From Azospirillaceae bacterium (GTDB taxonomy: Bacteria; Pseudomonadota; Alphaproteobacteria; Azospirillales; Azospirillaceae), in assembly GCA_031291675.1 (NCBI GenBank), contig JARLIO010000008.1, positions 1 through 63,682 of the forward strand: a stretch of DNA of 63,682 bases, written 5' to 3'. A program made the position numbers and the translations under genes. This document shows positions 1 through 63,682 of this stretch, piece by piece; the stretch's first letter is position 1; each line of letters opens with the position of its first letter. The notes under the pieces are model-generated. The model was given only the letters and a program-made list of their open reading frames with translations. It had not been told where the DNA came from and made no database searches.

Positions 1-2
1 CC

Positions 3-134
3 TATCTCATTCGCCGCGCCGTTGAATGCGCCACAATCACCTACGATCAGATTGTCGCCGGGGCTATGGACAGTGGTGCTATCCGAAATCCGCGTATTCC
101 CGCAATGGTAGCCGCACCTGCCTTAGCCGGATAG
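3..134 (+). CDS. C-terminal fragment of an unidentified repeat-borne protein (left copy)
   Basis: The frame is open from base 3 and stops with TAG at 132-134. It gives 43 residues beginning YLIRRAVECATITYDQIVAG and ending RIPAMVAAPALAG. The start lies outside the window. The same peptide is encoded by the right-hand copy of the repeat. I do not recognise the family. Because the stop sits 8 bp from the repeat edge it is probably the 3' end of a gene carried by a mobile element, possibly a transposase or accessory gene, but this is inference. Confidence 0.5.
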   Translation, partial: YLIRRAVECATITYDQIVAGAMDSGAIRNPRIPAMVAAPALAG

Positions 135-142
135 GAAGATGG
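3..142. repeat. Left copy of a perfect 140-bp inverted boundary repeat
   Basis: Bases 3-142 are the exact reverse complement of 63543-63682; I compared them block by block and found no mismatch. Identity stops at 142/143 on the left and 63543/63542 on the right, so this is a true repeat edge. Just inside the edge lies the severed end of a sugar transferase gene. The repeat carries an open frame ending at 134, eight bases before its edge, which is how the end of an insertion sequence or other compact mobile element often looks. It could be a real pair of element copies or an assembly break inside one repeated element. Confidence 0.95.
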
Positions 143-237
143 ATAATTACTATGTTCGCAATTGGTCACTGTGGCTAGACCTGTACATACTTGCCCGCAC
201 CGTTCTGGCGGTCATATCCGGCCATGGTGCTCGATGA
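143..237 (+). pseudogene. C-terminal end of a polyprenyl-phosphate sugar-1-phosphate transferase, cut by the repeat
   Basis: Directly after the repeat edge the frame reads DNYYVRNWSLWLDLYILART, then VLAVISGHGAR and a TGA at 235-237. The YVxNWSLWLDLxILxxTV tail is the hallmark C-terminus of the WcaJ/ExoY/PssY-type bacterial sugar transferases. These membrane enzymes prime exopolysaccharide synthesis by loading a sugar phosphate onto undecaprenyl phosphate. Only about 31 residues are left of an enzyme usually 400-500 long, so the gene is either disrupted by the repeat or broken by assembly. It lies 67 bp upstream of an epimerase gene and fits the exopolysaccharide cluster that follows. Confidence 0.75.
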
Positions 238-304
238 GCGTGACGGCCGTGCTCGCGATTGGGACGAACCCTGAATTTGTCTGTGCGCTCCAAGGGATGA
301 GGTC

Positions 305-1303
305 ATGAATTTTCGAAACGCGCGGATTCTGGTGGCTGGCGCCGGAGGATTTATTGGTGGTCATCTTGTTGCGGATCTGTTGCGATCGGGCTGCTCGTCG
401 ATCAGGGCGGTGGATATCAAACCCCCCGCGCAGTGGCATCAACGCTTCGTCGGTGTCGAGAATATGCAGCTTGATCTGACGGAGAAGTCCGCGTGTGCCG
501 AGGCTTCGCGCGGGGTCACGCATATCTTCAACCTTGCGGCCGATATGGGCGGAATGGGCTATATCGAAACCCATAAGACGGCGTGCATGCTGTCGGTGTT
601 GATCAATACCCATTTGTTGCTTGCGGCGCGCGATTGCGGCGCCGAGCGCTTCTTCTATAGCTCGTCCGCTTGCGTCTATGCCGCGGATAAGCAAACCAAC
701 ACCGCCGTCACTCCCTTGAAGGAGAGCGATGCCTACCCGGCAATGCCCGAGGATGGCTACGGCTGGGAAAAGCTCTTTGCTGAACGGATGTGTCATCATT
801 TCCGCGAGGATTTCGGTCTTGAGACCCGAATTGCGCGATTTCACAATGTCTATGGACCCTGGGGTACCTATGACGGCGGCCGGGAAAAAGCACCCGCGGC
901 GATCTGCCGGAAAGTCATCGCCGCCAAACGGGGCGGTCAATCGGAGATCGAGATCTGGGGCGATGGCAGGCAGACGCGCAGCTTCATGTATATTGACGAT
1001 TGCCTTGTCGGCATCGATAAAATAACGAACAGTGATATTCCAGATCCACTTAATCTTGGTAGTGATCAGCTTATTTCGATCGATCACCTGGTTGACATCG
1101 TGGAATCGATTGCCGACATCAAATTGCGCCGTGTATACAATCTCGCGGCACCGAAAGGAGTCCGGGGGCGCAACAGTGACAACACGCAAATTTCGCAACG
1201 GTTGGGGTGGGCTCCCTCGATCAGGATGGAAGCGGGCATGGAGAGAACCTATGCCTGGATCTATGATCAGATGACGGGCGGCTCTCGCCGGATCAGCCAA
1301 TGA
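305..1303 (+). CDS. NAD-dependent epimerase, GDP-mannose 3,5-epimerase-like
   Basis: A 332-residue short-chain dehydrogenase/reductase of the extended class. The N-terminus has the Rossmann motif GAGGFIGG (residues 11-18). The segment AADMGGMGYI, the serine-rich FFYSSSACVY, the Tyr-x3-Lys pair in DGYGWEK and the stretch RFHNVYGPWGTYDGGREKAP closely match the plant-type GDP-mannose 3',5'-epimerase signature, as does GVRGRNSDN near the C-terminus. The expected reaction is conversion of GDP-mannose to GDP-L-galactose or GDP-gulose, feeding polysaccharide synthesis. The ATG is preceded by AAGGGATGAGG. The stop overlaps the next gene's ATG by four bases, showing translational coupling. Substrate is inferred from family resemblance; another GDP- or UDP-sugar is possible. 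Confidence 0.85.
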   Translation: MNFRNARILVAGAGGFIGGHLVADLLRSGCSSIRAVDIKPPAQWHQRFVGVENMQLDLTEKSACAEASRGVTHIFNLAADMGGMGYIETHKTACMLSVLINTHLLLAARDCGAERFFYSSSACVYAADKQTNTAVTPLKESDAYPAMPEDGYGWEKLFAERMCHHFREDFGLETRIARFHNVYGPWGTYDGGREKAPAAICRKVIAAKRGGQSEIEIWGDGRQTRSFMYIDDCLVGIDKITNSDIPDPLNLGSDQLISIDHLVDIVESIADIKLRRVYNLAAPKGVRGRNSDNTQISQRLGWAPSIRMEAGMERTYAWIYDQMTGGSRRISQ

Positions 1304-2052
1304 CGGGGCGGGTCAATGTCCTCGGTGTCGACGTCTCCGCCATCGATGTCGCGGCGGTATTGGCTCAGTTTGATCAATCGATCCGCACGGCCACGCGGCA
1401 GTATATTTGTGTAACCGGCGTACATGGCGTCATGGAAGCGGTTCGCGATCGCGAGGTTCTTGCGGCCCATCGCGGCGCGGGCCTTGTGGTACCGGATGGG
1501 ATGCCCCTGGTCTGGCTGTTGCGGGCTTCGGGCTATCGCACCGGTCGGGTTTACGGGCCGACGCTGATGCTGGAGGCGTTCGAACGCTCGCAATCGACCG
1601 GTTATCGGCATTTTCTCTATGGCGCGAGTCCGGGCACGATTGAGCGCCTGCGGACAAACCTGGCCGGGCGTTTCCCGGCAGCGGCCGTGGTGGGTTGCTA
1701 TGCCCCGCCGTTTCGCCCGCCGGGTGCGTTGGAGGGCGATGCGGTGATTGCGGCGATCAATAGCACGAAACCGGACATCGTTTGGGTTGGGCTGAGCACG
1801 CCCAAGCAGGAATTGTGGATGGCAAATCACCGCGCGCGCCTGACGGCGCCGGTTCTGGTCGGCGTCGGTGCTGCCTTTGATTTTCACGCCGGCCTGGTTC
1901 GCCAAGCGCCGGCGATCTTGCAACAGATGGGCCTGGAATGGGCGTTTCGAATGGCCATGGAACCACGGCGCCTCGCCGGGCGTTATCTTCGCAACAACCC
2001 GGCCTTTATTGGCCTGTTGATCGCCCGCGCGCTTGGACTTCGGCATTTTTGA
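1300..2052 (+). CDS. WecG/TagA/CpsF family glycosyltransferase
   Basis: A 250-residue protein of normal family length. Landmarks are VNVLGVDVSAID at the N-terminus, CVTGVHGVMEAV, VPDGMPLVW (a conserved Asp-Gly motif), FLYGASPGTIERL, IVWVGLSTPKQELWM and VGVGAAFDFHAG. Members transfer a sugar such as ManNAc, ManNAcA or glucose from a nucleotide donor to a lipid-linked intermediate on the inner face of the membrane. It overlaps the epimerase by ATGA and is the second gene of the exopolysaccharide group, so it probably adds the second or a later sugar of the repeat unit. Donor and acceptor cannot be told from sequence. Confidence 0.9.
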   Translation: MTGRVNVLGVDVSAIDVAAVLAQFDQSIRTATRQYICVTGVHGVMEAVRDREVLAAHRGAGLVVPDGMPLVWLLRASGYRTGRVYGPTLMLEAFERSQSTGYRHFLYGASPGTIERLRTNLAGRFPAAAVVGCYAPPFRPPGALEGDAVIAAINSTKPDIVWVGLSTPKQELWMANHRARLTAPVLVGVGAAFDFHAGLVRQAPAILQQMGLEWAFRMAMEPRRLAGRYLRNNPAFIGLLIARALGLRHF

Positions 2053-2153
2053 CGGGCGGCCCTGGTCCAGGTCGGGACCATCGGGTTCGATCGCGGCGAT
2101 CGGAGAATTCGGGGGCGGGTAACATCAAGATTGCGGTGGTGGTTCAGACCATC

Positions 2154-2187
2154 GTATGGGACAGAACGGCGTATGGGACAGAACGGC
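2154..2187 (+). repeat. Perfect 17-bp tandem duplication ahead of the phosphoesterase gene
   Basis: GTATGGGACAGAACGGC occurs twice back to back (2154-2170 and 2171-2187). Each copy holds an ATG, in two different frames. The first lies in the frame of the phosphoesterase, so the duplication has probably created a false upstream start. The more downstream ATG at 2207 is preferred as the true start. Confidence 0.85.
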
Positions 2188-2206
2188 TTGGGTGATTGGC
2201 GGGGCG

Positions 2207-3022
2207 ATGCGGTCTTTGGTGAGGCGTTTGTGGGGCGGTGGTGGCGGCCGGGACGTTGCGCGGGTGGCGGCGGGTCCAGCCGGGTGGCGGATTTATGCTG
2301 TGGGCGACGTTCATGGGGAACGCCGGCGTTTGGAAGCGTTGCTGACAATGATTACCGCCGACATTGCCGCCGACATTGCTGGTGACGCCGATGGTTTGGC
2401 CGCGCCGTCGGTATTGGTGTTTTTGGGGGATTACGTTGATCGGGGCGCCGAGAGCCGTGGCGTTCTCGACATTCTGTGTGCGATGGCCATGACCGCGGCG
2501 CGTGGCGATGGGCCGGTGTGTCGCTTCCTGTTGGGAAATCACGAGGCCGCGATGTTGGCCTTCATCAAGGATCCCGTCGCCGGCGCCGGCTGGCTCAATT
2601 TCGGCGGTGCCGAAACCCTGGCGAGCTATGGTGTCACGCCGTCGGTCGGCGTGGTTGATCGCGCCCGCTGCGAATCCCTGCGCGATCAATTGCTGGCGCG
2701 GTTGCCGCCAGGGCATCGGGCCTTTCTGCAAAGCCTGGAATCGATGGTCGTGCTCGGGGACTATCTGTTTGTTCACGCCGGCATACGTCCGGGCATCGCG
2801 CTGGAACACCAGAGTCAGGATGATCTGCTGTGGATTCGGGAACCGTTTTTGTCGTCGCGCCGGGACCACGGCAAGGTCGTGGTCCATGGCCATACCGTTG
2901 TCGACCAACCGCTGATCCTGGCCAACCGCATCTGTATCGACACCGGGGCCTATGACACCGGCCGGCTGACGGCCCTTCGCCTTCGCGGGACCGATCGGCA
3001 CATGATCCAGACTGAATCCTAA
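2207..3022 (+). CDS. Calcineurin-like metallophosphoesterase (serine/threonine phosphatase type)
   Basis: About 271 residues with the full metal-binding motif set in order: AVGDVHGE, FLGDYVDRG, FLLGNHEA, FVHAGI and VVHGHTVV. The residue set is that of bacterial PPP-type phosphatases and ApaH-like enzymes with a two-metal centre. It may dephosphorylate proteins or cleave dinucleoside polyphosphates. The ATG at 2207 is preferred over an in-frame ATG at 2156, which lies in a 17-bp tandem duplication and would add 17 residues of low plausibility. Placement between exopolysaccharide genes and the tyrosine-kinase chain-length regulator suggests a role in surface polysaccharide control, but the phosphatase is not of the Wzb type normally paired with Wzc. 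Confidence 0.85.
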   Translation: MRSLVRRLWGGGGGRDVARVAAGPAGWRIYAVGDVHGERRRLEALLTMITADIAADIAGDADGLAAPSVLVFLGDYVDRGAESRGVLDILCAMAMTAARGDGPVCRFLLGNHEAAMLAFIKDPVAGAGWLNFGGAETLASYGVTPSVGVVDRARCESLRDQLLARLPPGHRAFLQSLESMVVLGDYLFVHAGIRPGIALEHQSQDDLLWIREPFLSSRRDHGKVVVHGHTVVDQPLILANRICIDTGAYDTGRLTALRLRGTDRHMIQTES

Positions 3023-3029
3023 TGGCCCG

Positions 3030-3175
3030 CGTCATCGAATTTGTGACCGTCACCCTCGCGAATGCGGGGGTCCAGAGCGGCAAGCTCCGAACGATGGCGC
3101 CTGTGGCCCTGGACGCCCGCGTTCGCGAGCATGACGCTGGCGAGAGATCCTCTCATTGTCAGCGACGCGGCCCAC
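3030..3175. repeat. Dispersed palindromic intergenic element, copy A
   Basis: This 146-bp segment is about 80 percent identical by eye to 38958-39109. It contains an imperfect hairpin: arm 3055-3075 and arm 3109-3129 are complementary at 19 of 21 positions around a 33-base loop. Spurious peptides such as the WTPAFARVTV type read through it. It resembles the REP/BIME-like intergenic palindromes common in alphaproteobacteria. It lies directly behind the phosphoesterase stop. Confidence 0.75.
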
Positions 3176-3192
3176 TCGGTGTTGTGGCGACG

Positions 3193-3240
3193 CACCTTGA
3201 GCCATGGGCACCTTGAGCCATGGGCACCTTGAGCCAGGGA
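3193..3240 (+). repeat. 16-bp tandem repeat, nearly three units
   Basis: CACCTTGAGCCATGGG repeats at 3193-3208 and 3209-3224, followed by a third, altered unit at 3225-3240 that starts CACCTTGAGCCAGGG. It sits in the 340-bp gap between the phosphoesterase and the Wzc-like gene. No coding potential is seen. The rest of that gap holds only the dispersed element and presumably the promoter of the kinase gene. Confidence 0.85.
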
Positions 3241-3361
3241 TTGTGCGGCGCCGGGGATCGCGTCACAAAGTACAGAGCGCGCGGGCCAGGCGACGCGTGC
3301 TGCTGTCAAGAAAACAAGAGCGCCCAAAACGAGATCCTCAGACGCGGTTGGAATCGATCGA

Positions 3362-5605
3362 ATGACTGACTATCCCTCATCGCCGTTGGCACCCCTTCAA
3401 GCGGCCGCGGATTTTGGCCAGACCGTTCGACGCGCCTGGCGTGTGATCTGGCGGGGCAAACATCTGGTTTTTGCCTGCGTCGCGTTGATCGTGATCCCGA
3501 CCGTGCTTTATTTGCAGCAGGCGACGCGTCTCTACACCGCCGAGGCCAGCCTGATGATCGAGGCGCCGGAAACCAATGACGTCCTGACCGACCGGTCGGT
3601 GAACGCGACGCGCGACCGGTTGACCGAGGCCACGGTGCAGACGGAGGCGGACCTGATCTCTTCCGCCGTGCTGGCGCGCCGGGTGATCGCCAAGCTCAAC
3701 CTCGATCAGGATCCTGAATTCAATCCGAAATTGCAACAGCCGCGACCCTTCGATAGCTTCATGGCGACGCTCAATCCATTGTCGTGGCTGCCCGGCAACT
3801 GGTCGACCCCGCCGACCCCGGCACCATTGCCCGCGGATGTCCGCGCCAATCTCGAACAGTCCCGGGTGATCCGCGCCTTCGAGTCCCATCTCCGAGTCAT
3901 TCCGCGGCGTCGATCTTATATCATTACGGTCGAATATACCTCGGAGAACGCGCAAAAAGCAGCGCAGATTGCCAATGCGGTCGCCGAATTGTATCTAACC
4001 GATCGGCTGGAGGCGAGCTTTGAGGATGCGCGACAAGTTTCGGGTTGGCTCGGCGAGCGCCTCGGCGCGCTGCAAAAGGATGTGGCCACCGCCCAGGAAG
4101 CGGTCGAAACGTTCCGTTCGGAACATGGGCTGCGGCGCAGTGAAGACCACCAGACCACTGTCGGGGATCAGCAACTTTCCGAATTGAATTCGCGGCTGAT
4201 CATTGCCCGGGCTGATCTCGCGCAGAAGCAGGCCCGCCTCGCGCAGGTCGAAGCGCTGGGGCGGAACCGCGGCAATCTGGATACCGCCACCGATGTTCTG
4301 CAATCGCCCTTGATCCAGAATCTACGCGAACAGGAGACGACCAAGGCACGGGAATTGTCCGAGGCGCAGAAAACCTATGGCGACCGCCATCCCCGGATCA
4401 TCGGTCTGAGGGCCGACATTGCCGAGCTGGACGGCAAGCTCAAAGGGGAGGTGGTGAAGATCGGCCAATCGATCGCCAATGATGCCGAGGTTTCCGCCGC
4501 CGGGGTGGCGTCACTGGAACGCGAACTCGCCACGTTGCGCCATCAGACCGATGTCGCGGGGCAGGTTGGCGTTCATCTGAGCGAACTGGAGCGCCAGGCC
4601 GATGCCAGCAAGAGCCTTTATGAGACCTTCCTGACGCGTTTCAAGCGCGAGGCCGAACAGGAACATATGCGCCGGGCCAATGCCCGGATCGTGTCGCCGG
4701 CCGACATCCCGATCGCGCCGTCGTCGCCGCGGGTCGGGCTGATCCGGATGCTGGCGTTCGTGCTGTCGCTGGTCGGGGGCGTCAGCCTGGTGTTCCTGCT
4801 CGAAAGTCTGGATAATGCGGTGCGCTCGGCGGATGACGCGGAGGCGTTGACCGGGTTGCCCGTCCTGGCGATGATCCCGTTGCTGCGGAACATGGCCCGG
4901 CGCCCCGCCGCGGAGATTCTGGCTCAGCCGCGCTCGGCACTGGCTGACGGCATCCGCAGCCTGCGCACCGCCCTTGATCTCGGCGAGGGCAGGGAGGGCG
5001 CCGGCGTCATTCTGATTACCTCCTCGGTCCCCAAGGAGGGCAAGACCTTCGTTTCACTGTGTCTGGCCTTGCTGTTCTCCAAGGTCGAGGATCGGGTGCT
5101 GCTGATCGACGCCGACACCCACCGGCCCCGGCTTCATATCGCGCTCGGGGTCGATGGCGAGCACGGGCTGTGCCAGATCCTGCAGGGTTCGGCGAAATTC
5201 GACGACGTGGTTCAGCGAAACGTCGCGGGAAATCTCGACTTCCTGCCCGCGGGCCGCGGGGTTCATTTGAGCGAGATCATCCAGGGGTCACCGATCGACG
5301 ATCTGATCGCGGATCTGTCGACGCGTTATACCCGCATCATCATGGATTCACCGCCGGTGCTGGCGGTGGCCGACACGCGGCTGCTGGCCCGTCTCGCGGA
5401 TCGGATCGTCTATCTGGTGAAATGGAACGCGACGCCGCGTGACGCCGTCCGCAATGGCATCAAGCTGTTGCGTGCCGGCGGTGCGACGCTGCATGGCGTG
5501 GCTTTGTCGCAGGTCAATCAGCGCAAGCATTCACGCTATGGCTATGGCGATTACGGTCAGTATTACGGCCGCTATCATGAGTATTATGGTGAAGGCGAGC
5601 ATTAG
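3362..5605 (+). CDS. Wzc-like polysaccharide co-polymerase with C-terminal bacterial tyrosine kinase
   Basis: A 747-residue inner-membrane protein controlling exopolysaccharide chain length and export. An N-terminal Wzz domain begins after a first membrane segment (about residues 36-53, FACVALIVIPTVLYL). A long periplasmic coiled-coil region follows and a second membrane segment lies near residues 460-480. The cytoplasmic kinase has Walker A SSVPKEGKT (near residue 557), Walker A' VLLIDADTHRPR and Walker B RIIMDSPPVL. The C-terminal tail is a tyrosine cluster (YGYGDYGQYYGRYHEYYG), the autophosphorylation region of BY-kinases. The length is typical of fused Wzc proteins. No cognate Wzb phosphatase or Wza exporter is present in the window. 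Confidence 0.93.
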   Translation: MTDYPSSPLAPLQAAADFGQTVRRAWRVIWRGKHLVFACVALIVIPTVLYLQQATRLYTAEASLMIEAPETNDVLTDRSVNATRDRLTEATVQTEADLISSAVLARRVIAKLNLDQDPEFNPKLQQPRPFDSFMATLNPLSWLPGNWSTPPTPAPLPADVRANLEQSRVIRAFESHLRVIPRRRSYIITVEYTSENAQKAAQIANAVAELYLTDRLEASFEDARQVSGWLGERLGALQKDVATAQEAVETFRSEHGLRRSEDHQTTVGDQQLSELNSRLIIARADLAQKQARLAQVEALGRNRGNLDTATDVLQSPLIQNLREQETTKARELSEAQKTYGDRHPRIIGLRADIAELDGKLKGEVVKIGQSIANDAEVSAAGVASLERELATLRHQTDVAGQVGVHLSELERQADASKSLYETFLTRFKREAEQEHMRRANARIVSPADIPIAPSSPRVGLIRMLAFVLSLVGGVSLVFLLESLDNAVRSADDAEALTGLPVLAMIPLLRNMARRPAAEILAQPRSALADGIRSLRTALDLGEGREGAGVILITSSVPKEGKTFVSLCLALLFSKVEDRVLLIDADTHRPRLHIALGVDGEHGLCQILQGSAKFDDVVQRNVAGNLDFLPAGRGVHLSEIIQGSPIDDLIADLSTRYTRIIMDSPPVLAVADTRLLARLADRIVYLVKWNATPRDAVRNGIKLLRAGGATLHGVALSQVNQRKHSRYGYGDYGQYYGRYHEYYGEGEH

Positions 5606-5949
5606 TCCTGCTCGTCGATACGTTCGACATATTGTCGGTAACCACCATCAATGGGCCGGGCCTCCGAGCCCGCCCGCCAAGCGTCCGGGAGGGGGGCCGC
5701 TTCACCGCGGGTTATCATAATTGCAATCCGCTTTGATCGTGACTGATCAAAGCGAAGCCTCAGGTGCTGGCGCGCCGATCCGGGCGCCTAGCTCCACGCC
5801 CCCCCCCCCCTGGCGCGCGGTCACCGTCGCGACCGGGGACCAGCCCGCCGCACGGTACCGTTTGACGCTACGGGGCCGGTCGCTCCTTAATCTGTCATTA
5901 TATGTTGATATGCTCAGGACCTACCGCATGTGGTGCCATGGGCCTGACG
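5606..5949. other. Non-coding gap with a hairpin and a 12-C homopolymer
   Basis: The gap between the Wzc-like gene and the sensor kinase has no convincing gene. It holds a perfect 10-bp inverted repeat (5729-5738 and 5745-5754) and a run of 12 C residues at 5799-5810. Short frames crossing the gap have no family resemblance. Confidence 0.7.
5729..5754 (+). terminator. Perfect hairpin downstream of the exopolysaccharide genes
   Basis: CGCTTTGATC and GATCAAAGCG form a 10-bp perfect stem with the 6-base loop GTGACT. There is no T-tract behind it. It lies 124 bp after the tyrosine-kinase stop and about 195 bp before the kinase start. It may be a terminator-like or RNA-stabilising hairpin, or a dyad operator for the downstream gene. 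Confidence 0.5.
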
Positions 5950-7443
5950 ATGGAAACGACTGTCCGATCAAAATACATTGGCACGCTGGGCGTTGTGATG
6001 TGTTGTGTCGTGGGACTGGCGGTTGCTGCGCTGTATCGGATTGAGAAAATCTCGGTCGAGGCCACAGCCCATGCCCATCGTAAATTGATCGCTGAACAGT
6101 TGGCGCCGATTTTCGAGCGACCGCTTTGGTCGATCGATTATCCCTATGTTGAGTTGATGGCGCATACGGTGATGCGCGATCCGATTTTCCTTTGCATCGT
6201 CATCCAGGATGAAGCCAATTTTACCAAGACATTCGGGACCTGCGGATCGTCCGCCGCGTATGAACGTTTTGCTATTCCGGTCATTGCCGGGGTGCCACCC
6301 CGGCGTTTTGCCACGGTGACGGCGGATCTCGATGCCGCGGTTGACGCGGCGCCGGTGGCCTCATTGACGGGATGGCGAATTACCGTTCTGGCCGGGTCGG
6401 TGGCGGTGACCTTGGCCGCGGCCGCGGCGGCATTCCAGGCCCTGGTCGGGCGTCCTCTGCAGCAGGTCCATGCCTCGCTGCGCCGCTTTCGGGAGACCGG
6501 TGAACGACAATCGATCCAATGGTCGTCGCGCGATGACCTGGGAACCTTCATCGACGACTATAATGCGATGCTCCAGCTGACGCAGGAGAAGGAACGGGCG
6601 CTGAACGCGGCGCGGTCGCGGTCGGAGCTGGCGTTGGAGGATCTCAAACGCGCCCAGGCGCATCTGGTCCAGACCGAAAAGCTGGCATCCCTGGGCAGTC
6701 TTGTTGCCGGAATCGCGCATGAGATCAACACGCCGATCGGGGCCGGCGTTTCCGTCGCCTCGACGCTGAGCGAACGGGTGCGCGTCTTTCGTGCGGTGCT
6801 GGACGCGGGCGCGATGCGCAAATCGACCCTGCAGGATTTCGTCGGCACCGTCGACGAGGCCACGGGCCTGCTGAACCGGAGCCTCACCACCGCGCATCAG
6901 CTGATTCAGAGCTTCAAGCGCGTTGCCGCCGACCAGACCAGCGAGGCGCGGCGCAGCTTTGATCTGGCCCTGATGTTGGACGAGGTCCTGGTGACGCTGA
7001 GGCCGCAATTGAAGCGTGCCGATTGCGCCGTTGATATGCAGGTGCCACCGGGGATCGTGCTCGACAGCTATCCGGGGCCTCTGGGCCAGGTGATCACCAA
7101 CCTGGTCACCAACGCCCAGATCCATGCCTTTGACGGGCAGACCGGTGGTCACATCACGATTTCGGCGATCCCTGAGCCAACCTGCGTGGTCTTGATGGTC
7201 GGGGACGATGGCAGAGGCATCGAACCCGATCAATTGCCGCGAATTTTCGACCCCTTTTATACGACCAAGCTTGGCGCCGGCGGCACCGGCCTCGGACTCA
7301 GCATCGTTCATTCGATCGTGGTCAAGACCCTGCAGGGGCGGATTGCCGTGGTCAGCGTCCCCGGTCGGGGTACGGCATTCACGATGACGCTCCCGGTTGC
7401 CATCGACGAGACCCAGCCGGAGGAGACGGCCCGTGTCGCCTGA
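5950..7443 (+). CDS. Membrane sensor histidine kinase
   Basis: About 497 residues. A first membrane segment (IGTLGVVMCCVVGLAVAALY, residues 9-28), a periplasmic region of roughly 110 residues and a second membrane segment near residues 140-160 are followed by a HAMP-like linker and coiled coil. The dimerisation box GIAHEINTP carries the phospho-accepting His at about 257. The ATPase domain shows the N box (NLVTNAQIHAF), G1 (GDDGRGI), F box (FDPFYTTK) and G2 (GTGLGLSIV). Start chosen at ATG 5950 so that the first helix lies at the N-terminus; 5938 is possible. The 3' end overlaps the response regulator by 11 bases, so the pair is surely cotranscribed and functionally coupled. The signal sensed is unknown. 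Confidence 0.92.
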   Translation: METTVRSKYIGTLGVVMCCVVGLAVAALYRIEKISVEATAHAHRKLIAEQLAPIFERPLWSIDYPYVELMAHTVMRDPIFLCIVIQDEANFTKTFGTCGSSAAYERFAIPVIAGVPPRRFATVTADLDAAVDAAPVASLTGWRITVLAGSVAVTLAAAAAAFQALVGRPLQQVHASLRRFRETGERQSIQWSSRDDLGTFIDDYNAMLQLTQEKERALNAARSRSELALEDLKRAQAHLVQTEKLASLGSLVAGIAHEINTPIGAGVSVASTLSERVRVFRAVLDAGAMRKSTLQDFVGTVDEATGLLNRSLTTAHQLIQSFKRVAADQTSEARRSFDLALMLDEVLVTLRPQLKRADCAVDMQVPPGIVLDSYPGPLGQVITNLVTNAQIHAFDGQTGGHITISAIPEPTCVVLMVGDDGRGIEPDQLPRIFDPFYTTKLGAGGTGLGLSIVHSIVVKTLQGRIAVVSVPGRGTAFTMTLPVAIDETQPEETARVA

Positions 7444-9682
7444 CGAAGACGAGTTGCTTGAGTTCCTCCCGGATGAGCAGGCAGAAACCAATTCCGCTGG
7501 CGCCGTGCCCTGGCTCGTTGCTGTGATCGACGATGACGAGCTGATCCATGCCGCGACCCGGTTCGCCCTGGAGGGATTCGCGTTCCAGGGGCGCCCGATC
7601 CGGCTGCTGTCGGCGACCTCCTCGGAAGCCGGTCAGACCCTGTTGCGGGAACAGCCCAATATTGCCTGCGTTCTGCTCGATGTCGTGATGGGAACCGAGG
7701 ATGCGGGCCTGCGTCTGGTTCGCTGGATCCGCGAGGAGTTGGGGAATGCCGACGTCCAGATCGTGCTGCGCACCGGCCAGCCGGGTTATGCGCCGGAGTT
7801 GGAAGCCATCACCCATTACGCAATCAACGACTACAAGACCAAGGGCGAACTGACCCGGACCAAACTGCTGGCCTGCATCACCACCGCGTTGCGGGCGTTC
7901 CGGCATTTGCGAACCGTCCAGGCGGCCCGGCAGGGCCTGGAAATGATCATCGAGGGATCGCGTGACCTGTTGCGGCGCGAGAGCCTGCGCAAGCTCGCTG
8001 CCGGCGTGCTGTATCAGCTTTCCGCCTTGCTGCAGGCGGATGCTGACGGCGTCGTCTGTTTTGTCGTCGATGTCGCCGCGACCCGACTGAGTGTTCTCGC
8101 CGGCGCCGGCCGGTTCGACGCCGATGTGGGGCGGGAACTGGGGCTCGATGATGTGGCGCGACGCGATCCGGGATTGCACCAGCGCGTCGTCGCCGCGTTG
8201 GCACAGCGTGCTTCGCTGTTTCTCGACGACGGGGCCGTCTTGCTGTTCGAAATCGCCGACGGCCGGATGGTGATCGCGGCGATCCATTCGACCAAGGCCC
8301 TGACCGATCTCGACAAGCATCTGATCCGGGTCTTCGCCGTCAATTCGGCACTGTGCTTCGACAATGCCCAGTTGCTGGAGCGGATCCGCGAAATGGCCTT
8401 TGTCGACCCCTTGAGCGGCCTGCATTCGCGGGCGCGCTTTCTGGAATTGGTCAACGAGCGCGTCGCCGGCGGCCTGGCGGTGGTGCTGTGCGATATCGAT
8501 CATTTCCACGCCATCAATGAACGCTTGGGCCATGAGGTCGGCAATACGGTACTGCGCGAGATCGCCTCGCGCCTGCAGAGCCATTTCGGCGCGTCGCGCG
8601 AACTGGCGCGCCTGGATGGTAACACCTTCGCCCTGATCGCCGAGACGGCCGATCCCGACCGGCTTCGGGCGTTTGTCGCCGCGTTGAGACAGGTGATTGC
8701 ACCGTCGATTCTGGTCGGGGACTGCGTGCTGGATATCGGCGTCACCGTGGCCGCCGCGATGGCACCGGCCCATGGTGGCGATGCCAATACCCTGGTCGAC
8801 CGGGCCTCGATTGCGTTGCGGCGCCAGAAGCAGGAAAACCGCGGCGATCTGGCGGTGTACGACCCGGTGCATGGCCGCCAGGTTGCGGGACGCCTCGATC
8901 TGGTGCACGAGATCGCGCAAGCGCTGCGCGCGGGGGAGTTTCACATCGCCGTGCAGCCCAAGATCAATCTGGAAACGGGGCGGGTCAGCGGGGGCGAGGC
9001 CCTGCTGCGCTGGCGCCGTCCCGATGGCCGCGCGATTTCCCCGGCCGAGTTCATCCCGGTGGTTGAGGATTCCGGATTGATGCTGGCGGTCGGCGACATG
9101 GTCCTCGATCAGGCGTGCCATTGGCGCGTCAAGACGGCCGATCTGCCCGACAGCTTCCGGATTGCCGTCAATGTTTCGGTTCGCCAGCTCGTCGCGCCGG
9201 ATTATGTCGAGCGCACCCTGCGGATTATCCACGCCGCCGGTTGTCTGCCGCAGCAGGTGGAGTTGGAGATCACGGAGTCGGTGATGGTCGACACAAGGGG
9301 CATCGCGGTTGCCAATCTTGAACGGCTGCGCCAACAGGGGATCACGATCGCAATCGACGATTTCGGGACCGGTTTCTCGTCGCTGGGCTATCTGCAATTC
9401 CTGCCGGTCGATGTCCTGAAGATCGACCGGCAGTTTCTCGCCAATATCGGGGATTCGAACCGGGCCTATGGTGTGCTGTCGTCGATCGTGTCCTTGGCGC
9501 ACAATCTCGGCATGGTCACCGTGGTCGAAGGCGTCGAGACCACGGCCGAGGCGCGGCTGGTGCGCGCCTGCGGCTGCACGCAGATGCAGGGCTTTGTGGT
9601 GTCGCCGGCCAAGGTGGACTGCGATGCCGGCGACCTGGCGCGCTTCAATCGCGAGGCGCAGCGGGTCCTGTTCGACGCGTGA
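7433..9682 (+). CDS. Response regulator with receiver, DUF3369-like, degenerate GGDEF and EAL domains
   Basis: About 749 residues. GTG at 7433 is chosen because GGAGGAG lies at 7419-7425, seven bases upstream. The receiver has AVIDDDE and phospho-acceptor Asp near 83 (VLLDVVMG). A middle DUF3369/GAF-like sensory region runs from about 150 to 320. The GGDEF domain begins DPLSGLHSRARF but its active-site loop reads RLDGNTFAL instead of GGDEF, so it is unlikely to make c-di-GMP. The EAL domain is complete: EALLRW near 521, EITESVMV, IDDFGTGFSSL, KIDRQF and VVEGVET, so it should hydrolyse c-di-GMP. The gene is translationally coupled to the upstream kinase, giving a two-component route to lowering c-di-GMP. 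Proximity to the exopolysaccharide genes suggests control of surface polysaccharide or motility. Confidence 0.93.
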   Translation: MSPDEDELLEFLPDEQAETNSAGAVPWLVAVIDDDELIHAATRFALEGFAFQGRPIRLLSATSSEAGQTLLREQPNIACVLLDVVMGTEDAGLRLVRWIREELGNADVQIVLRTGQPGYAPELEAITHYAINDYKTKGELTRTKLLACITTALRAFRHLRTVQAARQGLEMIIEGSRDLLRRESLRKLAAGVLYQLSALLQADADGVVCFVVDVAATRLSVLAGAGRFDADVGRELGLDDVARRDPGLHQRVVAALAQRASLFLDDGAVLLFEIADGRMVIAAIHSTKALTDLDKHLIRVFAVNSALCFDNAQLLERIREMAFVDPLSGLHSRARFLELVNERVAGGLAVVLCDIDHFHAINERLGHEVGNTVLREIASRLQSHFGASRELARLDGNTFALIAETADPDRLRAFVAALRQVIAPSILVGDCVLDIGVTVAAAMAPAHGGDANTLVDRASIALRRQKQENRGDLAVYDPVHGRQVAGRLDLVHEIAQALRAGEFHIAVQPKINLETGRVSGGEALLRWRRPDGRAISPAEFIPVVEDSGLMLAVGDMVLDQACHWRVKTADLPDSFRIAVNVSVRQLVAPDYVERTLRIIHAAGCLPQQVELEITESVMVDTRGIAVANLERLRQQGITIAIDDFGTGFSSLGYLQFLPVDVLKIDRQFLANIGDSNRAYGVLSSIVSLAHNLGMVTVVEGVETTAEARLVRACGCTQMQGFVVSPAKVDCDAGDLARFNREAQRVLFDA

Positions 9683-9986
9683 CGTTGGCGCGGAGTTCAT
9701 CAGTGATGACGCCGGGAAGCGTTCTGTCGGCCCGCGGGCTGCCGCCCGCACCCGCTCGGGGTGAACCCCGAATTCCCCTCTATTTTGACAAAAACAAAGG
9801 GGGTCTGGGGCATGGCTCCCGTTGGGTTTGGGCGAAAGCCCAACGCGTTGTCGCCAAAATGAGAACCGCTGGTCGAAAGGCCAACTTGTCGCACCGCCGG
9901 CCAGTCGGTAAGAGAGTGGTGCTGACAGGGATGCTTCCGGCATCACCGGTTGCAGGCGGCGATCGCGAGAAGAGGACGTCGACGGA
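9683..9986. other. Intergenic region ahead of the liv operon
   Basis: About 300 bp with no supported gene. It contains a short hairpin, TTGGGC-GAAA-GCCCAA at 9828-9843, with a GNRA tetraloop and no following T-tract, and a block with compositional bias around 9720-9800. The promoter for the importer operon presumably lies here but I could not pick a convincing -35/-10 pair. The Shine-Dalgarno site GAGAAGAGG lies shortly before the ATG at 9987. Confidence 0.6.
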
Positions 9987-10742
9987 ATGGCAGACGAGAT
10001 TATTCTCGAAACACGCCGGCTGGCCAAAGCGTTCAAAGGTTTTCTCGCGGTCAACAACGTCAATTTGAAGGTGCGTCGCGGTAGTATCCATGCCCTGATC
10101 GGACCGAATGGCGCTGGAAAGACGACAGTATTTAATCTGTTAAGTAAATTCCTGACCCCGACCCAGGGTCAGATCTTGTTCCGGGGCGAGGATATTACGG
10201 GGACGAAGCCGGCTGATGTTGCCCGCAAGGGAATGGTTCGGTCATTTCAGATTTCCGCCGTGTTCGGACACATGTCGGTCTTGGAGAATGTCCGGGTCGC
10301 CTTGCAGCGCAAGCTGGGCACCAGTTTCCAGTTTTGGCGCTCGGGCTCGAGCCTCGACGGGCTGCGGGACCAGGCCGATGCGCTGCTCGATGCCGTCAAT
10401 CTGCTCGGCGACGCCGATCGTCTTGCGGTCGAATTGCCTTATGGGCGCAAGCGCGCGCTCGAGATCGCGACGACACTGGCGCTCGATCCCGAGATGCTGT
10501 TGCTCGACGAGCCACTGGCGGGCATGGGGCATGAGGATATCGAGCGAATCGCCGCGCTCATCCGTCAGATTCGCGTGAACCGGACCATCCTGATGGTCGA
10601 GCATAACCTTAACGTTGTTGCCGATCTTTCCGATTGCATCACGGTGCTGGCCCGTGGCGAGATCCTGGCCGAAGGACCCTATGCGACGGTGTCACAGGAT
10701 CCGGCCGTGATGGCAGCCTATCTGGGGACCGGGCATGCTTGA
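9987..10742 (+). CDS. livG: Branched-chain amino-acid-type ABC transporter ATPase (LivG)
   Basis: A 251-residue ATPase with Walker A GPNGAGKTT (about residues 38-46), the Q-loop in VRSFQISAVF, a degenerate signature ELPYGRKRALEIA typical of LivG, Walker B MLLLDEPLAGM and the switch histidine in MVEHNLNVV. It drives uptake by the hydrophobic amino-acid transporter family (HAAT). Its 3' end overlaps livF by eight bases. The five-gene order G-F-K-H-M is complete here. Substrate of the importer cannot be read from the ATPase; leucine-type amino acids, amides or aromatic acids are all used by relatives. Confidence 0.92.
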   Translation: MADEIILETRRLAKAFKGFLAVNNVNLKVRRGSIHALIGPNGAGKTTVFNLLSKFLTPTQGQILFRGEDITGTKPADVARKGMVRSFQISAVFGHMSVLENVRVALQRKLGTSFQFWRSGSSLDGLRDQADALLDAVNLLGDADRLAVELPYGRKRALEIATTLALDPEMLLLDEPLAGMGHEDIERIAALIRQIRVNRTILMVEHNLNVVADLSDCITVLARGEILAEGPYATVSQDPAVMAAYLGTGHA

Positions 10743-11448
10743 GGCCGCGTCACCGCTGCTTGAGGTGCAGGATCTGCATGCCTTTTACGGCGAATCGCAC
10801 GTGCTTCACGGCGTGGGATTTTCGGTGTTTGCCGGCGAGGTCGTGACCCTGCTGGGGCGCAACGGCGCGGGCAAGACGACAACCCTGCGTTCGATCATGG
10901 GGATTGTCGGCAAACGCCGTGGCCTGATCCGCTACCGGGGACGGGACCTGATTGGCCTGGCCTCGAACCGCATCGCGCGGCTTGGCATGGGCTATGTGCC
11001 GGAGGAACGCGGCATCTTCGCGGCGCTCAGTGTCGAGGAAAACCTGCTGCTGCCGCCGCGTGTCGCGCCCGGTGGCCTGTCGATCGACGCGATCCACATC
11101 CTGTTTCCCAACCTCAAGGAACGTCGGCACAGTCCCGGGACCCGGCTGTCGGGCGGTGAACAGCAGATGCTGGCGATCGCCCGGATCCTGCGCACCGGGG
11201 CCGGCTTCATCTTGCTGGATGAACCGACAGAAGGCCTGGCGCCGGTGATCATCCAGCAGATTGGTCGCGCGGTTCGCGAACTCAAAAGGACCGGCCTGAC
11301 CCTTCTGCTGGTCGAGCAGAATTTTCATTGGGCCGCGTCGATTGCCGATCGCCACTACGTCATGGAGGATGGCCGGGTCGTCGACTGTTTCAGCAATGAC
11401 GATCTTGATGCCAACCGGGAGAAATTGCACCGCTACCTTGGGGTTTGA
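10735..11448 (+). CDS. livF: Branched-chain amino-acid-type ABC transporter ATPase (LivF)
   Basis: A 237-residue ATPase beginning LLEVQDLHAFYGESHVLHGV, with Walker A GRNGAGKTT, LGMGYVPEERGIF typical of LivF, signature RLSGGEQQMLAIAR, Walker B FILLDEPTEGLAP and LVEQNF at the H-loop, where Gln replaces the switch His as is normal in LivF. Its start overlaps the end of livG, so both ATPases should be made in equal amounts. It pairs with LivG as a heterodimer under the LivHM permease. Confidence 0.93.
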   Translation: MLEAASPLLEVQDLHAFYGESHVLHGVGFSVFAGEVVTLLGRNGAGKTTTLRSIMGIVGKRRGLIRYRGRDLIGLASNRIARLGMGYVPEERGIFAALSVEENLLLPPRVAPGGLSIDAIHILFPNLKERRHSPGTRLSGGEQQMLAIARILRTGAGFILLDEPTEGLAPVIIQQIGRAVRELKRTGLTLLLVEQNFHWAASIADRHYVMEDGRVVDCFSNDDLDANREKLHRYLGV

Positions 11449-11508
11449 TCGAGGTGTCCGGCGGGGCAATTGCGGAAACCAAAAAAAACGGACAGGGAGA
11501 GGCACGAC

Positions 11509-12714
11509 ATGTTGAGACAAATGCTGTGCGCGATCGCGTTGGTGGGGCTGGGCAGCACATCGGCCCAGGCCCAGTTTCGCTCCGACACCCTCAAGATCGG
11601 GGTTCTCAATGACCGCTCCGGGATTTACGCCGATCTGAGCGGCGAAGGCTCGGTGGTCGCGGCGCAGATGGCGGTCGAGGATGCCGGTGGCAAGGTCGCC
11701 GGCCGGCCGATCCAGTTGCTGTCGGCCGACCACCAGAACAAGGCGGATGTTGGCGCGAACATCGCCCGGCAATGGATCGACCGTGATGGCGTCAGCATGA
11801 TCATTGATGTGCCCAATTCCGGGGTTGCCCTGGCGGTACAGGAGATCACACGGGAAAAGCAGATCATCTTTATCGCGTCGGGACCCGGGTCGTCGCGGTT
11901 GATCGGTGACGCCTGTTCGCCGACCGGGTTCCTGTGGACCTATAATACCTATGCGATGGGGGTTGGCACCGGTGGCGCCATGGTGGATCGGGGTGGCAGC
12001 AGCTGGTTTTTCATCACCGCTGACTATGCCTTTGGCCAATCGATGCAGCAGGACACCAGCCAGATCGTGGTGCAGAAGGGCGGCAAGATTCTGGGCAGCA
12101 TCAAGCATCCCCTCAACACGGCCGATTTCTCGTCATTCCTGCTGCAGGCTCAGAGTTCCGGGGCCAAGGTCATTGCGTTGGCCAACGCCGGCGCCGATAC
12201 CACCAATGCCATCAAGCAGGCCGCCGAGTTCGGGATCACCCACGGCGACCAGCAACTTGCCGGGTTGTTGGTGTTCGACACCGACATTGATGCCCTGGGC
12301 CTGGCCACGGCCCAGGGGCTGATCCTGACCACCGGATTCTATTGGGATTTTGATGATCAGACCCGCACCTGGTCGGCACGGTTCGAGAAGCGCCATGGCG
12401 CCGAGCCGACGATGGTGCAGGCCGGGGTCTATTCGGCGATCCGCCACTACCTCAAGGCGGTCGAAGCGACGGGGACCGACGATGGTCCCAAGGTCGCGGC
12501 CAAAATGCGGGAACTGCCCCTGGACGATTTCTTCGCCCGCCACGCCCGGATCGAAGCCAACGGCGCCGTGTCCCATGACATGTACCTTGCCCAGGTCAAG
12601 GCGCCCGGCGAGTCCAAGGGGCGCTGGGACTATCTGAAGATCCTGTCGACGATTCCCGGTACCGTTGCCTTTCAGAAGCCGGAAAACAGCGGCTGCAAGC
12701 TGGTCGCACCCTGA
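11509..12714 (+). CDS. ABC transporter periplasmic substrate-binding protein (LivK/Peripla_BP_6 type)
   Basis: About 401 residues with a signal peptide (MLRQMLCAIALVGLGSTSAQAQ, cut near residue 22). The mature start DTLKIGVLNDRSGIYADLSG is typical of type I periplasmic binding proteins of the HAAT family. The ATG at 11509 follows GGGAGAGG; an upstream ATG would add 13 charged residues before the signal peptide and is rejected. It sits between the two ATPases and the two permeases. The ligand is not predictable from what I can see; the wide family includes binders of amides, urea, aromatic acids and amino acids. Confidence 0.9.
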   Translation: MLRQMLCAIALVGLGSTSAQAQFRSDTLKIGVLNDRSGIYADLSGEGSVVAAQMAVEDAGGKVAGRPIQLLSADHQNKADVGANIARQWIDRDGVSMIIDVPNSGVALAVQEITREKQIIFIASGPGSSRLIGDACSPTGFLWTYNTYAMGVGTGGAMVDRGGSSWFFITADYAFGQSMQQDTSQIVVQKGGKILGSIKHPLNTADFSSFLLQAQSSGAKVIALANAGADTTNAIKQAAEFGITHGDQQLAGLLVFDTDIDALGLATAQGLILTTGFYWDFDDQTRTWSARFEKRHGAEPTMVQAGVYSAIRHYLKAVEATGTDDGPKVAAKMRELPLDDFFARHARIEANGAVSHDMYLAQVKAPGESKGRWDYLKILSTIPGTVAFQKPENSGCKLVAP

Positions 12715-12770
12715 TCCTGTGGCTCGGATCCCGGGTTGACGATGAAAGCGAAGGACCAGGGGCGTACACC

Positions 12771-13658
12771 ATGATGTCATTGCTGGGGATCTCGTCACAG
12801 GCCTTGTTCGGACAGCTGTTGCTGGGATTGATCAACGGGTCCTTCTACGCACTGTTAAGCCTGGGCCTGGCCGTCATTTTCGGTATGCTCAACGTGATCA
12901 ATTTCGCGCATGGCGCCCAGTATATGATGGGTGCCTTTGTCGCCTATCTGTTGCTGCAGTTTGCCGGTATCGGTTATTGGCCGGCGTTGGTGCTGGTGCC
13001 CGTGATCATTGGCGGTTTCGGCATCGTTCTGGAACGAACGATGCTGTGTCGCTTGTATCGGCTTGATCCGCTTTACGGCCTGCTGTTGACCTTCGGCATC
13101 GCCATGATCATCGAGGGCTTGTTTCGCTACGGCTATGGTGTCTCCGGACGGCCCTATCCGATCCCGGCCGCGCTTCAGGGCGGTTACAATCTTGGTTTCA
13201 TGTTCCTTCCGGTCTACCGCGCCTGGGTGGTCGTTGCGTCGCTGCTGCTCTGCCTGTCAACCTGGTTTGCGATCGAGCGGACCCGACTGGGCGCGATGCT
13301 GCGGGCCGCGACCGAGAATCCCGTCCTGGTCCAGGCCTTCGGTATCAATGTGCCGCTATTGGTTACCGCTACCTATGGTTTTGGTGTCGCCCTGGCCGGG
13401 GTCGCGGGCCTGCTGGCGGCGCCGATCCTGCAGGTCAATCCGTTGATGGGGTCCAATCTGATCATCATCGTCTTTGCTGTGGTCGTGATCGGCGGCATGG
13501 GGTCGATCCTGGGATCGATCCTGACCGGATTTGGCCTGGGCATTCTTGAAGGTCTGACCAAGGTGTTCTACCCGCCGGCCTCGAACGTTGTGATCTTCGT
13601 TGTCATGGTGGGGGTCCTGCTGGTCAAGCCGGCTGGCCTGTTCGGGCGGGAGAAATAG
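12771..13658 (+). CDS. livH: Branched-chain amino-acid-type ABC permease (LivH)
   Basis: A 295-residue inner-membrane permease with about eight hydrophobic segments. The motif LLLGLINGSFYALLSLGLAV followed by FGMLNVINFAHGAQYMMGAF is the LivH hallmark. The C-terminal VIGGMGSILGSILTGFGLGI carries the coupling region. It is followed after one base by livM and forms the translocation pore with it. Confidence 0.93.
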   Translation: MMSLLGISSQALFGQLLLGLINGSFYALLSLGLAVIFGMLNVINFAHGAQYMMGAFVAYLLLQFAGIGYWPALVLVPVIIGGFGIVLERTMLCRLYRLDPLYGLLLTFGIAMIIEGLFRYGYGVSGRPYPIPAALQGGYNLGFMFLPVYRAWVVVASLLLCLSTWFAIERTRLGAMLRAATENPVLVQAFGINVPLLVTATYGFGVALAGVAGLLAAPILQVNPLMGSNLIIIVFAVVVIGGMGSILGSILTGFGLGILEGLTKVFYPPASNVVIFVVMVGVLLVKPAGLFGREK

Positions 13659-13659
13659 C

Positions 13660-14646
13660 ATGAGCGTTGACGCGCCCGGCGGGGGTGGCCGCCTGTTGCC
13701 GCAGTCGGTCGCGAGCGACCGGTTCCGGATGCGGCGTGTCATGATCGCGCTTGTGATCCTGGCCGCGCTGCTGGCGCCGCTGGAGGTCTATCCGGTGTTC
13801 CTGGCCAAAGCCTTGTGTTTTGGTCTGTTCGCTTGCGCGTTCAATCTTCTGATTGGCTATGCCGGGCTGCTGTCCTTTGGCCACGCCGCGTTCTTTGGTG
13901 GGGCGGCCTATGTTGCCGCCCATGCCGCGAAGGAATGGGGGGTGCCACCGCTGGCCGCGGTGGCGCTGGGGGCCGTCGCCGCGACCCTGTTGGGCGCCGT
14001 GTTCGGCGGACTGGCGATCCGACGCCAGGGTATCTATTTTGCGATGATCACCCTGGCTCTGGCACAGATGGTGTTCTTTCTCGCAGTTCAGTTGCCATTC
14101 ACCCATGGCGAGGACGGCATCCAGGCGGTGCCGCGCGGCACGCTGTTTGGGTTTGTGTCGCTTGATGACAATATGTCGATGTATTATTTCGTGTTGGCGA
14201 TCTTTTCGATCGGCCTCGCCGTGATCTATCGCACAATCCATTCGCCGTTCGGCCAGGTGCTCAAAGCGATTCGGGAGAATGAACCGCGGGCCATCTCGCT
14301 CGGCTATCGGGTTGACCGTTACAAGCTGGCCGCCTTCGTGATGTCGGCAACCCTGGCCGGTGTCGCCGGCGGCACCAAGGCCATTGTGTTTCAGTTGGCC
14401 TCGCTGACCGATATCCAATGGCAGACCTCGGGCGAAGTGATCCTGATGACCTTGCTGGGCGGGCTGGGCACGATGTTCGGCCCGGTTGTCGGGGCCTTTC
14501 TGGTCGTGGTCCTGGAAAACGGTCTGGCCGAAAGCGGCCTGCCGGTCAGCGTGGTTACCGGGGCGATCTTTGTCGTCTGCGTCCTGCTGTTCCGGCGCGG
14601 CCTCGTCGGTGAATGGATCGGCCGGGTTCGGGCGCGATCACCGTGA
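13660..14646 (+). CDS. livM: Branched-chain amino-acid-type ABC permease (LivM)
   Basis: A 328-residue membrane permease starting at ATG 13660, one base after the livH stop. Family landmarks are NLLIGYAGLLSFGHAAFFGG near residue 60, RRQGIYFAMITLALAQM, and the cytoplasmic RENEPRAISLGY and TLLGGLGTMFGPVVGAF. It is the last gene of the importer operon. Its TGA stop (14644-14646) is part of a hairpin shared with the convergent HD gene. Confidence 0.93.
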   Translation: MSVDAPGGGGRLLPQSVASDRFRMRRVMIALVILAALLAPLEVYPVFLAKALCFGLFACAFNLLIGYAGLLSFGHAAFFGGAAYVAAHAAKEWGVPPLAAVALGAVAATLLGAVFGGLAIRRQGIYFAMITLALAQMVFFLAVQLPFTHGEDGIQAVPRGTLFGFVSLDDNMSMYYFVLAIFSIGLAVIYRTIHSPFGQVLKAIRENEPRAISLGYRVDRYKLAAFVMSATLAGVAGGTKAIVFQLASLTDIQWQTSGEVILMTLLGGLGTMFGPVVGAFLVVVLENGLAESGLPVSVVTGAIFVVCVLLFRRGLVGEWIGRVRARSP

Positions 14647-14671
14647 TGCCGGCTGATCCGGGGCGGCATCA
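14644..14671. terminator. Shared hairpin formed by two convergent stop codons
   Basis: TGATGCCG (14644-14651) pairs perfectly with CGGCATCA (14664-14671) around a 12-base loop. The outermost three pairs are the TGA stop of livM and the TGA stop of the opposite-strand HD gene. The convergent genes are 22 bp apart, so this is probably a bidirectional terminator. It lacks a T-tract on either side. Confidence 0.6.
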
Positions 14672-15937
14672 AACGATTGTGGCATAACACTCGGCGTAAC
14701 GGACGGCGCTCTCCGCCTGGGCGTCAATCGTCCGGGTCATGATCGGGTCATAGCAATCGGCCAGCGCCTCGACGATCTGGCGTTCCAATTGGCCGTTTGC
14801 CGCCATGGTCCGCAATTCCGTCAGAACGGTTTTCTGGGCCGAGCCGCCGCGATAGGGCCGGGGCTCGGCAATGGCCGTGGCGATATCGGCGATGGCCACG
14901 ATCTTGGCCCCGAGATCGAGGTCGTGTCGTTTGAGGTGATTGCAATAGCCGCTGCCATCCAGTCGTTCGTGATGGAATCCGGCCCACGCAGCGATTTGCT
15001 CGAAGCCACGAACCCGGGACAGGATCTGATAGGTGTAGAACGGGTGCTGCTGAATCACGGCATATTCATGCGCATCCAGGGATGTCGGCTTGCACAGGAT
15101 CGTGTTGGGCACGACCAGCTTGCCGACATCGTGCAACAGCCCGGCGATGTCCAGCTGTTGCAATTCGGCCCCAGAGAAGTTCAGGACCTCGCCGATACCG
15201 CGGGCGCAGGCCGCAACACCGGAAGAGTGAGTCGCGGTGAAGCGCGATCGGAAATCGGTCATATCCTTGAGGACGGATGCCACCGAGCGCGCCGTTTCGT
15301 AGTCATTGTCGATGGACCGCAGCAAATTTCGTTCGCGCATCTGGCGGTCGATATTCTTTGAGACCAGCGCCAGCCAGAAGTCCTCGCGCACCGCAACGGC
15401 CTCGAACAAGGCGACGACATCGTGATGAACATTCGCACCGGCGAGGTCGCGCATGCAGCGGCGCAGCATCGGGGCCTGGTCCAGGATGAAAGAGTCGCGC
15501 TGGATGGCGCGCTCCAGATGGTCGGCCAGAAACACGATCTGCGCGCCCAGGACGTCCGGATCGGACAGCGACCGGCCGGCATCGCGGTGAACCGCCATCG
15601 GTGTATGGTGCCAGCCGACGATCGGCGCCGAAGGCCGCAACCAGAACGCCTCGAGAAACAGCCGGGCTCCGCGCTGGCAATGGGGTTCGGGACAGGAATC
15701 CTCGAACACATGGGCGCTGACCTTTTCCTCCGGTGACAGGGCGCCGATATCGTGCAGCAGCGCCGCGATAAACAGCCGCTCGACCAGCTCATAATCCAGC
15801 TGCGCGGCCCGGGCGATTTCCGATGAGACGAACGCGGTACGAAGCTGGTGGTCGACCAGGGTGCTGTCCGAGAGGTCCATGGCCTCCGACACCGAGAACA
15901 GCAGGTCCGCAAGATTGACTGTCAACCGGTGCCACAT
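14669..15937 (-). CDS. Tandem HD-domain protein, HD-GYP-like
   Basis: About 422 residues. An N-terminal HD domain contains AALLHDIGAL near residue 45 and VGWHHTPM. The C-terminal HD-GYP-type domain has FTATHSSGVAA, AGLLHDVGKL, AVIQQHPFYTYQIL and FHHERLDGSGY, but the usual GYP continues as GYC here. Most metal ligands of an HD phosphohydrolase appear to be present, so c-di-GMP hydrolysis is possible but not certain. The second of two adjacent ATGs (15935-15937) is chosen because AAGGAG is correctly spaced for it. It has no receiver domain and stands alone, convergent with the importer operon. Confidence 0.85.
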   Translation of the reverse strand: MWHRLTVNLADLLFSVSEAMDLSDSTLVDHQLRTAFVSSEIARAAQLDYELVERLFIAALLHDIGALSPEEKVSAHVFEDSCPEPHCQRGARLFLEAFWLRPSAPIVGWHHTPMAVHRDAGRSLSDPDVLGAQIVFLADHLERAIQRDSFILDQAPMLRRCMRDLAGANVHHDVVALFEAVAVREDFWLALVSKNIDRQMRERNLLRSIDNDYETARSVASVLKDMTDFRSRFTATHSSGVAACARGIGEVLNFSGAELQQLDIAGLLHDVGKLVVPNTILCKPTSLDAHEYAVIQQHPFYTYQILSRVRGFEQIAAWAGFHHERLDGSGYCNHLKRHDLDLGAKIVAIADIATAIAEPRPYRGGSAQKTVLTELRTMAANGQLERQIVEALADCYDPIMTRTIDAQAESAVRYAECYATIV

Positions 15938-16110
15938 CATGATCTCCTTCACGGCGGATCGGGCACGATGACGCGCGGTACGCGGTTGCCGGCGAGGCAA
16001 CGCGCGCAACTGGGTATCGCCTTCTAATAATTATAGAAATGCTACCATGAACCCGGGCCGGACGCTTGTGGATTCGCGTTTGTGGTGCGGAATGCCGCGA
16101 TGTCTCGCCA

Positions 16111-16947
16111 CTATTCAGGAACCAGCCACGCGACCTTGGCCCCGCCCGCGTTCGCCGCCAGCGATTGGTGCAGCGCGGCCAGAATCGCCGGGAGATCCTG
16201 GTCGAGTTGCCAGGGTGGGTTGATCAAGGCCATGCCGCTACCATTAAAGCGGCTCCAGTCCTGTTCATCGGTGGTCGTCAGCTCGGCGATCAGGATCTTG
16301 CGGATGCCGGTTGCCGCCAGCGCCTCGTGAAACCGCCAGATCGCAGCACGTTCCTTGATCGGATACCAGATCGCATAACAGCCGGTGGAAAAACGGCCAC
16401 AGGCGCCCCGGATAGCCTCAACCAGGGCGGCGTGTTCATCGCGGTTTTCGAACGGGGGGTCGATCAGGATCAGCCCGCGCTTTTCCTTGGGGGGCAAATG
16501 GGCCTTCAGGGCCTGATAGCCGTCCATATGATGCACGGCGACATGGCGGTCACCCGCAAATTCCCGCTTCAGGCTGCGCGCATCGTCAGGATGCAGTTCG
16601 ACGGCGATCAGGCGGTCTTGCGGCCTCAGACTGTCCCGGGCGATCAGCGGTGATCCCGGATACCACCGCAGGGCGCCGTCACGATTGAGCGTGGCGACGA
16701 GGGCCAGCAGCGGCTCCAGCGCCAGGTGTGGGCAGGGACGGCCAAACAGGCGCCCGATGCCCGCGGTGTATTCCTGCGTCGCCTGCGCGGGTTCGGTCGT
16801 CAGATCGTAACGCCCGATGCCGGCATGCGTATCAAGGACGCAGAATCCAGCCTCTTTGCTCCGCAAATGCCGCAGCAGCAGCGTCAGGATGACATGTTTG
16901 GTGACGTCGGCAAAGTTGCCGGCGTGGAAAATGTGACGGTAATTCAT
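16111..16947 (-). CDS. rlmJ: 23S rRNA (adenine(2030)-N6)-methyltransferase RlmJ
   Basis: A 278-residue protein of standard RlmJ length. The N-terminus MNYRHIFHAGNFADVTKHVI is nearly diagnostic. CVLDTHAGIGRYDL forms the S-adenosylmethionine site and LILIDPPFENRDE the DPPF catalytic motif of N6-adenine methylases. It methylates A2030 of 23S rRNA during ribosome assembly. It is a single gene on the minus strand between the lytic transglycosylase and the HD gene, with no operon partner obvious. Confidence 0.95.
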   Translation of the reverse strand: MNYRHIFHAGNFADVTKHVILTLLLRHLRSKEAGFCVLDTHAGIGRYDLTTEPAQATQEYTAGIGRLFGRPCPHLALEPLLALVATLNRDGALRWYPGSPLIARDSLRPQDRLIAVELHPDDARSLKREFAGDRHVAVHHMDGYQALKAHLPPKEKRGLILIDPPFENRDEHAALVEAIRGACGRFSTGCYAIWYPIKERAAIWRFHEALAATGIRKILIAELTTTDEQDWSRFNGSGMALINPPWQLDQDLPAILAALHQSLAANAGGAKVAWLVPE

Positions 16948-17080
16948 GGTGCCAGGATAGCCGTCCCAGGCCGGTTCTGGCCAGACCCGATCAAGAGCGC
17001 CGGGTCGACCGCGAACGCCCCGTGCCTGCGTTCAAGCTGCCGCATTCCGGGCTATGGTTCGTGATGCGTTTTGAAGGCTG

Positions 17081-17764
17081 TCAGTCTTCGCTGGATCCGG
17101 CCCCGTCTTCCGACTGGGCGACCTGGGCGTTGTCAAAGGCGCGCCGGGTTGCCGGTGCGATGCGAACGGATTCAACCGGGCTGCAACGGCCGGCTTTCAA
17201 GGTGTCGGCACTTTCGGGGCTCAACTGATTGAGATTACGCCAGACTTTGCAAACATAGCCCTGGCTTCCCGTCACAGAACCGCCGTGATAACGCGCCACG
17301 GCTTCGGCCCAATTGGCACTGTCATGACGCAGCCGGGCCATAAATCGCGCGGCGTACCAGACATTGGCGGCAGGATCGAGGATCTTCTCGACCGGGCGGA
17401 ACCCGGAGCGATGGTAATACACCGACAATTGCATGCAGCCGGCGTTGACGTTGGATCGGATCCGTCCCGAGGAATCTCGCAAATGAGCCTGGGCAATGGC
17501 GGGATCGTTGCTGATGATGGCCCGGCCCCCGACATTCAGGGCCAGCGCATTGGGGGCACCGCCACCACCGCTTTCGACCAGCGCGATCGACAGAAGCAGA
17601 CCGCTGGGAATATCGAGCGTCTGTTCCGCGTTGAGCACCGCGTCGGTGCAGCTATCAGCTCGTGCCGGCATTGACACCAGACAGCCAAGAGCAAGTGTCG
17701 TAAAGACGGCGAACACGCCAGTCCTCAGCTTTCGCAAAGGCGAAGTTGGTTCCTGCACGCGCAT
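17081..17764 (-). CDS. Exported lytic transglycosylase (SLT domain)
   Basis: A 227-residue protein with an N-terminal signal peptide (hydrophobic GVFAVFTTLALGCLVS, then PARAD). The mature domain shows the goose-lysozyme-like SLT motifs: catalytic Glu in IALVESGGGG, NAGCMQLS matching the GxMQ motif, and VARYHGG matching the AYNxG motif. It should cleave the MurNAc-GlcNAc bond of peptidoglycan to give anhydro-muropeptides. Such small enzymes often open the wall for secretion or flagellar systems, but no such system is next to it. Confidence 0.88.
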   Translation of the reverse strand: MRVQEPTSPLRKLRTGVFAVFTTLALGCLVSMPARADSCTDAVLNAEQTLDIPSGLLLSIALVESGGGGAPNALALNVGGRAIISNDPAIAQAHLRDSSGRIRSNVNAGCMQLSVYYHRSGFRPVEKILDPAANVWYAARFMARLRHDSANWAEAVARYHGGSVTGSQGYVCKVWRNLNQLSPESADTLKAGRCSPVESVRIAPATRRAFDNAQVAQSEDGAGSSED

Positions 17765-18116
17765 TCTCCCTCCTGTGATTTGTCATCTGCTTGCCGCGCA
17801 GACACCGCACAACTGTGCGCTTCGATTCCGGCCCCCGTCTGATGTGCGGCGACCGCTCCCTTATGTTGGTCCGGCGTTTCCGGATGAACGCCGTGGATGA
17901 AGGTGATGGGATTTTTCCAAGCCGTCAACCCTCAACCGTCGTTGGGGTGTGCCAAAAATGGTTACAAAGCCAACAAAGTTCGAGATATCTTGAAAAAACG
18001 GGCTCTGTGCGACGAACCGCCACGGCATTGTTGCGTTGCAAAAATGTGATATCTCCCGGCTGAAACAAACCTTTGTCGCAAAACTTACGTGCCGATTCGA
18101 GGGAGATGGGTGTTTG
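17765..18116. other. Divergent intergenic region
   Basis: About 350 bp between the transglycosylase and the TPR-methyltransferase, transcribed away from each other. It is more AT-rich than its surroundings near 17940-18080. GAGATATC (17982-17989) and its inverse GATATCTC (18048-18055) lie 58 bp apart and could be half-sites of a regulator. No gene is supported. Confidence 0.5.
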
Positions 18117-19421
18117 ATGGCTGACTCCACCGCCCTCGTTGAAGGTCATCGCTGCCGCGAGCGGGGCGACGGCCGCGCTGCGGCCATTTGGTATCAGCGG
18201 GCCGTCGGTTTTGCACCGGGAAATGTCGAGGCCTGGGTCGCTCTTGGCGATGTTGCCGCCGATTCGGGCCGCAATCGCCTGGCGGCGCTCCACTATCGCC
18301 GGGCGGTGCGGCTGGAGCCTGCCTCGTCTTTGTGGCGCCGGCTCCAGGCGGCGGCGTGGTGCCGCGCGGGCGATGCCGTCGCGGCGGCGGCTCTGCTGCA
18401 GGGATTGCTGGGGGAGCGCCCGGACGATATCGAAGCCCTGCGCCTGCTGGCCGACGCCTGGCGCCAGATGGGGCGGAACACCGAAGCGCTGGGCTGTTAT
18501 CGCGAACTGCTGGGGCTCGACCCCGATCCGGGCCGCGATGCCGGCGCGGTGCCCCTGGCGTTTGCCGAGCTGGCGATCGGGGAGGGCGATCCCCTGGCCG
18601 CGATCGAGGCGCTGGAACCGCTGTTGGCGCGGCGCTGCCTGCCGGCGACGGCCTGGCTGACGCTGGCGCGCGCCTGGGCCGCGGTGGGGGACACGATCAA
18701 AACCCGCGATGCCGTGACACGGTATCATCGCGATGGTGGCGATCCCGCGGCGGCGGCGGCGGCCGGGGATGCGATCGCCGCGGTTCTGGCCAAGGCGGAT
18801 TCGGGATTGGCGCCGGCCTATGTCCGGGCGCTGTTCGATCGTTACGCCGACCGCTTTGATCACGATCTGGTCGGGACGTTGCATTATCAGGTGCCAGCGT
18901 TGCTGGTGGGGGCCTTGACCACCCGGCTGGACGGACGCCGTGATCTGCGGGTGCTCGACCTTGGCTGCGGCACCGGATTGGCGGGGGCCGCGGTGCGACC
19001 GTTGGCACGGGTTTTGTCGGGGATCGACCTGTCGCCGCGGATGATCGACAAAGCGCGCCAACGGGCGATCTATGACGCTCTGGCGGTTGGCGATCTTCAG
19101 GAAGGGTTGGCGGGTGCGGCGATCTGGGACCTGATCCTGGCCGCCGATGTCCTGGTCTATCTCGGCGATCTGACGCCGGTGTTTGCCGGCGTCGCCCGTG
19201 CCCTGGCCCCCGGTGGCCTGTTTGCCGGCACCGTGGAGCGGCTCGACGCCGCCGCAGGCTGGCAGCTCGGCGAAAGCCGGCGCTTTGCCCATTCTGTCGC
19301 ACATCTGCGTCAGGCCGCCGCCGCGGCCGGACTGGATCTTGCCGACCCGGCGCCGATCGTGCCGCGCCATGATCGCGGCCAGCCGGTGTCCGGATGGTTG
19401 TTCGTGGCCGCTGCGCGGTAG
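18117..19421 (+). CDS. TPR-repeat protein fused to a SAM-dependent methyltransferase
   Basis: About 434 residues. The N-terminal half is a set of tetratricopeptide-like helical repeats (for example WVALGDVAADSGRNRLAALH and LLADAWRQMGRNTEALGCYR). The C-terminal part from about residue 245 is a class I methyltransferase: RALFDRYADRFDHDLVG, then LDLGCGTGLAGAAV and GIDLSPRMIDKAR, with a final acidic region typical of the fold. Substrate unknown; the TPR part suggests a protein or macromolecular target. ATG 18117 is preferred, with GGGAGATGGG upstream. Confidence 0.82.
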   Translation: MADSTALVEGHRCRERGDGRAAAIWYQRAVGFAPGNVEAWVALGDVAADSGRNRLAALHYRRAVRLEPASSLWRRLQAAAWCRAGDAVAAAALLQGLLGERPDDIEALRLLADAWRQMGRNTEALGCYRELLGLDPDPGRDAGAVPLAFAELAIGEGDPLAAIEALEPLLARRCLPATAWLTLARAWAAVGDTIKTRDAVTRYHRDGGDPAAAAAAGDAIAAVLAKADSGLAPAYVRALFDRYADRFDHDLVGTLHYQVPALLVGALTTRLDGRRDLRVLDLGCGTGLAGAAVRPLARVLSGIDLSPRMIDKARQRAIYDALAVGDLQEGLAGAAIWDLILAADVLVYLGDLTPVFAGVARALAPGGLFAGTVERLDAAAGWQLGESRRFAHSVAHLRQAAAAAGLDLADPAPIVPRHDRGQPVSGWLFVAAAR

Positions 19422-19583
19422 GGGGCCGGCGCGCATGGCGTCGTCGCCGGCAAGCCCCCCACTCACGCGCGTGACAATGCGCACAATCCGACCGATGAGG
19501 CGCTTGAACGGGCTTGCGGAGCCGACCCCGCACGGCGCGCGGAATGACGATTCTTCTGTTAAACCATGCAAATCCCGTTATTC

Positions 19584-19619
19584 TTCCCACAACACCCTGT
19601 GAATTTTCCAAAGTGGGAA
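19584..19619. promoter_or_regulatory. Inverted repeat abutting the start of the mos regulator
   Basis: TTCCCAC (19584-19590) and GTGGGAA (19613-19619) are perfect inverse copies separated by 22 bases. The second arm touches the ATG at 19620. A dyad here could be an autoregulatory operator. The function is inferred from position only. Confidence 0.35.
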
Positions 19620-20552
19620 ATGTCGGACTTTCTCACCACCCGCGAGCTTGCCGCCCTGCTCAGGGTCAAGGAGCGCAAAGTTTACGATCTGGTCGCGGCG
19701 GGAAGCTTGCCGGTTCGCCGCGTGACCGGAAAACTTCTGTTTCCCCGCGACGAAATCGAGATCTGGCTTGGCTCGCGGATCGAAGATGCTGCGGCCGTGC
19801 CGAATGCCGCGCCGAGTTTGGCCGGATCCGACACGCCCCGGCCCATGGTCGTGTCCGGGGGGCATGATCTGTTGCTGGAATGGGTGTTGCGGGAATCGCG
19901 CTCCGGCATTGCCGCATTTCTGGACGGTGCCCTCGACGGCCTTGATCGTGCCGCCAAAGGCGAGTGCGTCGCCGCCGGGCTGCACATTCCCGAAGGCGAT
20001 GGCTGGCCCGAAGGCGATGCTTGCCCCGAAGGCGATGACTGGAATGTCAATACGGTCGCCGAGCGGTTTGGCGACGCCCCGTGGGTTCTGATCGAGTGGG
20101 CACGGCGCACCCGTGGGTTGGTGATGCGAACCGATCTGGCGCGGCAACCTCGGTCGCTTCGCGAAACGCGGGGGTTGCGTTTCCGGGCGCGTCAGCCGGA
20201 AGCCGGCAGTGAATTGATTTTTGACAAGATCCTGGAACGGGAAAAGCTGAGGCGGGAGGATTTCACCTTCGCGGGCGTTGATCGATCGGAATCCGATCTC
20301 GCGCTGGCGATCGCGGCAAACCGGGCGGATGTCGGCCTGGGATTGGAAGCCGCGGCCCGGCAATTCGACCTCAATTTTTATCCTCTTGTCGTCGAACGGT
20401 TCGATTTGCTCATCTGGCGCAAGGCCTATTTCGATCGACAGTTCCAGATGTTCTTGAAGTTCTGCGGTTCGGCGGATTTCCGCCGGAAGGCGGAAGAACT
20501 TGGCGGATACGACATCTCCGGATTTGGGACCGTGCACTTCAACGGAAACTGA
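19620..20552 (+). CDS. HTH regulator with periplasmic-binding-like (PBP_like) ligand domain, putative molybdate sensor
   Basis: About 310 residues. Residues 1-53 form an excisionase/MerR-like helix-turn-helix (LTTRELAALLRVKERKVYDL, then GSLPVRRVTGKLLFPRDEIE). The rest is a cytoplasmic PBP_like domain related to molybdate and tungstate binding proteins: DLLLEWVLRESRSGIA, RARQPEAGSELIFDKIL, DLALAIAANRADVGLGLEAA and GGYDISGFGTVHFNG. Start ATG 19620 is favoured over 19566 because homology begins at SDFLTT. The gene lies 265 bp before mosB on the same strand, which makes it the likely regulator of molybdenum storage. Three copies of a PEGDxx unit interrupt the ligand domain at residues 124-141. 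Ligand identity is inferred. Confidence 0.8.
   Translation: MSDFLTTRELAALLRVKERKVYDLVAAGSLPVRRVTGKLLFPRDEIEIWLGSRIEDAAAVPNAAPSLAGSDTPRPMVVSGGHDLLLEWVLRESRSGIAAFLDGALDGLDRAAKGECVAAGLHIPEGDGWPEGDACPEGDDWNVNTVAERFGDAPWVLIEWARRTRGLVMRTDLARQPRSLRETRGLRFRARQPEAGSELIFDKILEREKLRREDFTFAGVDRSESDLALAIAANRADVGLGLEAAARQFDLNFYPLVVERFDLLIWRKAYFDRQFQMFLKFCGSADFRRKAEELGGYDISGFGTVHFNGN
19989..20042 (+). repeat. Three in-frame 18-bp repeats encoding PEGDxx
   Basis: Each unit starts CCCGAAGGCGATG, encoding PEGDGW, PEGDAC and PEGDDW in turn (19989-20006, 20007-20024, 20025-20042). It forms an acidic insertion in the ligand-binding domain of the mos regulator. Near-identical codons suggest recent slippage expansion, and repeat number may vary between strains. 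Confidence 0.9.
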
Positions 20553-20574
20553 GGCGCCGCCGATGGCGGCTTCA
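20548..20574 (+). terminator. Hairpin overlapping the stop of the mos regulator
   Basis: GCCGCC-GAT-GGCGGC (20556-20570) is a perfect stem with a three-base loop. Flanking ACTGA and TCAGT extend it, with small mismatches, across the TGA stop codon. No T-tract follows. It could end or attenuate transcription between the regulator and mosB. Confidence 0.5.
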
Positions 20575-20816
20575 GTCCCTGAGACGGTGTCCGTGGGTGC
20601 TGCTCGACCGCGGCCTTTCCGCCGCTATCGCGCGGGGTCGGGTTTTTGACAATCCGGCTTCCGGCCGCTGACAGGATGGGTGGGATTCTGCATTTTCCGC
20701 CCTTTTCCCCCGCGAAGTAAAAAATGCATAAATTCCCCATATTGTGAGATCATGCGATAAGCTGTACCCAGTAGAAATAAGACAAAGCAATGTCTTGAAA
20801 TGATGAAGGGGTCTCC

Positions 20817-21629
20817 ATGACCAGCACGACGACAGGGCTCGAGACGCTCCTGACACAGCGATCGCTGACGGACGCGCAGCTTCAGGCGGCGGCCGAGGCG
20901 GCGGCGGACTTCCGGATCCAGCCGGATGCGACGGTGATCAAGATCGGCGGGCAGAGCGTGATCGACCGGGGCCGGGCGGCCGTCTACCCGCTGGTGGACG
21001 AGATCGTCGCGGCGCGCAAGGATCACAAGCTGCTGATCGGGACCGGCGCCGGCACCCGGGCGCGGCACCTTTACTCAATCGCGGCGGGGCTTAACCTGCC
21101 GGCGGGCGTGCTCTCGCAGCTCGGCGCCTCGGTCGCTGATCAGAACGCCGCGATGCTGGGGCAGCTTCTCGCGAAGTACGGTATCTCGGTGGTTGAAGAC
21201 GCGGGATTCGCGGCGGTGCCGCTCTATCTCGCCGAGGTCAACGCCGTCATTTTCAGCGGCATGCCACCCTACAAGCTTTGGATCCGTCCCGCGGCCAATG
21301 GCGTCATTCCGCCCTACCGTACCGACGCCGGATGCTTCCTCGTTGCCGAGCATTTCGGCTGCAAGGCGATGATCTATGTGAAGGACGAAGACGGCCTCTA
21401 CACCGCGAACCCGAAAACCTCGAAAGACGCCACCTTCATTCCCAAGATCTCCGTCGACGAGATGAAGGCAAAGGGGCTGCACGATTCGATCCTCGAATTT
21501 CCGGTGCTCGATCTGCTCCAGGCGGCACGTCACGTTCATCAGGTCCAGGTCGTGAATGGTCTCGTCCCCGGCAATCTGACCCGCGCGCTCAATGGCGAGC
21601 ATGTCGGCACCATCATCACCGCGCGCTAG
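20817..21629 (+). CDS. mosB: Molybdenum storage protein beta subunit MosB
   Basis: A 270-residue amino-acid-kinase-fold protein. It matches the remembered Azotobacter vinelandii MosB sequence through most of its length: RSLTDAQLQAAAEAAADFRI, KIGGQSVIDRGRAAVYPLVD, LIGTGAGTRARHLYSIAAGL, GMPPYKLW and ILEFPVLDLLQ. Length equals that subunit. In A. vinelandii, MosA and MosB form an alpha3-beta3 cage that stores molybdate as polyoxometalate clusters in an ATP-dependent way; the relation to UMP kinase is structural only. It is followed 12 bp later by mosA. An AT-rich promoter region of about 200 bp lies upstream. Confidence 0.93.
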   Translation: MTSTTTGLETLLTQRSLTDAQLQAAAEAAADFRIQPDATVIKIGGQSVIDRGRAAVYPLVDEIVAARKDHKLLIGTGAGTRARHLYSIAAGLNLPAGVLSQLGASVADQNAAMLGQLLAKYGISVVEDAGFAAVPLYLAEVNAVIFSGMPPYKLWIRPAANGVIPPYRTDAGCFLVAEHFGCKAMIYVKDEDGLYTANPKTSKDATFIPKISVDEMKAKGLHDSILEFPVLDLLQAARHVHQVQVVNGLVPGNLTRALNGEHVGTIITAR

Positions 21630-21641
21630 AGGATCCTTGCC

Positions 21642-22475
21642 ATGCCCGAAACCAGCAACGACATCAAGCACCTCGCTTCGCCGCTCGCGCGCCAGACCCT
21701 CCTTGACGGCGGACTGACCCGCCCGGTCGCGGGCGTGCGCCCGATCCGCCTGCTTCCCTGGCTGCAAGTCGTGAAGATCGGCGGTCGCTCGATCATGGAT
21801 CGCGGCGCGGAGGCAATCCTCCCGATCGTGGACGAGCTTCGCAAGCTGCTGCCCGAGCACCGTCTGCTCATCCTGACCGGTGCCGGCATCCGTGCCCGCC
21901 ACGTCTACAGCGTCGGCCTTGACCTCGGCCTGCCGGTCGGGTCACTGGCGTCGCTCGCGGCGCGAGAGGCCGGCCAGAACGGCCACATCCTCGCGGCGCT
22001 GCTCGCATCGGAGGGTGTGTCCTATGTCGAGCACCCCACGATCGCAAACCAGCTCGCGATCCATCTCTCCGCGGCGCGTGCGGTTGTCGGAAGTGCCTTT
22101 CCGCCCTATCATCACCACGAGTTCCCGACCTCCCGCATTCCGCCTCACCGGGCCGACACCGGCGCGTTTCTGCTCGCCGACGCCCTGGGCGCGGCCGGTC
22201 TCACCATCGTCGAGGATGTCGATGGGGTCTACAGCACCGACCCCAAGGGCGCCGACGGTGAGCAGGCGCAGTTCATCCCCGAGACGGATGCCGCCGACCT
22301 GGTCAAATTCGAGAGCCCGCTGCCGTTCGACCGGGCGCTCCCTGAAGTCATGGCAAATGCGCGCCACATCGAGCGCGTGCAGATCGTGAACGGGCTTGTT
22401 CCGGGCCGGCTGACGGCCGCGCTGCGGGGCGAGCATGTCGGGACGATCATCCACACCGGCGCACGCCCGGTCTGA
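21642..22475 (+). CDS. mosA: Molybdenum storage protein alpha subunit MosA
   Basis: A 277-residue partner of MosB, recognised by near-identity to A. vinelandii Mos[72 protein letters not shown] and [18 protein letters not shown]. It keeps the histidine-rich loop PPYHHHEFP (His 157-159), which lies in the region that contacts the metal-oxide clusters in the known structure. Together with MosB it should form the cytoplasmic Mo/W storage cage. The gene ends directly before a perfect 34-bp palindrome. No nitrogenase or molybdate importer gene is in the window. Confidence 0.93.
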
Positions 22476-22479
22476 ACGC

Positions 22480-22513
22480 ACTCCCCCGGGGCCTGATCAG
22501 GCCCCGGGGGAGT
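22480..22513 (+). terminator. Perfect 34-bp palindrome after mosA
   Basis: The 17-base arm ACTCCCCCGGGGCCTGA is followed at once by its exact reverse complement. It starts five bases after the mosA stop. The stem is extremely GC-rich but has no T-tract behind it (GGTCGCTTTC follows). It probably ends the mos operon or protects its 3' end. It may also serve as terminator for the lrp gene that reads towards it from 22610. Confidence 0.7.
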
Positions 22514-22609
22514 GGTCGCTTTCAATCCCCGAGGGTGGGCCGGCCCATGCTCGCATCGGTCGAGAGAGTTCTGTTGTTCTCGTCATCGGCACTGGTGCGC
22601 CGCAAAGTC

Positions 22610-23074
22610 TCACGGCGGGATCGGCAGCGCCGTGCTATCTTTGACCTGTTCCATCACGGCATAGGTGTGGGTTTCGCGGACGCCGGGCAGGGTCACCAGG
22701 GTATGGCCCAGGAAGTCGCGATAGGCCGTCATGTCGCTGACCCGGGCCTTGATCAGGTAGTCGAATCCCCCCGCAACCATATGGCATTCCTGGATCTCGG
22801 GCATTGTCAGCACGGCCGTCTTGAAGTGTTCGAACACGTCCGGGCTGGTGCGGTCGAGCACGACCTCGATGAACACGAGCAGGTTGCGTTCCAGCTTGGC
22901 GGGATCGAGCAGGGCGACATAGCCGCGGATATGGCCGGACCGCTCCAGACGGCGCACCCGGTCCAGGCAGGCGGGTGGGCTGAGATTGACGTGGCGCGCC
23001 AGCTCGACATTGGGGAGCCGGCCATCGGTCTGAAGCGCGCGCAGGATGGCGCGGTCGATGCGGTCAAGGTTCAT
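22610..23074 (-). CDS. putR: Lrp/AsnC family regulator, probable PutR
   Basis: A 154-residue regulator of standard Lrp length. The N-terminal HTH reads LDRIDRAILRALQTDGRL, NVELARHVNLSPPACLDRVR. The C-terminal RAM domain reads LVFIEVVLDRTSPDVFEHFK and GGFDYLIKARVSDM. It lies divergent from putA with 167 bp between start codons, the classic arrangement of the proline-responsive activator PutR in alphaproteobacteria. It should bind the shared intergenic region and activate putA when proline is present. The symbol rests on this context. Confidence 0.85.
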   Translation of the reverse strand: MNLDRIDRAILRALQTDGRLPNVELARHVNLSPPACLDRVRRLERSGHIRGYVALLDPAKLERNLLVFIEVVLDRTSPDVFEHFKTAVLTMPEIQECHMVAGGFDYLIKARVSDMTAYRDFLGHTLVTLPGVRETHTYAVMEQVKDSTALPIPP

Positions 23075-23241
23075 CGTCGTTCCGAATCAAATGAGGGCGT
23101 TGCTCTGATACCCTAAGGAAATTCGGTTGAGGAAGACAAGAACCAGATCCCATTCGGTCCATTTGACGTTAGCCTTCAGGATGATCGGTGGTCAGGGCCA
23201 ACGTCGGACGGAGGCCACCGCCCCAACGACGGAGAAATCTC

Positions 23242-26200
23242 GTGACTGTCCTGCTGCCGCCACCGTCCTTGACCCCGCGCGCCGCGATGGCCGCGAACAA
23301 TCTCGCCGACGAGGCCGTGTGCCTCGATGCCCTGGTTGCAATTGCGACCCTTCCGGCGGAACGTCAGGCGCGGGCCCAGCAACAGGCGGCGCGGCTGGTC
23401 GAAGGCGTCCGGTCGTCGCGGACCCGGTTTGGTCTGCTCGACGCGTTCCTGCAGGAATATGGCCTGTCGACCAAAGAGGGCGTTGCCCTGATGTGTCTGG
23501 CCGAGGCGCTGTTGCGGATCCCGGATGCGGCGACCGCCGACAGCCTGATCCGTGACAAGATCGGCAGCGCCGATTGGGATCGCCACCTGGGCCAGGGCGA
23601 GACGCTGTTCGTCAACGCCTCGACCTGGGCGCTGATGCTGACCGGGCGGGTGGTGCGCCTTGACGAGGCGGAACAGCCCTCATCCTTGATGGGGCGGCTG
23701 ATCGCACGGTCCGGGGCGCCGCTGATCCGTCAGGCCACAGTCCAGGCGATGAAGATCCTGGGCCGGCAATTCGTGATGGGACGTTCGATCGCTGAAGGCC
23801 TGGCGCGGGCGCGGGATTCAGAAAAGCACGGCTATCGCTATTCCTACGACATGCTGGGCGAGGCGGCACGAACCGCTGCCGATGGCGAGCGCTATCAGGA
23901 ATTGTATGGCATGGCGATCGACGCCATCGGTGCCGCGCGCGGATCGCGCGACGTCGTGTCGGGCCCCGGCATCTCGATCAAGCTGTCCGCGCTTTATCCG
24001 CGCTATGAGGTGGCCCAGCGGGAACGGGTGATGGCGGTGTTGTTGCCGCGTTTCAAGGCGCTGGCGTTGCGTGCCAAACAGGCGGGTATCGGCATGACCG
24101 TTGATGCCGAGGAGGCCGACCGGCTTGAACTCAGCCTCGATCTGTTCGAGGCGGTATGCGTCGATCCGGCGCTCGATGGCTGGGACGGTTTCGGGATCGC
24201 GATCCAGGCCTACCAGAAGCGCGCGATCCATGTTGTCGATTGGGTCGTCGATCTGGCGCGCCGGCAGCGCCGGCGGATGATGATCCGGCTGGTCAAGGGC
24301 GCCTATTGGGACAGCGAAATCAAGCGGGCGCAGGAGCGCGGCCTGCCGGGCTATCCGGTGTTCACCCGCAAGGCGTCGACGGATGTCTCGTACCTTGCCT
24401 GTGCGCGCCGGTTGCTGGCGGCACGCGACGTGATCTTCCCCATGTTCGCGACCCACAATGCCCAGACCGTCGCGACAGTAATCGAGATGTCGGCGGTCGA
24501 GATGGCGGCTCCGGGGCGTTTCGGCCGCGGCGAAGGCTTCGAGTTCCAGCGGTTGCACGGCATGGGGGAACCGCTCTACGACCAGATCGTCAAGGGCGAT
24601 GGTGGCACACCCGGATGCCGGGTCTACGCCCCGGTCGGCAGCCATGAAGATCTGTTGGCCTATCTGGTGCGCCGTCTGCTCGAGAACGGCGCCAACAGCA
24701 GTTTCGTCAACCGGATCCAGGATGAAAAGGTCCCGGTCGCCGAGATCGTCGCCGACCCGGTCGTGAGCACGGCAGCGCTTGCGGTCAAGTCCCATCCCCG
24801 AATCCCGCTGCCCCGCCAGCTTTATCCCGATCGGCTCAATTCCCAGGGCCTTGATCTCAGTGATCCCGGCGTCACCGGTCCGCTGCTGGAACAGATCGCC
24901 GCATTTGATCCGGCCGCGACACAAGCGGCGCCGATCATCGACGGTGTTGTGTTGTCCGGCCCTGACCGCCCGGTCGAGAATCCGGCCGACATCACGCGGA
25001 TTGTCGGGTCGGTTGTCGAGGCCAGCGCCGAACAGGTTGGCCAGGCCGTGGCGGCAGCGGTGCGCTCCTTCCGGGCCTGGACCGCGGTTCCGCCCCTGGC
25101 GCGCGCGGCAATCCTGGAGCGGGCTGCCGACTTGATCGAGGCGGAACGGGCCGCCCTGATGGCGTTGCTGGTCCGCGAGGCCGGCAAGTGCATCCCCGAT
25201 GCCCTGGCCGAGGTCCGCGAGGCCGCGGACTTCTGTCGCTATTACGCCTTGAGAACGCGAACCGATTTCGCCCAGCCGTTGCGGCTGGTGGGCCCGACCG
25301 GCGAAACCAATGACCTGCTGCTCGAAGGGCGCGGCGTTTTTGCCTGCATCAGTCCGTGGAATTTCCCACTGGCAATCTTTGTCGGGCAAATCGCGGCGGC
25401 GCTGGCCGCCGGCAACAGTGTCGTGGCCAAGCCGGCCGAGCAGACGCCGCTGATCGCGGCGTTCGCGGTCCGCCTGCTGCACCGGGCCGGGATCCCGCCC
25501 GGCGTGCTGCATCTGCTGCCGGGCGACGGGGAGAGCGTCGGCGCGCCGCTGGTCGCCGATCGCCGCCTGGCCGGCGTCGCTTTCACCGGTTCGACGGCGA
25601 CGGCCCGGGCGATCAATCGGGTTCTGGCGGCGCGCGAGGGCGCGATCATACCCCTGATCGCCGAGACCGGGGGACAGAATGTCATGATTGTCGATTCCAC
25701 CGCGCTGCCCGAGCAGGTGGTTGACGACGTCCTGACCAGTGCCTTCCGCTCGGCCGGGCAACGTTGTTCGGCGCTGCGGGTGCTGTTCTTGCCCGACGGT
25801 ACGGCCGACACCGTGATCCGGATGTTGCGCGGCGCCACCGCCGAACTTCGGCTTGGCGATCCCGGCCTGCTGGCGACCGATATCGGGCCGGTGATCGATC
25901 GGTCGGCTCATGCGGCGCTGCTGGCCCATGTCGCGCAGCTGCGCCAGCAGGCCAAGCCGCTCTTTGACCCGCCGCCGGCGGATGCGGCGGCCGCGCGGGG
26001 CTGGTTCGTGGCGCCGCAGGCCTTCGAGATCACCCGCCTCGATCAATTGGATCACGAAGTCTTCGGGCCGATTCTCCATATCATCCGCTATGGCAGCCAT
26101 CATTTGGACGCGGTTCTCGATTCGATTGCCGCGACGGGCTATGGCTTGACTCTGGGGATCCACACCCGGATCGACGCCACCGTGCGACAGATCGTCCCTC

Positions 26201-26409
26201 GCGTGCCGGTCGGCAATGTTTATGTCAACCGCAACATGATCGGCGCGGTTGTCGGGGTTCAACCGTTTGGCGGGCAGGGGTTGTCGGGTACCGGACCCAA
26301 GGCCGGGGGGCCGCGGACCTTGCTGCGTTATGCGACCGAACGGACGATCACCATCAATACCACCGCCGCCGGGGGTAATGCCGCGCTGGTCAGCATGGAT
26401 GAAACCTGA
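23242..26409 (+). CDS. putA: Bifunctional proline dehydrogenase / delta-1-pyrroline-5-carboxylate dehydrogenase
   Basis: About 1055 residues oxidising proline to glutamate. GTG 23242 is chosen, with GGAGA at 23231-23235 and a match to the family N-terminus; upstream codons give an arginine-rich non-homologous extension. The proline dehydrogenase barrel lies at about 130-460 (GPGISIKLSALYPRYE, RLVKGAYWDSEIKRAQ, ATHNAQTV, EFQRLHGMGE). The aldehyde dehydrogenase domain runs from about 540 to 1030 (FACISPWNFPLAIF, VAFTGSTATAR, AETGGQN with the general-base Glu, and catalytic Cys about 842 in SAGQRCSALR). No ribbon-helix-helix DNA-binding domain is present, so it is the non-repressor short form. 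Regulation is likely by the divergent Lrp protein. Confidence 0.96.
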   Translation: MTVLLPPPSLTPRAAMAANNLADEAVCLDALVAIATLPAERQARAQQQAARLVEGVRSSRTRFGLLDAFLQEYGLSTKEGVALMCLAEALLRIPDAATADSLIRDKIGSADWDRHLGQGETLFVNASTWALMLTGRVVRLDEAEQPSSLMGRLIARSGAPLIRQATVQAMKILGRQFVMGRSIAEGLARARDSEKHGYRYSYDMLGEAARTAADGERYQELYGMAIDAIGAARGSRDVVSGPGISIKLSALYPRYEVAQRERVMAVLLPRFKALALRAKQAGIGMTVDAEEADRLELSLDLFEAVCVDPALDGWDGFGIAIQAYQKRAIHVVDWVVDLARRQRRRMMIRLVKGAYWDSEIKRAQERGLPGYPVFTRKASTDVSYLACARRLLAARDVIFPMFATHNAQTVATVIEMSAVEMAAPGRFGRGEGFEFQRLHGMGEPLYDQIVKGDGGTPGCRVYAPVGSHEDLLAYLVRRLLENGANSSFVNRIQDEKVPVAEIVADPVVSTAALAVKSHPRIPLPRQLYPDRLNSQGLDLSDPGVTGPLLEQIAAFDPAATQAAPIIDGVVLSGPDRPVENPADITRIVGSVVEASAEQVGQAVAAAVRSFRAWTAVPPLARAAILERAADLIEAERAALMALLVREAGKCIPDALAEVREAADFCRYYALRTRTDFAQPLRLVGPTGETNDLLLEGRGVFACISPWNFPLAIFVGQIAAALAAGNSVVAKPAEQTPLIAAFAVRLLHRAGIPPGVLHLLPGDGESVGAPLVADRRLAGVAFTGSTATARAINRVLAAREGAIIPLIAETGGQNVMIVDSTALPEQVVDDVLTSAFRSAGQRCSALRVLFLPDGTADTVIRMLRGATAELRLGDPGLLATDIGPVIDRSAHAALLAHVAQLRQQAKPLFDPPPADAAAARGWFVAPQAFEITRLDQLDHEVFGPILHIIRYGSHHLDAVLDSIAATGYGLTLGIHTRIDATVRQIVPRVPVGNVYVNRNMIGAVVGVQPFGGQGLSGTGPKAGGPRTLLRYATERTITINTTAAGGNAALVSMDET

Positions 26410-26705
26410 ACGACAGCGCACGGCCCGTCACCGGTCGCCGCGTTTCCGGCGGCAAAATCAGCCGGGAGAAATAGGGCCGGCGGATCAACTCACGCTTGAC
26501 CGTCAGGGAACGGACCGGGATGATCCGCCCGATGACGCGGGCGGATCGCGTTGGGCGCCAGACCGTCGTTGGGGTGCTTCTGCGTGGTCGCGACGTCCGT
26601 CACGATGTCGCGTGCTTCGGCACGGACAAAAGTGTAACGCCATTGTAATCCAATCGTGCGTAAGTAAAACTCCGTCAGCAACACTTGGACAGGAACCCAC
26701 GTCCC
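26410..26705. other. Intergenic region between putA and glgP
   Basis: No gene is supported. It holds a perfect hairpin at 26522-26547 and a more AT-rich stretch from about 26620 to 26690 that is the likely glgP promoter region. AGGAA at 26692-26696 is the Shine-Dalgarno site for the ATG at 26706. Confidence 0.6.
26522..26547 (+). terminator. Perfect 10-bp hairpin downstream of putA
   Basis: GATCCGCCCG (26522-26531) and CGGGCGGATC (26538-26547) pair perfectly around ATGACG. It is 112 bp behind the putA stop. No T-tract follows. It is the same style of hairpin as those after mosA and murI. Confidence 0.5.
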
Positions 26706-29228
26706 ATGCGCGCAACGGCACCGGAAACGACACCACCGTCGCCCCTCACCGATGACCTCGGCCTGCCAAGGCGGGGCATGGATACCGAAGCCATCCGGCG
26801 TTCGGTTATCGAGGGCTTGATTTACGGGGTCGGCAAGGATCTCCGCACCGCGGCCCCGCGGGACTGGTTCAATGCGGTCGCGGTCGCAGCGCGTGACCGG
26901 ATCGTCGATCGCTGGATCGAGACCAGCCGGCGCTATTATCGCGCAGACCCCAAGCGGGTCTTCTATCTGTCATTGGAATTCCTGATCGGCCGGTTGCTGA
27001 CCAACAGCCTGAGCAATCTGGGCCTGGTCGAAGCCAGTCGTGATGCCCTGGCGCAGATGGGCATCCGCCTCGACGATGTCATCGACCAGGAACCGGATGC
27101 GGCGCTGGGCAATGGTGGCCTGGGCCGTCTGGCTGCCTGTTTTCTCGACAGCATGGCGACGCTCGGCCTGCCGGGATATGGCTACGGCATTCGCTATCAG
27201 TACGGCCTGTTCGAACAGCGCTTTGACAATGGCTGGCAGATCGAACATCCGGAAAACTGGCTGCAGTTCGGCAATCCGTGGGAATTCCCGCGGCCGGAGG
27301 TGTTGTATCCGATCCGCTTCCATGGCCGGGTTGAGGAAGTCCGGGATAGCGTTGGCGAGCGCGCCTATCGCTGGGTTGATACCGAACGCGTGCTGGCCAT
27401 GGCGTTCGATACCCCGGTCGTGGGCTATGGCGGTTTCACGATCAATACGCTGCGCCTGTGGGCGGCGCGAGCGACGCGGGCCTTTGATTTTGGCCGGTTT
27501 AACGAGGGCGACTATGTCAAGGCCGTCGAACAGAAGACATTGTCGGAAAACCTGACCCGTGCGCTCTATCCCAATGACGCGACGGAGAGCGGCAAGGAAC
27601 TTCGGCTGAAGCAGGAATATTTCTTCACCAGCGCCTCGCTCCAGGACATTCTGCGCCGGTTCCTGCAGCAGCATTCCGATTTCAACGAGTTGCCGGACAA
27701 GGCGGCGATCCAGCTCAACGATACCCATCCGGCGATCGGCATTGCCGAGATGATGCGTCTGCTGGTCGACCAGCATACGGTGCCGTGGGAGCAGGCCTGG
27801 GACATCACCCAGCGCACCTTCAGCTACACCAACCACACCCTGCTGCCCGAGGCGCTGGAGTCCTGGCCGGTGCGGGTGATCGAGCGGGTGCTGCCGCGTC
27901 ACATGCAGATCATCTACGACATCAACGGCCGGTTCCTGAACCGGGTGCGGGCACACCGCGGCGGCGACGCAGGCATTCTGTCGAAGCTGTCGCTGATCGA
28001 TGAGCATGGTGACCGCCGGGTGCGCATGGGCAGTCTGGCCTTCATCGGCAGCCACAAGGTCAATGGCGTTTCCGGCCTGCATACCGAACTGATGAAGCAG
28101 ACTGTTTTTGCCGATCTGCACCATGAGTTCCCCGATCGCATCGTCAACAAGACCAACGGCATCACCCCCCGCCGCTGGTTGCATCAGGCCAATCCGGAAC
28201 TGTCGGCGCTGATCAGCAGCCGGATCGGCAAGCGCTGGCTGACGGATCTCAACGAGCTGGCCGTGCTGAAGGACCGCGTCAACGACGTCGTGTTCTGTGA
28301 GGAATTCCGGCGCGCCAAGCGGGCCAACAAGCGCCGCCTGGCGACTTATATCAGCCGCCATCTTGGCATTGATGTCTCGATCGATAGTCTGTTCGACGTG
28401 CAGGTCAAGCGCATGCACGAATACAAGCGCCAACTGCTGAACCTGTTGCAGACGATCGCGCTCTATAACGACATGCGTGACAATCAGACCGTCAACTGGG
28501 TTCCGGTGACCAAAATCTTTGCCGGAAAGGCCGCCCCGGCTTATTACATGGCAAAGCTGATCATCAAGCTGATCAATGATGTGGCCAAGGTCATCAATCA
28601 TGATCCGGCGGTGCGTGATCTGCTGAAGGTCATCTATATCGCCAACTATAATGTGACCTCGGCCGAGGTCATCATTCCGGCGGCCGATCTGTCGGAGCAG
28701 ATCTCGACCGCGGGCATGGAGGCATCCGGCACCGGCAACATGAAACTGGCGCTCAACGGGGCCCTGACGATCGGAACCCTGGACGGCGCCAATGTCGAGA
28801 TCAAGGATGCGGTCGGCGACGACAACATCTTCATCTTCGGGCTGACCGCCGACGAGGCGTCGCAATTGCGTGCCGGCGGTGGGTTCAATCCGCGCGACGT
28901 CATTGCCGCCAACCCCAGCCTGAAGCGGGCACTCGACATGATCGCCAGTGGCGTGTTCTCACCGGACGATCCGGGACGGTTCAGCCCGATCATCGATGTG
29001 CTGACCAATGGCGGCGACCATTTCCTGGTTACCGCCGATTTCGCGGCCTACTGCGAGGCCCAGGAACAGGCGATGGAGTTGTTCCGCGATAGCGAGGCCT
29101 GGACCCGCAAGGCGATCATCAACACCGCGAGCATGGGCTGGTTCTCCAGCGATCGCACGGTCGCAGACTATGCCGCGGAAATCTGGAACGCCATCCCGGT
29201 TCCGAGTGATCCGCCGGCGCAGGCGTAA
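26706..29228 (+). CDS. glgP: Glycogen/starch/alpha-glucan phosphorylase
   Basis: About 840 residues, the usual bacterial size. It removes glucose units from glycogen as glucose-1-phosphate using pyridoxal phosphate. Landmarks: RVFYLSLEFLIGRLLTNSL near the N-terminus, EPDAALGNGGLGRLAACFLD, DTHPAIGIAEMMRLL, NGITPRRWLHQANPEL, VKRMHEYKRQLLN and the cofactor site EASGTGNMKLALNG with Lys about 680. The ATG at 26706 is used; a TTG seven codons upstream is less likely. It stands alone, without other glg genes, and ends at a strong hairpin shared with the convergent chemoreceptor gene. Confidence 0.96.
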   Translation: MRATAPETTPPSPLTDDLGLPRRGMDTEAIRRSVIEGLIYGVGKDLRTAAPRDWFNAVAVAARDRIVDRWIETSRRYYRADPKRVFYLSLEFLIGRLLTNSLSNLGLVEASRDALAQMGIRLDDVIDQEPDAALGNGGLGRLAACFLDSMATLGLPGYGYGIRYQYGLFEQRFDNGWQIEHPENWLQFGNPWEFPRPEVLYPIRFHGRVEEVRDSVGERAYRWVDTERVLAMAFDTPVVGYGGFTINTLRLWAARATRAFDFGRFNEGDYVKAVEQKTLSENLTRALYPNDATESGKELRLKQEYFFTSASLQDILRRFLQQHSDFNELPDKAAIQLNDTHPAIGIAEMMRLLVDQHTVPWEQAWDITQRTFSYTNHTLLPEALESWPVRVIERVLPRHMQIIYDINGRFLNRVRAHRGGDAGILSKLSLIDEHGDRRVRMGSLAFIGSHKVNGVSGLHTELMKQTVFADLHHEFPDRIVNKTNGITPRRWLHQANPELSALISSRIGKRWLTDLNELAVLKDRVNDVVFCEEFRRAKRANKRRLATYISRHLGIDVSIDSLFDVQVKRMHEYKRQLLNLLQTIALYNDMRDNQTVNWVPVTKIFAGKAAPAYYMAKLIIKLINDVAKVINHDPAVRDLLKVIYIANYNVTSAEVIIPAADLSEQISTAGMEASGTGNMKLALNGALTIGTLDGANVEIKDAVGDDNIFIFGLTADEASQLRAGGGFNPRDVIAANPSLKRALDMIASGVFSPDDPGRFSPIIDVLTNGGDHFLVTADFAAYCEAQEQAMELFRDSEAWTRKAIINTASMGWFSSDRTVADYAAEIWNAIPVPSDPPAQA

Positions 29229-29246
29229 AGGTCCCGGGCCTGAGAC

Positions 29247-29283
29247 AACCCCGGCCGTGGTGCCTGAGACCAGGGCCGGGGTT
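29247..29283. terminator. Terminator hairpin between convergent glgP and chemoreceptor genes
   Basis: AACCCCGGCC (29247-29256) and GGCCGGGGTT (29274-29283) form a 10-bp stem with a 17-base loop, 18 bp after the glgP stop and 20 bp before the opposite gene's stop. Each outer end is A/T (AA on the left, TT on the right, then ATT), so it could work in both directions. Confidence 0.7.
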
Positions 29284-29303
29284 ATTCTGGAGCGATGCGG
29301 CCG

Positions 29304-31346
29304 TCAGGCTGTCCGGACGGACAGCAGGAAGGTATCGACCTCGCTGTGCAGCGAGCCCGCCTTGGACTTCAGCTCGTTCGCCAGTTGAAACAGAAATCCG
29401 GCGCGCTCCCCGGTGTCATGTGCCGCTTTCGAGACGTTGGCGATCGTCTGGGTTACTTCCTGATTGCCATGGGCCGCCTGCTGGACATTCGCTGCGATCT
29501 CGCGGGTCGCGGTGCTCTGTTGTTGCACCGCCGCGGCGATCGAGCCGATCACCTGATCGATCCGTGCGATAACGTCGCCGATGGTGTGGATCGCGGTTAC
29601 GGCACCCCGCGTGCCGTTCTGAATGCCGGCGATCTGCTCGGCAATGTCGTGGGTCGCCCGCGCCGTCTGTCCGGCCAGGTTCTTGACCTCGTTGGCGACC
29701 ACGGCAAAGCCTTTGCCCGCTTCGCCCGCCCGCGCGGCTTCGATGGTGGCATTCAAGGCCAGCAGGTTGGTTTGCTCGGCAATATCGGTAATCAGCTTGA
29801 TGACTTCGCCGATGCGATCGGCAGCCGTGGCCAGGGTGTCGATGGTCAAGTTGGTTTGTTCGATGCCGCGGACGGCCTCTTCGCTGATCCGGGTGCTTTC
29901 CTCGACGCGCCGGCTGATCTCCTGCACCGTTGCGCCCAGTTGCTCGGTGGCGACGGCGACGGTTTTCATGTTGCGATTGGCGTCCTGGGCCGCGGCGGCG
30001 ACCTCGCCGCTCTGGCGACTGGATTGCTCGGCGGTGGTTGCCAGAGCGTTCGACGCGTCGTGAACATCCGACACGGTTGCGTCGACGGCGGAGAGCAGCG
30101 AGGACACGGTGCCATCGAAGGCCTCGGTCAGGCGTTCCCGGCGCTCGGCATCAAGCTGGCGCCGCTGATGGTCGGCCTCCTTTTCGCTTTGCAGGGCGTC
30201 GCCGCGGATCAGGTTGTCCTTGAAGACCTGGACCGCAGCCGCCATCCGGCCCAGCTCGTCCTTGCGCCCGGAGCCGGGGATGGTCACCGACCGGTCGCCA
30301 TCGGCCAGGCGTGACATCGTCGCGGTCATCGCGACGATCGGCCGCGCCAGGCCCCGACCTATCAACAGCGCCAGGATCATGCCCAGGATCACCGCGACCA
30401 GGGCGGCGACGCCATCGGTTGCGGTCAGCCGGTCCAACAACCGGCGTGTCGCGGTCTGCAGGGCGGAGAGCGCGTTGGTTTCGTAGCTCAGCGCCGCTGA
30501 ATTCGCGGCGTCGAACCTGTCGGCGTAACCCGGCAGAACGTCGGTCAGGATCTGGTGGTAGTCGGTCACGGCCGATGCGGCTTCATCGAACGCCGCGGTG
30601 TAGGTTTGCAGCGCCGTCACGGCCTCCGTGAGCCGGGTGCGCTGATCATCGGTTTCCATCAGCGCCAGGGTCTTCTGCGCCATCCGCGCCAGACTGGCGG
30701 TGTTATTGTCGGTCAGCAGATGGTCGACTTCGTCCGCCGATAACAGATAGCGCTGGGAATGGAGGGTCACGCGGTCCAGACGCTGGATCAGGCCGGCAAA
30801 TTGCGCCGCGGCCTTGTCATCGTTGGCGGCCAGTGTTTCCGAGAGCAGATCGTTGAACGTCGTCGTCACCCGGGTCGGGATGCTGCTGAACTGTTCGCTC
30901 AGGATCCGGTCGCGGGGGCCGCGTGCCGCAACCAAACGGTCAGTGTCATTGGCATATTCCACAAGCGCCTGTTGCAGATCGCCAATATGCCCGCCGATCT
31001 CGGAGTCCTCGGCTTCGGTGGCCGCCCCGTCGAGTTCGTCGAAAAGCTTCTGTTGCAAAGCCCGGGCGTCCGCCAGGTGATCCTTTGCGTATGACGGGTC
31101 TTGTGTATAGCCAAATTCCTCAACGCTGCGCCGCAACGCCTGAAGGTCACCGGCGATCGTCGTGATATGAACCTGGCGGTTGCTACCCTTATTGAATGTA
31201 ACAAATGATTGGGTGGCCATAGTAAAGCCACGATAGCCGATGACGGCGCTGATGATCGTCAACAACAACACCACCGTAAAACCGGCAAGAATTTGCCCCC
31301 TGATTCCGACTCTCGGACGGGGCTTCAATAGTGACTTCAATTTCAT
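29304..31346 (-). CDS. Methyl-accepting chemotaxis protein
   Basis: About 680 residues. A first membrane helix ([20 protein letters not shown]) begins near residue 15, followed by a large helical periplasmic sensor of about 300 residues, a second helix ([19 protein letters not shown]) and a HAMP domain. The C-terminal cytoplasmic rod carries the invariant tip [41 protein letters not shown] 31344-31346 is preferred because it places a basic stretch before the first helix; an upstream start would add 49 residues of no homology. No C-terminal CheR-docking pentapeptide is evident. No che genes are nearby. The ligand is unknown. Confidence 0.92.
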
Positions 31347-31637
31347 CAACTGTGTCCCCGCATCATTGTTTGACGGCAGCCCGCTGTCGTCATTGGGATC
31401 GCCATGTTGGATCCTGCTCCGCGCGGCGGTCAAATTCGGTCGACGTTGGTCGTCGTTTCTTAAAAGTTCCAGTATCGGGGCGGTCGCTGTCAAGGATCAA
31501 ATGTTACTTCTTCGCGGCATGTTTTCATGCCCCGTCCCGCGAATTTGCTATCTTTGGTATCTGAATCTCTATGTTTGCAATTAATACCACAGTGGTATGG
31601 GCAGCCATCGTTGAATGATAAGGACCATGACGATAAA

Positions 31638-31802
31638 ATGACACTTCTGATATTCATCATGACGGTAATAATTTTGTGGATGTACCATCGGGCCGGCGCC
31701 AGAGCGCCGAGCGTTGCCTTGGGCGCGTCGTCCGCGGCGGGAAGGGGCGGCGTCGGCGCCGATCGCGGGCTGTTGACGCGGGGCTGCATTGCGTCAACTT
31801 GA
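31638..31802 (+). CDS. Possible small single-pass membrane peptide
   Basis: A 54-residue frame starts MTLLIFIMTVIILWMYHRAG, a hydrophobic helix followed by a basic flank, and ends in low-complexity Gly/Ala/Arg sequence. A purine-rich AAGGA lies too far upstream (13 bases) for a good ribosome site. The hydrophobic start is in an AT-rich tract, where such frames arise by chance. I list it only as a candidate small protein. Confidence 0.2.
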   Translation: MTLLIFIMTVIILWMYHRAGARAPSVALGASSAAGRGGVGADRGLLTRGCIAST

Positions 31803-31822
31803 CGGTTGCGATGCAAAATCAT

Positions 31823-31850
31823 TTGTGGCTCTGGCCGGGATCTGTGTTAA
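31823..31850 (+). promoter_or_regulatory. Candidate sigma-70 type promoter for the structured RNA
   Basis: TTGTGG (31823-31828) and TGTTAA (31845-31850) are spaced by 16 bases, which would start transcription near 31857. A second possible -35, TTGACG, lies at 31799-31804. Matches are modest. Confidence 0.35.
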
Positions 31851-31856
31851 GGTCCT

Positions 31857-31977
31857 CGCAAGTTGAGTGGCTGGTGGGCTTCCTCGGTCGGCGTGTCGCC
31901 GTATCCGCTAGAAGGGCCCGATGTGCCCCGCGGATAAAGCTGGCGAGACGGACGGTGCCTTGGGCGCCGTTTTTCCT
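31857..31977 (+). ncRNA. Candidate structured RNA (small RNA or leader attenuator) upstream of the DEAD-box helicase
   Basis: About 120 bases with no open frame of note but several paired elements: CGGCG-TGT-CGCCG at 31889-31901, a seven-pair stem TATCCGC (31902-31908) with GCGGATA (31930-31936), and a terminal stem at 31952-31970 followed by T residues. A possible promoter sits directly upstream. The layout suits a free small RNA. It equally suits a cis leader whose terminator is bypassed to express the helicase 205 bp downstream, as with cold-shock helicases. I could not match it to 6S, SRP, tmRNA or RNase P RNA. Confidence 0.45.
31952..31977 (+). terminator. Intrinsic terminator before the helicase leader
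   Basis: ACGGTGCC (31952-31959) pairs with GGCGCCGT (31963-31970) with one G-T wobble around a TTG loop. TTTTTCCTTT follows from 31970. It is one of only two hairpins in the window with a real T-tract. It lies upstream of, not behind, an annotated gene, hence the proposal of an RNA gene or attenuator. Confidence 0.75.
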
Positions 31978-32180
31978 TTGCATCGCTGCTATGTTCGATA
32001 TGGGCGGCCGCTCGCGGGCGCTCGGTTCCGATTGATTGTTTTCGGGAGCCGGGCGCGCAATGTGTCTGCCTGACGGCAGGCGCTTGACCTGGCCCGCCGC
32101 AAGGCGGGTGCCCTGTCGCTGCGGTCCATCCGACGGAGTCGGCTGGCCAGCGGTGAAACATTTGTAAGGAAAAGCCGTCC

Positions 32181-33518
32181 TTGACTTTTGCTGATCTCAA
32201 TCTCCACCCGTCGTTGCTTCGGGCGCTGGAAAGCTGTGGCTATACCGAGCCGACGCCGATCCAGGAGCGCGCCATTCCGGTGGCAATGGCCGGGCGGGAC
32301 ATGATCGCCTCCGCCAATACCGGTACCGGCAAGACCGCTGCTTTCGTATTGCCGGCGTTGGAGCGGCTGAAGCAGCCGCGCCAGGCCGGAACCTACGGAC
32401 CCCGGGTGCTGATTTTGTCGCCGACCCGGGAACTGGCGTCCCAGATCCTCGAAGCGGTCCGGAAATATTCGAAATTTGATCGGGTCTATACCGGCGTGAT
32501 CCTGGGCGGTATGCCCTATCGCGAGCAGTTGCGGATGCTGGAGCGCCGGGTCGACGTCATTGTCGCGACGCCGGGACGGTTGATCGACCATCTGGAGCGC
32601 AATCGTCTCGACCTTTCCGCGGTTGAGATGCTGATTCTCGACGAAGCCGACCGGATGCTCGACATGGGCTTTATCGAGCCGGTCGAACAGATCGCGGCCG
32701 CGTGCCCGGAAACCCGTCAGACCCTGCTGTTCACCGCGACGGTCGATGGCCCGATGGTCAAGCTGGCATCGCGTTTGCTGCGCGATCCTGAACGGATCGA
32801 CATCGCCGGGCGTAAGCTCTCGCTGGATTCGATCGAACAGTTGCTGCTGCGCGCCGACGATCTGGGGCATAAGCAGCGTTTGTTGCATCATCTGGTGGCT
32901 CAGCCCGAGATCACCAAAGCCATCGTGTTCGCTGCCACGAAACGCGATGTCGACCGCCTGGCCGAGGAGCTGACCGCCAACGGTCATCTGGCGGCGGCCT
33001 TGCACGGCGATATGAAGCAAAGCCAGCGCAATCGCACCGTCGAGGCGCTGCGCCGCGGCCGGGTTCGGCTGCTGGTGGCCACCGATGTCGCGGCCCGCGG
33101 GATTGATGTTGCCGATATCAGCCATGTCATCAATTTCGACCTGCCCAAGGTGGCGGAGGACTATGTCCACCGCATTGGCCGTACCGGTCGCGCCGGCGCA
33201 ACGGGCGTCGCGTTGAGCTTTTTCACCCGCCAGGATTTCAAGCAGGTTCGGGCGATTGAGAATTACATCGGCACGACCTTGACGCCGCACGTGGTGCCGG
33301 GGTTGGAACCGAAGACCCGCCAGGAGCGGCCGGCGGCTTCAGCCGCGCCGCGCCGTCCCTATCGCGGCGACGCCAACCATGCGCCGCGCAACGAACAGCA
33401 TCGTTCGGCCCCGCGTTCGGATCGCAGCGGCGGTACTCCGGGCGGCCTTGCCGCACCCCGGCGCAATGCCGCAGCGCCGTTCCCGCCGCGTCGTCGTGAA
33501 GGCCATGGCGCGGACTGA
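32181..33518 (+). CDS. rhlE: DEAD-box ATP-dependent RNA helicase (RhlE-like)
   Basis: About 445 residues. No ATG is available near the homologous N-terminus, so TTG 32181 is used; AAGGAAA lies 9-10 bases upstream. Motifs in order: Q motif FADLNLHPSLLRALESCGY, then PTPIQERAIP; motif I ASANTGTGKTAAF; Ia PTRELA; II LDEADRMLDMGF; III TATVDG in place of SAT; V ATDVAARGIDV; VI HRIGRTGRAG. A basic, Ala/Pro/Arg-rich C-terminal tail (from about residue 375) suits RhlE-type RNA binding. It remodels structured RNA in ribosome assembly, mRNA decay or cold adaptation. A structured leader and terminator upstream suggest post-initiation control. Confidence 0.92.
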   Translation: MTFADLNLHPSLLRALESCGYTEPTPIQERAIPVAMAGRDMIASANTGTGKTAAFVLPALERLKQPRQAGTYGPRVLILSPTRELASQILEAVRKYSKFDRVYTGVILGGMPYREQLRMLERRVDVIVATPGRLIDHLERNRLDLSAVEMLILDEADRMLDMGFIEPVEQIAAACPETRQTLLFTATVDGPMVKLASRLLRDPERIDIAGRKLSLDSIEQLLLRADDLGHKQRLLHHLVAQPEITKAIVFAATKRDVDRLAEELTANGHLAAALHGDMKQSQRNRTVEALRRGRVRLLVATDVAARGIDVADISHVINFDLPKVAEDYVHRIGRTGRAGATGVALSFFTRQDFKQVRAIENYIGTTLTPHVVPGLEPKTRQERPAASAAPRRPYRGDANHAPRNEQHRSAPRSDRSGGTPGGLAAPRRNAAAPFPPRRREGHGAD

Positions 33519-33688
33519 CGTCTGATCGCCGAACATTGGCATCGTGCGGTGCGGGCAATCTGTCCGCGCCGCCGATGGCGATTCTGCGGTCTTCTGTTGA
33601 TTGACCCGAGCCGCCGTCAAACCGGTTGCCGCACGACCTGATCGCGCGGTAAACCGACAAGATCCTTTCGTGTTGGAGTTCCCTGGCC

Positions 33689-35299
<1,611 letters not shown>

Positions 35300-35355
35300 C
35301 CCAAATGAGGAGGGGCGGGCTCCCCGGCGGGAGCGGCCCCGGAGGGAGAGGTGTC

Positions 35356-36144
35356 GTGACCACGCCCGTGGTTGTCGTGTTCGATTCCGGTGTCGGCGGC
35401 TTGAGTGTTCTCGCCGAAATCGCCGGCTTGATACCCGGTGTCGGTCTGGTGTTCGCTGCCGACAATGCTTTCTTCCCCTACGGCACCAAGGCCGTCCCGG
35501 ATCTGATCGCCCGGGTCGTCCGGGTTGCCGAGGCCGTCGTCGCCCTGACCCATCCCGATATTTTCGTTGTCGCCTGCAACACCGCGAGCACGGTCTGTCT
35601 GCCGGCGTTACGGGCCCATCTGTCGTGCCCGGTGGTTGGCGTGGTTCCCGCGATCAAACCGGCCGCGGAACAGAGCGCCAGCGGAACGATCGGTTTGCTC
35701 GCGACCCCGGGGACGGTGCGTCGACCCTATACCGATGATCTTATCCGCCGGTTCGCGCCCGGCCTGACCGTGGTCAAGGTCGGGTCGACGGAACTTGTCG
35801 AGCTTGCCGAGCGCAAGCTCGCCGGCGATCCGGTGACCTCCGAGGATTTGCAGCCGATCCTGGCCCCCTTCGTCGCTTATCGCGGTCTGGACAGCATCGT
35901 GTTGGCCTGTACCCATTTTCCGCTGCTGCGCGATGAACTGCGGGCGGCGATGCCCTGGCCGGTCCGGTGGATCGATTCCGGTCGCGCCATTGCACGGCGG
36001 GTTCGTTCCTTGTTACCGGCGGCATCCGAGCGGGGATCCGTTGGATTTCGCGCCCTTTTTTCCGCGGATAATGGCGCGTTGTCACGGCTCGCCCCGGCAC
36101 TGAACGCGCGCGGCTGCGTCGGCGTCGAGATCCTGCCGCTGTAG
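35356..36144 (+). CDS. murI: Glutamate racemase
   Basis: About 262 residues making D-glutamate for peptidoglycan. Motifs: VFDSGVGGLSVL at the N-terminus, FAADNAFFPYGTK, first catalytic Cys in VVACNTAST, and second in LACTHFPLL. GTG 35356 is preferred: GGAGGGAG lies at 35340-35347, and the alternative ATG at 35296 would translate a glycine/arginine-rich stretch containing a hairpin (GCTCCC-CGGC-GGGAGC, 35319-35334) with no homology. It follows prfC closely and is probably cotranscribed with it. Confidence 0.94.
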   Translation: MTTPVVVVFDSGVGGLSVLAEIAGLIPGVGLVFAADNAFFPYGTKAVPDLIARVVRVAEAVVALTHPDIFVVACNTASTVCLPALRAHLSCPVVGVVPAIKPAAEQSASGTIGLLATPGTVRRPYTDDLIRRFAPGLTVVKVGSTELVELAERKLAGDPVTSEDLQPILAPFVAYRGLDSIVLACTHFPLLRDELRAAMPWPVRWIDSGRAIARRVRSLLPAASERGSVGFRALFSADNGALSRLAPALNARGCVGVEILPL

Positions 36145-36156
36145 CGGTCGCGGCTC

Positions 36157-36178
36157 GCCGGCCGTGCGCACGGCCGGC
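36157..36178 (+). terminator. Perfect 22-bp palindrome after murI
   Basis: The arm GCCGGCCGTGC is followed immediately by its exact reverse complement, 13 bases after the murI stop. No T-tract follows. It is the likely end of the prfC-murI transcript. Confidence 0.6.
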
Positions 36179-36373
36179 CCGGTAGGGAACGACGCCCGAT
36201 CCCAATCGAAGACCTGCATCTTTGCCGAAAGTCGCGCCAGCCAAATCGCGCGACGGGTACCAACCTTTTGTATGGTGAACAAATCCGAGAAAATGAACTA
36301 TCCTTGTATCATGAAAACGGAAGAAATTTCCCTAAAAAGGGATCGAAATAACTGCGTCTTATCTTCTGGACGA

Positions 36374-36390
36374 TATTGCGCAACGCAATA
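36374..36390. promoter_or_regulatory. Dyad operator candidate
   Basis: TATTGCG-CAA-CGCAATA is a perfect 7-3-7 inverted repeat in an AT-rich tract, 274 bp before the XRE regulator. The spacing suits a dimeric HTH protein, so it may be an autoregulatory site. Not matched to a known consensus. Confidence 0.4.
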
Positions 36391-36663
36391 CTGGAAATGT
36401 CTTTTTAATCAGCATTTGTTCTGCTGTCGTTAACGACGAGAAAGACGAAACAAAGTTACATCACGAAGGCGAGTCATGGTGGCCATGAAAACTGGCCGTT
36501 CGCGATCAGTCAAACAATGCCGCGGGTGACGGGCTCCTGTCTTGTTGGGGTTCCGGCGTTGTCTCTGTCGAAGTTGCCAAGTGTCACAATTCCCGATTGC
36601 GATCGGGCGTTGCATCAGTTTCACCGCGGCCAAAACGGCCGATTTTGAGGGGACTTTCACAAG

Positions 36664-37110
36664 ATGGATGGCGGAATGGGGGTCGTGCGGCGCAAGCGCA
36701 GCAATAATCGGTTGGATGATCCGGCACGTTTGGAAACGGATCGTCATATCGGTGATCGGATCCGGGTACGGCGTGCCCTGCTCGGATTGAGCCAGGAGCG
36801 GCTGGGTGACGCGGTTGGTGTCACTTTCCAGCAAATCCACAAATATGAACGGGGAACCAACGGTGTTTCCGCGGCCTTGCTGTGGCGGATCGCCGAAGTC
36901 CTGGATGTCCCGGTCTCGTTCTTTTATGACGGGCTTGGCGATGGTTCGGTCACCCGGACATTGCCGTCGCTGCGGGTGGTCCGTGTGGCGCGGGCGATCG
37001 AGCAGGTCAAGCCCACGGTGGCAGTGGCTCTGACCGATCTGATCGAAGCGATCGGCAGCACGAGCGATTTTCTTGAACCCGACTATATGCCCCGGCAGCC
37101 CGCGGCGTGA
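36664..37110 (+). CDS. XRE-family transcriptional regulator
   Basis: A 148-residue DNA-binding protein. The Cro/C1-type helix-turn-helix covers about residues 28-85: IGDRIRVRRALLGLSQERLG, DAVGVTFQQIHKYERGTNGV, then LLWRIAEVLDVPVSFFYDGL. The C-terminal 60 residues are a short helical tail. This arrangement is common in alphaproteobacteria, where relatives control quorum sensing, symbiosis or stress traits. No adjacent target gene is evident. A strong hairpin follows 30 bp after its stop. Confidence 0.88.
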   Translation: MDGGMGVVRRKRSNNRLDDPARLETDRHIGDRIRVRRALLGLSQERLGDAVGVTFQQIHKYERGTNGVSAALLWRIAEVLDVPVSFFYDGLGDGSVTRTLPSLRVVRVARAIEQVKPTVAVALTDLIEAIGSTSDFLEPDYMPRQPAA

Positions 37111-37139
37111 CGAGAAAACCGAACGTGCATTGACAAGAT

Positions 37140-37168
37140 CCGTTGGCGGTTTTTGCGACCGCCAACGG
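37140..37168 (+). terminator. Perfect 11-bp hairpin after the XRE regulator
   Basis: CCGTTGGCGGT (37140-37150) and ACCGCCAACGG (37158-37168) pair perfectly around TTTTGCG. It lies 30 bp past the stop codon. The T residues are in the loop, not behind the stem. A weaker CCGGC-AA-GCCGG hairpin lies further on at about 37181-37192. Confidence 0.6.
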
Positions 37169-37322
37169 CGACTTGGCTGATCCGGCAAGCCGGAGTGACG
37201 GTGGTCTTTGAGGTTACCGCTGGCGTGCGGGGGGCTCCGGTGTTCGCTCATTCAGATCAATCCGCCGAGGAACCGCGCCAGGAGAGGGACATCATGCCCG
37301 GCCCCGGTTTCTTGTCGTGTGG

Positions 37323-38915
37323 CTAATAGCCGAGAGCCATGCCGTCCTTGCGGTGGTCGGATCCCCCGAGAAGAACGCCGCGGTTCCAGTCGATTGCGAT
37401 GGCCTGGGCGCCACCAATGGCCCAACGCGGCGGCCGGAGATCGAAACCGCGCCGTTCCAGTTCCGCGCCGAGCCGTGTCCGCATTTCGGTTTCCACCTCG
37501 ATTGTTGTGGTCCCCGGAAGCGCGAATAGCCGGGGCAGGTCCATCGCAGCCTGAATGTCGAGGCCCTGGTCGAAAAGGCGCGACAGAAAGTGCGCGTGCC
37601 CCATCGCCTGGTAATGGCCGCCCATGACACCGAAGGTCAAGGTCACGCGGCCGCCTTGCGCGACCATGCCGGGTATGATCGTGTGCATTGGACGTTTGGC
37701 AGGACCGATTTCCTGCGGATGGCCTGCCGCGAGGGAAAAGCTTTGGCCGCGGTTGTGGAACAGGACGCCGGAGCGTGGTGCCATCAGGCCGCTGCCGTAG
37801 GGAAAGAAGATCGAATTGATGAAACTGACGGCGTTCCGGTCGCGGTCGACGACACTGATGTAAACGGTATCGCGGTGGTCGACGGTATCGAAATGCGGCA
37901 GCGCCGCAATCGCGTGGTTCCGCGCTATCAGCGCGACGAGTTCGTCGGTGAAAGCATCCGACAGGAGGCGTGGCGTGGCATCGATCCCGGTCGCCGGGTC
38001 CGTGACGACGGCATCCCGTGCCGCATAGGCCAGCCGTGCCGCCTCCACAAGGATGTGGATATGATCGGCATCGTAGGGGTCGGAGACCGGCGGGAACCGC
38101 GACAGGATGTTGAGGATGATCAGCGCGACGATCCCTTGCCCATTCGGCGGACATTCATAGACGGTTCGACCCCGGTAGTTGGTGCTGATGGGATGAACAT
38201 ACTCGCCCGCGGCGGCCGCGAAGTCGGCAAGGGTGTGCAGGCCGCCGAGACTGCGGAGATAGTCGACCATCTCCTCGGCGCGGTCGCCACGGTAGAAAGC
38301 GTCGGCCCCGTCGTGCCCGATTGCCGCGAGCGTATCGGCGAGCCGCGGCTGTTTTTGAATTGTTCCGACCGCCGGCGCTTTGCCATCGACCAGGAATGTG
38401 TTGCTCGCGGTTGGGTTCGCCTTGAGCAGATCGACTTGAAGGGCCAGATCGAAGCCAACGCGCGGCGTGATCGCGTAGCCATCGCGCGCGATCGTTATGG
38501 CAGGCGCCAGCAGCTCGGCGATCGACATTCGTCCGTGATCCTGGACGAGGCGGCACCAGGCCTCAACGGCCCCCGGGACCGTAACCGCATGGGGTGAAGA
38601 CCGGTCAAGCGTCGTGATGCCGGCCGCGCGCAGCAGTTCCGGGCGCAGGGCCGCCGGGGTCCGACCGGATCCGTTGTAGGCCCGGATGTCGGTGGAGCCG
38701 CCCGGCGAGATCATCGCAAAGCAGTCGCCGCCGATACCGGTCGAACCGGCCTCGACGACGCACTGAACCGCGCAGGCGGCAACGGCGGCGTCGAGCGCAT
38801 TGCCGCCGGCCTTCAGGATCTCGATGGCCGTCAGCGTCGATGTCGGGTGTGATGTGGCGGCCATACCGTTGCGGGCGACGGCCATCGATCGACCAGGGGT
38901 CTCAAAAATGCGCAT
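37323..38915 (-). CDS. Gamma-glutamyltransferase family N-terminal-nucleophile hydrolase (YwrD/HpxW-like)
   Basis: About 530 residues. N-terminal MAVARNGMAATSHPTSTLTA and GGNALDAAVAACAVQCVVE, GSTGIGGDCFAM belong to the GGT family. The nucleophile threonine that would become residue 1 of the small subunit is about Thr 349 in HRDTVYISVVDRDRNAVSFI. The classic TTHxSVVD is altered to TVYISVVD, as in YwrD- or oxamate-amidohydrolase-like branches. No signal peptide is evident, so it is probably cytoplasmic and acts on a small amide or gamma-glutamyl compound. ATG 38913-38915 is chosen because upstream codons lie in a dispersed repeat. It lies beside an aminotransferase and an amino-acid importer on the same strand, suggesting one catabolic route. 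Confidence 0.88.
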   Translation of the reverse strand: MRIFETPGRSMAVARNGMAATSHPTSTLTAIEILKAGGNALDAAVAACAVQCVVEAGSTGIGGDCFAMISPGGSTDIRAYNGSGRTPAALRPELLRAAGITTLDRSSPHAVTVPGAVEAWCRLVQDHGRMSIAELLAPAITIARDGYAITPRVGFDLALQVDLLKANPTASNTFLVDGKAPAVGTIQKQPRLADTLAAIGHDGADAFYRGDRAEEMVDYLRSLGGLHTLADFAAAAGEYVHPISTNYRGRTVYECPPNGQGIVALIILNILSRFPPVSDPYDADHIHILVEAARLAYAARDAVVTDPATGIDATPRLLSDAFTDELVALIARNHAIAALPHFDTVDHRDTVYISVVDRDRNAVSFINSIFFPYGSGLMAPRSGVLFHNRGQSFSLAAGHPQEIGPAKRPMHTIIPGMVAQGGRVTLTFGVMGGHYQAMGHAHFLSRLFDQGLDIQAAMDLPRLFALPGTTTIEVETEMRTRLGAELERRGFDLRPPRWAIGGAQAIAIDWNRGVLLGGSDHRKDGMALGY

Positions 38916-38957
38916 CAGGGGGCTCCGTGTCTTGCGAAAAACCGGCTCGTGGGGGTG

Positions 38958-39109
38958 CGTCATCGAATTTGCGACCGTCGCCCTCGCGAACGCGGGGGCC
39001 CAGGCCCAGTGCCGCAAGCTCTGAACGATGGCGCCTATGGCCCCGGATGCAAGCGATCGCGAGCATGAAGGTGGCGAGAGATCCCATCATTTTCAGCGAC
39101 GCGAGCCAC
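38958..39109. repeat. Dispersed palindromic intergenic element, copy B
   Basis: Matches 3030-3175 in the same orientation over about 150 bp, including CGTCATCGAATTTG, CAAGCTC, GAACGATGGCGCCT and GGCGAGAGATCC. The hairpin arms are more decayed than in copy A. It lies between the gamma-glutamyltransferase-like gene and the aminotransferase gene, and would separate their transcripts or stabilise an mRNA end. Confidence 0.75.
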
Positions 39110-39200
39110 TGGCAGCTCTACGGCGGCCGGCCGAACGGCGTCGCTCTCTTGATTGATCATGGGGAGCAGGGCGCCGCCGGGGCTGTCCCGTCCTGGTCAT

Positions 39201-40586
39201 TCAGGGGGCCAGGCCGAGCGCCCGAACATGGTCATGGGTTTCATTGATTGACACTTCGATCCGGTCAAAAAGGTCGTGCAACTGGGCTTCGGTGATGATC
39301 AGCGGCGGACAAAGTGTCAGCACATGACCGAAGGCGCGTGTCAGCACCCCATGCCCCATCAAACGCTTGCCGATGTCGGCAGCGACACCGGCGGCAAGGT
39401 CGAAATTCTCTTTCGTCGCTTTGTCGCGGACGATCTCGACCGCTCCGATCAGGCCGCAGCCACGGGCTTCGCCCACGAGCGTGTGCTGACCGAGCCTGGC
39501 CAGGCGGGCCTGGAAAGCCGGGATGATGTCCCGGACGTGGCCGAGAATGTTGCGCTCCTCGTAGATTTTGAGCGTCTCCAGGGCGACGCTGGCCGCGACC
39601 GGGTGGCCGCTATAGGTGAAGCCATGGCCAAAGGTACCGATGACACCCGTTTGATCGCGGATCGCCCTGTAGATCTCTTCGGTCATCATCAGCGCCGAAA
39701 TTGGCTGGTAGGCGGCCGAGAGCTGTTTGGCCATGGTGATCATGTCAGGCCTCATCCCGAAATGCTCAGACCCGAACATCGTTCCCAGTCGCCCAAAGCC
39801 GCAGATGACCTCGTCTGCGATCAGCAGAACATCGTATTTCCTGAGAACGGCCTGGATTTTTTCATAGTAGGTCGGCGGCGGCACAATGCATCCGCCCGAG
39901 GCCAAAAGGGGCTCGGCGAAGAAAGCCGCAACCGTATTCGGCCCCTCGCGGAGAATAAGATCTTCGAGCGACCGCGCACAGCGGCTGGCGAAAGCCTCTT
40001 CCGTCTCGTCGGCCAGGCCAAAGCGCCAATGGTGCGGACAATCGGTGTGATAGACGCGATCAATCGGCAGGTCGAACGAAAGGTGATTGTTCGGCAGGCC
40101 GGTGAGGCTTGACGCGGCGATCGTGACGCCGTGGTAGGCGCGGATGCGGGAGATGATCTTCTTTTTTTCGGGCCGACCGATGGCGTTGTTGAAATACCAG
40201 ACGAGCTTCATCGCGGTATCATTGGCCTCGGACCCCGAATTGGAGAACAGCACCTTCGCCATCGGAACCGGCGAAAGCGCCAGCAAACGTTCGGCGAGCT
40301 CGATAGCAGCCGGATGCGATTTGCCGCCAAAGGTGTGATAGAAGGGCAACCGTTTCATTTGCTCATAGGCGGCGTCGGCAAGCCGGTGTTCGCTGAAACC
40401 GAGCGACGCGCAGAACAGTCCGCTCAAGGCTTCGATGTAGCGTCTTCCCTCGGTATCGACGACATGGATGCCGTCGCCGTGCGACAGTACGAACGGTCCT
40501 TCAGCCTCGTGCGCGACGGCGTCGGTGAAAGGGTGCATCATGGCGGCGACGTCGCGGGCCTCGATCGAGTTCGGGCGAATGACCAT
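39201..40586 (-). CDS. Class III (omega) aminotransferase
   Basis: A 461-residue pyridoxal-phosphate enzyme. Landmarks: GDGIHVVDTEGRRYIEALSG, phosphate-binding NSGSEAND (residues 117-124), RAYHGVTIAASSLTG, the cofactor Asp in LLIADEVICGFGR (Asp 258) and Schiff-base Lys 287 in MAKQLSAAYQPISALM. The AYQPISA context is typical of beta-alanine/omega-amino acid:pyruvate transaminase-like proteins using an amine with a distal amino group. Its neighbours (gamma-glutamyltransferase-like enzyme, polar amino-acid importer, GntR regulator) point to breakdown of an amino-acid derivative or polyamine. The exact substrate is not predictable. An operator-like dyad lies 40 bp upstream of its start. Confidence 0.9.
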   Translation of the reverse strand: MVIRPNSIEARDVAAMMHPFTDAVAHEAEGPFVLSHGDGIHVVDTEGRRYIEALSGLFCASLGFSEHRLADAAYEQMKRLPFYHTFGGKSHPAAIELAERLLALSPVPMAKVLFSNSGSEANDTAMKLVWYFNNAIGRPEKKKIISRIRAYHGVTIAASSLTGLPNNHLSFDLPIDRVYHTDCPHHWRFGLADETEEAFASRCARSLEDLILREGPNTVAAFFAEPLLASGGCIVPPPTYYEKIQAVLRKYDVLLIADEVICGFGRLGTMFGSEHFGMRPDMITMAKQLSAAYQPISALMMTEEIYRAIRDQTGVIGTFGHGFTYSGHPVAASVALETLKIYEERNILGHVRDIIPAFQARLARLGQHTLVGEARGCGLIGAVEIVRDKATKENFDLAAGVAADIGKRLMGHGVLTRAFGHVLTLCPPLIITEAQLHDLFDRIEVSINETHDHVRALGLAP

Positions 40587-40625
40587 TTTTCTTCTCTCCA
40601 GTTCGGTCGTTGCCGATCCATTTTG

Positions 40626-40641
40626 TATCCAAAAATGGATA
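40626..40641. promoter_or_regulatory. GntR operator candidate upstream of the aminotransferase
   Basis: TATCCA-AAAA-TGGATA is a perfect inverted repeat 40 bp upstream of the aminotransferase start. The extended string TTGTATCCAAAAATGGATA shares its left half with two sites in the importer/GntR divergent region (44207-44234), which suggests one regulator for both promoters. Confidence 0.5.
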
Positions 40642-40727
40642 TTGTAGCGGGCGCAACAGGTTGAGCTTTGCCTGCGGCAGGGCGGCGGCTGTCGTTCGAG
40701 GCTGTCAATGATGCGGGTGCGGCCCGG

Positions 40728-41558
40728 TCAGACCTCGATGCGGCGGATGAATTGTCGGAACCGCTCGCTTTTGGGGTTCGCGAAAACATCGGCCGAGGGG
40801 CCCTCCTCCTCGACAAGACCCTGATGCAGAAACACCGTGCGGGATGACACATGACGGGCGAACCCCATTTCATGCGTCACGACGAGCATGGTTCGGCCTT
40901 CGTCGGCGAGCGAACGCATGACCGTCAGGACCTCGCCGACGAGTTCGGGATCAAGTGCCGAGGTCGGTTCGTCGAACAGAAGAACTTCCGGTCGCATCGC
41001 CAGAGCCCTGGCGATGGCCACGCGCTGCTGCTGGCCCCCCGAAAGCATCGCCGGATAGGTATGCCGCTTCTCGGCAAGCCCGACCCGTGCGAGGACAGCC
41101 TCGGCTTCGGCGACACACACCGCCCTCGGTCGGCGCTGGACCTGGATCGGTGCCTCGATCACATTTTCCAGCACGGTCATGTGGGACCAGAGATTGAAGC
41201 TCTGAAAGACCATGGCTGCGCGTGTTCGGATTCGAATCAGTGTCTGGCGGTCGACTTGGATCATGCGGCCTTTGGCGGATGCCGGCATGGTGATCCGTTC
41301 TCCACAAATCGACAGGGTGCCAGCGTCCGGCGTCTCCAGGAAATTAAGGCATCGCAGTAGCGTCGACTTGCCTGATCCCGATGCGCCCAGAATCGCGACG
41401 ACATCGCCCTGGCACGCTTCCAGAGAAATTCCCTTGAGGACCTCAATTTTCCCGAAACTCTTTCTCAGTCCCTCAATTTCAATTTTCTTGGGACGTTCGT
41501 CGTTCGGCAGCGGCATCGCGGAGGGCTCGTTCTGGCGGGTGCTAGTCATAAGTGTCAT
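40728..41558 (-). CDS. Polar amino-acid ABC transporter ATPase (HisP/GlnQ type)
   Basis: About 276 residues. After a variable 28-residue N-terminus it reads IEIEGLRKSFGKIEVLKGIS, Walker A GASGSGKST, Q-loop VFQSFNLWSHMTVLENVIEA, signature MLSGGQQQRVAIARAL, Walker B VLLFDEPTSALDPELVGEVL and the H-loop TLVVTHEMGFA in variant form MLVVTHEMGFARHVS. The ATG at 41556-41558 overlaps the upstream permease stop by ATGA, so the two are translationally coupled. Energises uptake together with the two permeases and the binding protein that follow upstream on the same strand. Confidence 0.93.
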   Translation of the reverse strand: MTLMTSTRQNEPSAMPLPNDERPKKIEIEGLRKSFGKIEVLKGISLEACQGDVVAILGASGSGKSTLLRCLNFLETPDAGTLSICGERITMPASAKGRMIQVDRQTLIRIRTRAAMVFQSFNLWSHMTVLENVIEAPIQVQRRPRAVCVAEAEAVLARVGLAEKRHTYPAMLSGGQQQRVAIARALAMRPEVLLFDEPTSALDPELVGEVLTVMRSLADEGRTMLVVTHEMGFARHVSSRTVFLHQGLVEEEGPSADVFANPKSERFRQFIRRIEV

Positions 41559-42289
41559 GCCGTCACCTTCACTTTCGTCTCGCCGATCTGTTCCAGGACT
41601 CTGCGCGTGGTGCGATCGGGCGACATCCACCATTCAAGGGTAAGAACGAGGCGCGTCAGGACAAAATTAATCAGGAGATAGATCGCGGCGGCGCAGGCGA
41701 AGATCTCCATCGTGCGATAGGTCTCCGCGATCAGTTTTCCGGCAATGCCGGTGACCTCCATGATCGTGATCGTGGAGGCCAGGGATGTTGCCTTCACCAT
41801 CACGATCAGTTCGTTGCCATAGGCGGGAAGCGCGATCCGGGTTGCCAGCGGCAGCACGACGCGCCGGAACCGCAGCCCCGGTGACATGCCGCAGGCGATC
41901 GCCGCCTCCACCGCGCCCCGGGGCACGGCGGCGAGTCCGCCGCGAACGATCTCGCTGCCGTAGGCTGCCGTATTCATGGCCAATGCCGCGATCGTGCAAT
42001 AGATCGGGTCGCGGAAAAAGGGCCAGAGTCCGAGCATCTGCAAGGAGGGCCGAAACTGGCCAAGTCCGTAATAAATCAGAAACAACTGGATGAGCAGCGG
42101 CGTTCCGCGGAACACGAAGACATAGGCCCGCGCGATCAGCGACAATGGCCGCGCTGACGACAGGCGCATCAGGGCAAGGACGAGCGCACCGAGCGCACCG
42201 CAGATCGAGGAGACGAGAGCAAGGTAAAGCGTCAGGGGCAAGGCGGCGAGCAGCGTCATGAACGTCTCGCCGAGGAAGCGGAAATCCAT
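41555..42289 (-). CDS. Polar amino-acid ABC permease (HisM type)
   Basis: A 244-residue inner-membrane permease with about five helices. LPLTLYLALVSSICGALGAL opens the HisMQ fold; RAYVFVFRGTPLLIQLFLIY is the conserved amino-acid permease segment; AYGSEIVRGGLAAVPRGAVE then ACGMSPGLRFRRVVLP is the EAA coupling loop. One base separates it from the other permease gene upstream. It probably pairs with that permease as a heterodimer. Confidence 0.92.
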   Translation of the reverse strand: MDFRFLGETFMTLLAALPLTLYLALVSSICGALGALVLALMRLSSARPLSLIARAYVFVFRGTPLLIQLFLIYYGLGQFRPSLQMLGLWPFFRDPIYCTIAALAMNTAAYGSEIVRGGLAAVPRGAVEAAIACGMSPGLRFRRVVLPLATRIALPAYGNELIVMVKATSLASTITIMEVTGIAGKLIAETYRTMEIFACAAAIYLLINFVLTRLVLTLEWWMSPDRTTRRVLEQIGETKVKVTA

Positions 42290-42290
42290 G

Positions 42291-42998
42291 CTATGCCCTC
42301 CGATAGGGTCGGGCGCAGATCGCCTCTGCGCGGGCGAAAAGCCGCCCCGAGATCGACGTGATCACAAGGTAAAGCACGAAAGCGGATAGATAGAAAAGAA
42401 ACGGCTGCCGGGTCGAGCCGGCGCCGACCTGGGCGGCGCGCATCAGTTCGACGAGTCCGACGACAGAAATCAGCGCCGTTTCCTTCAGAATGAGCTGCCA
42501 GACATTACCGAGACCCGGCAGCGCGAATCGCAGAGCTTGCGGCGCAACGATGCGCCGGAACATCGCCGGACCGCTCATGCCGCAGGCGCGGCCGGCTTCC
42601 AGTTCACCGCGCGCGATCGCCTTGAAAGCGCCCCGGAAAACTTCGGCCTGATAGGCTGCCGAGACCACGCCGAGGGCGAGTGCGCCGGTTGCGAAGGTCG
42701 GTATGCCGATGAAGCCGGTTGCGCCGAAGAACCCGCCGATCAGACCGAGGGCGCCGCTGCCGCCAAAATAAAGCAGATAGATCACCAGGAGGTCCGGAAT
42801 CCCGCGCAGGGTCGTCGTGTAAATGTCGGCAAGACGTCGTGCTACCGCGTTTCCGCCCAAGCGCATCAGCGCCAGGGCACTGCCGAAGATGGCCCCCAGG
42901 ACAAAACCGCTTGCCGCGATCGTAACGGTCGTCAAAGCGCCTTCGGACAGGGGGATCCACCATCGTCCGCCACCAAACAGCAGGTCGTAGCTATCCAT
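42291..42998 (-). CDS. Polar amino-acid ABC permease (HisQ type)
   Basis: About 235 residues starting MDSYDLLFGGGRWWIPLSEG at ATG 42996-42998, preceded by GGGGTGA. Typical segments are TTTLRGIPDLLVIYLLYFGG, AYQAEVFRGAFKAIARGELE and ACGMSGPAMFRRIVAPQALR, followed by LPGLGNVWQLILKETALISV. An upstream ATG at 43157 would add 53 residues with no homology, some overlapping the binding-protein stop, so it is rejected. Confidence 0.92.
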   Translation of the reverse strand: MDSYDLLFGGGRWWIPLSEGALTTVTIAASGFVLGAIFGSALALMRLGGNAVARRLADIYTTTLRGIPDLLVIYLLYFGGSGALGLIGGFFGATGFIGIPTFATGALALGVVSAAYQAEVFRGAFKAIARGELEAGRACGMSGPAMFRRIVAPQALRFALPGLGNVWQLILKETALISVVGLVELMRAAQVGAGSTRQPFLFYLSAFVLYLVITSISGRLFARAEAICARPYRRA

Positions 42999-43153
42999 GG
43001 TCACCCCATTCCATTGTTTCCGGTAAGGCAGGCAAGGAATGCCGCCGCCGAAGTGGATCGAGAAATCAATCCGGGTGCAGAGTGAACGCGGGATATATCG
43101 CCCGGCATGAGAGCACCGGCTGGGAGGTCCGTCATCCGCACCTCCCAATAGGC

Positions 43154-43993
43154 TCAATTAAATGTCGTCTTCAACCACTTCAGGGCAAGCCGATCAATCG
43201 TACCATCGGCCTTGGCCGCAGCGATTGCTTTGTCGAACATGGCCTTCAGGACCGTGTCATCCTTGCGAAGGCCGACCGCAATGCCCTTTCCGAACACGTC
43301 ACTAACATAGACCGGGCCGGCGAGCTTGAAATCCTGGTAGTCCGGCTTGTCAAGAAGGGCCCCAAACGCGCTTTTCTGACCGAAGACACCGTCCAGGCGC
43401 CCGGCTTTGAGGTCGAGATCATGCTGCTCTGTTGTCTTGTATTCACGAACCGTCACGACACCCTTGAGGTATTTTTCGAGAAAGACGGCGCCGGCCGTGG
43501 AGCTCTGGACACCGATCGTCTTGCCTTTCAGCAAAGGCGCCAACGTCTCGATCGCCGCCTTGACCGTTGCCGCGTCGCCGTTGAGATCAATCGTGGTTCC
43601 CGCACCACCAAGGTCCGCGAGCGGCCCGGACTTGTCGACCATGAACACGCCGGCGGTCGGGGCGTAAGGCTCGGAGAATGAGATCACGGCCAGGCGCTTT
43701 TCCGTGATGATCAACGATGCCATGATCGCGTCGAATTTTTTGGCGGTCAGCGCCGGGATCAAGCCATCCCAGTCCTGGGCCACGATCTCGCATGTGATCT
43801 TCATGCGCGCGCAAAAATCGTTGGCGAGATCAATTTCGAAGCCGTCGAGCTTGCCGCCCGGTCCGGTGAAGTTCCAGGGCTCGTAAGCTCCTTCGGTCGC
43901 GATCACAATCGACTTCGGCGTTTCCGCGGCGCTCGCGCTGCCGGCGATGGCCGCCAGCATCAGGGCCCAGACTGCAACTCCTGCTTTCCTCAT
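43154..43993 (-). CDS. Amino-acid ABC transporter periplasmic binding protein (ArgT/HisJ type)
   Basis: About 279 residues with signal peptide MRKAGVAVWALMLAAIAGSA, cut after SAA. The mature domain reads KSIVIATEGAYEPWNFTGPG, GKLDGFEIDLANDFCARMKI, IVAQDWDGLIPALTAKKFDA, then MASLIITEKRLAVISFSEPY, the type II fold of Lys/Arg/Orn/His and opine binders. ATG 43991-43993 is preferred because AAAGGG is well spaced for it. The first gene of the importer operon. Ligand probably a cationic or polar amino-acid derivative. Confidence 0.92.
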   Translation of the reverse strand: MRKAGVAVWALMLAAIAGSASAAETPKSIVIATEGAYEPWNFTGPGGKLDGFEIDLANDFCARMKITCEIVAQDWDGLIPALTAKKFDAIMASLIITEKRLAVISFSEPYAPTAGVFMVDKSGPLADLGGAGTTIDLNGDAATVKAAIETLAPLLKGKTIGVQSSTAGAVFLEKYLKGVVTVREYKTTEQHDLDLKAGRLDGVFGQKSAFGALLDKPDYQDFKLAGPVYVSDVFGKGIAVGLRKDDTVLKAMFDKAIAAAKADGTIDRLALKWLKTTFN

Positions 43994-44301
43994 CGTCATC
44001 CCTTTCAAAGCATACGCCTTCGTTGGCGGCAGCCGTGCGCCGAGGTGGACAAATTCCTTCTCCCAATCTGGGAATTTTATCATCCTGACGATTTCGGGCC
44101 CCCGAAGGGACGGGGGACAGAGACATGGCCACGTCGTTCCGCTACCGCCGATGGCGGCACCTATTTCGTTGATGACAAACGGCTTATTGCCAATTCCTCG
44201 TTTTTGGGATACAAGATCGTATCCAATTTGGAATCCCATAGCAAGGGCCTTGTTGGGTTGAGATCCGGCATGCTGTAAGAGGCCGGAATTGCGCAGGAGG
44301 A
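43994..44301. promoter_or_regulatory. Divergent promoter region of the importer and GntR genes
   Basis: About 308 bp between the binding-protein gene and the GntR gene. It is AT-richer than its flanks and holds two operator-like dyads near 44207-44234 close to the GntR start. No gene is supported; short frames reading through it lack homology. Confidence 0.6.
44207..44234. promoter_or_regulatory. Pair of overlapping GntR operator candidates
   Basis: GGATACAAGATCGTATCC (44207-44224) is a perfect 6-6-6 inverted repeat. It overlaps TATCCA-ATT-TGGAAT (44220-44234), an imperfect version of the dyad at 40626-40641 in front of the aminotransferase. The bottom strand also reads CTTGTATCCCAAAAA, close to TTGTATCCAAAAATGG at 40623. 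Recurrence of TTGTATCC beside both operons points to the adjacent GntR protein. Confidence 0.55.
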
Positions 44302-45027
44302 ATGCTCGTGGCGAAAACCGCGACAAGAAAGATCCAACCCGACCTATCCGTCAGGCAGAAGACTTACATCGAGTTGAAGGACCTGATTCTGTCGGGACAG
44401 TTGAGACCGGCCGAACATGTCTCTGAAAGCCGTATCGCCACGCGCCTCGGCGTCAGTCGGACACCGTTGCGCGAAGCGCTGATGAAACTTGAGAAAGAAG
44501 GATTGGTCGTCTCCCAACGCAACGTCGGCTACACAGTCGCTGATGTCGATTTGAAAGCCATCTGCGATCTGCTTGTCGTGCGCGAAGTTGTCGATGCCCG
44601 TGCCGCGGAACTTGCTTGCGCCGTGGCTTCCGATGACGACCTGGAGCGGGTCGTCGCGATCATGCGGGAAATGGAGAGTCTGTCGGCATCAGTGACCGAT
44701 ACCCCGGTCGATGCCGCCCGGCAACTGGAGCTCGGCCTGCAAATCCACCGGGTTATCGCCGAGATCACGCAAAATGAGGCTTTGATCCGCATCTGCGATC
44801 AGATTTACCAGCAGCTCCAGCTTGCGCTTCTTCTGGAAGTCCTGTGGATCGATCTCGGCGACACCGGGCTCACCGAGCATCGCGCCATCACGGATGCCTT
44901 GTTGGCGCGCGACCCCGAACAGGCCGCGGCAGCGGCAAAGGCGCATGTGAGAAGCAGTCTAAGCAACATGTCGCGCGTCCGAAAGGTCTATGAACTGATC
45001 AGCGGCAACCGGGACAGCGCTGGTTGA
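44302..45027 (+). CDS. GntR family regulator, FadR/FCD subfamily
   Basis: A 241-residue regulator. The winged HTH is TYIELKDLILSGQLRPAEHV, SESRIATRLGVSRTPLREAL, KLEKEGLV. The C-terminal FCD helical bundle follows, with DLLVVREVVDARAAELACAV and metal/ligand residues such as HRVIAEITQNEAL and EHRAITDALLARD. Divergent to the importer operon and the most likely controller of the whole nitrogen-compound island. Its effector is probably the imported compound or a breakdown product. Confidence 0.92.
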   Translation: MLVAKTATRKIQPDLSVRQKTYIELKDLILSGQLRPAEHVSESRIATRLGVSRTPLREALMKLEKEGLVVSQRNVGYTVADVDLKAICDLLVVREVVDARAAELACAVASDDDLERVVAIMREMESLSASVTDTPVDAARQLELGLQIHRVIAEITQNEALIRICDQIYQQLQLALLLEVLWIDLGDTGLTEHRAITDALLARDPEQAAAAAKAHVRSSLSNMSRVRKVYELISGNRDSAG

Positions 45028-45154
45028 GGCCAACTCTTTGTCCGCAACGGTTCCGCCATAACAAACCGCAAATCCTCGAACCCGGGCTTCTCAAAACCCG
45101 TCCTGATGGCCGGCGACATCGGTTGACGGGTGCAATCGCTGCGCTCGGGCGACA

Positions 45155-46726
45155 TTAGCGCTGCCGCCCGGAAGGCTCCAGCGACGCGGATCCGGATGCA
45201 GGCTCCGGTTGCGCTGTATCCGAGCGCAGGGGCTGGTCGGGCAGCAGCAGGACGATCAGGAAGGCGGCAAGCGCGATCACGGCACTGGTGGTGAAGGCCA
45301 CCGACAGGCCGTCGCGATAGGCGGCAATGACGGATTCATGAAGCGCCATGGGAAGCGAAAGGATGCGATCGATCCCCGCATCCAGTAATGACGGACCCTG
45401 TCCCTGGTCCGCCGACATCGCGGGCAGGTCGCGGGTCAATCGCGCGGTCAGGATGGTCCCTGACAGCGCGACCCCGACCGCGCTGCCCAGGGACCGGAAA
45501 TAGGCCGTCGCCGCCGTCGCGACGCCCAGGTCGGCGCGCGGCACGATATTCTGTACCGCGATGGTCAGAACCGGCATTGTCAGACCCAGACCTAATCCCA
45601 GGGTCACCAGCAAGCCTTCAATCAGTGTGCCTGTGCTCGCCGTCTCGGCCGTTCGAGCCATCAGGATTGTGCTGAGCGTTGCCAGCCCGAGGCCGGTCAC
45701 CACGAAATTTCGGGTTCGGCCGGTTTTCGAGACCAGGCGTCCGCCAATCACCGACGACAGGATGAAACCAACCATCGTCGGGGCGATCATCAGGCCGGCG
45801 CGCGACGGGCTGGCCCCCAGCAGCAGCTGGAAGAACATCGGCATGAACACCAGCATCGAAAACATCGCCATCGAGGTCAGGCCCAGCACCAGCGTCGCGA
45901 TGACGAAGATGCGGCTGTTGAACAGATGGAGCGGCAGGATCGGTTCCGCGACCCGGCGCTCGACCACGATCATCGCGCTGAATGCCGCCACCGCCAGCGC
46001 CGCCGCGCCGATGATTTCAGGCGAAAACCACGGATATTCGACACCGCCCCAGCTCAGCATCAACAGCAAGGCTCCGGTTCCGACGATCATCAGGAACGCA
46101 CCGGCATAGTCGATGTCGTGGGTTCGCGACGGGCGTCGATGCCGCAGGCCGGTACAAATTAGGATCAGCGCCAGCAGTCCGACCGGAATGTTGATGTAGA
46201 AGATCCAGCGCCAGGACAAGGCGTCGGTGATCAGGCCGCCCAACAGCGGCCCGGCGATGCTGCATACCGCAAAAATGGCAACAAACATGCCCTGATAACG
46301 GCCGCGTTGACGCGGTTCGACCAGATCGCCGACCGCCGTTTGGGTCAGGGTGAACAAGCCTCCGGCGCCGATGCCCTGGACGGCCCGGAACAGGATCAGT
46401 TCGACCATGCTCTGTGCCTGGCCGCACAAGGCGGAGCCGACCAGGAACACCAGGATCGAGACCACGAAGGCCGGCCGGCGGCCATAGATGTCGCTGAGTT
46501 TGCCATAAAGCGGGGTTGTTGTGGTTGACGTCACCAGAAACGCGGTGACGACCCAGGACAGGTGCGACAGACCGCCCAGGTCGCCGACGATGCGGGGCAA
46601 TGCGGTCGCGACGATATTCTGGTCAAGCGCCGCCAGCATCAAGGTCATCATCAGGCCGGGCAAGGCGATCCACAATGCGCGCGTCGACGGCCGCAAAACA
46701 GCGGCCTCTGGCTGTGAAGGACTCAT
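45155..46726 (-). CDS. DHA2 family drug:H+ antiporter (EmrB/QacA type MFS)
   Basis: About 523 residues with roughly 14 hydrophobic helices. MLAALDQNIVATALPRIVGD (motif D1-like), WVVTAFLVTSTTTTPLYGKL, SDIYGRRPAF (motif A), RAVQGIGAGGL (motif B) and GPLLGGLITDALSWRWIFYI, NIPVG (motif C) are all typical of DHA2 exporters. ATG 46724-46726 is chosen over an upstream start with no hydrophobic lead. It stands alone; no EmrA-type membrane fusion partner or TetR regulator is adjacent. Substrate unknown. Confidence 0.93.
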   Translation of the reverse strand: MSPSQPEAAVLRPSTRALWIALPGLMMTLMLAALDQNIVATALPRIVGDLGGLSHLSWVVTAFLVTSTTTTPLYGKLSDIYGRRPAFVVSILVFLVGSALCGQAQSMVELILFRAVQGIGAGGLFTLTQTAVGDLVEPRQRGRYQGMFVAIFAVCSIAGPLLGGLITDALSWRWIFYINIPVGLLALILICTGLRHRRPSRTHDIDYAGAFLMIVGTGALLLMLSWGGVEYPWFSPEIIGAAALAVAAFSAMIVVERRVAEPILPLHLFNSRIFVIATLVLGLTSMAMFSMLVFMPMFFQLLLGASPSRAGLMIAPTMVGFILSSVIGGRLVSKTGRTRNFVVTGLGLATLSTILMARTAETASTGTLIEGLLVTLGLGLGLTMPVLTIAVQNIVPRADLGVATAATAYFRSLGSAVGVALSGTILTARLTRDLPAMSADQGQGPSLLDAGIDRILSLPMALHESVIAAYRDGLSVAFTTSAVIALAAFLIVLLLPDQPLRSDTAQPEPASGSASLEPSGRQR

Positions 46727-47248
46727 GATCTCGAAATCTTCCGTAGCAGCCCAGGAGACATCGATCGAACCGGCGCGCCATGTCATGCCCGGTTCGAGCC
46801 ATCGGACTTTGTCAGGGGCGCGGAGCGTGGCGACAAAGCCGGCCGATAGAACTCCCGATTAGATGAGGGTGTCATCATAAAACACAAGGGGGCGCGGTGC
46901 AGCGTTTCTTGGGATCGCCTGACCGATGGCCGTTGCCCTCATCGCGGCGAAGAGTCGCAGGACGGCGCAGGGACCTGTTTAACAGCGCTAATATGTATGA
47001 AAATTGCGCAGGAAACCCGATGCGATCGGGCAAAGCTGTGGTATGGCCATCAGTTTTGGTATCATCGTTCGGACGATGGTGTTACAATCTTGTCGCGTTG
47101 GTGTCGTCACCCCGCAGACTGATCCCGGATTTTTGGCCCCAGTGCCTTTTTTGTCAGATCCTCTCACGGGGGAACTCAGGATGATGATTGCGGCCTGCAA
47201 GGTCACGACGCCCCGGTCTAACGCCACGCGGATTTGTGGAGCCCTGCA
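46727..47248. other. Gap between the exporter and the ligase-like gene
   Basis: About 520 bp with no supported gene. It contains a hairpin CATCGT-TCGG-ACGATG (47063-47078) in a moderately AT-rich stretch that may be a dyad operator between the divergent genes. Short frames here lack family resemblance. Confidence 0.5.
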
Positions 47249-48811
47249 ATGACAAGCGGAGCGTTGGGGCGCAATTGGGAAGAAAGCCTGTCGGCACAGC
47301 CCCGGTTGCTGCGGGTGGGCGATGGCCGCATCGTCTTGACCGGCAAGGCGATGCTGGAAGGCGCGCGTCAGGTCGCCGAACGGCTGCGCGTCCGGGGGGT
47401 GGTGCGGAGCGAGGCGGTTCCGGTGTTCGTGGCCAACCGGGCATCCGATCTTGTCGCGGTGCTGGGGGTCTGGCTGGCGGGCGCGGTCGTCGTGCCGATC
47501 CACCAGAATGCGTCGCCGGATCGCGTGGCGTCGATCGTCACGGTCTCGGGCGCGCGTTTTCTGATTGATAATGGCTTGCCGGACGCCGGGCCTGACGGGG
47601 GAACCGCGTTATCAGTGGCGGCTCGGACGCCGTCGTTGGCCGATCGTATCGTCGACCGGAGCGAGGGCGTGACCGTTCTGGCGCATGAGGCCCGGGTCTT
47701 CGACCTGCTGCAGGGGGCCGCCCTGGTGATGTTCAACTCGGCCTCAACCGTGGCGCCGCGCGGCGTCGTGATCGCCCATGACAGTTTTCAGCGCAAGCTT
47801 GCGGCAATCGACACGCGCCATGGCTTCAACGCCGCCTGCCGGACGCAGGTTGTGCTGCCGATCACGATCAGCGCCGGGCTGTGGATGACCCTGTTGACCC
47901 TGCTCCGCGGTGGTTCGGTGCATTTGCGCCAGGATTTTTCGCCGCTACCGACCCTGGACGCCATTGCCGAGGATGGCATCACCCATGTTGCCCTGGTGCC
48001 GGCGATGCTGCGCGCCCTGGTGGCGGCCGAGATCCTGGACGCTGTCCGGGACCGGGCGGCGCGGATTGCGGCGCTGGGCCGGCTGACGGACATATTTACC
48101 GGTGGCGATGTCATCAGCGCCTCGGTGATCCGTGCCGTGACGGCGCTGTTTCCGGGTGCCGTGCTGACCAACGGCTTCGGCCGGACCGAGACCGGCACCT
48201 GTGATCTGACGACGCTGGCGGGCGATCTGGAGGCCCATCCCGGCGCGGTGGGCCGGCCGACCCCGGGGGTGCGGGTGCGGATCGTCGGGGAGGATGGGCA
48301 GCCGGTTGCTCCGGGTACGGTTGGCGAGCTGCAGATTCTGACGCCGTTCATCATGAGCGGCTATCTCGGGGCGCCCGACATGACGCGGGCAGCCTTTGAC
48401 GGCAACTGGTTCCGTACCGGCGATCTCGCTTTTGCCCATGCCGATGGTGTCGTTGAAGTCCTGGCCTGTCGCACCGAGGTGATGGCGCGCGGCGCGACCA
48501 AAGTTTATCCGCAAGAGGTTGAGCAGGCGTTCGTCGGCCATCCCGCGGTGCAGGATGTGCTGGCCACCGGCGTGCCCGATCCGCTGCTGGGCGAACGGAT
48601 TCACCTCGCGGTCGTTCTGCGCGGCTCGGCGCGGCCGGGCGTCGATGATTTGCAGCGCTGGGCGGCGCCTCGGCTCGAAACTGTCAAATTCCCCGATCAG
48701 TTCCACTTCACCGCGGCGCTGCCGATCGGCGGCACCGGTCGGTTTGATCGGGGCCGTTTGCGCCAGATGATCACGGATGGGCGGTTGCCGCGATCGGATG
48801 AGCTTGGCTGA
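47249..48811 (+). CDS. Adenylate-forming enzyme (acyl-CoA synthetase-like) with altered catalytic motifs
   Basis: About 520 residues of the ANL superfamily. It keeps NGFGRTETGTCDLT (motif A5), the nucleotide-binding WFRTGDLAF (A7) and MARGATKVYPQEVEQAF (A8). The P-loop, normally YTSGTTGxPKGV, reads MFNSASTVAPRGVVI, and the C-terminal catalytic lysine motif, normally PxTxTGKxxR, reads IGGTGRFDRG with Arg at or next to the Lys position. Acyl-adenylate formation may be weak or lost. Substrate and pathway unknown; no acyl carrier protein or dehydrogenase genes are nearby. It ends three bases before the stop of the convergent transglutaminase gene. Confidence 0.8.
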   Translation: MTSGALGRNWEESLSAQPRLLRVGDGRIVLTGKAMLEGARQVAERLRVRGVVRSEAVPVFVANRASDLVAVLGVWLAGAVVVPIHQNASPDRVASIVTVSGARFLIDNGLPDAGPDGGTALSVAARTPSLADRIVDRSEGVTVLAHEARVFDLLQGAALVMFNSASTVAPRGVVIAHDSFQRKLAAIDTRHGFNAACRTQVVLPITISAGLWMTLLTLLRGGSVHLRQDFSPLPTLDAIAEDGITHVALVPAMLRALVAAEILDAVRDRAARIAALGRLTDIFTGGDVISASVIRAVTALFPGAVLTNGFGRTETGTCDLTTLAGDLEAHPGAVGRPTPGVRVRIVGEDGQPVAPGTVGELQILTPFIMSGYLGAPDMTRAAFDGNWFRTGDLAFAHADGVVEVLACRTEVMARGATKVYPQEVEQAFVGHPAVQDVLATGVPDPLLGERIHLAVVLRGSARPGVDDLQRWAAPRLETVKFPDQFHFTAALPIGGTGRFDRGRLRQMITDGRLPRSDELG

Positions 48812-48814
48812 CCG

Positions 48815-49900
48815 TCAGGGCACGGGCGCAACATCGGCCGCGGGCACCTCGTCTCGGATCTCGTCTGCGGTTTCGTCCGGGGGCGGCAGCTCATCAAGCG
48901 GCTCGACATCGACCGCGACCGTCAGTTCGTGCCACGCGCCGCCCAGAATCACGCCGCGCACCGGGCTGACATCGTCGTAATCGCGGCCCCAGGCAATCGA
49001 GATATAATTGGCGTCAGCGGTGCGGTCGTTGGTCGGATCGAAGTCGATCCAGCCCGCTGCCGGGCCGCACCAGGCGGCGAACCAGGCGTGCGAAGCGTCA
49101 GCCCCGATCAGGCGGGGACGGCCTTGCGGCGGCAGGGTCCGCAGATAGCCACTGACATAGCGCGCGGGCAATCCCAGCGCGCGCAGGCAACCAATCCCGA
49201 GATGGGCGAAATCCTGGCATACGCCGCGCCGGTGGTTCAGGACTTCGGCCAGCGGCGTGGATACCGAGGTCGCTGTGGCGTCGAAGCGGAAATCGCGAAA
49301 GATCCGCCGGGTCAGGTCCATCACCGCGGCGCCGATCGGACGGTCGGTCGTGAAGCTGGGGCGGGCGTAATCGCAGAGATCCGGGGTCGCCCGAACCAGA
49401 AGCGAGTCAAAGACCATGGCGGCGGCGGCCAGATCGTCATCGTCCACCGGGACTTGCGTTTGGGCCCGCACCAGCTCCCACGCCGGCGTTGCCGCCAGAT
49501 CGATGGTGGGGGGCTGGACCGTGACCTGCAGCGTGGATTCGATCTCCAGGCAGAGATGGGGTTCGCGGATCTCGCAATAGGAAGTCGGGTTGCCGAAATA
49601 GTCACACCAATCCGCGCGGGCTGCGGGTGCCGGGACGATGCGGATCTGCGGGTCGTCGCAGACTTGCCGCGGGTGCGGACGCGGGACCAGATGCAGGATG
49701 TGATGGGACACCGAGACCCGGTCGCCATAGCGATAGCGGGTCAGATGGCGCACCTGATAGCGCGTTGTCCGGTTGCCGGGCGCCGACAACGCCGGCGCGT
49801 CGACGGACAGCGGGGTTGCCGTCGCCGGGAGGGCGACAGCCACGGGAAGGGCGGGGTCGGCGATCGCCGCCACCGTGTCAGGCGGGGCGGGCGAAAGCAT
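48815..49900 (-). CDS. Transglutaminase-like peptidase, third gene of the ATP-grasp/alpha-E operon
   Basis: About 361 residues. An N-terminal Bact_transglu_N domain (TTRYQVRHLTRYRYGDRVSV, SHHILHLVPR) precedes a papain-fold transglutaminase core with catalytic Cys in RRGVCQDFAHLGIGCLRALG, His in DASHAWFAAW and Asp in WIDFDPTND. Such enzymes probably act as peptidases or amide-bond transferases rather than eukaryotic crosslinkers. ATG 49898-49900 overlaps the end of the upstream fused ATP-grasp gene by 23 bases. Earlier in-frame codons would read through the other gene in a non-homologous frame. It is expressed with the two genes upstream. Confidence 0.88.
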   Translation of the reverse strand: MLSPAPPDTVAAIADPALPVAVALPATATPLSVDAPALSAPGNRTTRYQVRHLTRYRYGDRVSVSHHILHLVPRPHPRQVCDDPQIRIVPAPAARADWCDYFGNPTSYCEIREPHLCLEIESTLQVTVQPPTIDLAATPAWELVRAQTQVPVDDDDLAAAAMVFDSLLVRATPDLCDYARPSFTTDRPIGAAVMDLTRRIFRDFRFDATATSVSTPLAEVLNHRRGVCQDFAHLGIGCLRALGLPARYVSGYLRTLPPQGRPRLIGADASHAWFAAWCGPAAGWIDFDPTNDRTADANYISIAWGRDYDDVSPVRGVILGGAWHELTVAVDVEPLDELPPPDETADEIRDEVPAADVAPVP

Positions 49901-52469
49901 GGCTGAAATAGGCATTGACCAACAGGTTGGAGATTTCCGGCAGGCTGACCGCCAGCGGTTCGAGGGTCGCGGCCAGGGCCGGGCCATCCTGGAGCAGCGC
50001 GGGCCGGCGTAATGACTGGCGTGCGGATTCCACGAGACCCAGGGCGAGGTTCGCCGGGCTTTCCGCCTCCTGCCCCGGGGGCAGCGGCGGTCGGGGCAGG
50101 GCTGTGAGGTGCTCGGCCAGTGCGGCCAGCAGGGAGGACAGGGCGCGCGGGTTGCTGTCATCGGTCAGCAGCAGATCGAGGACCGCGGCCCGTTGCGCCG
50201 TCGCGAAATAGCGCTCGCGGTAGGCCATCGTGCTGTCACTCAATTCCAGCAGGACTTCCAACGTCGCCTCGTCGCGGCTGCCGGCCTGGGTGATCCCGGT
50301 GCCACGCAGGATCGAGACCAGTTGGCTGGCCCCTTCGAGCCGGCGGCCCAGGTCCAGGAAGCGCCAGCCGGGCCCGCGGGTCATGCTGACTTGCTCCAGG
50401 CCGACCAGGGCGGCCAGAACCGTGACCAGCTCATCCAGCCGCATCAGCATCGCGCTGTCGCTTCGTTTTTTGGGCCCCGGCGCCTCGCTGAGGCGCTCGA
50501 GCTGGGTGATGGTGCGCCACAGATCGAGCGACAGCCGGTCGCGGACCCCGGCCGAGGCGCGGCGCAGCCGCTGGATGTTGCCCCCCAGGCTGTTGGCCAG
50601 ACTGGAATCAAATAGCGCCGCCTGCAAGGCCTGACGCAGGGCCGAGGGATTATCGGTCGGGTCGTCGAGTTGCCAGGGCAGGATCCCGGTCCAGCGCGCC
50701 AGGCGAACCAGCGGCACGATCTCGCGCTGCACCCCCGGGCGGGTTCCGTCGACCAGCCGGCTGTGCAGGGCGCGCAGCACACGCACCTGGCTGTCGGCAC
50801 GCTCGGCGTAGCGACCGAGCCAGAACAGGCTGTCGGCGACGCGCGAGGGCAGATCACCGCGAACCGGGGTGACGTCGCTGGTCCGGGTTTCCGGGCCGGG
50901 TGACGGTTGGACCGCGACCACGCCCTCGGTCGCCCGCGATTCCAGGATCCAGGTATCCTTGCTGCCGCCACCACGCTGCATCGAGACGACCAGCCGGCCC
51001 GGGGCGGTCGACATCCGGGTCAGGCCGCCCGGCATGGCGATGTAGCCGTCGGCGGTTGCCGCGAGATAGACCCGCAGCACCAGCGGGCGCGGCTGCATCT
51101 TGTCATCCTGCCAGCACGGGGCGGTCGACAGCGCCACGCGTTCCTGGGCCACGAAATCGAACGGCCGGTGGCGGATGCGCTGGACCAGTGCGGCCTTGTC
51201 GTCATAGGCCAGTTCCGCGCCGAAAATTGGCTCGCCGCCCAGGGCGACAAAGGCCGGCTTGATCACCAGGCTGGCCAGATGTTCGGTGACATAGGCCCGT
51301 TCGGCATCCGAACCGCACCACCAGATCTTGACCCCGGGGAGTTTGAGTTCTTCGCCCAGCATCTCGCGGCATAACATCGGCAGGAACGGTTTGAAGCTGG
51401 CGGACTCCATGATGCCGCTGCCCAGGGCGTTGGCGACCGTCACGGTGCCGGCGCGGACGGCCTGAACCAGGCCGGCGACCCCGAGGGAGCTGTCGGCGCG
51501 CAGTTCCAGCGGATCACAGTAATTATCGTCGAGCCGGCGCAGGATGACGTCGACCGGCTCCAGCCCCGACAGGGTCTTCAGATAGACCGCCCGGTCGCGA
51601 ACCGTCAGGTCGCCGCCTTCGACCAGGGTGATGCCGAGATGGCGGGCGAGATAGGCGTGTTCGAAATAGGTCTCGTTGTAGGGGCCGGGCGTCAGCAGGA
51701 CGATACGCGGTTGATCGCGGCGCGGCGCGATCCGCGCCAGGGTCTCGCGGACGGCGACGAAAAAGGGTGACAGGCGTTGGACCCGGCAGTCGCGAAACGG
51801 CTCGGGCAGCACCCGGCTGATCACGGCGCGGTTCTCCAGCGCATAGCCGGCGCCGGAAGGTGATTGGGTCCGGTCGCCCAGCACCCACCAGCGGCCATCC
51901 GAGGCCCGGGCCAGGTCGACGGCATAGAGATGCAGATAAATACCGCCGGTCGGGCGGGTGCCGTGCAGGGAACGGAGAAAGCCGGGATCGGCATGAAGCA
52001 ATGCCGCCGGCACCCGGCCGCTGCGCACCAGGGTCTGTGGGCCATAGAGGTCGCCCAGGATCATGTTGAGCAGGGTTGCCCGCTGGATCAGGCCGGCCTC
52101 AATCGCCTTCCACTCATGGCTCGGGATCAGCAGCGGAACCAGATCCAGCGGCCAGGGGCGCTCCATGCCCTGGGGATCACCATAGATGTTGTAGGTGACG
52201 CCGTTCTGGCGCAACAGGCGGCGGGCTTCCTCCCACCGTTCGCCCATCAGCTCGGGTTCGGTCGGCCCCAGCGCCCGCATGAAGCTCTGCCAATGCGGAC
52301 GCAGGCTGCCATGGCCGGTCACCATCTCGTCATAGATCGCGCCGCCGCCATAGCCGAAGCTGTCGACATCGCCGAACAAGGACGGTTGTGACGACGGGTC
52401 CGCCGCCGCCACGCGGGGGAAATCCCAGCCGACCTGATCGGGTGCGGGGAACGAAGCGCTTTCAGCCAA
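49878..52469 (-). CDS. Fused circularly permuted ATP-grasp and alpha-E domain protein
   Basis: An 863-residue protein. The N-terminal circularly permuted ATP-grasp domain (DUF404/DUF407 type, about 80-480) shows VTYNIYGDPQGMERPWPLDL, IPSHEWKAIEAGLIQRATLL, NMILGDLYG, LLTPGPYNETYFEHAYLARH, LGITLVEGGDL and VTVANALGSGIMESASFKPF. The C-terminal alpha-E helical domain (about 550-860) begins SRVADSLFWLGRYAERADSQ. ATP-grasp members activate a carboxylate as acyl phosphate to ligate it to an amine. Relatives usually have the two domains in separate genes; here they are fused. Eight bases overlap the upstream DUF2126 gene. Comparative genomics has placed this set in a predicted peptide-ligation/modification system with no proven substrate. 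Confidence 0.88.
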   Translation of the reverse strand: MAESASFPAPDQVGWDFPRVAAADPSSQPSLFGDVDSFGYGGGAIYDEMVTGHGSLRPHWQSFMRALGPTEPELMGERWEEARRLLRQNGVTYNIYGDPQGMERPWPLDLVPLLIPSHEWKAIEAGLIQRATLLNMILGDLYGPQTLVRSGRVPAALLHADPGFLRSLHGTRPTGGIYLHLYAVDLARASDGRWWVLGDRTQSPSGAGYALENRAVISRVLPEPFRDCRVQRLSPFFVAVRETLARIAPRRDQPRIVLLTPGPYNETYFEHAYLARHLGITLVEGGDLTVRDRAVYLKTLSGLEPVDVILRRLDDNYCDPLELRADSSLGVAGLVQAVRAGTVTVANALGSGIMESASFKPFLPMLCREMLGEELKLPGVKIWWCGSDAERAYVTEHLASLVIKPAFVALGGEPIFGAELAYDDKAALVQRIRHRPFDFVAQERVALSTAPCWQDDKMQPRPLVLRVYLAATADGYIAMPGGLTRMSTAPGRLVVSMQRGGGSKDTWILESRATEGVVAVQPSPGPETRTSDVTPVRGDLPSRVADSLFWLGRYAERADSQVRVLRALHSRLVDGTRPGVQREIVPLVRLARWTGILPWQLDDPTDNPSALRQALQAALFDSSLANSLGGNIQRLRRASAGVRDRLSLDLWRTITQLERLSEAPGPKKRSDSAMLMRLDELVTVLAALVGLEQVSMTRGPGWRFLDLGRRLEGASQLVSILRGTGITQAGSRDEATLEVLLELSDSTMAYRERYFATAQRAAVLDLLLTDDSNPRALSSLLAALAEHLTALPRPPLPPGQEAESPANLALGLVESARQSLRRPALLQDGPALAATLEPLAVSLPEISNLLVNAYFSHAFARPA

Positions 52470-55400
52470 GGCGAAGATCTAACGTCAGAGGAAATTCAGG
52501 ATTTCGGGTTTCGAGCGGCACCGACAAGGGCCCCGGGGTATGCCCCAAGGCCTGGAACCGGGCCAGACGGCGGCCTTCCGCCTCGTTGGCATTGATCGGA
52601 AAGGTATCATGGGCGCGACCGCCGGGATGGGCAACGTGATAGGTGCAGCCGCCCATTGATCGTTCGGACCAGGTGTCGATCAGATCAAAGGTCAGCGGAC
52701 TGTGCACCGGGATGGTCGGGTGCAGGCATGACGCTGGTTGCCAGGCGCGATAGCGGACCCCGGCAACGAACTCGCCGTCGACCCCGGTCGGGTGCAGCGG
52801 GACGCGGCGACCGTTGCAGGTCACCGCATGCCGGGCGCCGACCAGGCCCTTGACCGTGACCTGCAATCGTTCGACGGAACTGTCGACAAAGCGCACGGTG
52901 CCACCACCACCGGGCTCCTCGCCCAGGACGTTCCACGGCTCCAGCGCCTGACGCAGTTCCAGCGTGATGCCCTGGATCGTGACATCGCCATATTTCGGGA
53001 AGCGGAAATTGTAGTGCGGCGAGAACCACAATTCATCGAATGGATAGCCATGGTCGCGCAGATCAGCCAGCACGTCGGCGAGATCCTGCTGGACGAAATG
53101 GGGCAGCAGGAAGCGATCGTGCAATTCGGTGCCCCAACGCACCAGCCGATTGACATAGGGCCTTTTCCAGAACCGGGCGATCAGGGCGCGCAGCAACAAT
53201 TGCTGGGTCAGGCTCATCTGGGCATGGGGCGGCATCTCGAAGCCGCGGAACTCGACCAGCCCTTGGCGTCCCGCGGTGGAATCGGGCGAATACAACTTGT
53301 CGATACAGAATTCGGCCCGATGGGTATTGCCCTGCATGTCGGTCAGCAGGTGGCGCAGGACCCGGTCGATCAGCCAGGGCGGACAATTGTTGGTGGTGCA
53401 AGCAATATCGATCTGCTTGAACGCGATTTCGAGCTCATAGAGCGAATCGTTGCGCGCCTCGTCGACCCGCGGGGCCTGGCTGGTCGGCCCGATGAACAGG
53501 CCGGAGAACAGGTAGGACAGCGCCGGATGGTTCTGCCAGTAGGTCACCAGGCTGCGCAGCAGATCGGGCCGGCGCAGGAACGGGCTGTCGGCGGGATTGG
53601 CGCCACCGACAACAATATGGTTGCCGCCGCCGGTGCCGGTATGGCGGCCGTCGATCATGAATTTCTCGGTGCCCAGGCGGGCCTGGCGCGCCTCCTCATA
53701 CAGCGTGGTCGTGGTCGCCACCATCTCCTCCCAGTTATGGGCGGGATGGATGTTGACCTCGATGACGCCCGGGTCCGGCGTCACCGCCAGCATGTTGAGC
53801 CGGGGATCGCGCGGTGGCTGATAGCCTTCCAGGATCACCGGGAGATTCAGCTCGACCGCGGTTTCCTCGATCAACGCCACGAGGTCGAGGTAATCCTCAA
53901 GATAGGACATCGGGGGCAGGAAGATATAGATCCGGCCGCCGCGGGGCTCGACGCACAGCGCGGTTCGCACCACCCACCAGGCGGATTCCCCTTTTCCCAG
54001 CGGCTGGCTGCGCAGCTCGGCCATCATTTTCTGGGCCTGCTGGCGGATCTGCTCCGGCTTGGGTGCGTTGGCGGGCTGCTGGCGCTGCGGGACCATGTGC
54101 GGCGGCAGCGGCGGCCTTGTGTCGAATGGATCCTGTTCCCAATGATAGGGATATTCGGTCTGCGAGACCCAGGGCAGTGACCCCAGCGGCAGGCGGTAGC
54201 CGACCGGGCTGTCACCGGGCGCCAGGATCAGGCGCCCCTGGCGCAGCGGCCAGGGGCTGGACAGCCATACCGGACCGAACTGCTCGTGGCGACGACTGAT
54301 CGGCAGGGCGAAGCCGACGGGCGTGCCCAGGCCGCGTTCGAATACCCGGGCCAGCCGGGCGCGTTCCTCGGCGTCTTCGAGCTTGCTGTCGAGCGGATCG
54401 ACATTGACCGGCAACTGGCTCTCGCGGCGCAGGTAATGCCAGGGATCTTCAAACGCTTCGCGGATCAGCGCCTTGTCGATGTTCATTTTCCCGGCCAGGG
54501 TCGCCAGGAACAGCCCGGCCTCGGCGGTGCCCAGGCCGTAATCAACATGGTCGCGGGCCAGAAGCTCGTCATTGGCCCAGAGCGGCTGGCCGTCGCGGCG
54601 CCAATACAGGCTGAGCGCCCAGCGCGGCAGCGATTCGCCCGGATACCATTTGCCCTGGCCGTAATGGATCAACCCCTTCGGGGCAAAGCGGGCCTTGAGC
54701 CGTTCGATCAGATTCCCGGCGAAATAGCGCTTGGTCGGGCCGAGCGCCGCGGTGTTCCATTCGGCGCCGTCCATATTGTCGATCGAGACGAAGGTCGGTT
54801 CGCCGCCCATGGTCAGGCGGACATCGCCGGCGACCAGCTCCTCGTCGATGCGATGGCCCAGGGCCTCGATGCTGTGCCAGTGGCTGTCGGTGTAGGGCTT
54901 GGTAACGCGCGGCGCTTCGTTGAACCGCGTCACCGACATCGTGTGCTCGAATTCGACCTCGCACTCGTCGACGGCACCGGAAATCGGCGCGGCGGAGGAG
55001 GCGTCGGGGGTACAGGCCAGCGGGATATGGCCTTCACCGGCCAGCAGGCCGGAGGTCGGGTCCAGGCCAACCCAGCCGGCGCCGGGAAGATAGACTTCCG
55101 TCCAGGCATGAAGGTCGGTGAAATCATGCTCGGTACCGCTGGGGCCGTCCAGGGCCTTCTGGTCGGCGGTCAGCTGGATCAGGTAGCCCGAGACGAAGCG
55201 GGCTGCCAGACCGAGATGGCGCAGGATCTGGACCAGCAGCCAGGCACTGTCGCGGCACGAACCCGAAGCCCGGGTCAGCGTGTCCTCGCAGGATTGAATG
55301 CCCGGTTCCAACCGGATGAGGTAGCGGATCTCCTGTGACAACTGGCTGTTCAGCGCGACCAGGAAATCGATCGTCGGCCGCGCGGTCCGGTCAATATCGT

Positions 55401-55794
55401 CGAGATATTGTTGCAGCAGCGGCCCGACGGGCTCGGCCTCAAGATAGGGACGCAGTTCGCGGCGCAGCGCCCCGTCATAGGCGAAAGGGATCGATTCCGC
55501 ACCTTTCTCAAGGAAGAAGTCGAAAGGATTGATGACCTGCATTTCTGCGATCAGGTTGACTTCGACGACAAACTCCCGCGTCTTCTCCGGGAACATCAGA
55601 CGAGCCAAATAATTTGACTGAGGGTCCTGCTGCCAGTTCAGGAAATGTTGTTGGGGTTCAATCCGAAGCGAATAGCTGTGAATCGGGGTTCGACAGTGGG
55701 GCGCCGGGCGCAACCGGATCGTCTGTGGCCCCAGTGAAACCAAGCGGTCGTAGCGGTAGCGTGTCTTGTGATTCAACGCAACGTGAATTGACAT
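52462..55794 (-). CDS. DUF2126 large transglutaminase-like protein, first gene of the ATP-grasp/alpha-E operon
   Basis: About 1110 residues. The N-terminal third is a Bact_transglu_N plus transglutaminase core: MSIHVALNHKTRYRYDRLVS, GPQTIRLRPAPHCRTPIHSY, catalytic Cys in SGSCRDSAWLLVQIL, His in DLHAWTEVYLPGAGW and Asp in GLDPTSGL. The remainder is DUF2126, including GEPTFVSIDNMDGAEWNTAA, YPYHWEQDPFDTRP, HTGTGGGNHIVVGGANPADS and RFRDVHNCP-like positions replaced by HYNFRFPKYGDV. The C-terminal region resembles glutamine synthetase/GCS-like amidoligase folds, as noted for this family. ATG 55792-55794 is chosen because homology begins there. It heads the operon with the fused ATP-grasp gene overlapping its end. 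Confidence 0.85.
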   Translation of the reverse strand: MSIHVALNHKTRYRYDRLVSLGPQTIRLRPAPHCRTPIHSYSLRIEPQQHFLNWQQDPQSNYLARLMFPEKTREFVVEVNLIAEMQVINPFDFFLEKGAESIPFAYDGALRRELRPYLEAEPVGPLLQQYLDDIDRTARPTIDFLVALNSQLSQEIRYLIRLEPGIQSCEDTLTRASGSCRDSAWLLVQILRHLGLAARFVSGYLIQLTADQKALDGPSGTEHDFTDLHAWTEVYLPGAGWVGLDPTSGLLAGEGHIPLACTPDASSAAPISGAVDECEVEFEHTMSVTRFNEAPRVTKPYTDSHWHSIEALGHRIDEELVAGDVRLTMGGEPTFVSIDNMDGAEWNTAALGPTKRYFAGNLIERLKARFAPKGLIHYGQGKWYPGESLPRWALSLYWRRDGQPLWANDELLARDHVDYGLGTAEAGLFLATLAGKMNIDKALIREAFEDPWHYLRRESQLPVNVDPLDSKLEDAEERARLARVFERGLGTPVGFALPISRRHEQFGPVWLSSPWPLRQGRLILAPGDSPVGYRLPLGSLPWVSQTEYPYHWEQDPFDTRPPLPPHMVPQRQQPANAPKPEQIRQQAQKMMAELRSQPLGKGESAWWVVRTALCVEPRGGRIYIFLPPMSYLEDYLDLVALIEETAVELNLPVILEGYQPPRDPRLNMLAVTPDPGVIEVNIHPAHNWEEMVATTTTLYEEARQARLGTEKFMIDGRHTGTGGGNHIVVGGANPADSPFLRRPDLLRSLVTYWQNHPALSYLFSGLFIGPTSQAPRVDEARNDSLYELEIAFKQIDIACTTNNCPPWLIDRVLRHLLTDMQGNTHRAEFCIDKLYSPDSTAGRQGLVEFRGFEMPPHAQMSLTQQLLLRALIARFWKRPYVNRLVRWGTELHDRFLLPHFVQQDLADVLADLRDHGYPFDELWFSPHYNFRFPKYGDVTIQGITLELRQALEPWNVLGEEPGGGGTVRFVDSSVERLQVTVKGLVGARHAVTCNGRRVPLHPTGVDGEFVAGVRYRAWQPASCLHPTIPVHSPLTFDLIDTWSERSMGGCTYHVAHPGGRAHDTFPINANEAEGRRLARFQALGHTPGPLSVPLETRNPEFPLTLDLRLG

Positions 55795-56011
55795 AAGCCC
55801 ATCCCTGGATAGTGCATTGACGCGCGAATGTGTCCGACCGGTCCCGCGGCGCAAATTCTCAGGGATCGTAACATCAACAGCGGGCGAGTGCTAACCGTTA
55901 CCGGGTCGGCACAGAATTCTCATGACCCCGCCGCCGGGGGGCGCTTTCGGGCGCGCCGCGGCCGTGGCCCCCGGCACCGGTGACCGCGGCGGGCAAGGAC
56001 CGAAACCCGCA

Positions 56012-58864
56012 TCAGCCGTGGGCGATCCGTTTGGCATGGAGCGCAAGATAGGGGGCGAGATAGCGGCCGGTATAGCTGGCCGACACCGTGGCCACCTGTT
56101 CGGGTGTCCCGGCGGCGACGATTTCGCCACCGCCGTCGCCACCCTCCGGGCCCAGATCGATGATCCAGTCGGCGGTCTTGATGACCTCCAGATTGTGTTC
56201 GATCACCACGACCGTATTGCCCTGCTCGACCAGGGCTTGCAGCACTTCGAGCAGCTTGCGCACGTCCTCGAAATGGAGTCCGGTCGTCGGCTCGTCGAGG
56301 ATGTAGAGCGTCTTGCCTGTGGCGCGGCGCGCCAGCTCCTTGGCCAGCTTGACCCGCTGGGCCTCGCCGCCCGACAGCGTCGTCGCCGACTGGCCGATCT
56401 TGACATAGCCCAGCCCGACCCGGGCCAGCGTTTCCAGCTTGTCGCGGATCGCGGGGACCGCCTTGAAGAAGGTGGCGCCTTCCTCGACGGTCATGTCCAG
56501 GCAGTCGGCGATGGTCTTGTCGCGATAATGGATGTCCAGTGTCTCGCGGTTATAGCGTTTGCCGTGGCAGACGTCGCAGGTGACATAGACGTCGGGCAGG
56601 AAGTGCATTTCGATCTTGATGACGCCATCGCCCTGGCAGGCTTCGCAGCGCCCGCCCTTGACGTTGAACGAAAAGCGCCCGGGACCGTAACCCCGGACCT
56701 TGGCCTCGGGCAGCCCGGCATACCAGTCGCGGATCGGGGTAAAGGCGCCGGTATAGGTCGCGGGGTTGCTTCGCGGGGTCCGGCCGATCGGTGACTGGTC
56801 GATATCGACGATCTTGTCGAGGAAGGCCAGTCCCTTGATCGTGTCATGCGCGCCCGGATGCTCCCGGGCACCATTGAGGGCGCGGGCGACGGCCTTGTAC
56901 AAGGTCTCGATGATCAGGGTCGATTTGCCGCCGCCCGAGACCCCGGTGACGCAGGTGAAGGTTCCCAAAGGGATCTGTGTCGTGAGATTCTTCAAATTGT
57001 TGGCGCGGGCGTTGACGATCTCGATCTGCTGATCGGGATGGCCGGGCCGACGGTGCTGTGGTACGGCGATGGCGCGCTTGCCGGTCAGATACTGGGCCGT
57101 CAGGCTTTCGCTGACCTGCATCACCGCTTGCGGCGTGCCCGATGCGATCACCGAGCCGCCATGGATCCCCGCCGCCGGCCCCATATCAACCAGCCAGTCG
57201 GCACTGCGGATCGCATCCTCGTCATGTTCGACCACCAGAACCGTATTGCCGAGATCGCGCAGCCGCTTCAAGGTCATCAGCAGCCGGTCATTGTCGCGCT
57301 GATGCAGGCCAATGCTGGGCTCGTCGAGGACATAGAGCACGCCTGTCAGTCCGGAACCAATCTGCGAGGCCAGGCGGATGCGCTGGCTTTCCCCGCCGGA
57401 CAAGGTGCCGGAGTTGCGCGCCAGCGTCAGATATTCCAGGCCGACATTGTTCAGAAAACCCAGCCTTTCGTTGATTTCCTTGAGAATGCGGGCGCTGATT
57501 TCGCGATCCTTGGGGCGCAGGCGATCACCAAGGCCGTTGAACCAGGCGGCCGCGGCCTTGATCGACAGGGCCGAGACCTGGGCGATGGTCAGGCCATCGA
57601 TCTTGACCGCCAGCGCCTCGGGTTTGAGCCGGTCGCCATGGCAGGTCTCACAGGGTTGGCTTGACTGATATTTGCTCAGATCCTCCTTGACCCAATTGCT
57701 GTCGGTTTCACGCCAGCGCCGTTCGATATTGCGGATCACGCCCTCGAACGGTTTGTTGACCTCGATCTTGCGGATGCCATCGTCATAGTTGATCAGCACC
57801 GGGACCGTGCCGGTGCCATAGAGAATGGCCTCGCGCGCCGGCTCGGGCAGGTCCTGCCATGGGGTGTCGATCGTGGCGCCGAAATGGCGGGCCAGACAGT
57901 CCAGGGTTTGGAGATAGTATTTCGACGAGGATCCGGCCCAGGGCGCGACGGCGCCATCGCGCAGCGTCAGGCGGTCATCGGGCACCACCAGCAACGGATC
58001 AAAGTGCAGCTTGACCCCGAGGCCGTCGCACGCCGGGCAGGCGCCAAAGGGATTGTTGAAGCTGAACAGCCGCGGCTCGATCTCGTCAATGGTGAAGCCG
58101 CTGACCGGGCAGGCGAATTTGGCGGAAAAAGTGACCTGTTCCCCGGTGTCGGGGTTCAGCGCGAACACGAGGCCGTCTGACAGACCCAGCGCGGTTTCCA
58201 GGGAATCGGCGAGACGGTTGCCCAGTCCCTCACGGACGACGAGACGGTCGACGACGACATCGATATCATGCTTGATCTTCTTGTTGAGCGCCGGGACCTC
58301 GTCGATTTCCATCAGCTTGCCGTCAACGCGCAAGCGCTGAAAACCGCGCTTGCGCAGCTCGAGTATGTCCTTTTTGTATTCGCCTTTGCGGCCGCGGACC
58401 ACCGGGGCGATCAGGTACAGGCGGGCGCCTTCCGGCATCGCCTGGATCCGATCCGCCATCTGGCTGACGGTCTGGCTTTCGATCGGCAACCCGGTTGCCG
58501 GTGAATAGGGGATGCCGACGCGGGCGAACAACAGGCGCATATAGTCATAGATCTCGGTGACGGTGCCAACCGTCGACCGGGGATTGCGCGACGTCGTCTT
58601 CTGCTCGATCGAGATCGCCGGCGACAGTCCGTCAATGCTGTCGACATCGGGCTTTTGCATCAGTTCCAGGAACTGGCGGGCATAGGCCGACAGGCTTTCG
58701 ACGTAGCGGCGCTGGCCCTCGGCATAGATGGTGTCGAAAGCCAGCGAGCTTTTGCCGGAACCGCTGAGCCCGGTGATCACGATCAACTGATCACGCGGCA
58801 GGTCAACGTCGATATTCTTGAGATTATGTTCGCGCGCGCCGCGGACCGAAATGAATTTGTTCAT
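56012..58864 (-). CDS. uvrA: Excinuclease ABC subunit A
   Basis: A 950-residue nucleotide-excision-repair ATPase. Start [21 protein letters not shown]-terminal Walker [11 protein letters not shown] followed by [20 protein letters not shown]; first zinc module [20 protein letters not shown] with ACPACDGLG; signature [20 protein letters not shown]-terminal Walker [11 protein letters not shown]; second zinc module [20 protein letters not shown] with CDVCHGKR. The first module has CPVS in place of CPxC, a common alphaproteobacterial variant. It recognises bulky DNA damage with UvrB. Lies divergent from ssb with one membrane gene in between, a slightly altered version of the frequent uvrA-ssb pairing. 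Confidence 0.97.
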
Positions 58865-59039
58865 GAGACGTTCTTATCAGAATTCGACCCGGAGCGGCAA
58901 GGGCGGGCCGCGAGAATCGGCCTGCGAAGCGCACGGCGTCAAGGACCGAACCCCCGTCCGGGCGGGCGCGGCGATCCAGCATATGGTTCGCGGCTGCGGA
59001 AATTGCCAGGGCCGGGACCCTAGCTTCGCGGAACGGCGT

Positions 59040-60266
59040 CTACGAAGCGATCGTGGTGACCGGGTCGCGGGACGCGGATCTCAGCCGCGGTACCGCCATC
59101 GTCACCGGAAAACGCCGGACCACGATGAAACCGAGGATGAACAGGACGATCAACGCAACCAACGGCTTCAACCAGACATCGGTGGGCCGATAAATCCAGT
59201 CGCCATACATGTGCGTCCCCAGAGCCAGGGCCAGACCGGCAGCGATCCAGCCCGCCCGGTCGCGGTGATCGTACCACCAGCGGGCGCCCGCGAACAAACC
59301 CAGCAACGCCGCCAGATTCATGTAGGAACCGAGCTCGGTTCTCGGGTTGAAATCAAGGAGATAGCATTCGCAGGCGGCGAGAATCACGAGCGCGGCGTCG
59401 ATCGGCCGCAGTCGCCGCGTCGCCGCGACACACAGGGCCAGCGTGGCCAGGGCGGTGGCAAAGCGCAGCGCGGTGGCCGCGTTCTCGGAAATCCCGAGGC
59501 CGAATCGGTCCAGCATCATCGTGATTTCGTTCCAGCGGCCGATCCCGGGTTCGGCGGCGACGGTCAATTTATGGACCATGCTCAGATATTGACCGGCGAC
59601 ATAGCCGGGGTCGGGATTGAAGAACGGCAGCAGAAGCACGAAAGCCAGTCCGAGGGCGAGCCGCGATCGCATCATCGGGTAGACCACGACGCAAACCAGC
59701 ACCATGACCAGGGCCAGGGGCTTGATCGCCGTCGCCAGCGCCAGCCAGGCCGCCGCGTGGCGCCAGCGTCGGTCGGCCATGGCGACCGCGGTCAGCATCA
59801 TCAGCGCGGCCAGGATGATCTCGCTTTGCGAGCGCATGATATTGACGGTCGCGGCCGGCAACGCCAGAAGCAGCGCCCAGGCCAGCGCGCCGCGCGGTGC
59901 GGCGGGCAGGAACAAGGGGGCCAGTCGCACCAAGGCCAGTGTAAACAGCCCGACCTGAACCAGGCGCCATAGAATGTCGCCGAACCACAACGGTGGCAAA
60001 GCGAAGGGGGTGAACAGCACGGCGCTGGAGGGCAAATAGAGAAAGCCGTGAATCCCCGGACCGTAAATATTGTGCCCGCTCCACCAGGTCAAAGTTGCCT
60101 GCCGGTACACATGGGTCACGGACGAGGTCGGATGGACCAGGACCTTCGCGGTCAGTCCCACCAATGTCGTGATCCACAAAGTCCAGGCAATTTGCTCCAA
60201 CGTCCGCCAGGCGGCGCGGCGGTTGAGCGTCGGGCAGGTGATGAACGACAGGGACAGCGGGGTCAT
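59040..60266 (-). CDS. GT87-type integral membrane glycosyltransferase (DUF2029)
   Basis: A 408-residue membrane protein with about ten hydrophobic helices. The loop after the first helix reads [39 protein letters not shown], typical of GT87/ArnT-fold C-type glycosyltransferases that use lipid-linked mannose or similar donors. [40 protein letters not shown], and [20 protein letters not shown] follow the family pattern. The sugar and acceptor are unknown. It is inserted between uvrA and ssb. Confidence 0.8.
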
Positions 60267-60594
60267 GGGGGGGATGGCTCAAGGAATTCGACAGTGTGTC
60301 CCCGCCTTTTACCCCGTTTGTTCCGGCCATGGGGGAGAATTCGTCAAATTATCGGCGGCTGGAGCCATGTGCCGGATGCCGGGCATGGCGCGGGCACCCG
60401 GTCAGAGCCGGTCTGCATCCTGCCCCGTCGGAAGCGCTGGCGGGGCAGGGCACATCGGTGTAAGGCTTGGGGTAAAGGCAGAACAGGCACGAGGAACCGC
60501 GCGACCAATACGCCCGACGACGCCGGACCCGCTCCGGTTTCGCTGTCGGTGCGCGGCGGTCGCCGGCGGATCGTTGAGAAAGGCGAACAGCGAC

Positions 60595-61146
60595 ATGGCG
60601 GGTAGCGTCAACAAGGTGATCTTGATCGGAAACCTGGGCAAGGACCCCGAAATCCGGTCGATGCAGAATGGCGGTCGGGTCGCCAGCTTCAGCGTGGCGA
60701 CCTCCGAGCAATGGAAAGACAAGGCATCCGGCGAGCGCAAAGAGCGGACGGAGTGGCACCGGGTTGTCGTCTTCAATGACAACCTCGTCGGCATCGTCGA
60801 ACGTTACGTCAAGAAGGGTTCCCGGATTTACGTCGAAGGACAATTGGAAACCCGCAAATACACCGACAGCAGTGGCGCCGAGCGTTACGCCACCGAAGTC
60901 GTGCTGCGTCAGTTCCGCGGTGAAATCACGCTTCTGGACCGGGTCGGCGAAGGCGCTGGCGCGGCCGGGGGCGGCGCTGGCGCCGGGGGCGGTTACGGCG
61001 GCGACGAGCGCGGCGGTGGCGCCTATGGCGGCGGCGCTCGCAGTGGTGGCGCCGCCGGACCGGGCGGTGCGGCCGGTGGTGGTTTTGGCGGCGGCGGTCG
61101 GGGCGCGCCGGCACCGGACGATCTGGACGACGAAATCCCGTTCTGA
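60595..61146 (+). CDS. ssb: Single-stranded DNA-binding protein
   Basis: About 183 residues. The OB fold starts [40 protein letters not shown], with [39 protein letters not shown] Gly/Ala-rich flexible linker (residues 120-170) leads to the conserved acidic tip DDLDDEIPF that recruits repair and replication partners. Start ATG 60595 is clear by homology. The linker's repetitive GGCGGC-rich codons could slip. A strong intrinsic terminator follows the stop by 30 bp. Confidence 0.97.
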
Positions 61147-61175
61147 CTGTCACCAAATTTGACTGTCAATAAGTG

Positions 61176-61206
61176 TGGCGGAGGTCGTAAGACTTCCGCC
61201 ATTTTT
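61176..61206 (+). terminator. Intrinsic terminator of ssb
   Basis: TGGCGGAGGTC (61176-61186) and GACTTCCGCCA (61191-61201) pair along 11 bp with one G-T wobble and a GTAA loop, followed directly by TTTTT. It is the clearest classical terminator in the window. Confidence 0.9.
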
Positions 61207-61284
61207 CATATTGTGTTCTGTTTTTGTTCGCCTCTATGATCGCTGCGCTTATGACCACCATGGCGAGGCGACAACAGTGGATAA

Positions 61285-61959
61285 GCCGCATCCACTGGTA
61301 TCCCGCAAGCTGCCCGAGCGATTCGGAACGGCCAGATGCCTGAGTTCATGTCCTATGTCGGCAACCATCCCGGCGTGTCTTTCATCGACGTGCCCTTGGG
61401 GGCTGCTACCGATCGGATCGCGGGCCTGGTTGCCGAACTCGGCGGCACCGCCGCGGCGCAAGTTGTCGGCGTCGTAAAACGCGGCCCCGCCGGCGTCAGG
61501 ACTTTGAACGCTCTATTCCATGAGCGGCTGGGTAATGTTGCGACATTCGGCGGTTTTGCAGCCGGCGAGCCGGTGATGTGGACGCGGAACGACCGCGACC
61601 TTGATCTGAGGAATGGTTCGCTCGGCCGCGTGACCGCCATTGATGGAGCGCTTTCAATTACCTGGGATGATGGTCGGTCCATGGAACTGGGCGCCGATAT
61701 GCTGCGCCACCTCGAACATGCCTATGCAGTCACTTGCCATAAGGCCCAGGGTAGCCAATCCCGGCGGATCGTGGTGCCAGTTTTCGCCAGCCGACTCCTC
61801 GATAGAAGCTTGCTCTATACCGCAATCACGCGGGCGCAGGAGCAGGTTGTGCTGGTCGGCGACCGAAGGGCGATGGCGGAGGCAATTCGATTGCCTCCGG
61901 CGGCGGCGCGTCGCCAAACCATGATGTCTGAAATGCTGGTCTCGGCATTCAGCTCATAA
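61285..61959 (+). pseudogene. 3' remnant of a RecD/TraA-type helicase
   Basis: The frame opens after a TAA at 61282 and reads STGIPQAARAIRNGQMPEF, continuing to a normal C-terminus. The UvrD-like C-terminal helicase motif is clear: YAVTCHKAQGSQSRRIVVPV (motif V region), then SLLYTAITRAQEQVVLVGDR (motif VI). FNERLG-type and DLDLRNGSLGRVT-type segments match RecD2 or the helicase part of conjugative relaxases. At least 400-700 N-terminal residues including Walker A are missing and no matching sequence lies upstream, where the ssb terminator stands. It is a decayed fragment, probably from a conjugative or phage-related element. A short product from ATG 61336 could still be translated. Confidence 0.8.
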
Positions 61960-61972
61960 TAAACGACAGAAA

Positions 61973-62785
61973 TTATTCGATGTCCTGGCTCGGCTGGATG
62001 AAAGACTCGGCGTTCGGGAACACCACCTTGGCGGCATCCAAACTCCCGGCGATCTGCCGGACGATCTCTTGCCTCGCCATGGTGCTCAGTTGTTCTCGGT
62101 GATCAGGATAACCGTCGTCGGCGAGGATCGTATGAGCGTGCCGCAGGGCAGTGGCAAGACATTCGACAATACTCATAGCATTCTCGGGCGTGACCATTTG
62201 TGGAGGCACCCATTGGTTGGTGGTCTGCGACACTGGCTGCGGCTTGGCGAGTATGTCCACCGCGGCCTTGGCCTCGGCAAGGCGCATGTAAAATCCGACG
62301 GTGGCCTCGGGGTGCGGGAGTAAGCCGACTCGATCCGCGACCGCCCGGTAAACTATAGGTTCGACCGCAAAGTTTAGACCGATACCGCCTGCGTCGCTGC
62401 GTGGGATGGTGACGGTTTTGTTGGCAATCGCGATGCAAACCTCAATACCGCCTATAGCATATTTTGCCATGTGCAGAACTTCCACCCTCACGGCGCTGGC
62501 GACCTTCGAGATGTCCTCTTCCCGCTGGCGAGACAGAGCAAGATAGACCGCCCATACTGCGCCACCAGCCCCAGCGAGGCCACCGACCACGCTGCCAAGA
62601 GCACCGGCGAACGCGCCGGCATCTTTAGTCAACGAAAGTGCGACGAGAAAAGCCAGAAGGACTCCCGCGAGCACCGGCAAACCAACTTTTGCCTGGGCAG
62701 GGAGGCCTTTCAACCGGGAAGAAGTCCGGAGAAGGGCGCGCCGGATGAGGCTCTTGGCCTGGTCAGAGGCTTGCTGATCGGCCAT
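61973..62785 (-). CDS. Hypothetical membrane protein with two adjacent helices
   Basis: A 270-residue protein of unrecognised family. A basic N-terminus (AKSLIRRALLRTSSRLKGLP) precedes two hydrophobic segments, VGLPVLAGVLLAFLVALSL and a glycine-rich AFAGALGSVVGGLAGAGGAV, then WAVYLALSRQREEDISKVAS. The C-terminal 180 residues are soluble and mostly helical. The layout is like small membrane-anchored accessory proteins found in mobile regions, but no function can be assigned. It lies in the accessory tail between the helicase remnant and the truncated HNH-like gene. Confidence 0.65.
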   Translation of the reverse strand: MADQQASDQAKSLIRRALLRTSSRLKGLPAQAKVGLPVLAGVLLAFLVALSLTKDAGAFAGALGSVVGGLAGAGGAVWAVYLALSRQREEDISKVASAVRVEVLHMAKYAIGGIEVCIAIANKTVTIPRSDAGGIGLNFAVEPIVYRAVADRVGLLPHPEATVGFYMRLAEAKAAVDILAKPQPVSQTTNQWVPPQMVTPENAMSIVECLATALRHAHTILADDGYPDHREQLSTMARQEIVRQIAGSLDAAKVVFPNAESFIQPSQDIE

Positions 62786-62857
62786 AGCTGGGCCTCATGA
62801 GTAGTGTCGTTGGGAATGCTGCGACGGCCAAGCTCTTGAAGCGGGTGACCTTGTGTT

Positions 62858-63541
62858 TCATCGCTGCGCTCCCGGTCGGCGGGGCTTCAAGCTCATGTTA
62901 TTCGCGATCTCGACCAGCCGTCGGAACTGATGGGTGTTCTCGAATTCCAGATATCCGCCTTGGATGATGTCCTTCCGGTTCACGGTGATTTCGGGCACGG
63001 GATACGGCAACGGCCGTGCGTCGATCTTGACGAATGCGTGGAAGCCAGCGACGGCGATACCATATGTGCGTCGCCGAAGGCCGCCCGAAAGGCCCGGAAA
63101 CTCCGACAAGTAAGGTGGAAAACAGATGTTTTCGGGCGGCATCACCTTGCTCCGGTAACGAACCATCAAGACGGCCGGTTCGTCCGGACAAGGCACCCCG
63201 GAAAACAGAATGTCGCGCAGGCGGTCTTCATACGGTCCAAGCCGAATTGCCTCCGCTTCGTGGAGGCTAGATATTCCGAACCTCCACAGTATGGCGAGCC
63301 AAAACTTGACGAGCTTGTCGGAGTCGACGCCACGCATCCGCCATATGTTTGGTGCGGGTTCGTCGTGCCGCGCTTCGAACGTTCTGCAAAACTCGATGCC
63401 GTAATTGTCGAAGAGACCGAGAGCGGAATCGTGTTTCGCACACAATATCCCTGGGTCGAACAGCCCCGCCTGGACGATTCTCCGGCCCGGCGCCGCGAAG
63501 CCGCCGACAAAAAGGTTCTTCTCGCGGCCCCTGAGATCATG
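62858..63541 (-). CDS. 5'-truncated HNH/zinc-finger-like hypothetical protein
   Basis: The frame is open from the repeat edge (63541) to its stop at 62858, giving about 227 residues. Just inside the edge it reads LRGREKNLFVGGFAAPGRRI, VQAGLFDPGILCAKHDSALG, LFDNYGIEFCRTF. The ILCxxHDxxLGxxDxYGIEF block resembles a family in which an N-terminal Cys-rich HNH-like module precedes GILCxxCD. Here that upstream module is absent, removed at the boundary repeat. A TTG at 63443 could start a 195-residue product but lies inside the conserved block, so truncation is more likely. Function unknown. Confidence 0.55.
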   Translation of the reverse strand, partial: HDLRGREKNLFVGGFAAPGRRIVQAGLFDPGILCAKHDSALGLFDNYGIEFCRTFEARHDEPAPNIWRMRGVDSDKLVKFWLAILWRFGISSLHEAEAIRLGPYEDRLRDILFSGVPCPDEPAVLMVRYRSKVMPPENICFPPYLSEFPGLSGGLRRRTYGIAVAGFHAFVKIDARPLPYPVPEITVNRKDIIQGGYLEFENTHQFRRLVEIANNMSLKPRRPGAQR

Positions 63542-63542
63542 G

Positions 63543-63682
63543 CCATCTTCCTATCCGGCTAAGGCAGGTGCGGCTACCATTGCGGGAATACGCGGATTTC
63601 GGATAGCACCACTGTCCATAGCCCCGGCGACAATCTGATCGTAGGTGATTGTGGCGCATTCAACGGCGCGGCGAATGAGATA
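63543..63682. repeat. Right copy of the perfect 140-bp inverted boundary repeat
   Basis: Exact reverse complement of bases 3-142. Its inner edge at 63543 abuts the truncated HNH-like gene. Reading on the minus strand it carries the same C-terminal coding frame as the left copy. The two copies point inward from the ends of the window. Confidence 0.95.
63551..63682 (-). CDS. C-terminal fragment of the unidentified repeat-borne protein (right copy)
   Basis: Identical 43-residue frame to 3-134, entering from the right end of the window and ending with TAG at 63551-63553 on the minus strand. The next codons past this stop lie in the same frame as the truncated HNH-like gene, but that is coincidental to the junction. 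Confidence 0.5.
   Translation of the reverse strand, partial: YLIRRAVECATITYDQIVAGAMDSGAIRNPRIPAMVAAPALAG

Follow-up and report, generated by a model that had tools for sequence, protein, structure and literature searches.

The locus described here raises the question of whether a regulator gene lying just upstream of a bacterial molybdenum store controls that store, and in response to what. In the window, by which we mean the whole 63,682-bp stretch of DNA analysed, three genes follow one another on the forward strand: a regulator that we call MosR (19620..20552, 310 aa), mosB for the β subunit of the molybdenum storage protein MoSto (20817..21629) and mosA for its α subunit (21642..22475). 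Both subunits are full length and in tandem, with MosB residues 1–269 aligning to MoSto β (2ogx_B; E = 6e-152) and MosA residues 1–276 to MoSto α (2ogx_A; E = 2e-147), and they share 87% (mosB) and 83% (mosA) identity with the Azotobacter vinelandii locus (L043). The original prediction of these three genes on the plus strand, with near-complete resemblance to the Azotobacter subunits, was thus confirmed. Directly 3′ of mosA, reading of the sequence revealed a perfect 34-nt palindrome (22480..22513) that our feature scan of the window had missed; it may be a terminator, one lacking a T run. No Rfam family matched at its gathering score. Farther along (22610–26409), a gene of the Lrp/AsnC family and a putA-like gene for proline dehydrogenase/aldehyde dehydrogenase are divergently oriented, a layout known for PutR–PutA.

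The original statement that MoSto has seldom been reported beyond a handful of nitrogen fixers is too strong. A scan of genome contigs returned 191 relatives of mosB. Within the window's order the gene was present in 24 of 82 genomes, that of the window included, but an even sampling of 385 genomes across the class yielded it in one, the window's own. With these counts, MoSto is patchy yet widely spread, occurring in Bradyrhizobium, Azospirillum, Zoogloea, methanotrophs and others. Database names hide it, because 8 of 10 plasmid mosB records (H31–H40, all ten from Azospirillum) are annotated as uridine or UMP kinase. Our comparison set comprised the best 80 of the 191 relatives, those most like the window's mosB, and mosA lay 3′ of mosB in all 80, cut by the contig end in one (L046). 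The window's own genome (G000; 5.87 Mb, 99 contigs) gave two NifH matches that exceed the family cut-off and one that falls slightly short of it, and the bacterium is a probable nitrogen fixer.

The regulator stops 264 bp before the mosB start on the same strand. Its open reading frame (328 aa) opens at 19566; we preferred the start at 19620, giving a protein that begins MSDFLTT, because most aligned relatives begin near there and because two weak operator-like sites closely precede this position. Consistent with the predicted excisionase-like helix–turn–helix (HTH) and binding-protein-like domain, Pfam placed HTH_17 at residues 22–69 (3.9e-11) and PBP_like at residues 112–300 (1.2e-40) of the 328-aa frame, and the protein scored 36.5 bits on the TIGR01764 'excise' model (cut-off 28.8). 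These were the only Pfam domains up to an E value of 0.1, with no TOBE domain in MosR. This pairing of domains is described as canonical for TaoR in PMC11980592. By its domain architecture and gene neighbours, MosR is assigned as a TaoR-type one-component regulator. Within its sensor domain, three tandem 18-bp units (19992–20042) encode PEGDxx repeats that are missing from the five other members of its subclade (see below).

Most of the wider family keeps company with tungstate transport. Homologues of MosR (E ≤ 1e-30) occurred in 40 of the 385 class genomes, the window's own included, with all others at 53% identity or less. Wide neighbourhoods could be obtained for 34 of these 40 places, and 26 of the 34 held matches to tupA or tupB at 39% identity or more. 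Two bradyrhizobial homologues viewed in a wide neighbourhood (L160 and L161) both lay at tup, and six of eight plasmid loci carried either a permease–ATPase–binding-protein set or its binding protein (the latter in L131, at the record start), with formate dehydrogenase or MoeA genes also present in some; no transporter set stood beside the homologue in L128 and L135. All four transporter binding proteins tested had TupA (NF041772) as their best match, at 224–247 bits, under the cut-off of 400. No relatives of MosR were found in a scan of viral contigs. One reading of these neighbours is that MosR is an ordinary TaoR-type tungstate regulator which sits by chance next to mos and has its real targets elsewhere. 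The window genome itself argues against this, as it contained no TupA at E ≤ 1e-5, whereas four of four control genomes were positive; in the same kind of search, with the same result for the controls, one of the six genomes of the MosR subclade (G424) had TupA.

The mos genomes revealed a small set of closer relatives. A search of 79 of the 80 (the genome of L035 was left out) found regulators at 61–65% identity to MosR in five: two Methylosinus (G420 and G459), one Methylocystis (G398), one Methylocystaceae (G442) and a Beijerinckiaceae metagenome-assembled genome (G424, locus L083). The remaining mos genomes searched gave no match at E ≤ 1e-10, or one of at most 44% identity. The five and MosR group in a single clade (bootstrap/SH-aLRT 100/100) that branches from within the tup-linked regulators, in a tree from which one incomplete row (L182) was left out. 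Their neighbours differ: the regulator lies near modA in three of the six, and divergent from it (G420, G442 and G459), near mos in two (the window and G424) and near neither in G398. In both Methylosinus genomes, a gene for a TldD/PmbA-like metalloprotease comes after modA on the same strand (L156:7100-9670 in G420; L210:6124-8538 in G459).

Adjacency of regulator and mos is correspondingly rare, being found in 1 of the 80 other mos loci (best 80 of 191), namely L083, and in none of 23 other Azospirillales mos loci within the available flanks. A general three-gene order, as originally predicted, was therefore not borne out, and this rarity is the second point in favour of a tungstate regulator placed by chance. 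Near mos of Bradyrhizobium sp. BTAi1 lies a PBP_like regulator of another kind, a LysR-type protein with HTH_1 and PBP_like domains (L017:9344-10429) encoded on the same strand about 1.7 kb after mosA.

Evidence of a link came instead from the mosB promoter. A conserved box, CATATTGTGAG, lies 79 nt before the mosB start on the plus strand (20738..20748) and recurs before mosB in L018, L050, L071, L078 and L083, so that CATATTGYGRG, with at most one mismatch, is found 77–80 nt before mosB in six loci. Across the 78 mos loci with both kinds of data (the L035 genome was left out, and L034 and L057 had too little upstream DNA), presence of the box at −77 to −80 agreed with presence of a regulator of at least 61% identity in every case, six having both and 72 neither. 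The Fisher probability for this 6/0/0/72 table, 4e-9, overstates the independence of the loci, because the pattern was drawn after viewing the six promoters and because four of the six belong to one methanotroph clade. The regulators of L050 and L078 were, however, predicted from the promoter box before their genomes were searched; both were confirmed, and these were the only two of the 39 genomes then searched with a regulator above 55% identity. The prospective part of the test thus consists of two methanotrophs. The strong form of a regulator–mos module fails on the rarity of adjacency, but five other genomes of the subclade have the same mos box even where the genes lie apart. Together with the operator-like site before mosB described below, and with adjacency in a genome of another order, the co-occurring box upholds the proposed link between regulator and mos, and we regard it as probable that MosR is linked to mos. 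Co-occurrence of box and subclade also speaks against chance placement of a tungstate regulator.

The box contains a −35-like TTGTGA (20742–20747, plus strand), which emerged from the promoter comparison and is followed after 17 nt, counted by eye, by a −10-like TACCCA (20765..20770, plus strand); this spacing of 17 nt is shared by all six boxed promoters except L071, where it is 18 nt. From their sequence and spacing the two hexamers would form the core promoter of mosB, although a scan with the σ70 consensus did not recover TACCCA at 20765–20770. The box may itself be partly core promoter, because versions with two mismatches occur at −74 to −77 in L052, L054 and L233. Two loci with identical MosBA (L080 and L230) have a one-mismatch box at another distance, −146. 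In a quick mosBA tree the six boxed loci fall in three places, and the window groups with two Telmatospirillum loci (L004 and L006; SH-aLRT 85) that have neither box nor regulator. Mapping the box onto this tree requires three changes, which suggests repeated transfer of the box among mos lineages; a single origin is possible, because well-supported branches force only one change.

These features bear on a further explanation, that mosBA is expressed constitutively, as reported for A. vinelandii; the box would then be simply a core promoter shared within a single mos lineage, and MosR would control itself or modA. The box does hold −35/−10-like hexamers, other mos loci have partial boxes and a single origin is compatible with the mosBA tree; moreover, A. 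vinelandii MoSto levels were similar at all molybdenum levels tested (PMC6448029). That same paper indicates that the response of MoSto expression to molybdenum is disputed even in Azotobacter, with constitutive expression there and in one earlier report and absence of MoSto from Mo-free medium in another. Against constitutive expression, L004 and L006, the mos loci most closely related to the window's, lack the box, and a motif derived from tup promoters identifies an operator-like site that does not overlap the hexamers. On balance we consider this explanation unlikely.

That motif is a position weight matrix learned from 29 tupB upstream regions with no mos data; it spans 18 nt, is AT-rich around TGCA and reached a log-likelihood of 133, compared with 53 on shuffled letters. 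When the 63,682-bp window was scanned, the top match (18.2 bits; runner-up 10.4) was AAAAAATGCATAAATTCC at 20719..20736 on the plus strand, a putative operator of the regulator. Its centre falls some 50 bp upstream of the transcription start expected from TTGTGA-N17-TACCCA, a usual position for an activator. Two weaker sites on the minus strand before the regulator start (19559–19576 and 19590–19607; 9.9 and 8.9 bits) ranked fourth and ninth in the window and make self-regulation of MosR possible.

Applied to the mos promoters, the matrix scored the six boxed loci above the 73 others (Mann–Whitney p = 0.0002 raw and 0.0011 on shuffle z-scores), with p values from 6e-5 to 3e-3 across all six motif settings run (two promoter sets × three widths). 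Taken singly against dinucleotide shuffles, only the window (p = 0.005) and L083 (p = 0.010) of the six passed p ≤ 0.01, whereas the four methanotroph mos promoters gave p = 0.08–0.13 and were outranked by two loci outside the six (L009 and L012). The exact pattern AAAANRYGCATAAATTYC occurred once in the window genome and once in G424, both times before mosB. In the four methanotroph genomes the 18-bp pattern with up to two mismatches returned five matches, all on other contigs or at other places and none of them the mos site. In the window genome, two mismatches admitted seven further operator-like matches, compared with none for the reversed pattern. These seven, on C7, C22, C29, C57, C79, C84 and C87, are possible further targets; five open reading frames scanned near three of them included no molybdenum genes.

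The same matrix marked the modA-linked regulators. In G420, G442 and G459 the gap between modA and the regulator held the best match of each 13–20-kb locus (14.7 to 16.0 bits), with matches of 14.5 and 13.5 bits in L209 and L210 falling outside that gap, and in G421, where a more distant homologue lies beside modA, the gap again held the best match (14.1 bits; next 6.0). Upstream of modA, no site was seen for the two genes of the window genome (≤2.8 bits) or for that of G424 (1.3 bits); for modA of G398 the matrix reached 6.3 bits. Direct binding of MosR at 20719–20736 appears likely. The seven additional matches add to the case for a tungstate regulator with targets elsewhere, whereas the single exact occurrence of the pattern, before mosB, counts against it; taking in the rarity of adjacency, the tup-linked homologues, the missing TupA and the shared box, we judge that explanation to be very improbable.

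Some of the box-free mos loci carry a different motif. De novo motif search of the non-bradyrhizobial mos promoters outside the six (n = 51), with the last 45 nt masked, yielded CTttAtAaCGctaTg at a log-likelihood of 230, compared with 74 on shuffled letters; an unmasked search had returned the ribosome-binding region and was discarded. We take this motif to be a ModE-type site (ModE box). It exceeded 13 bits in 27 of the 73 other mos loci, including those of A. vinelandii, Azospirillum and Telmatospirillum (L004 and L006), and was absent before mosB in all six boxed loci (best 0.3 bits; window −1.8). Of the proposal that the locus is a self-contained module independent of ModE, independence is favoured by a mosB promoter without a ModE-box-like motif, but 'self-contained' is doubtful, because three methanotrophs keep the regulator by modA and because the window genome has, elsewhere, two modA genes over the cut-off and one ModE-like HTH (91 bits; cut-off 98.5).

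Substitutions in the sensor domain set the subclade apart. Numbered from the 19620 start, all six regulators have Gly81 and Ala104, where the 54 complete sequences among the 55 others (the incomplete L182 was left out) invariably have Ser and Ser or Thr, respectively; all six also have Glu198, mostly Gln in the others, and, in the HTH part, Leu30 and Val32, mostly Ile and Cys in the others. In TupA, according to PMC5517513, the Ser of the TTTS motif is directed at the metal site, on whose other side lie R118, T124 and D170. Profile alignment of the MosR sensor domain with hhalign was weak, TupA giving E = 0.001 at a probability of 21% and ModA aligning over just 65 C-terminal columns (E = 0.07). 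The TupA alignment put R191 on the arginine, S197 on the threonine of SGT and position 104 on a Thr, with G81 just outside the aligned stretch. A PDB search with a profile of 32 sensor domains gave nothing better than E = 0.03, and AlphaFold2 on MosR together with the L083 relative reached a mean pLDDT of 40, with only the HTH usable. Given these weak matches, the mapping onto known oxyanion-ligand residues is tentative. It would imply that the subclade has kept the arginine and lost two hydroxyls, since R191 aligns and Gly81 and Ala104 replace Ser or Ser/Thr. Loss of the two serines may weaken or alter ligand binding, and as a sequence trait it argues against simple tight oxyanion binding. 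It is no simple mark of a change from tungsten to molybdenum genes, because the homologue beside modA in G421 (L116) keeps both serines.

Taken together, our results point to the likely re-assignment of a TaoR-type regulator, with its operator, from tup to the MoSto genes mosBA. A subclade of a mostly tup-linked family would thereby have come to serve molybdenum through the MoSto operon and, in some methanotrophs, would also control modA. MosR would most likely bind 20719–20736, just upstream of the −35-like box, would activate mosBA when cell molybdate is plentiful and would act on itself through the sites near 19559–19607. The target mosBA is fairly well supported, whereas we infer the ligand and the regulatory sign. 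We favour molybdenum or tungsten as the signal with moderate confidence, and lean to a similar degree towards activation of mosBA rather than repression, a repressor being possible. If loss of the serines lowers or changes oxyanion affinity, storage would answer only to excess molybdenum. A bolder version, which we consider doubtful, holds that MosR is a re-tuned sensor (S81G, S104A and a gained E198) for high molybdenum only or for another ligand, such as a bound molybdenum species, and that regulator and operator were acquired jointly by more than one mos lineage, where they displaced control of the ModE type; storage rather than import would then be coupled to the metal state. The preferred reading, re-assignment of a TaoR-type regulator to mosBA, is testable, as it names a dedicated regulator and a precise predicted 18-bp site and has relatives in organisms such as Methylosinus sporium DSM 17706. 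If true, it would show that regulator families can replace one another in controlling a metal store whose own genes hardly change. In the literature searched, no title or abstract named a TaoR-type regulator of mos, with most subscription papers and the founding TaoR paper lying outside its scope.

Compared with known systems, MosR shares with the TaoR family its HTH and PBP-like domains and its link to tungsten or molybdenum genes. TaoR itself reportedly has an excisionase-related DNA-binding domain and is said to activate aor and repress tupABC (Rajeev et al. 2019, Environ Microbiol 21:784). The likely target of MosR, by contrast, is MoSto and not a tungsten-containing aldehyde oxidoreductase or tup, and, unlike TaoR-type homologues, its subclade has two sensor serines replaced, a trait of the subclade that is not known to define TaoR. 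With ModE it shares molybdenum-linked control of transcription but differs in its HTH and in having no TOBE domain, and the window mosB lacks the ModE-like motif. A. vinelandii (G408) has no MosR homologue at E ≤ 1e-10 and its mos promoter (L043), unlike the window's, carries the ModE-like motif, whereas the store itself (2ogx) is alike in both organisms, with both subunits present, mosB before mosA and the 87% and 83% identity given above.
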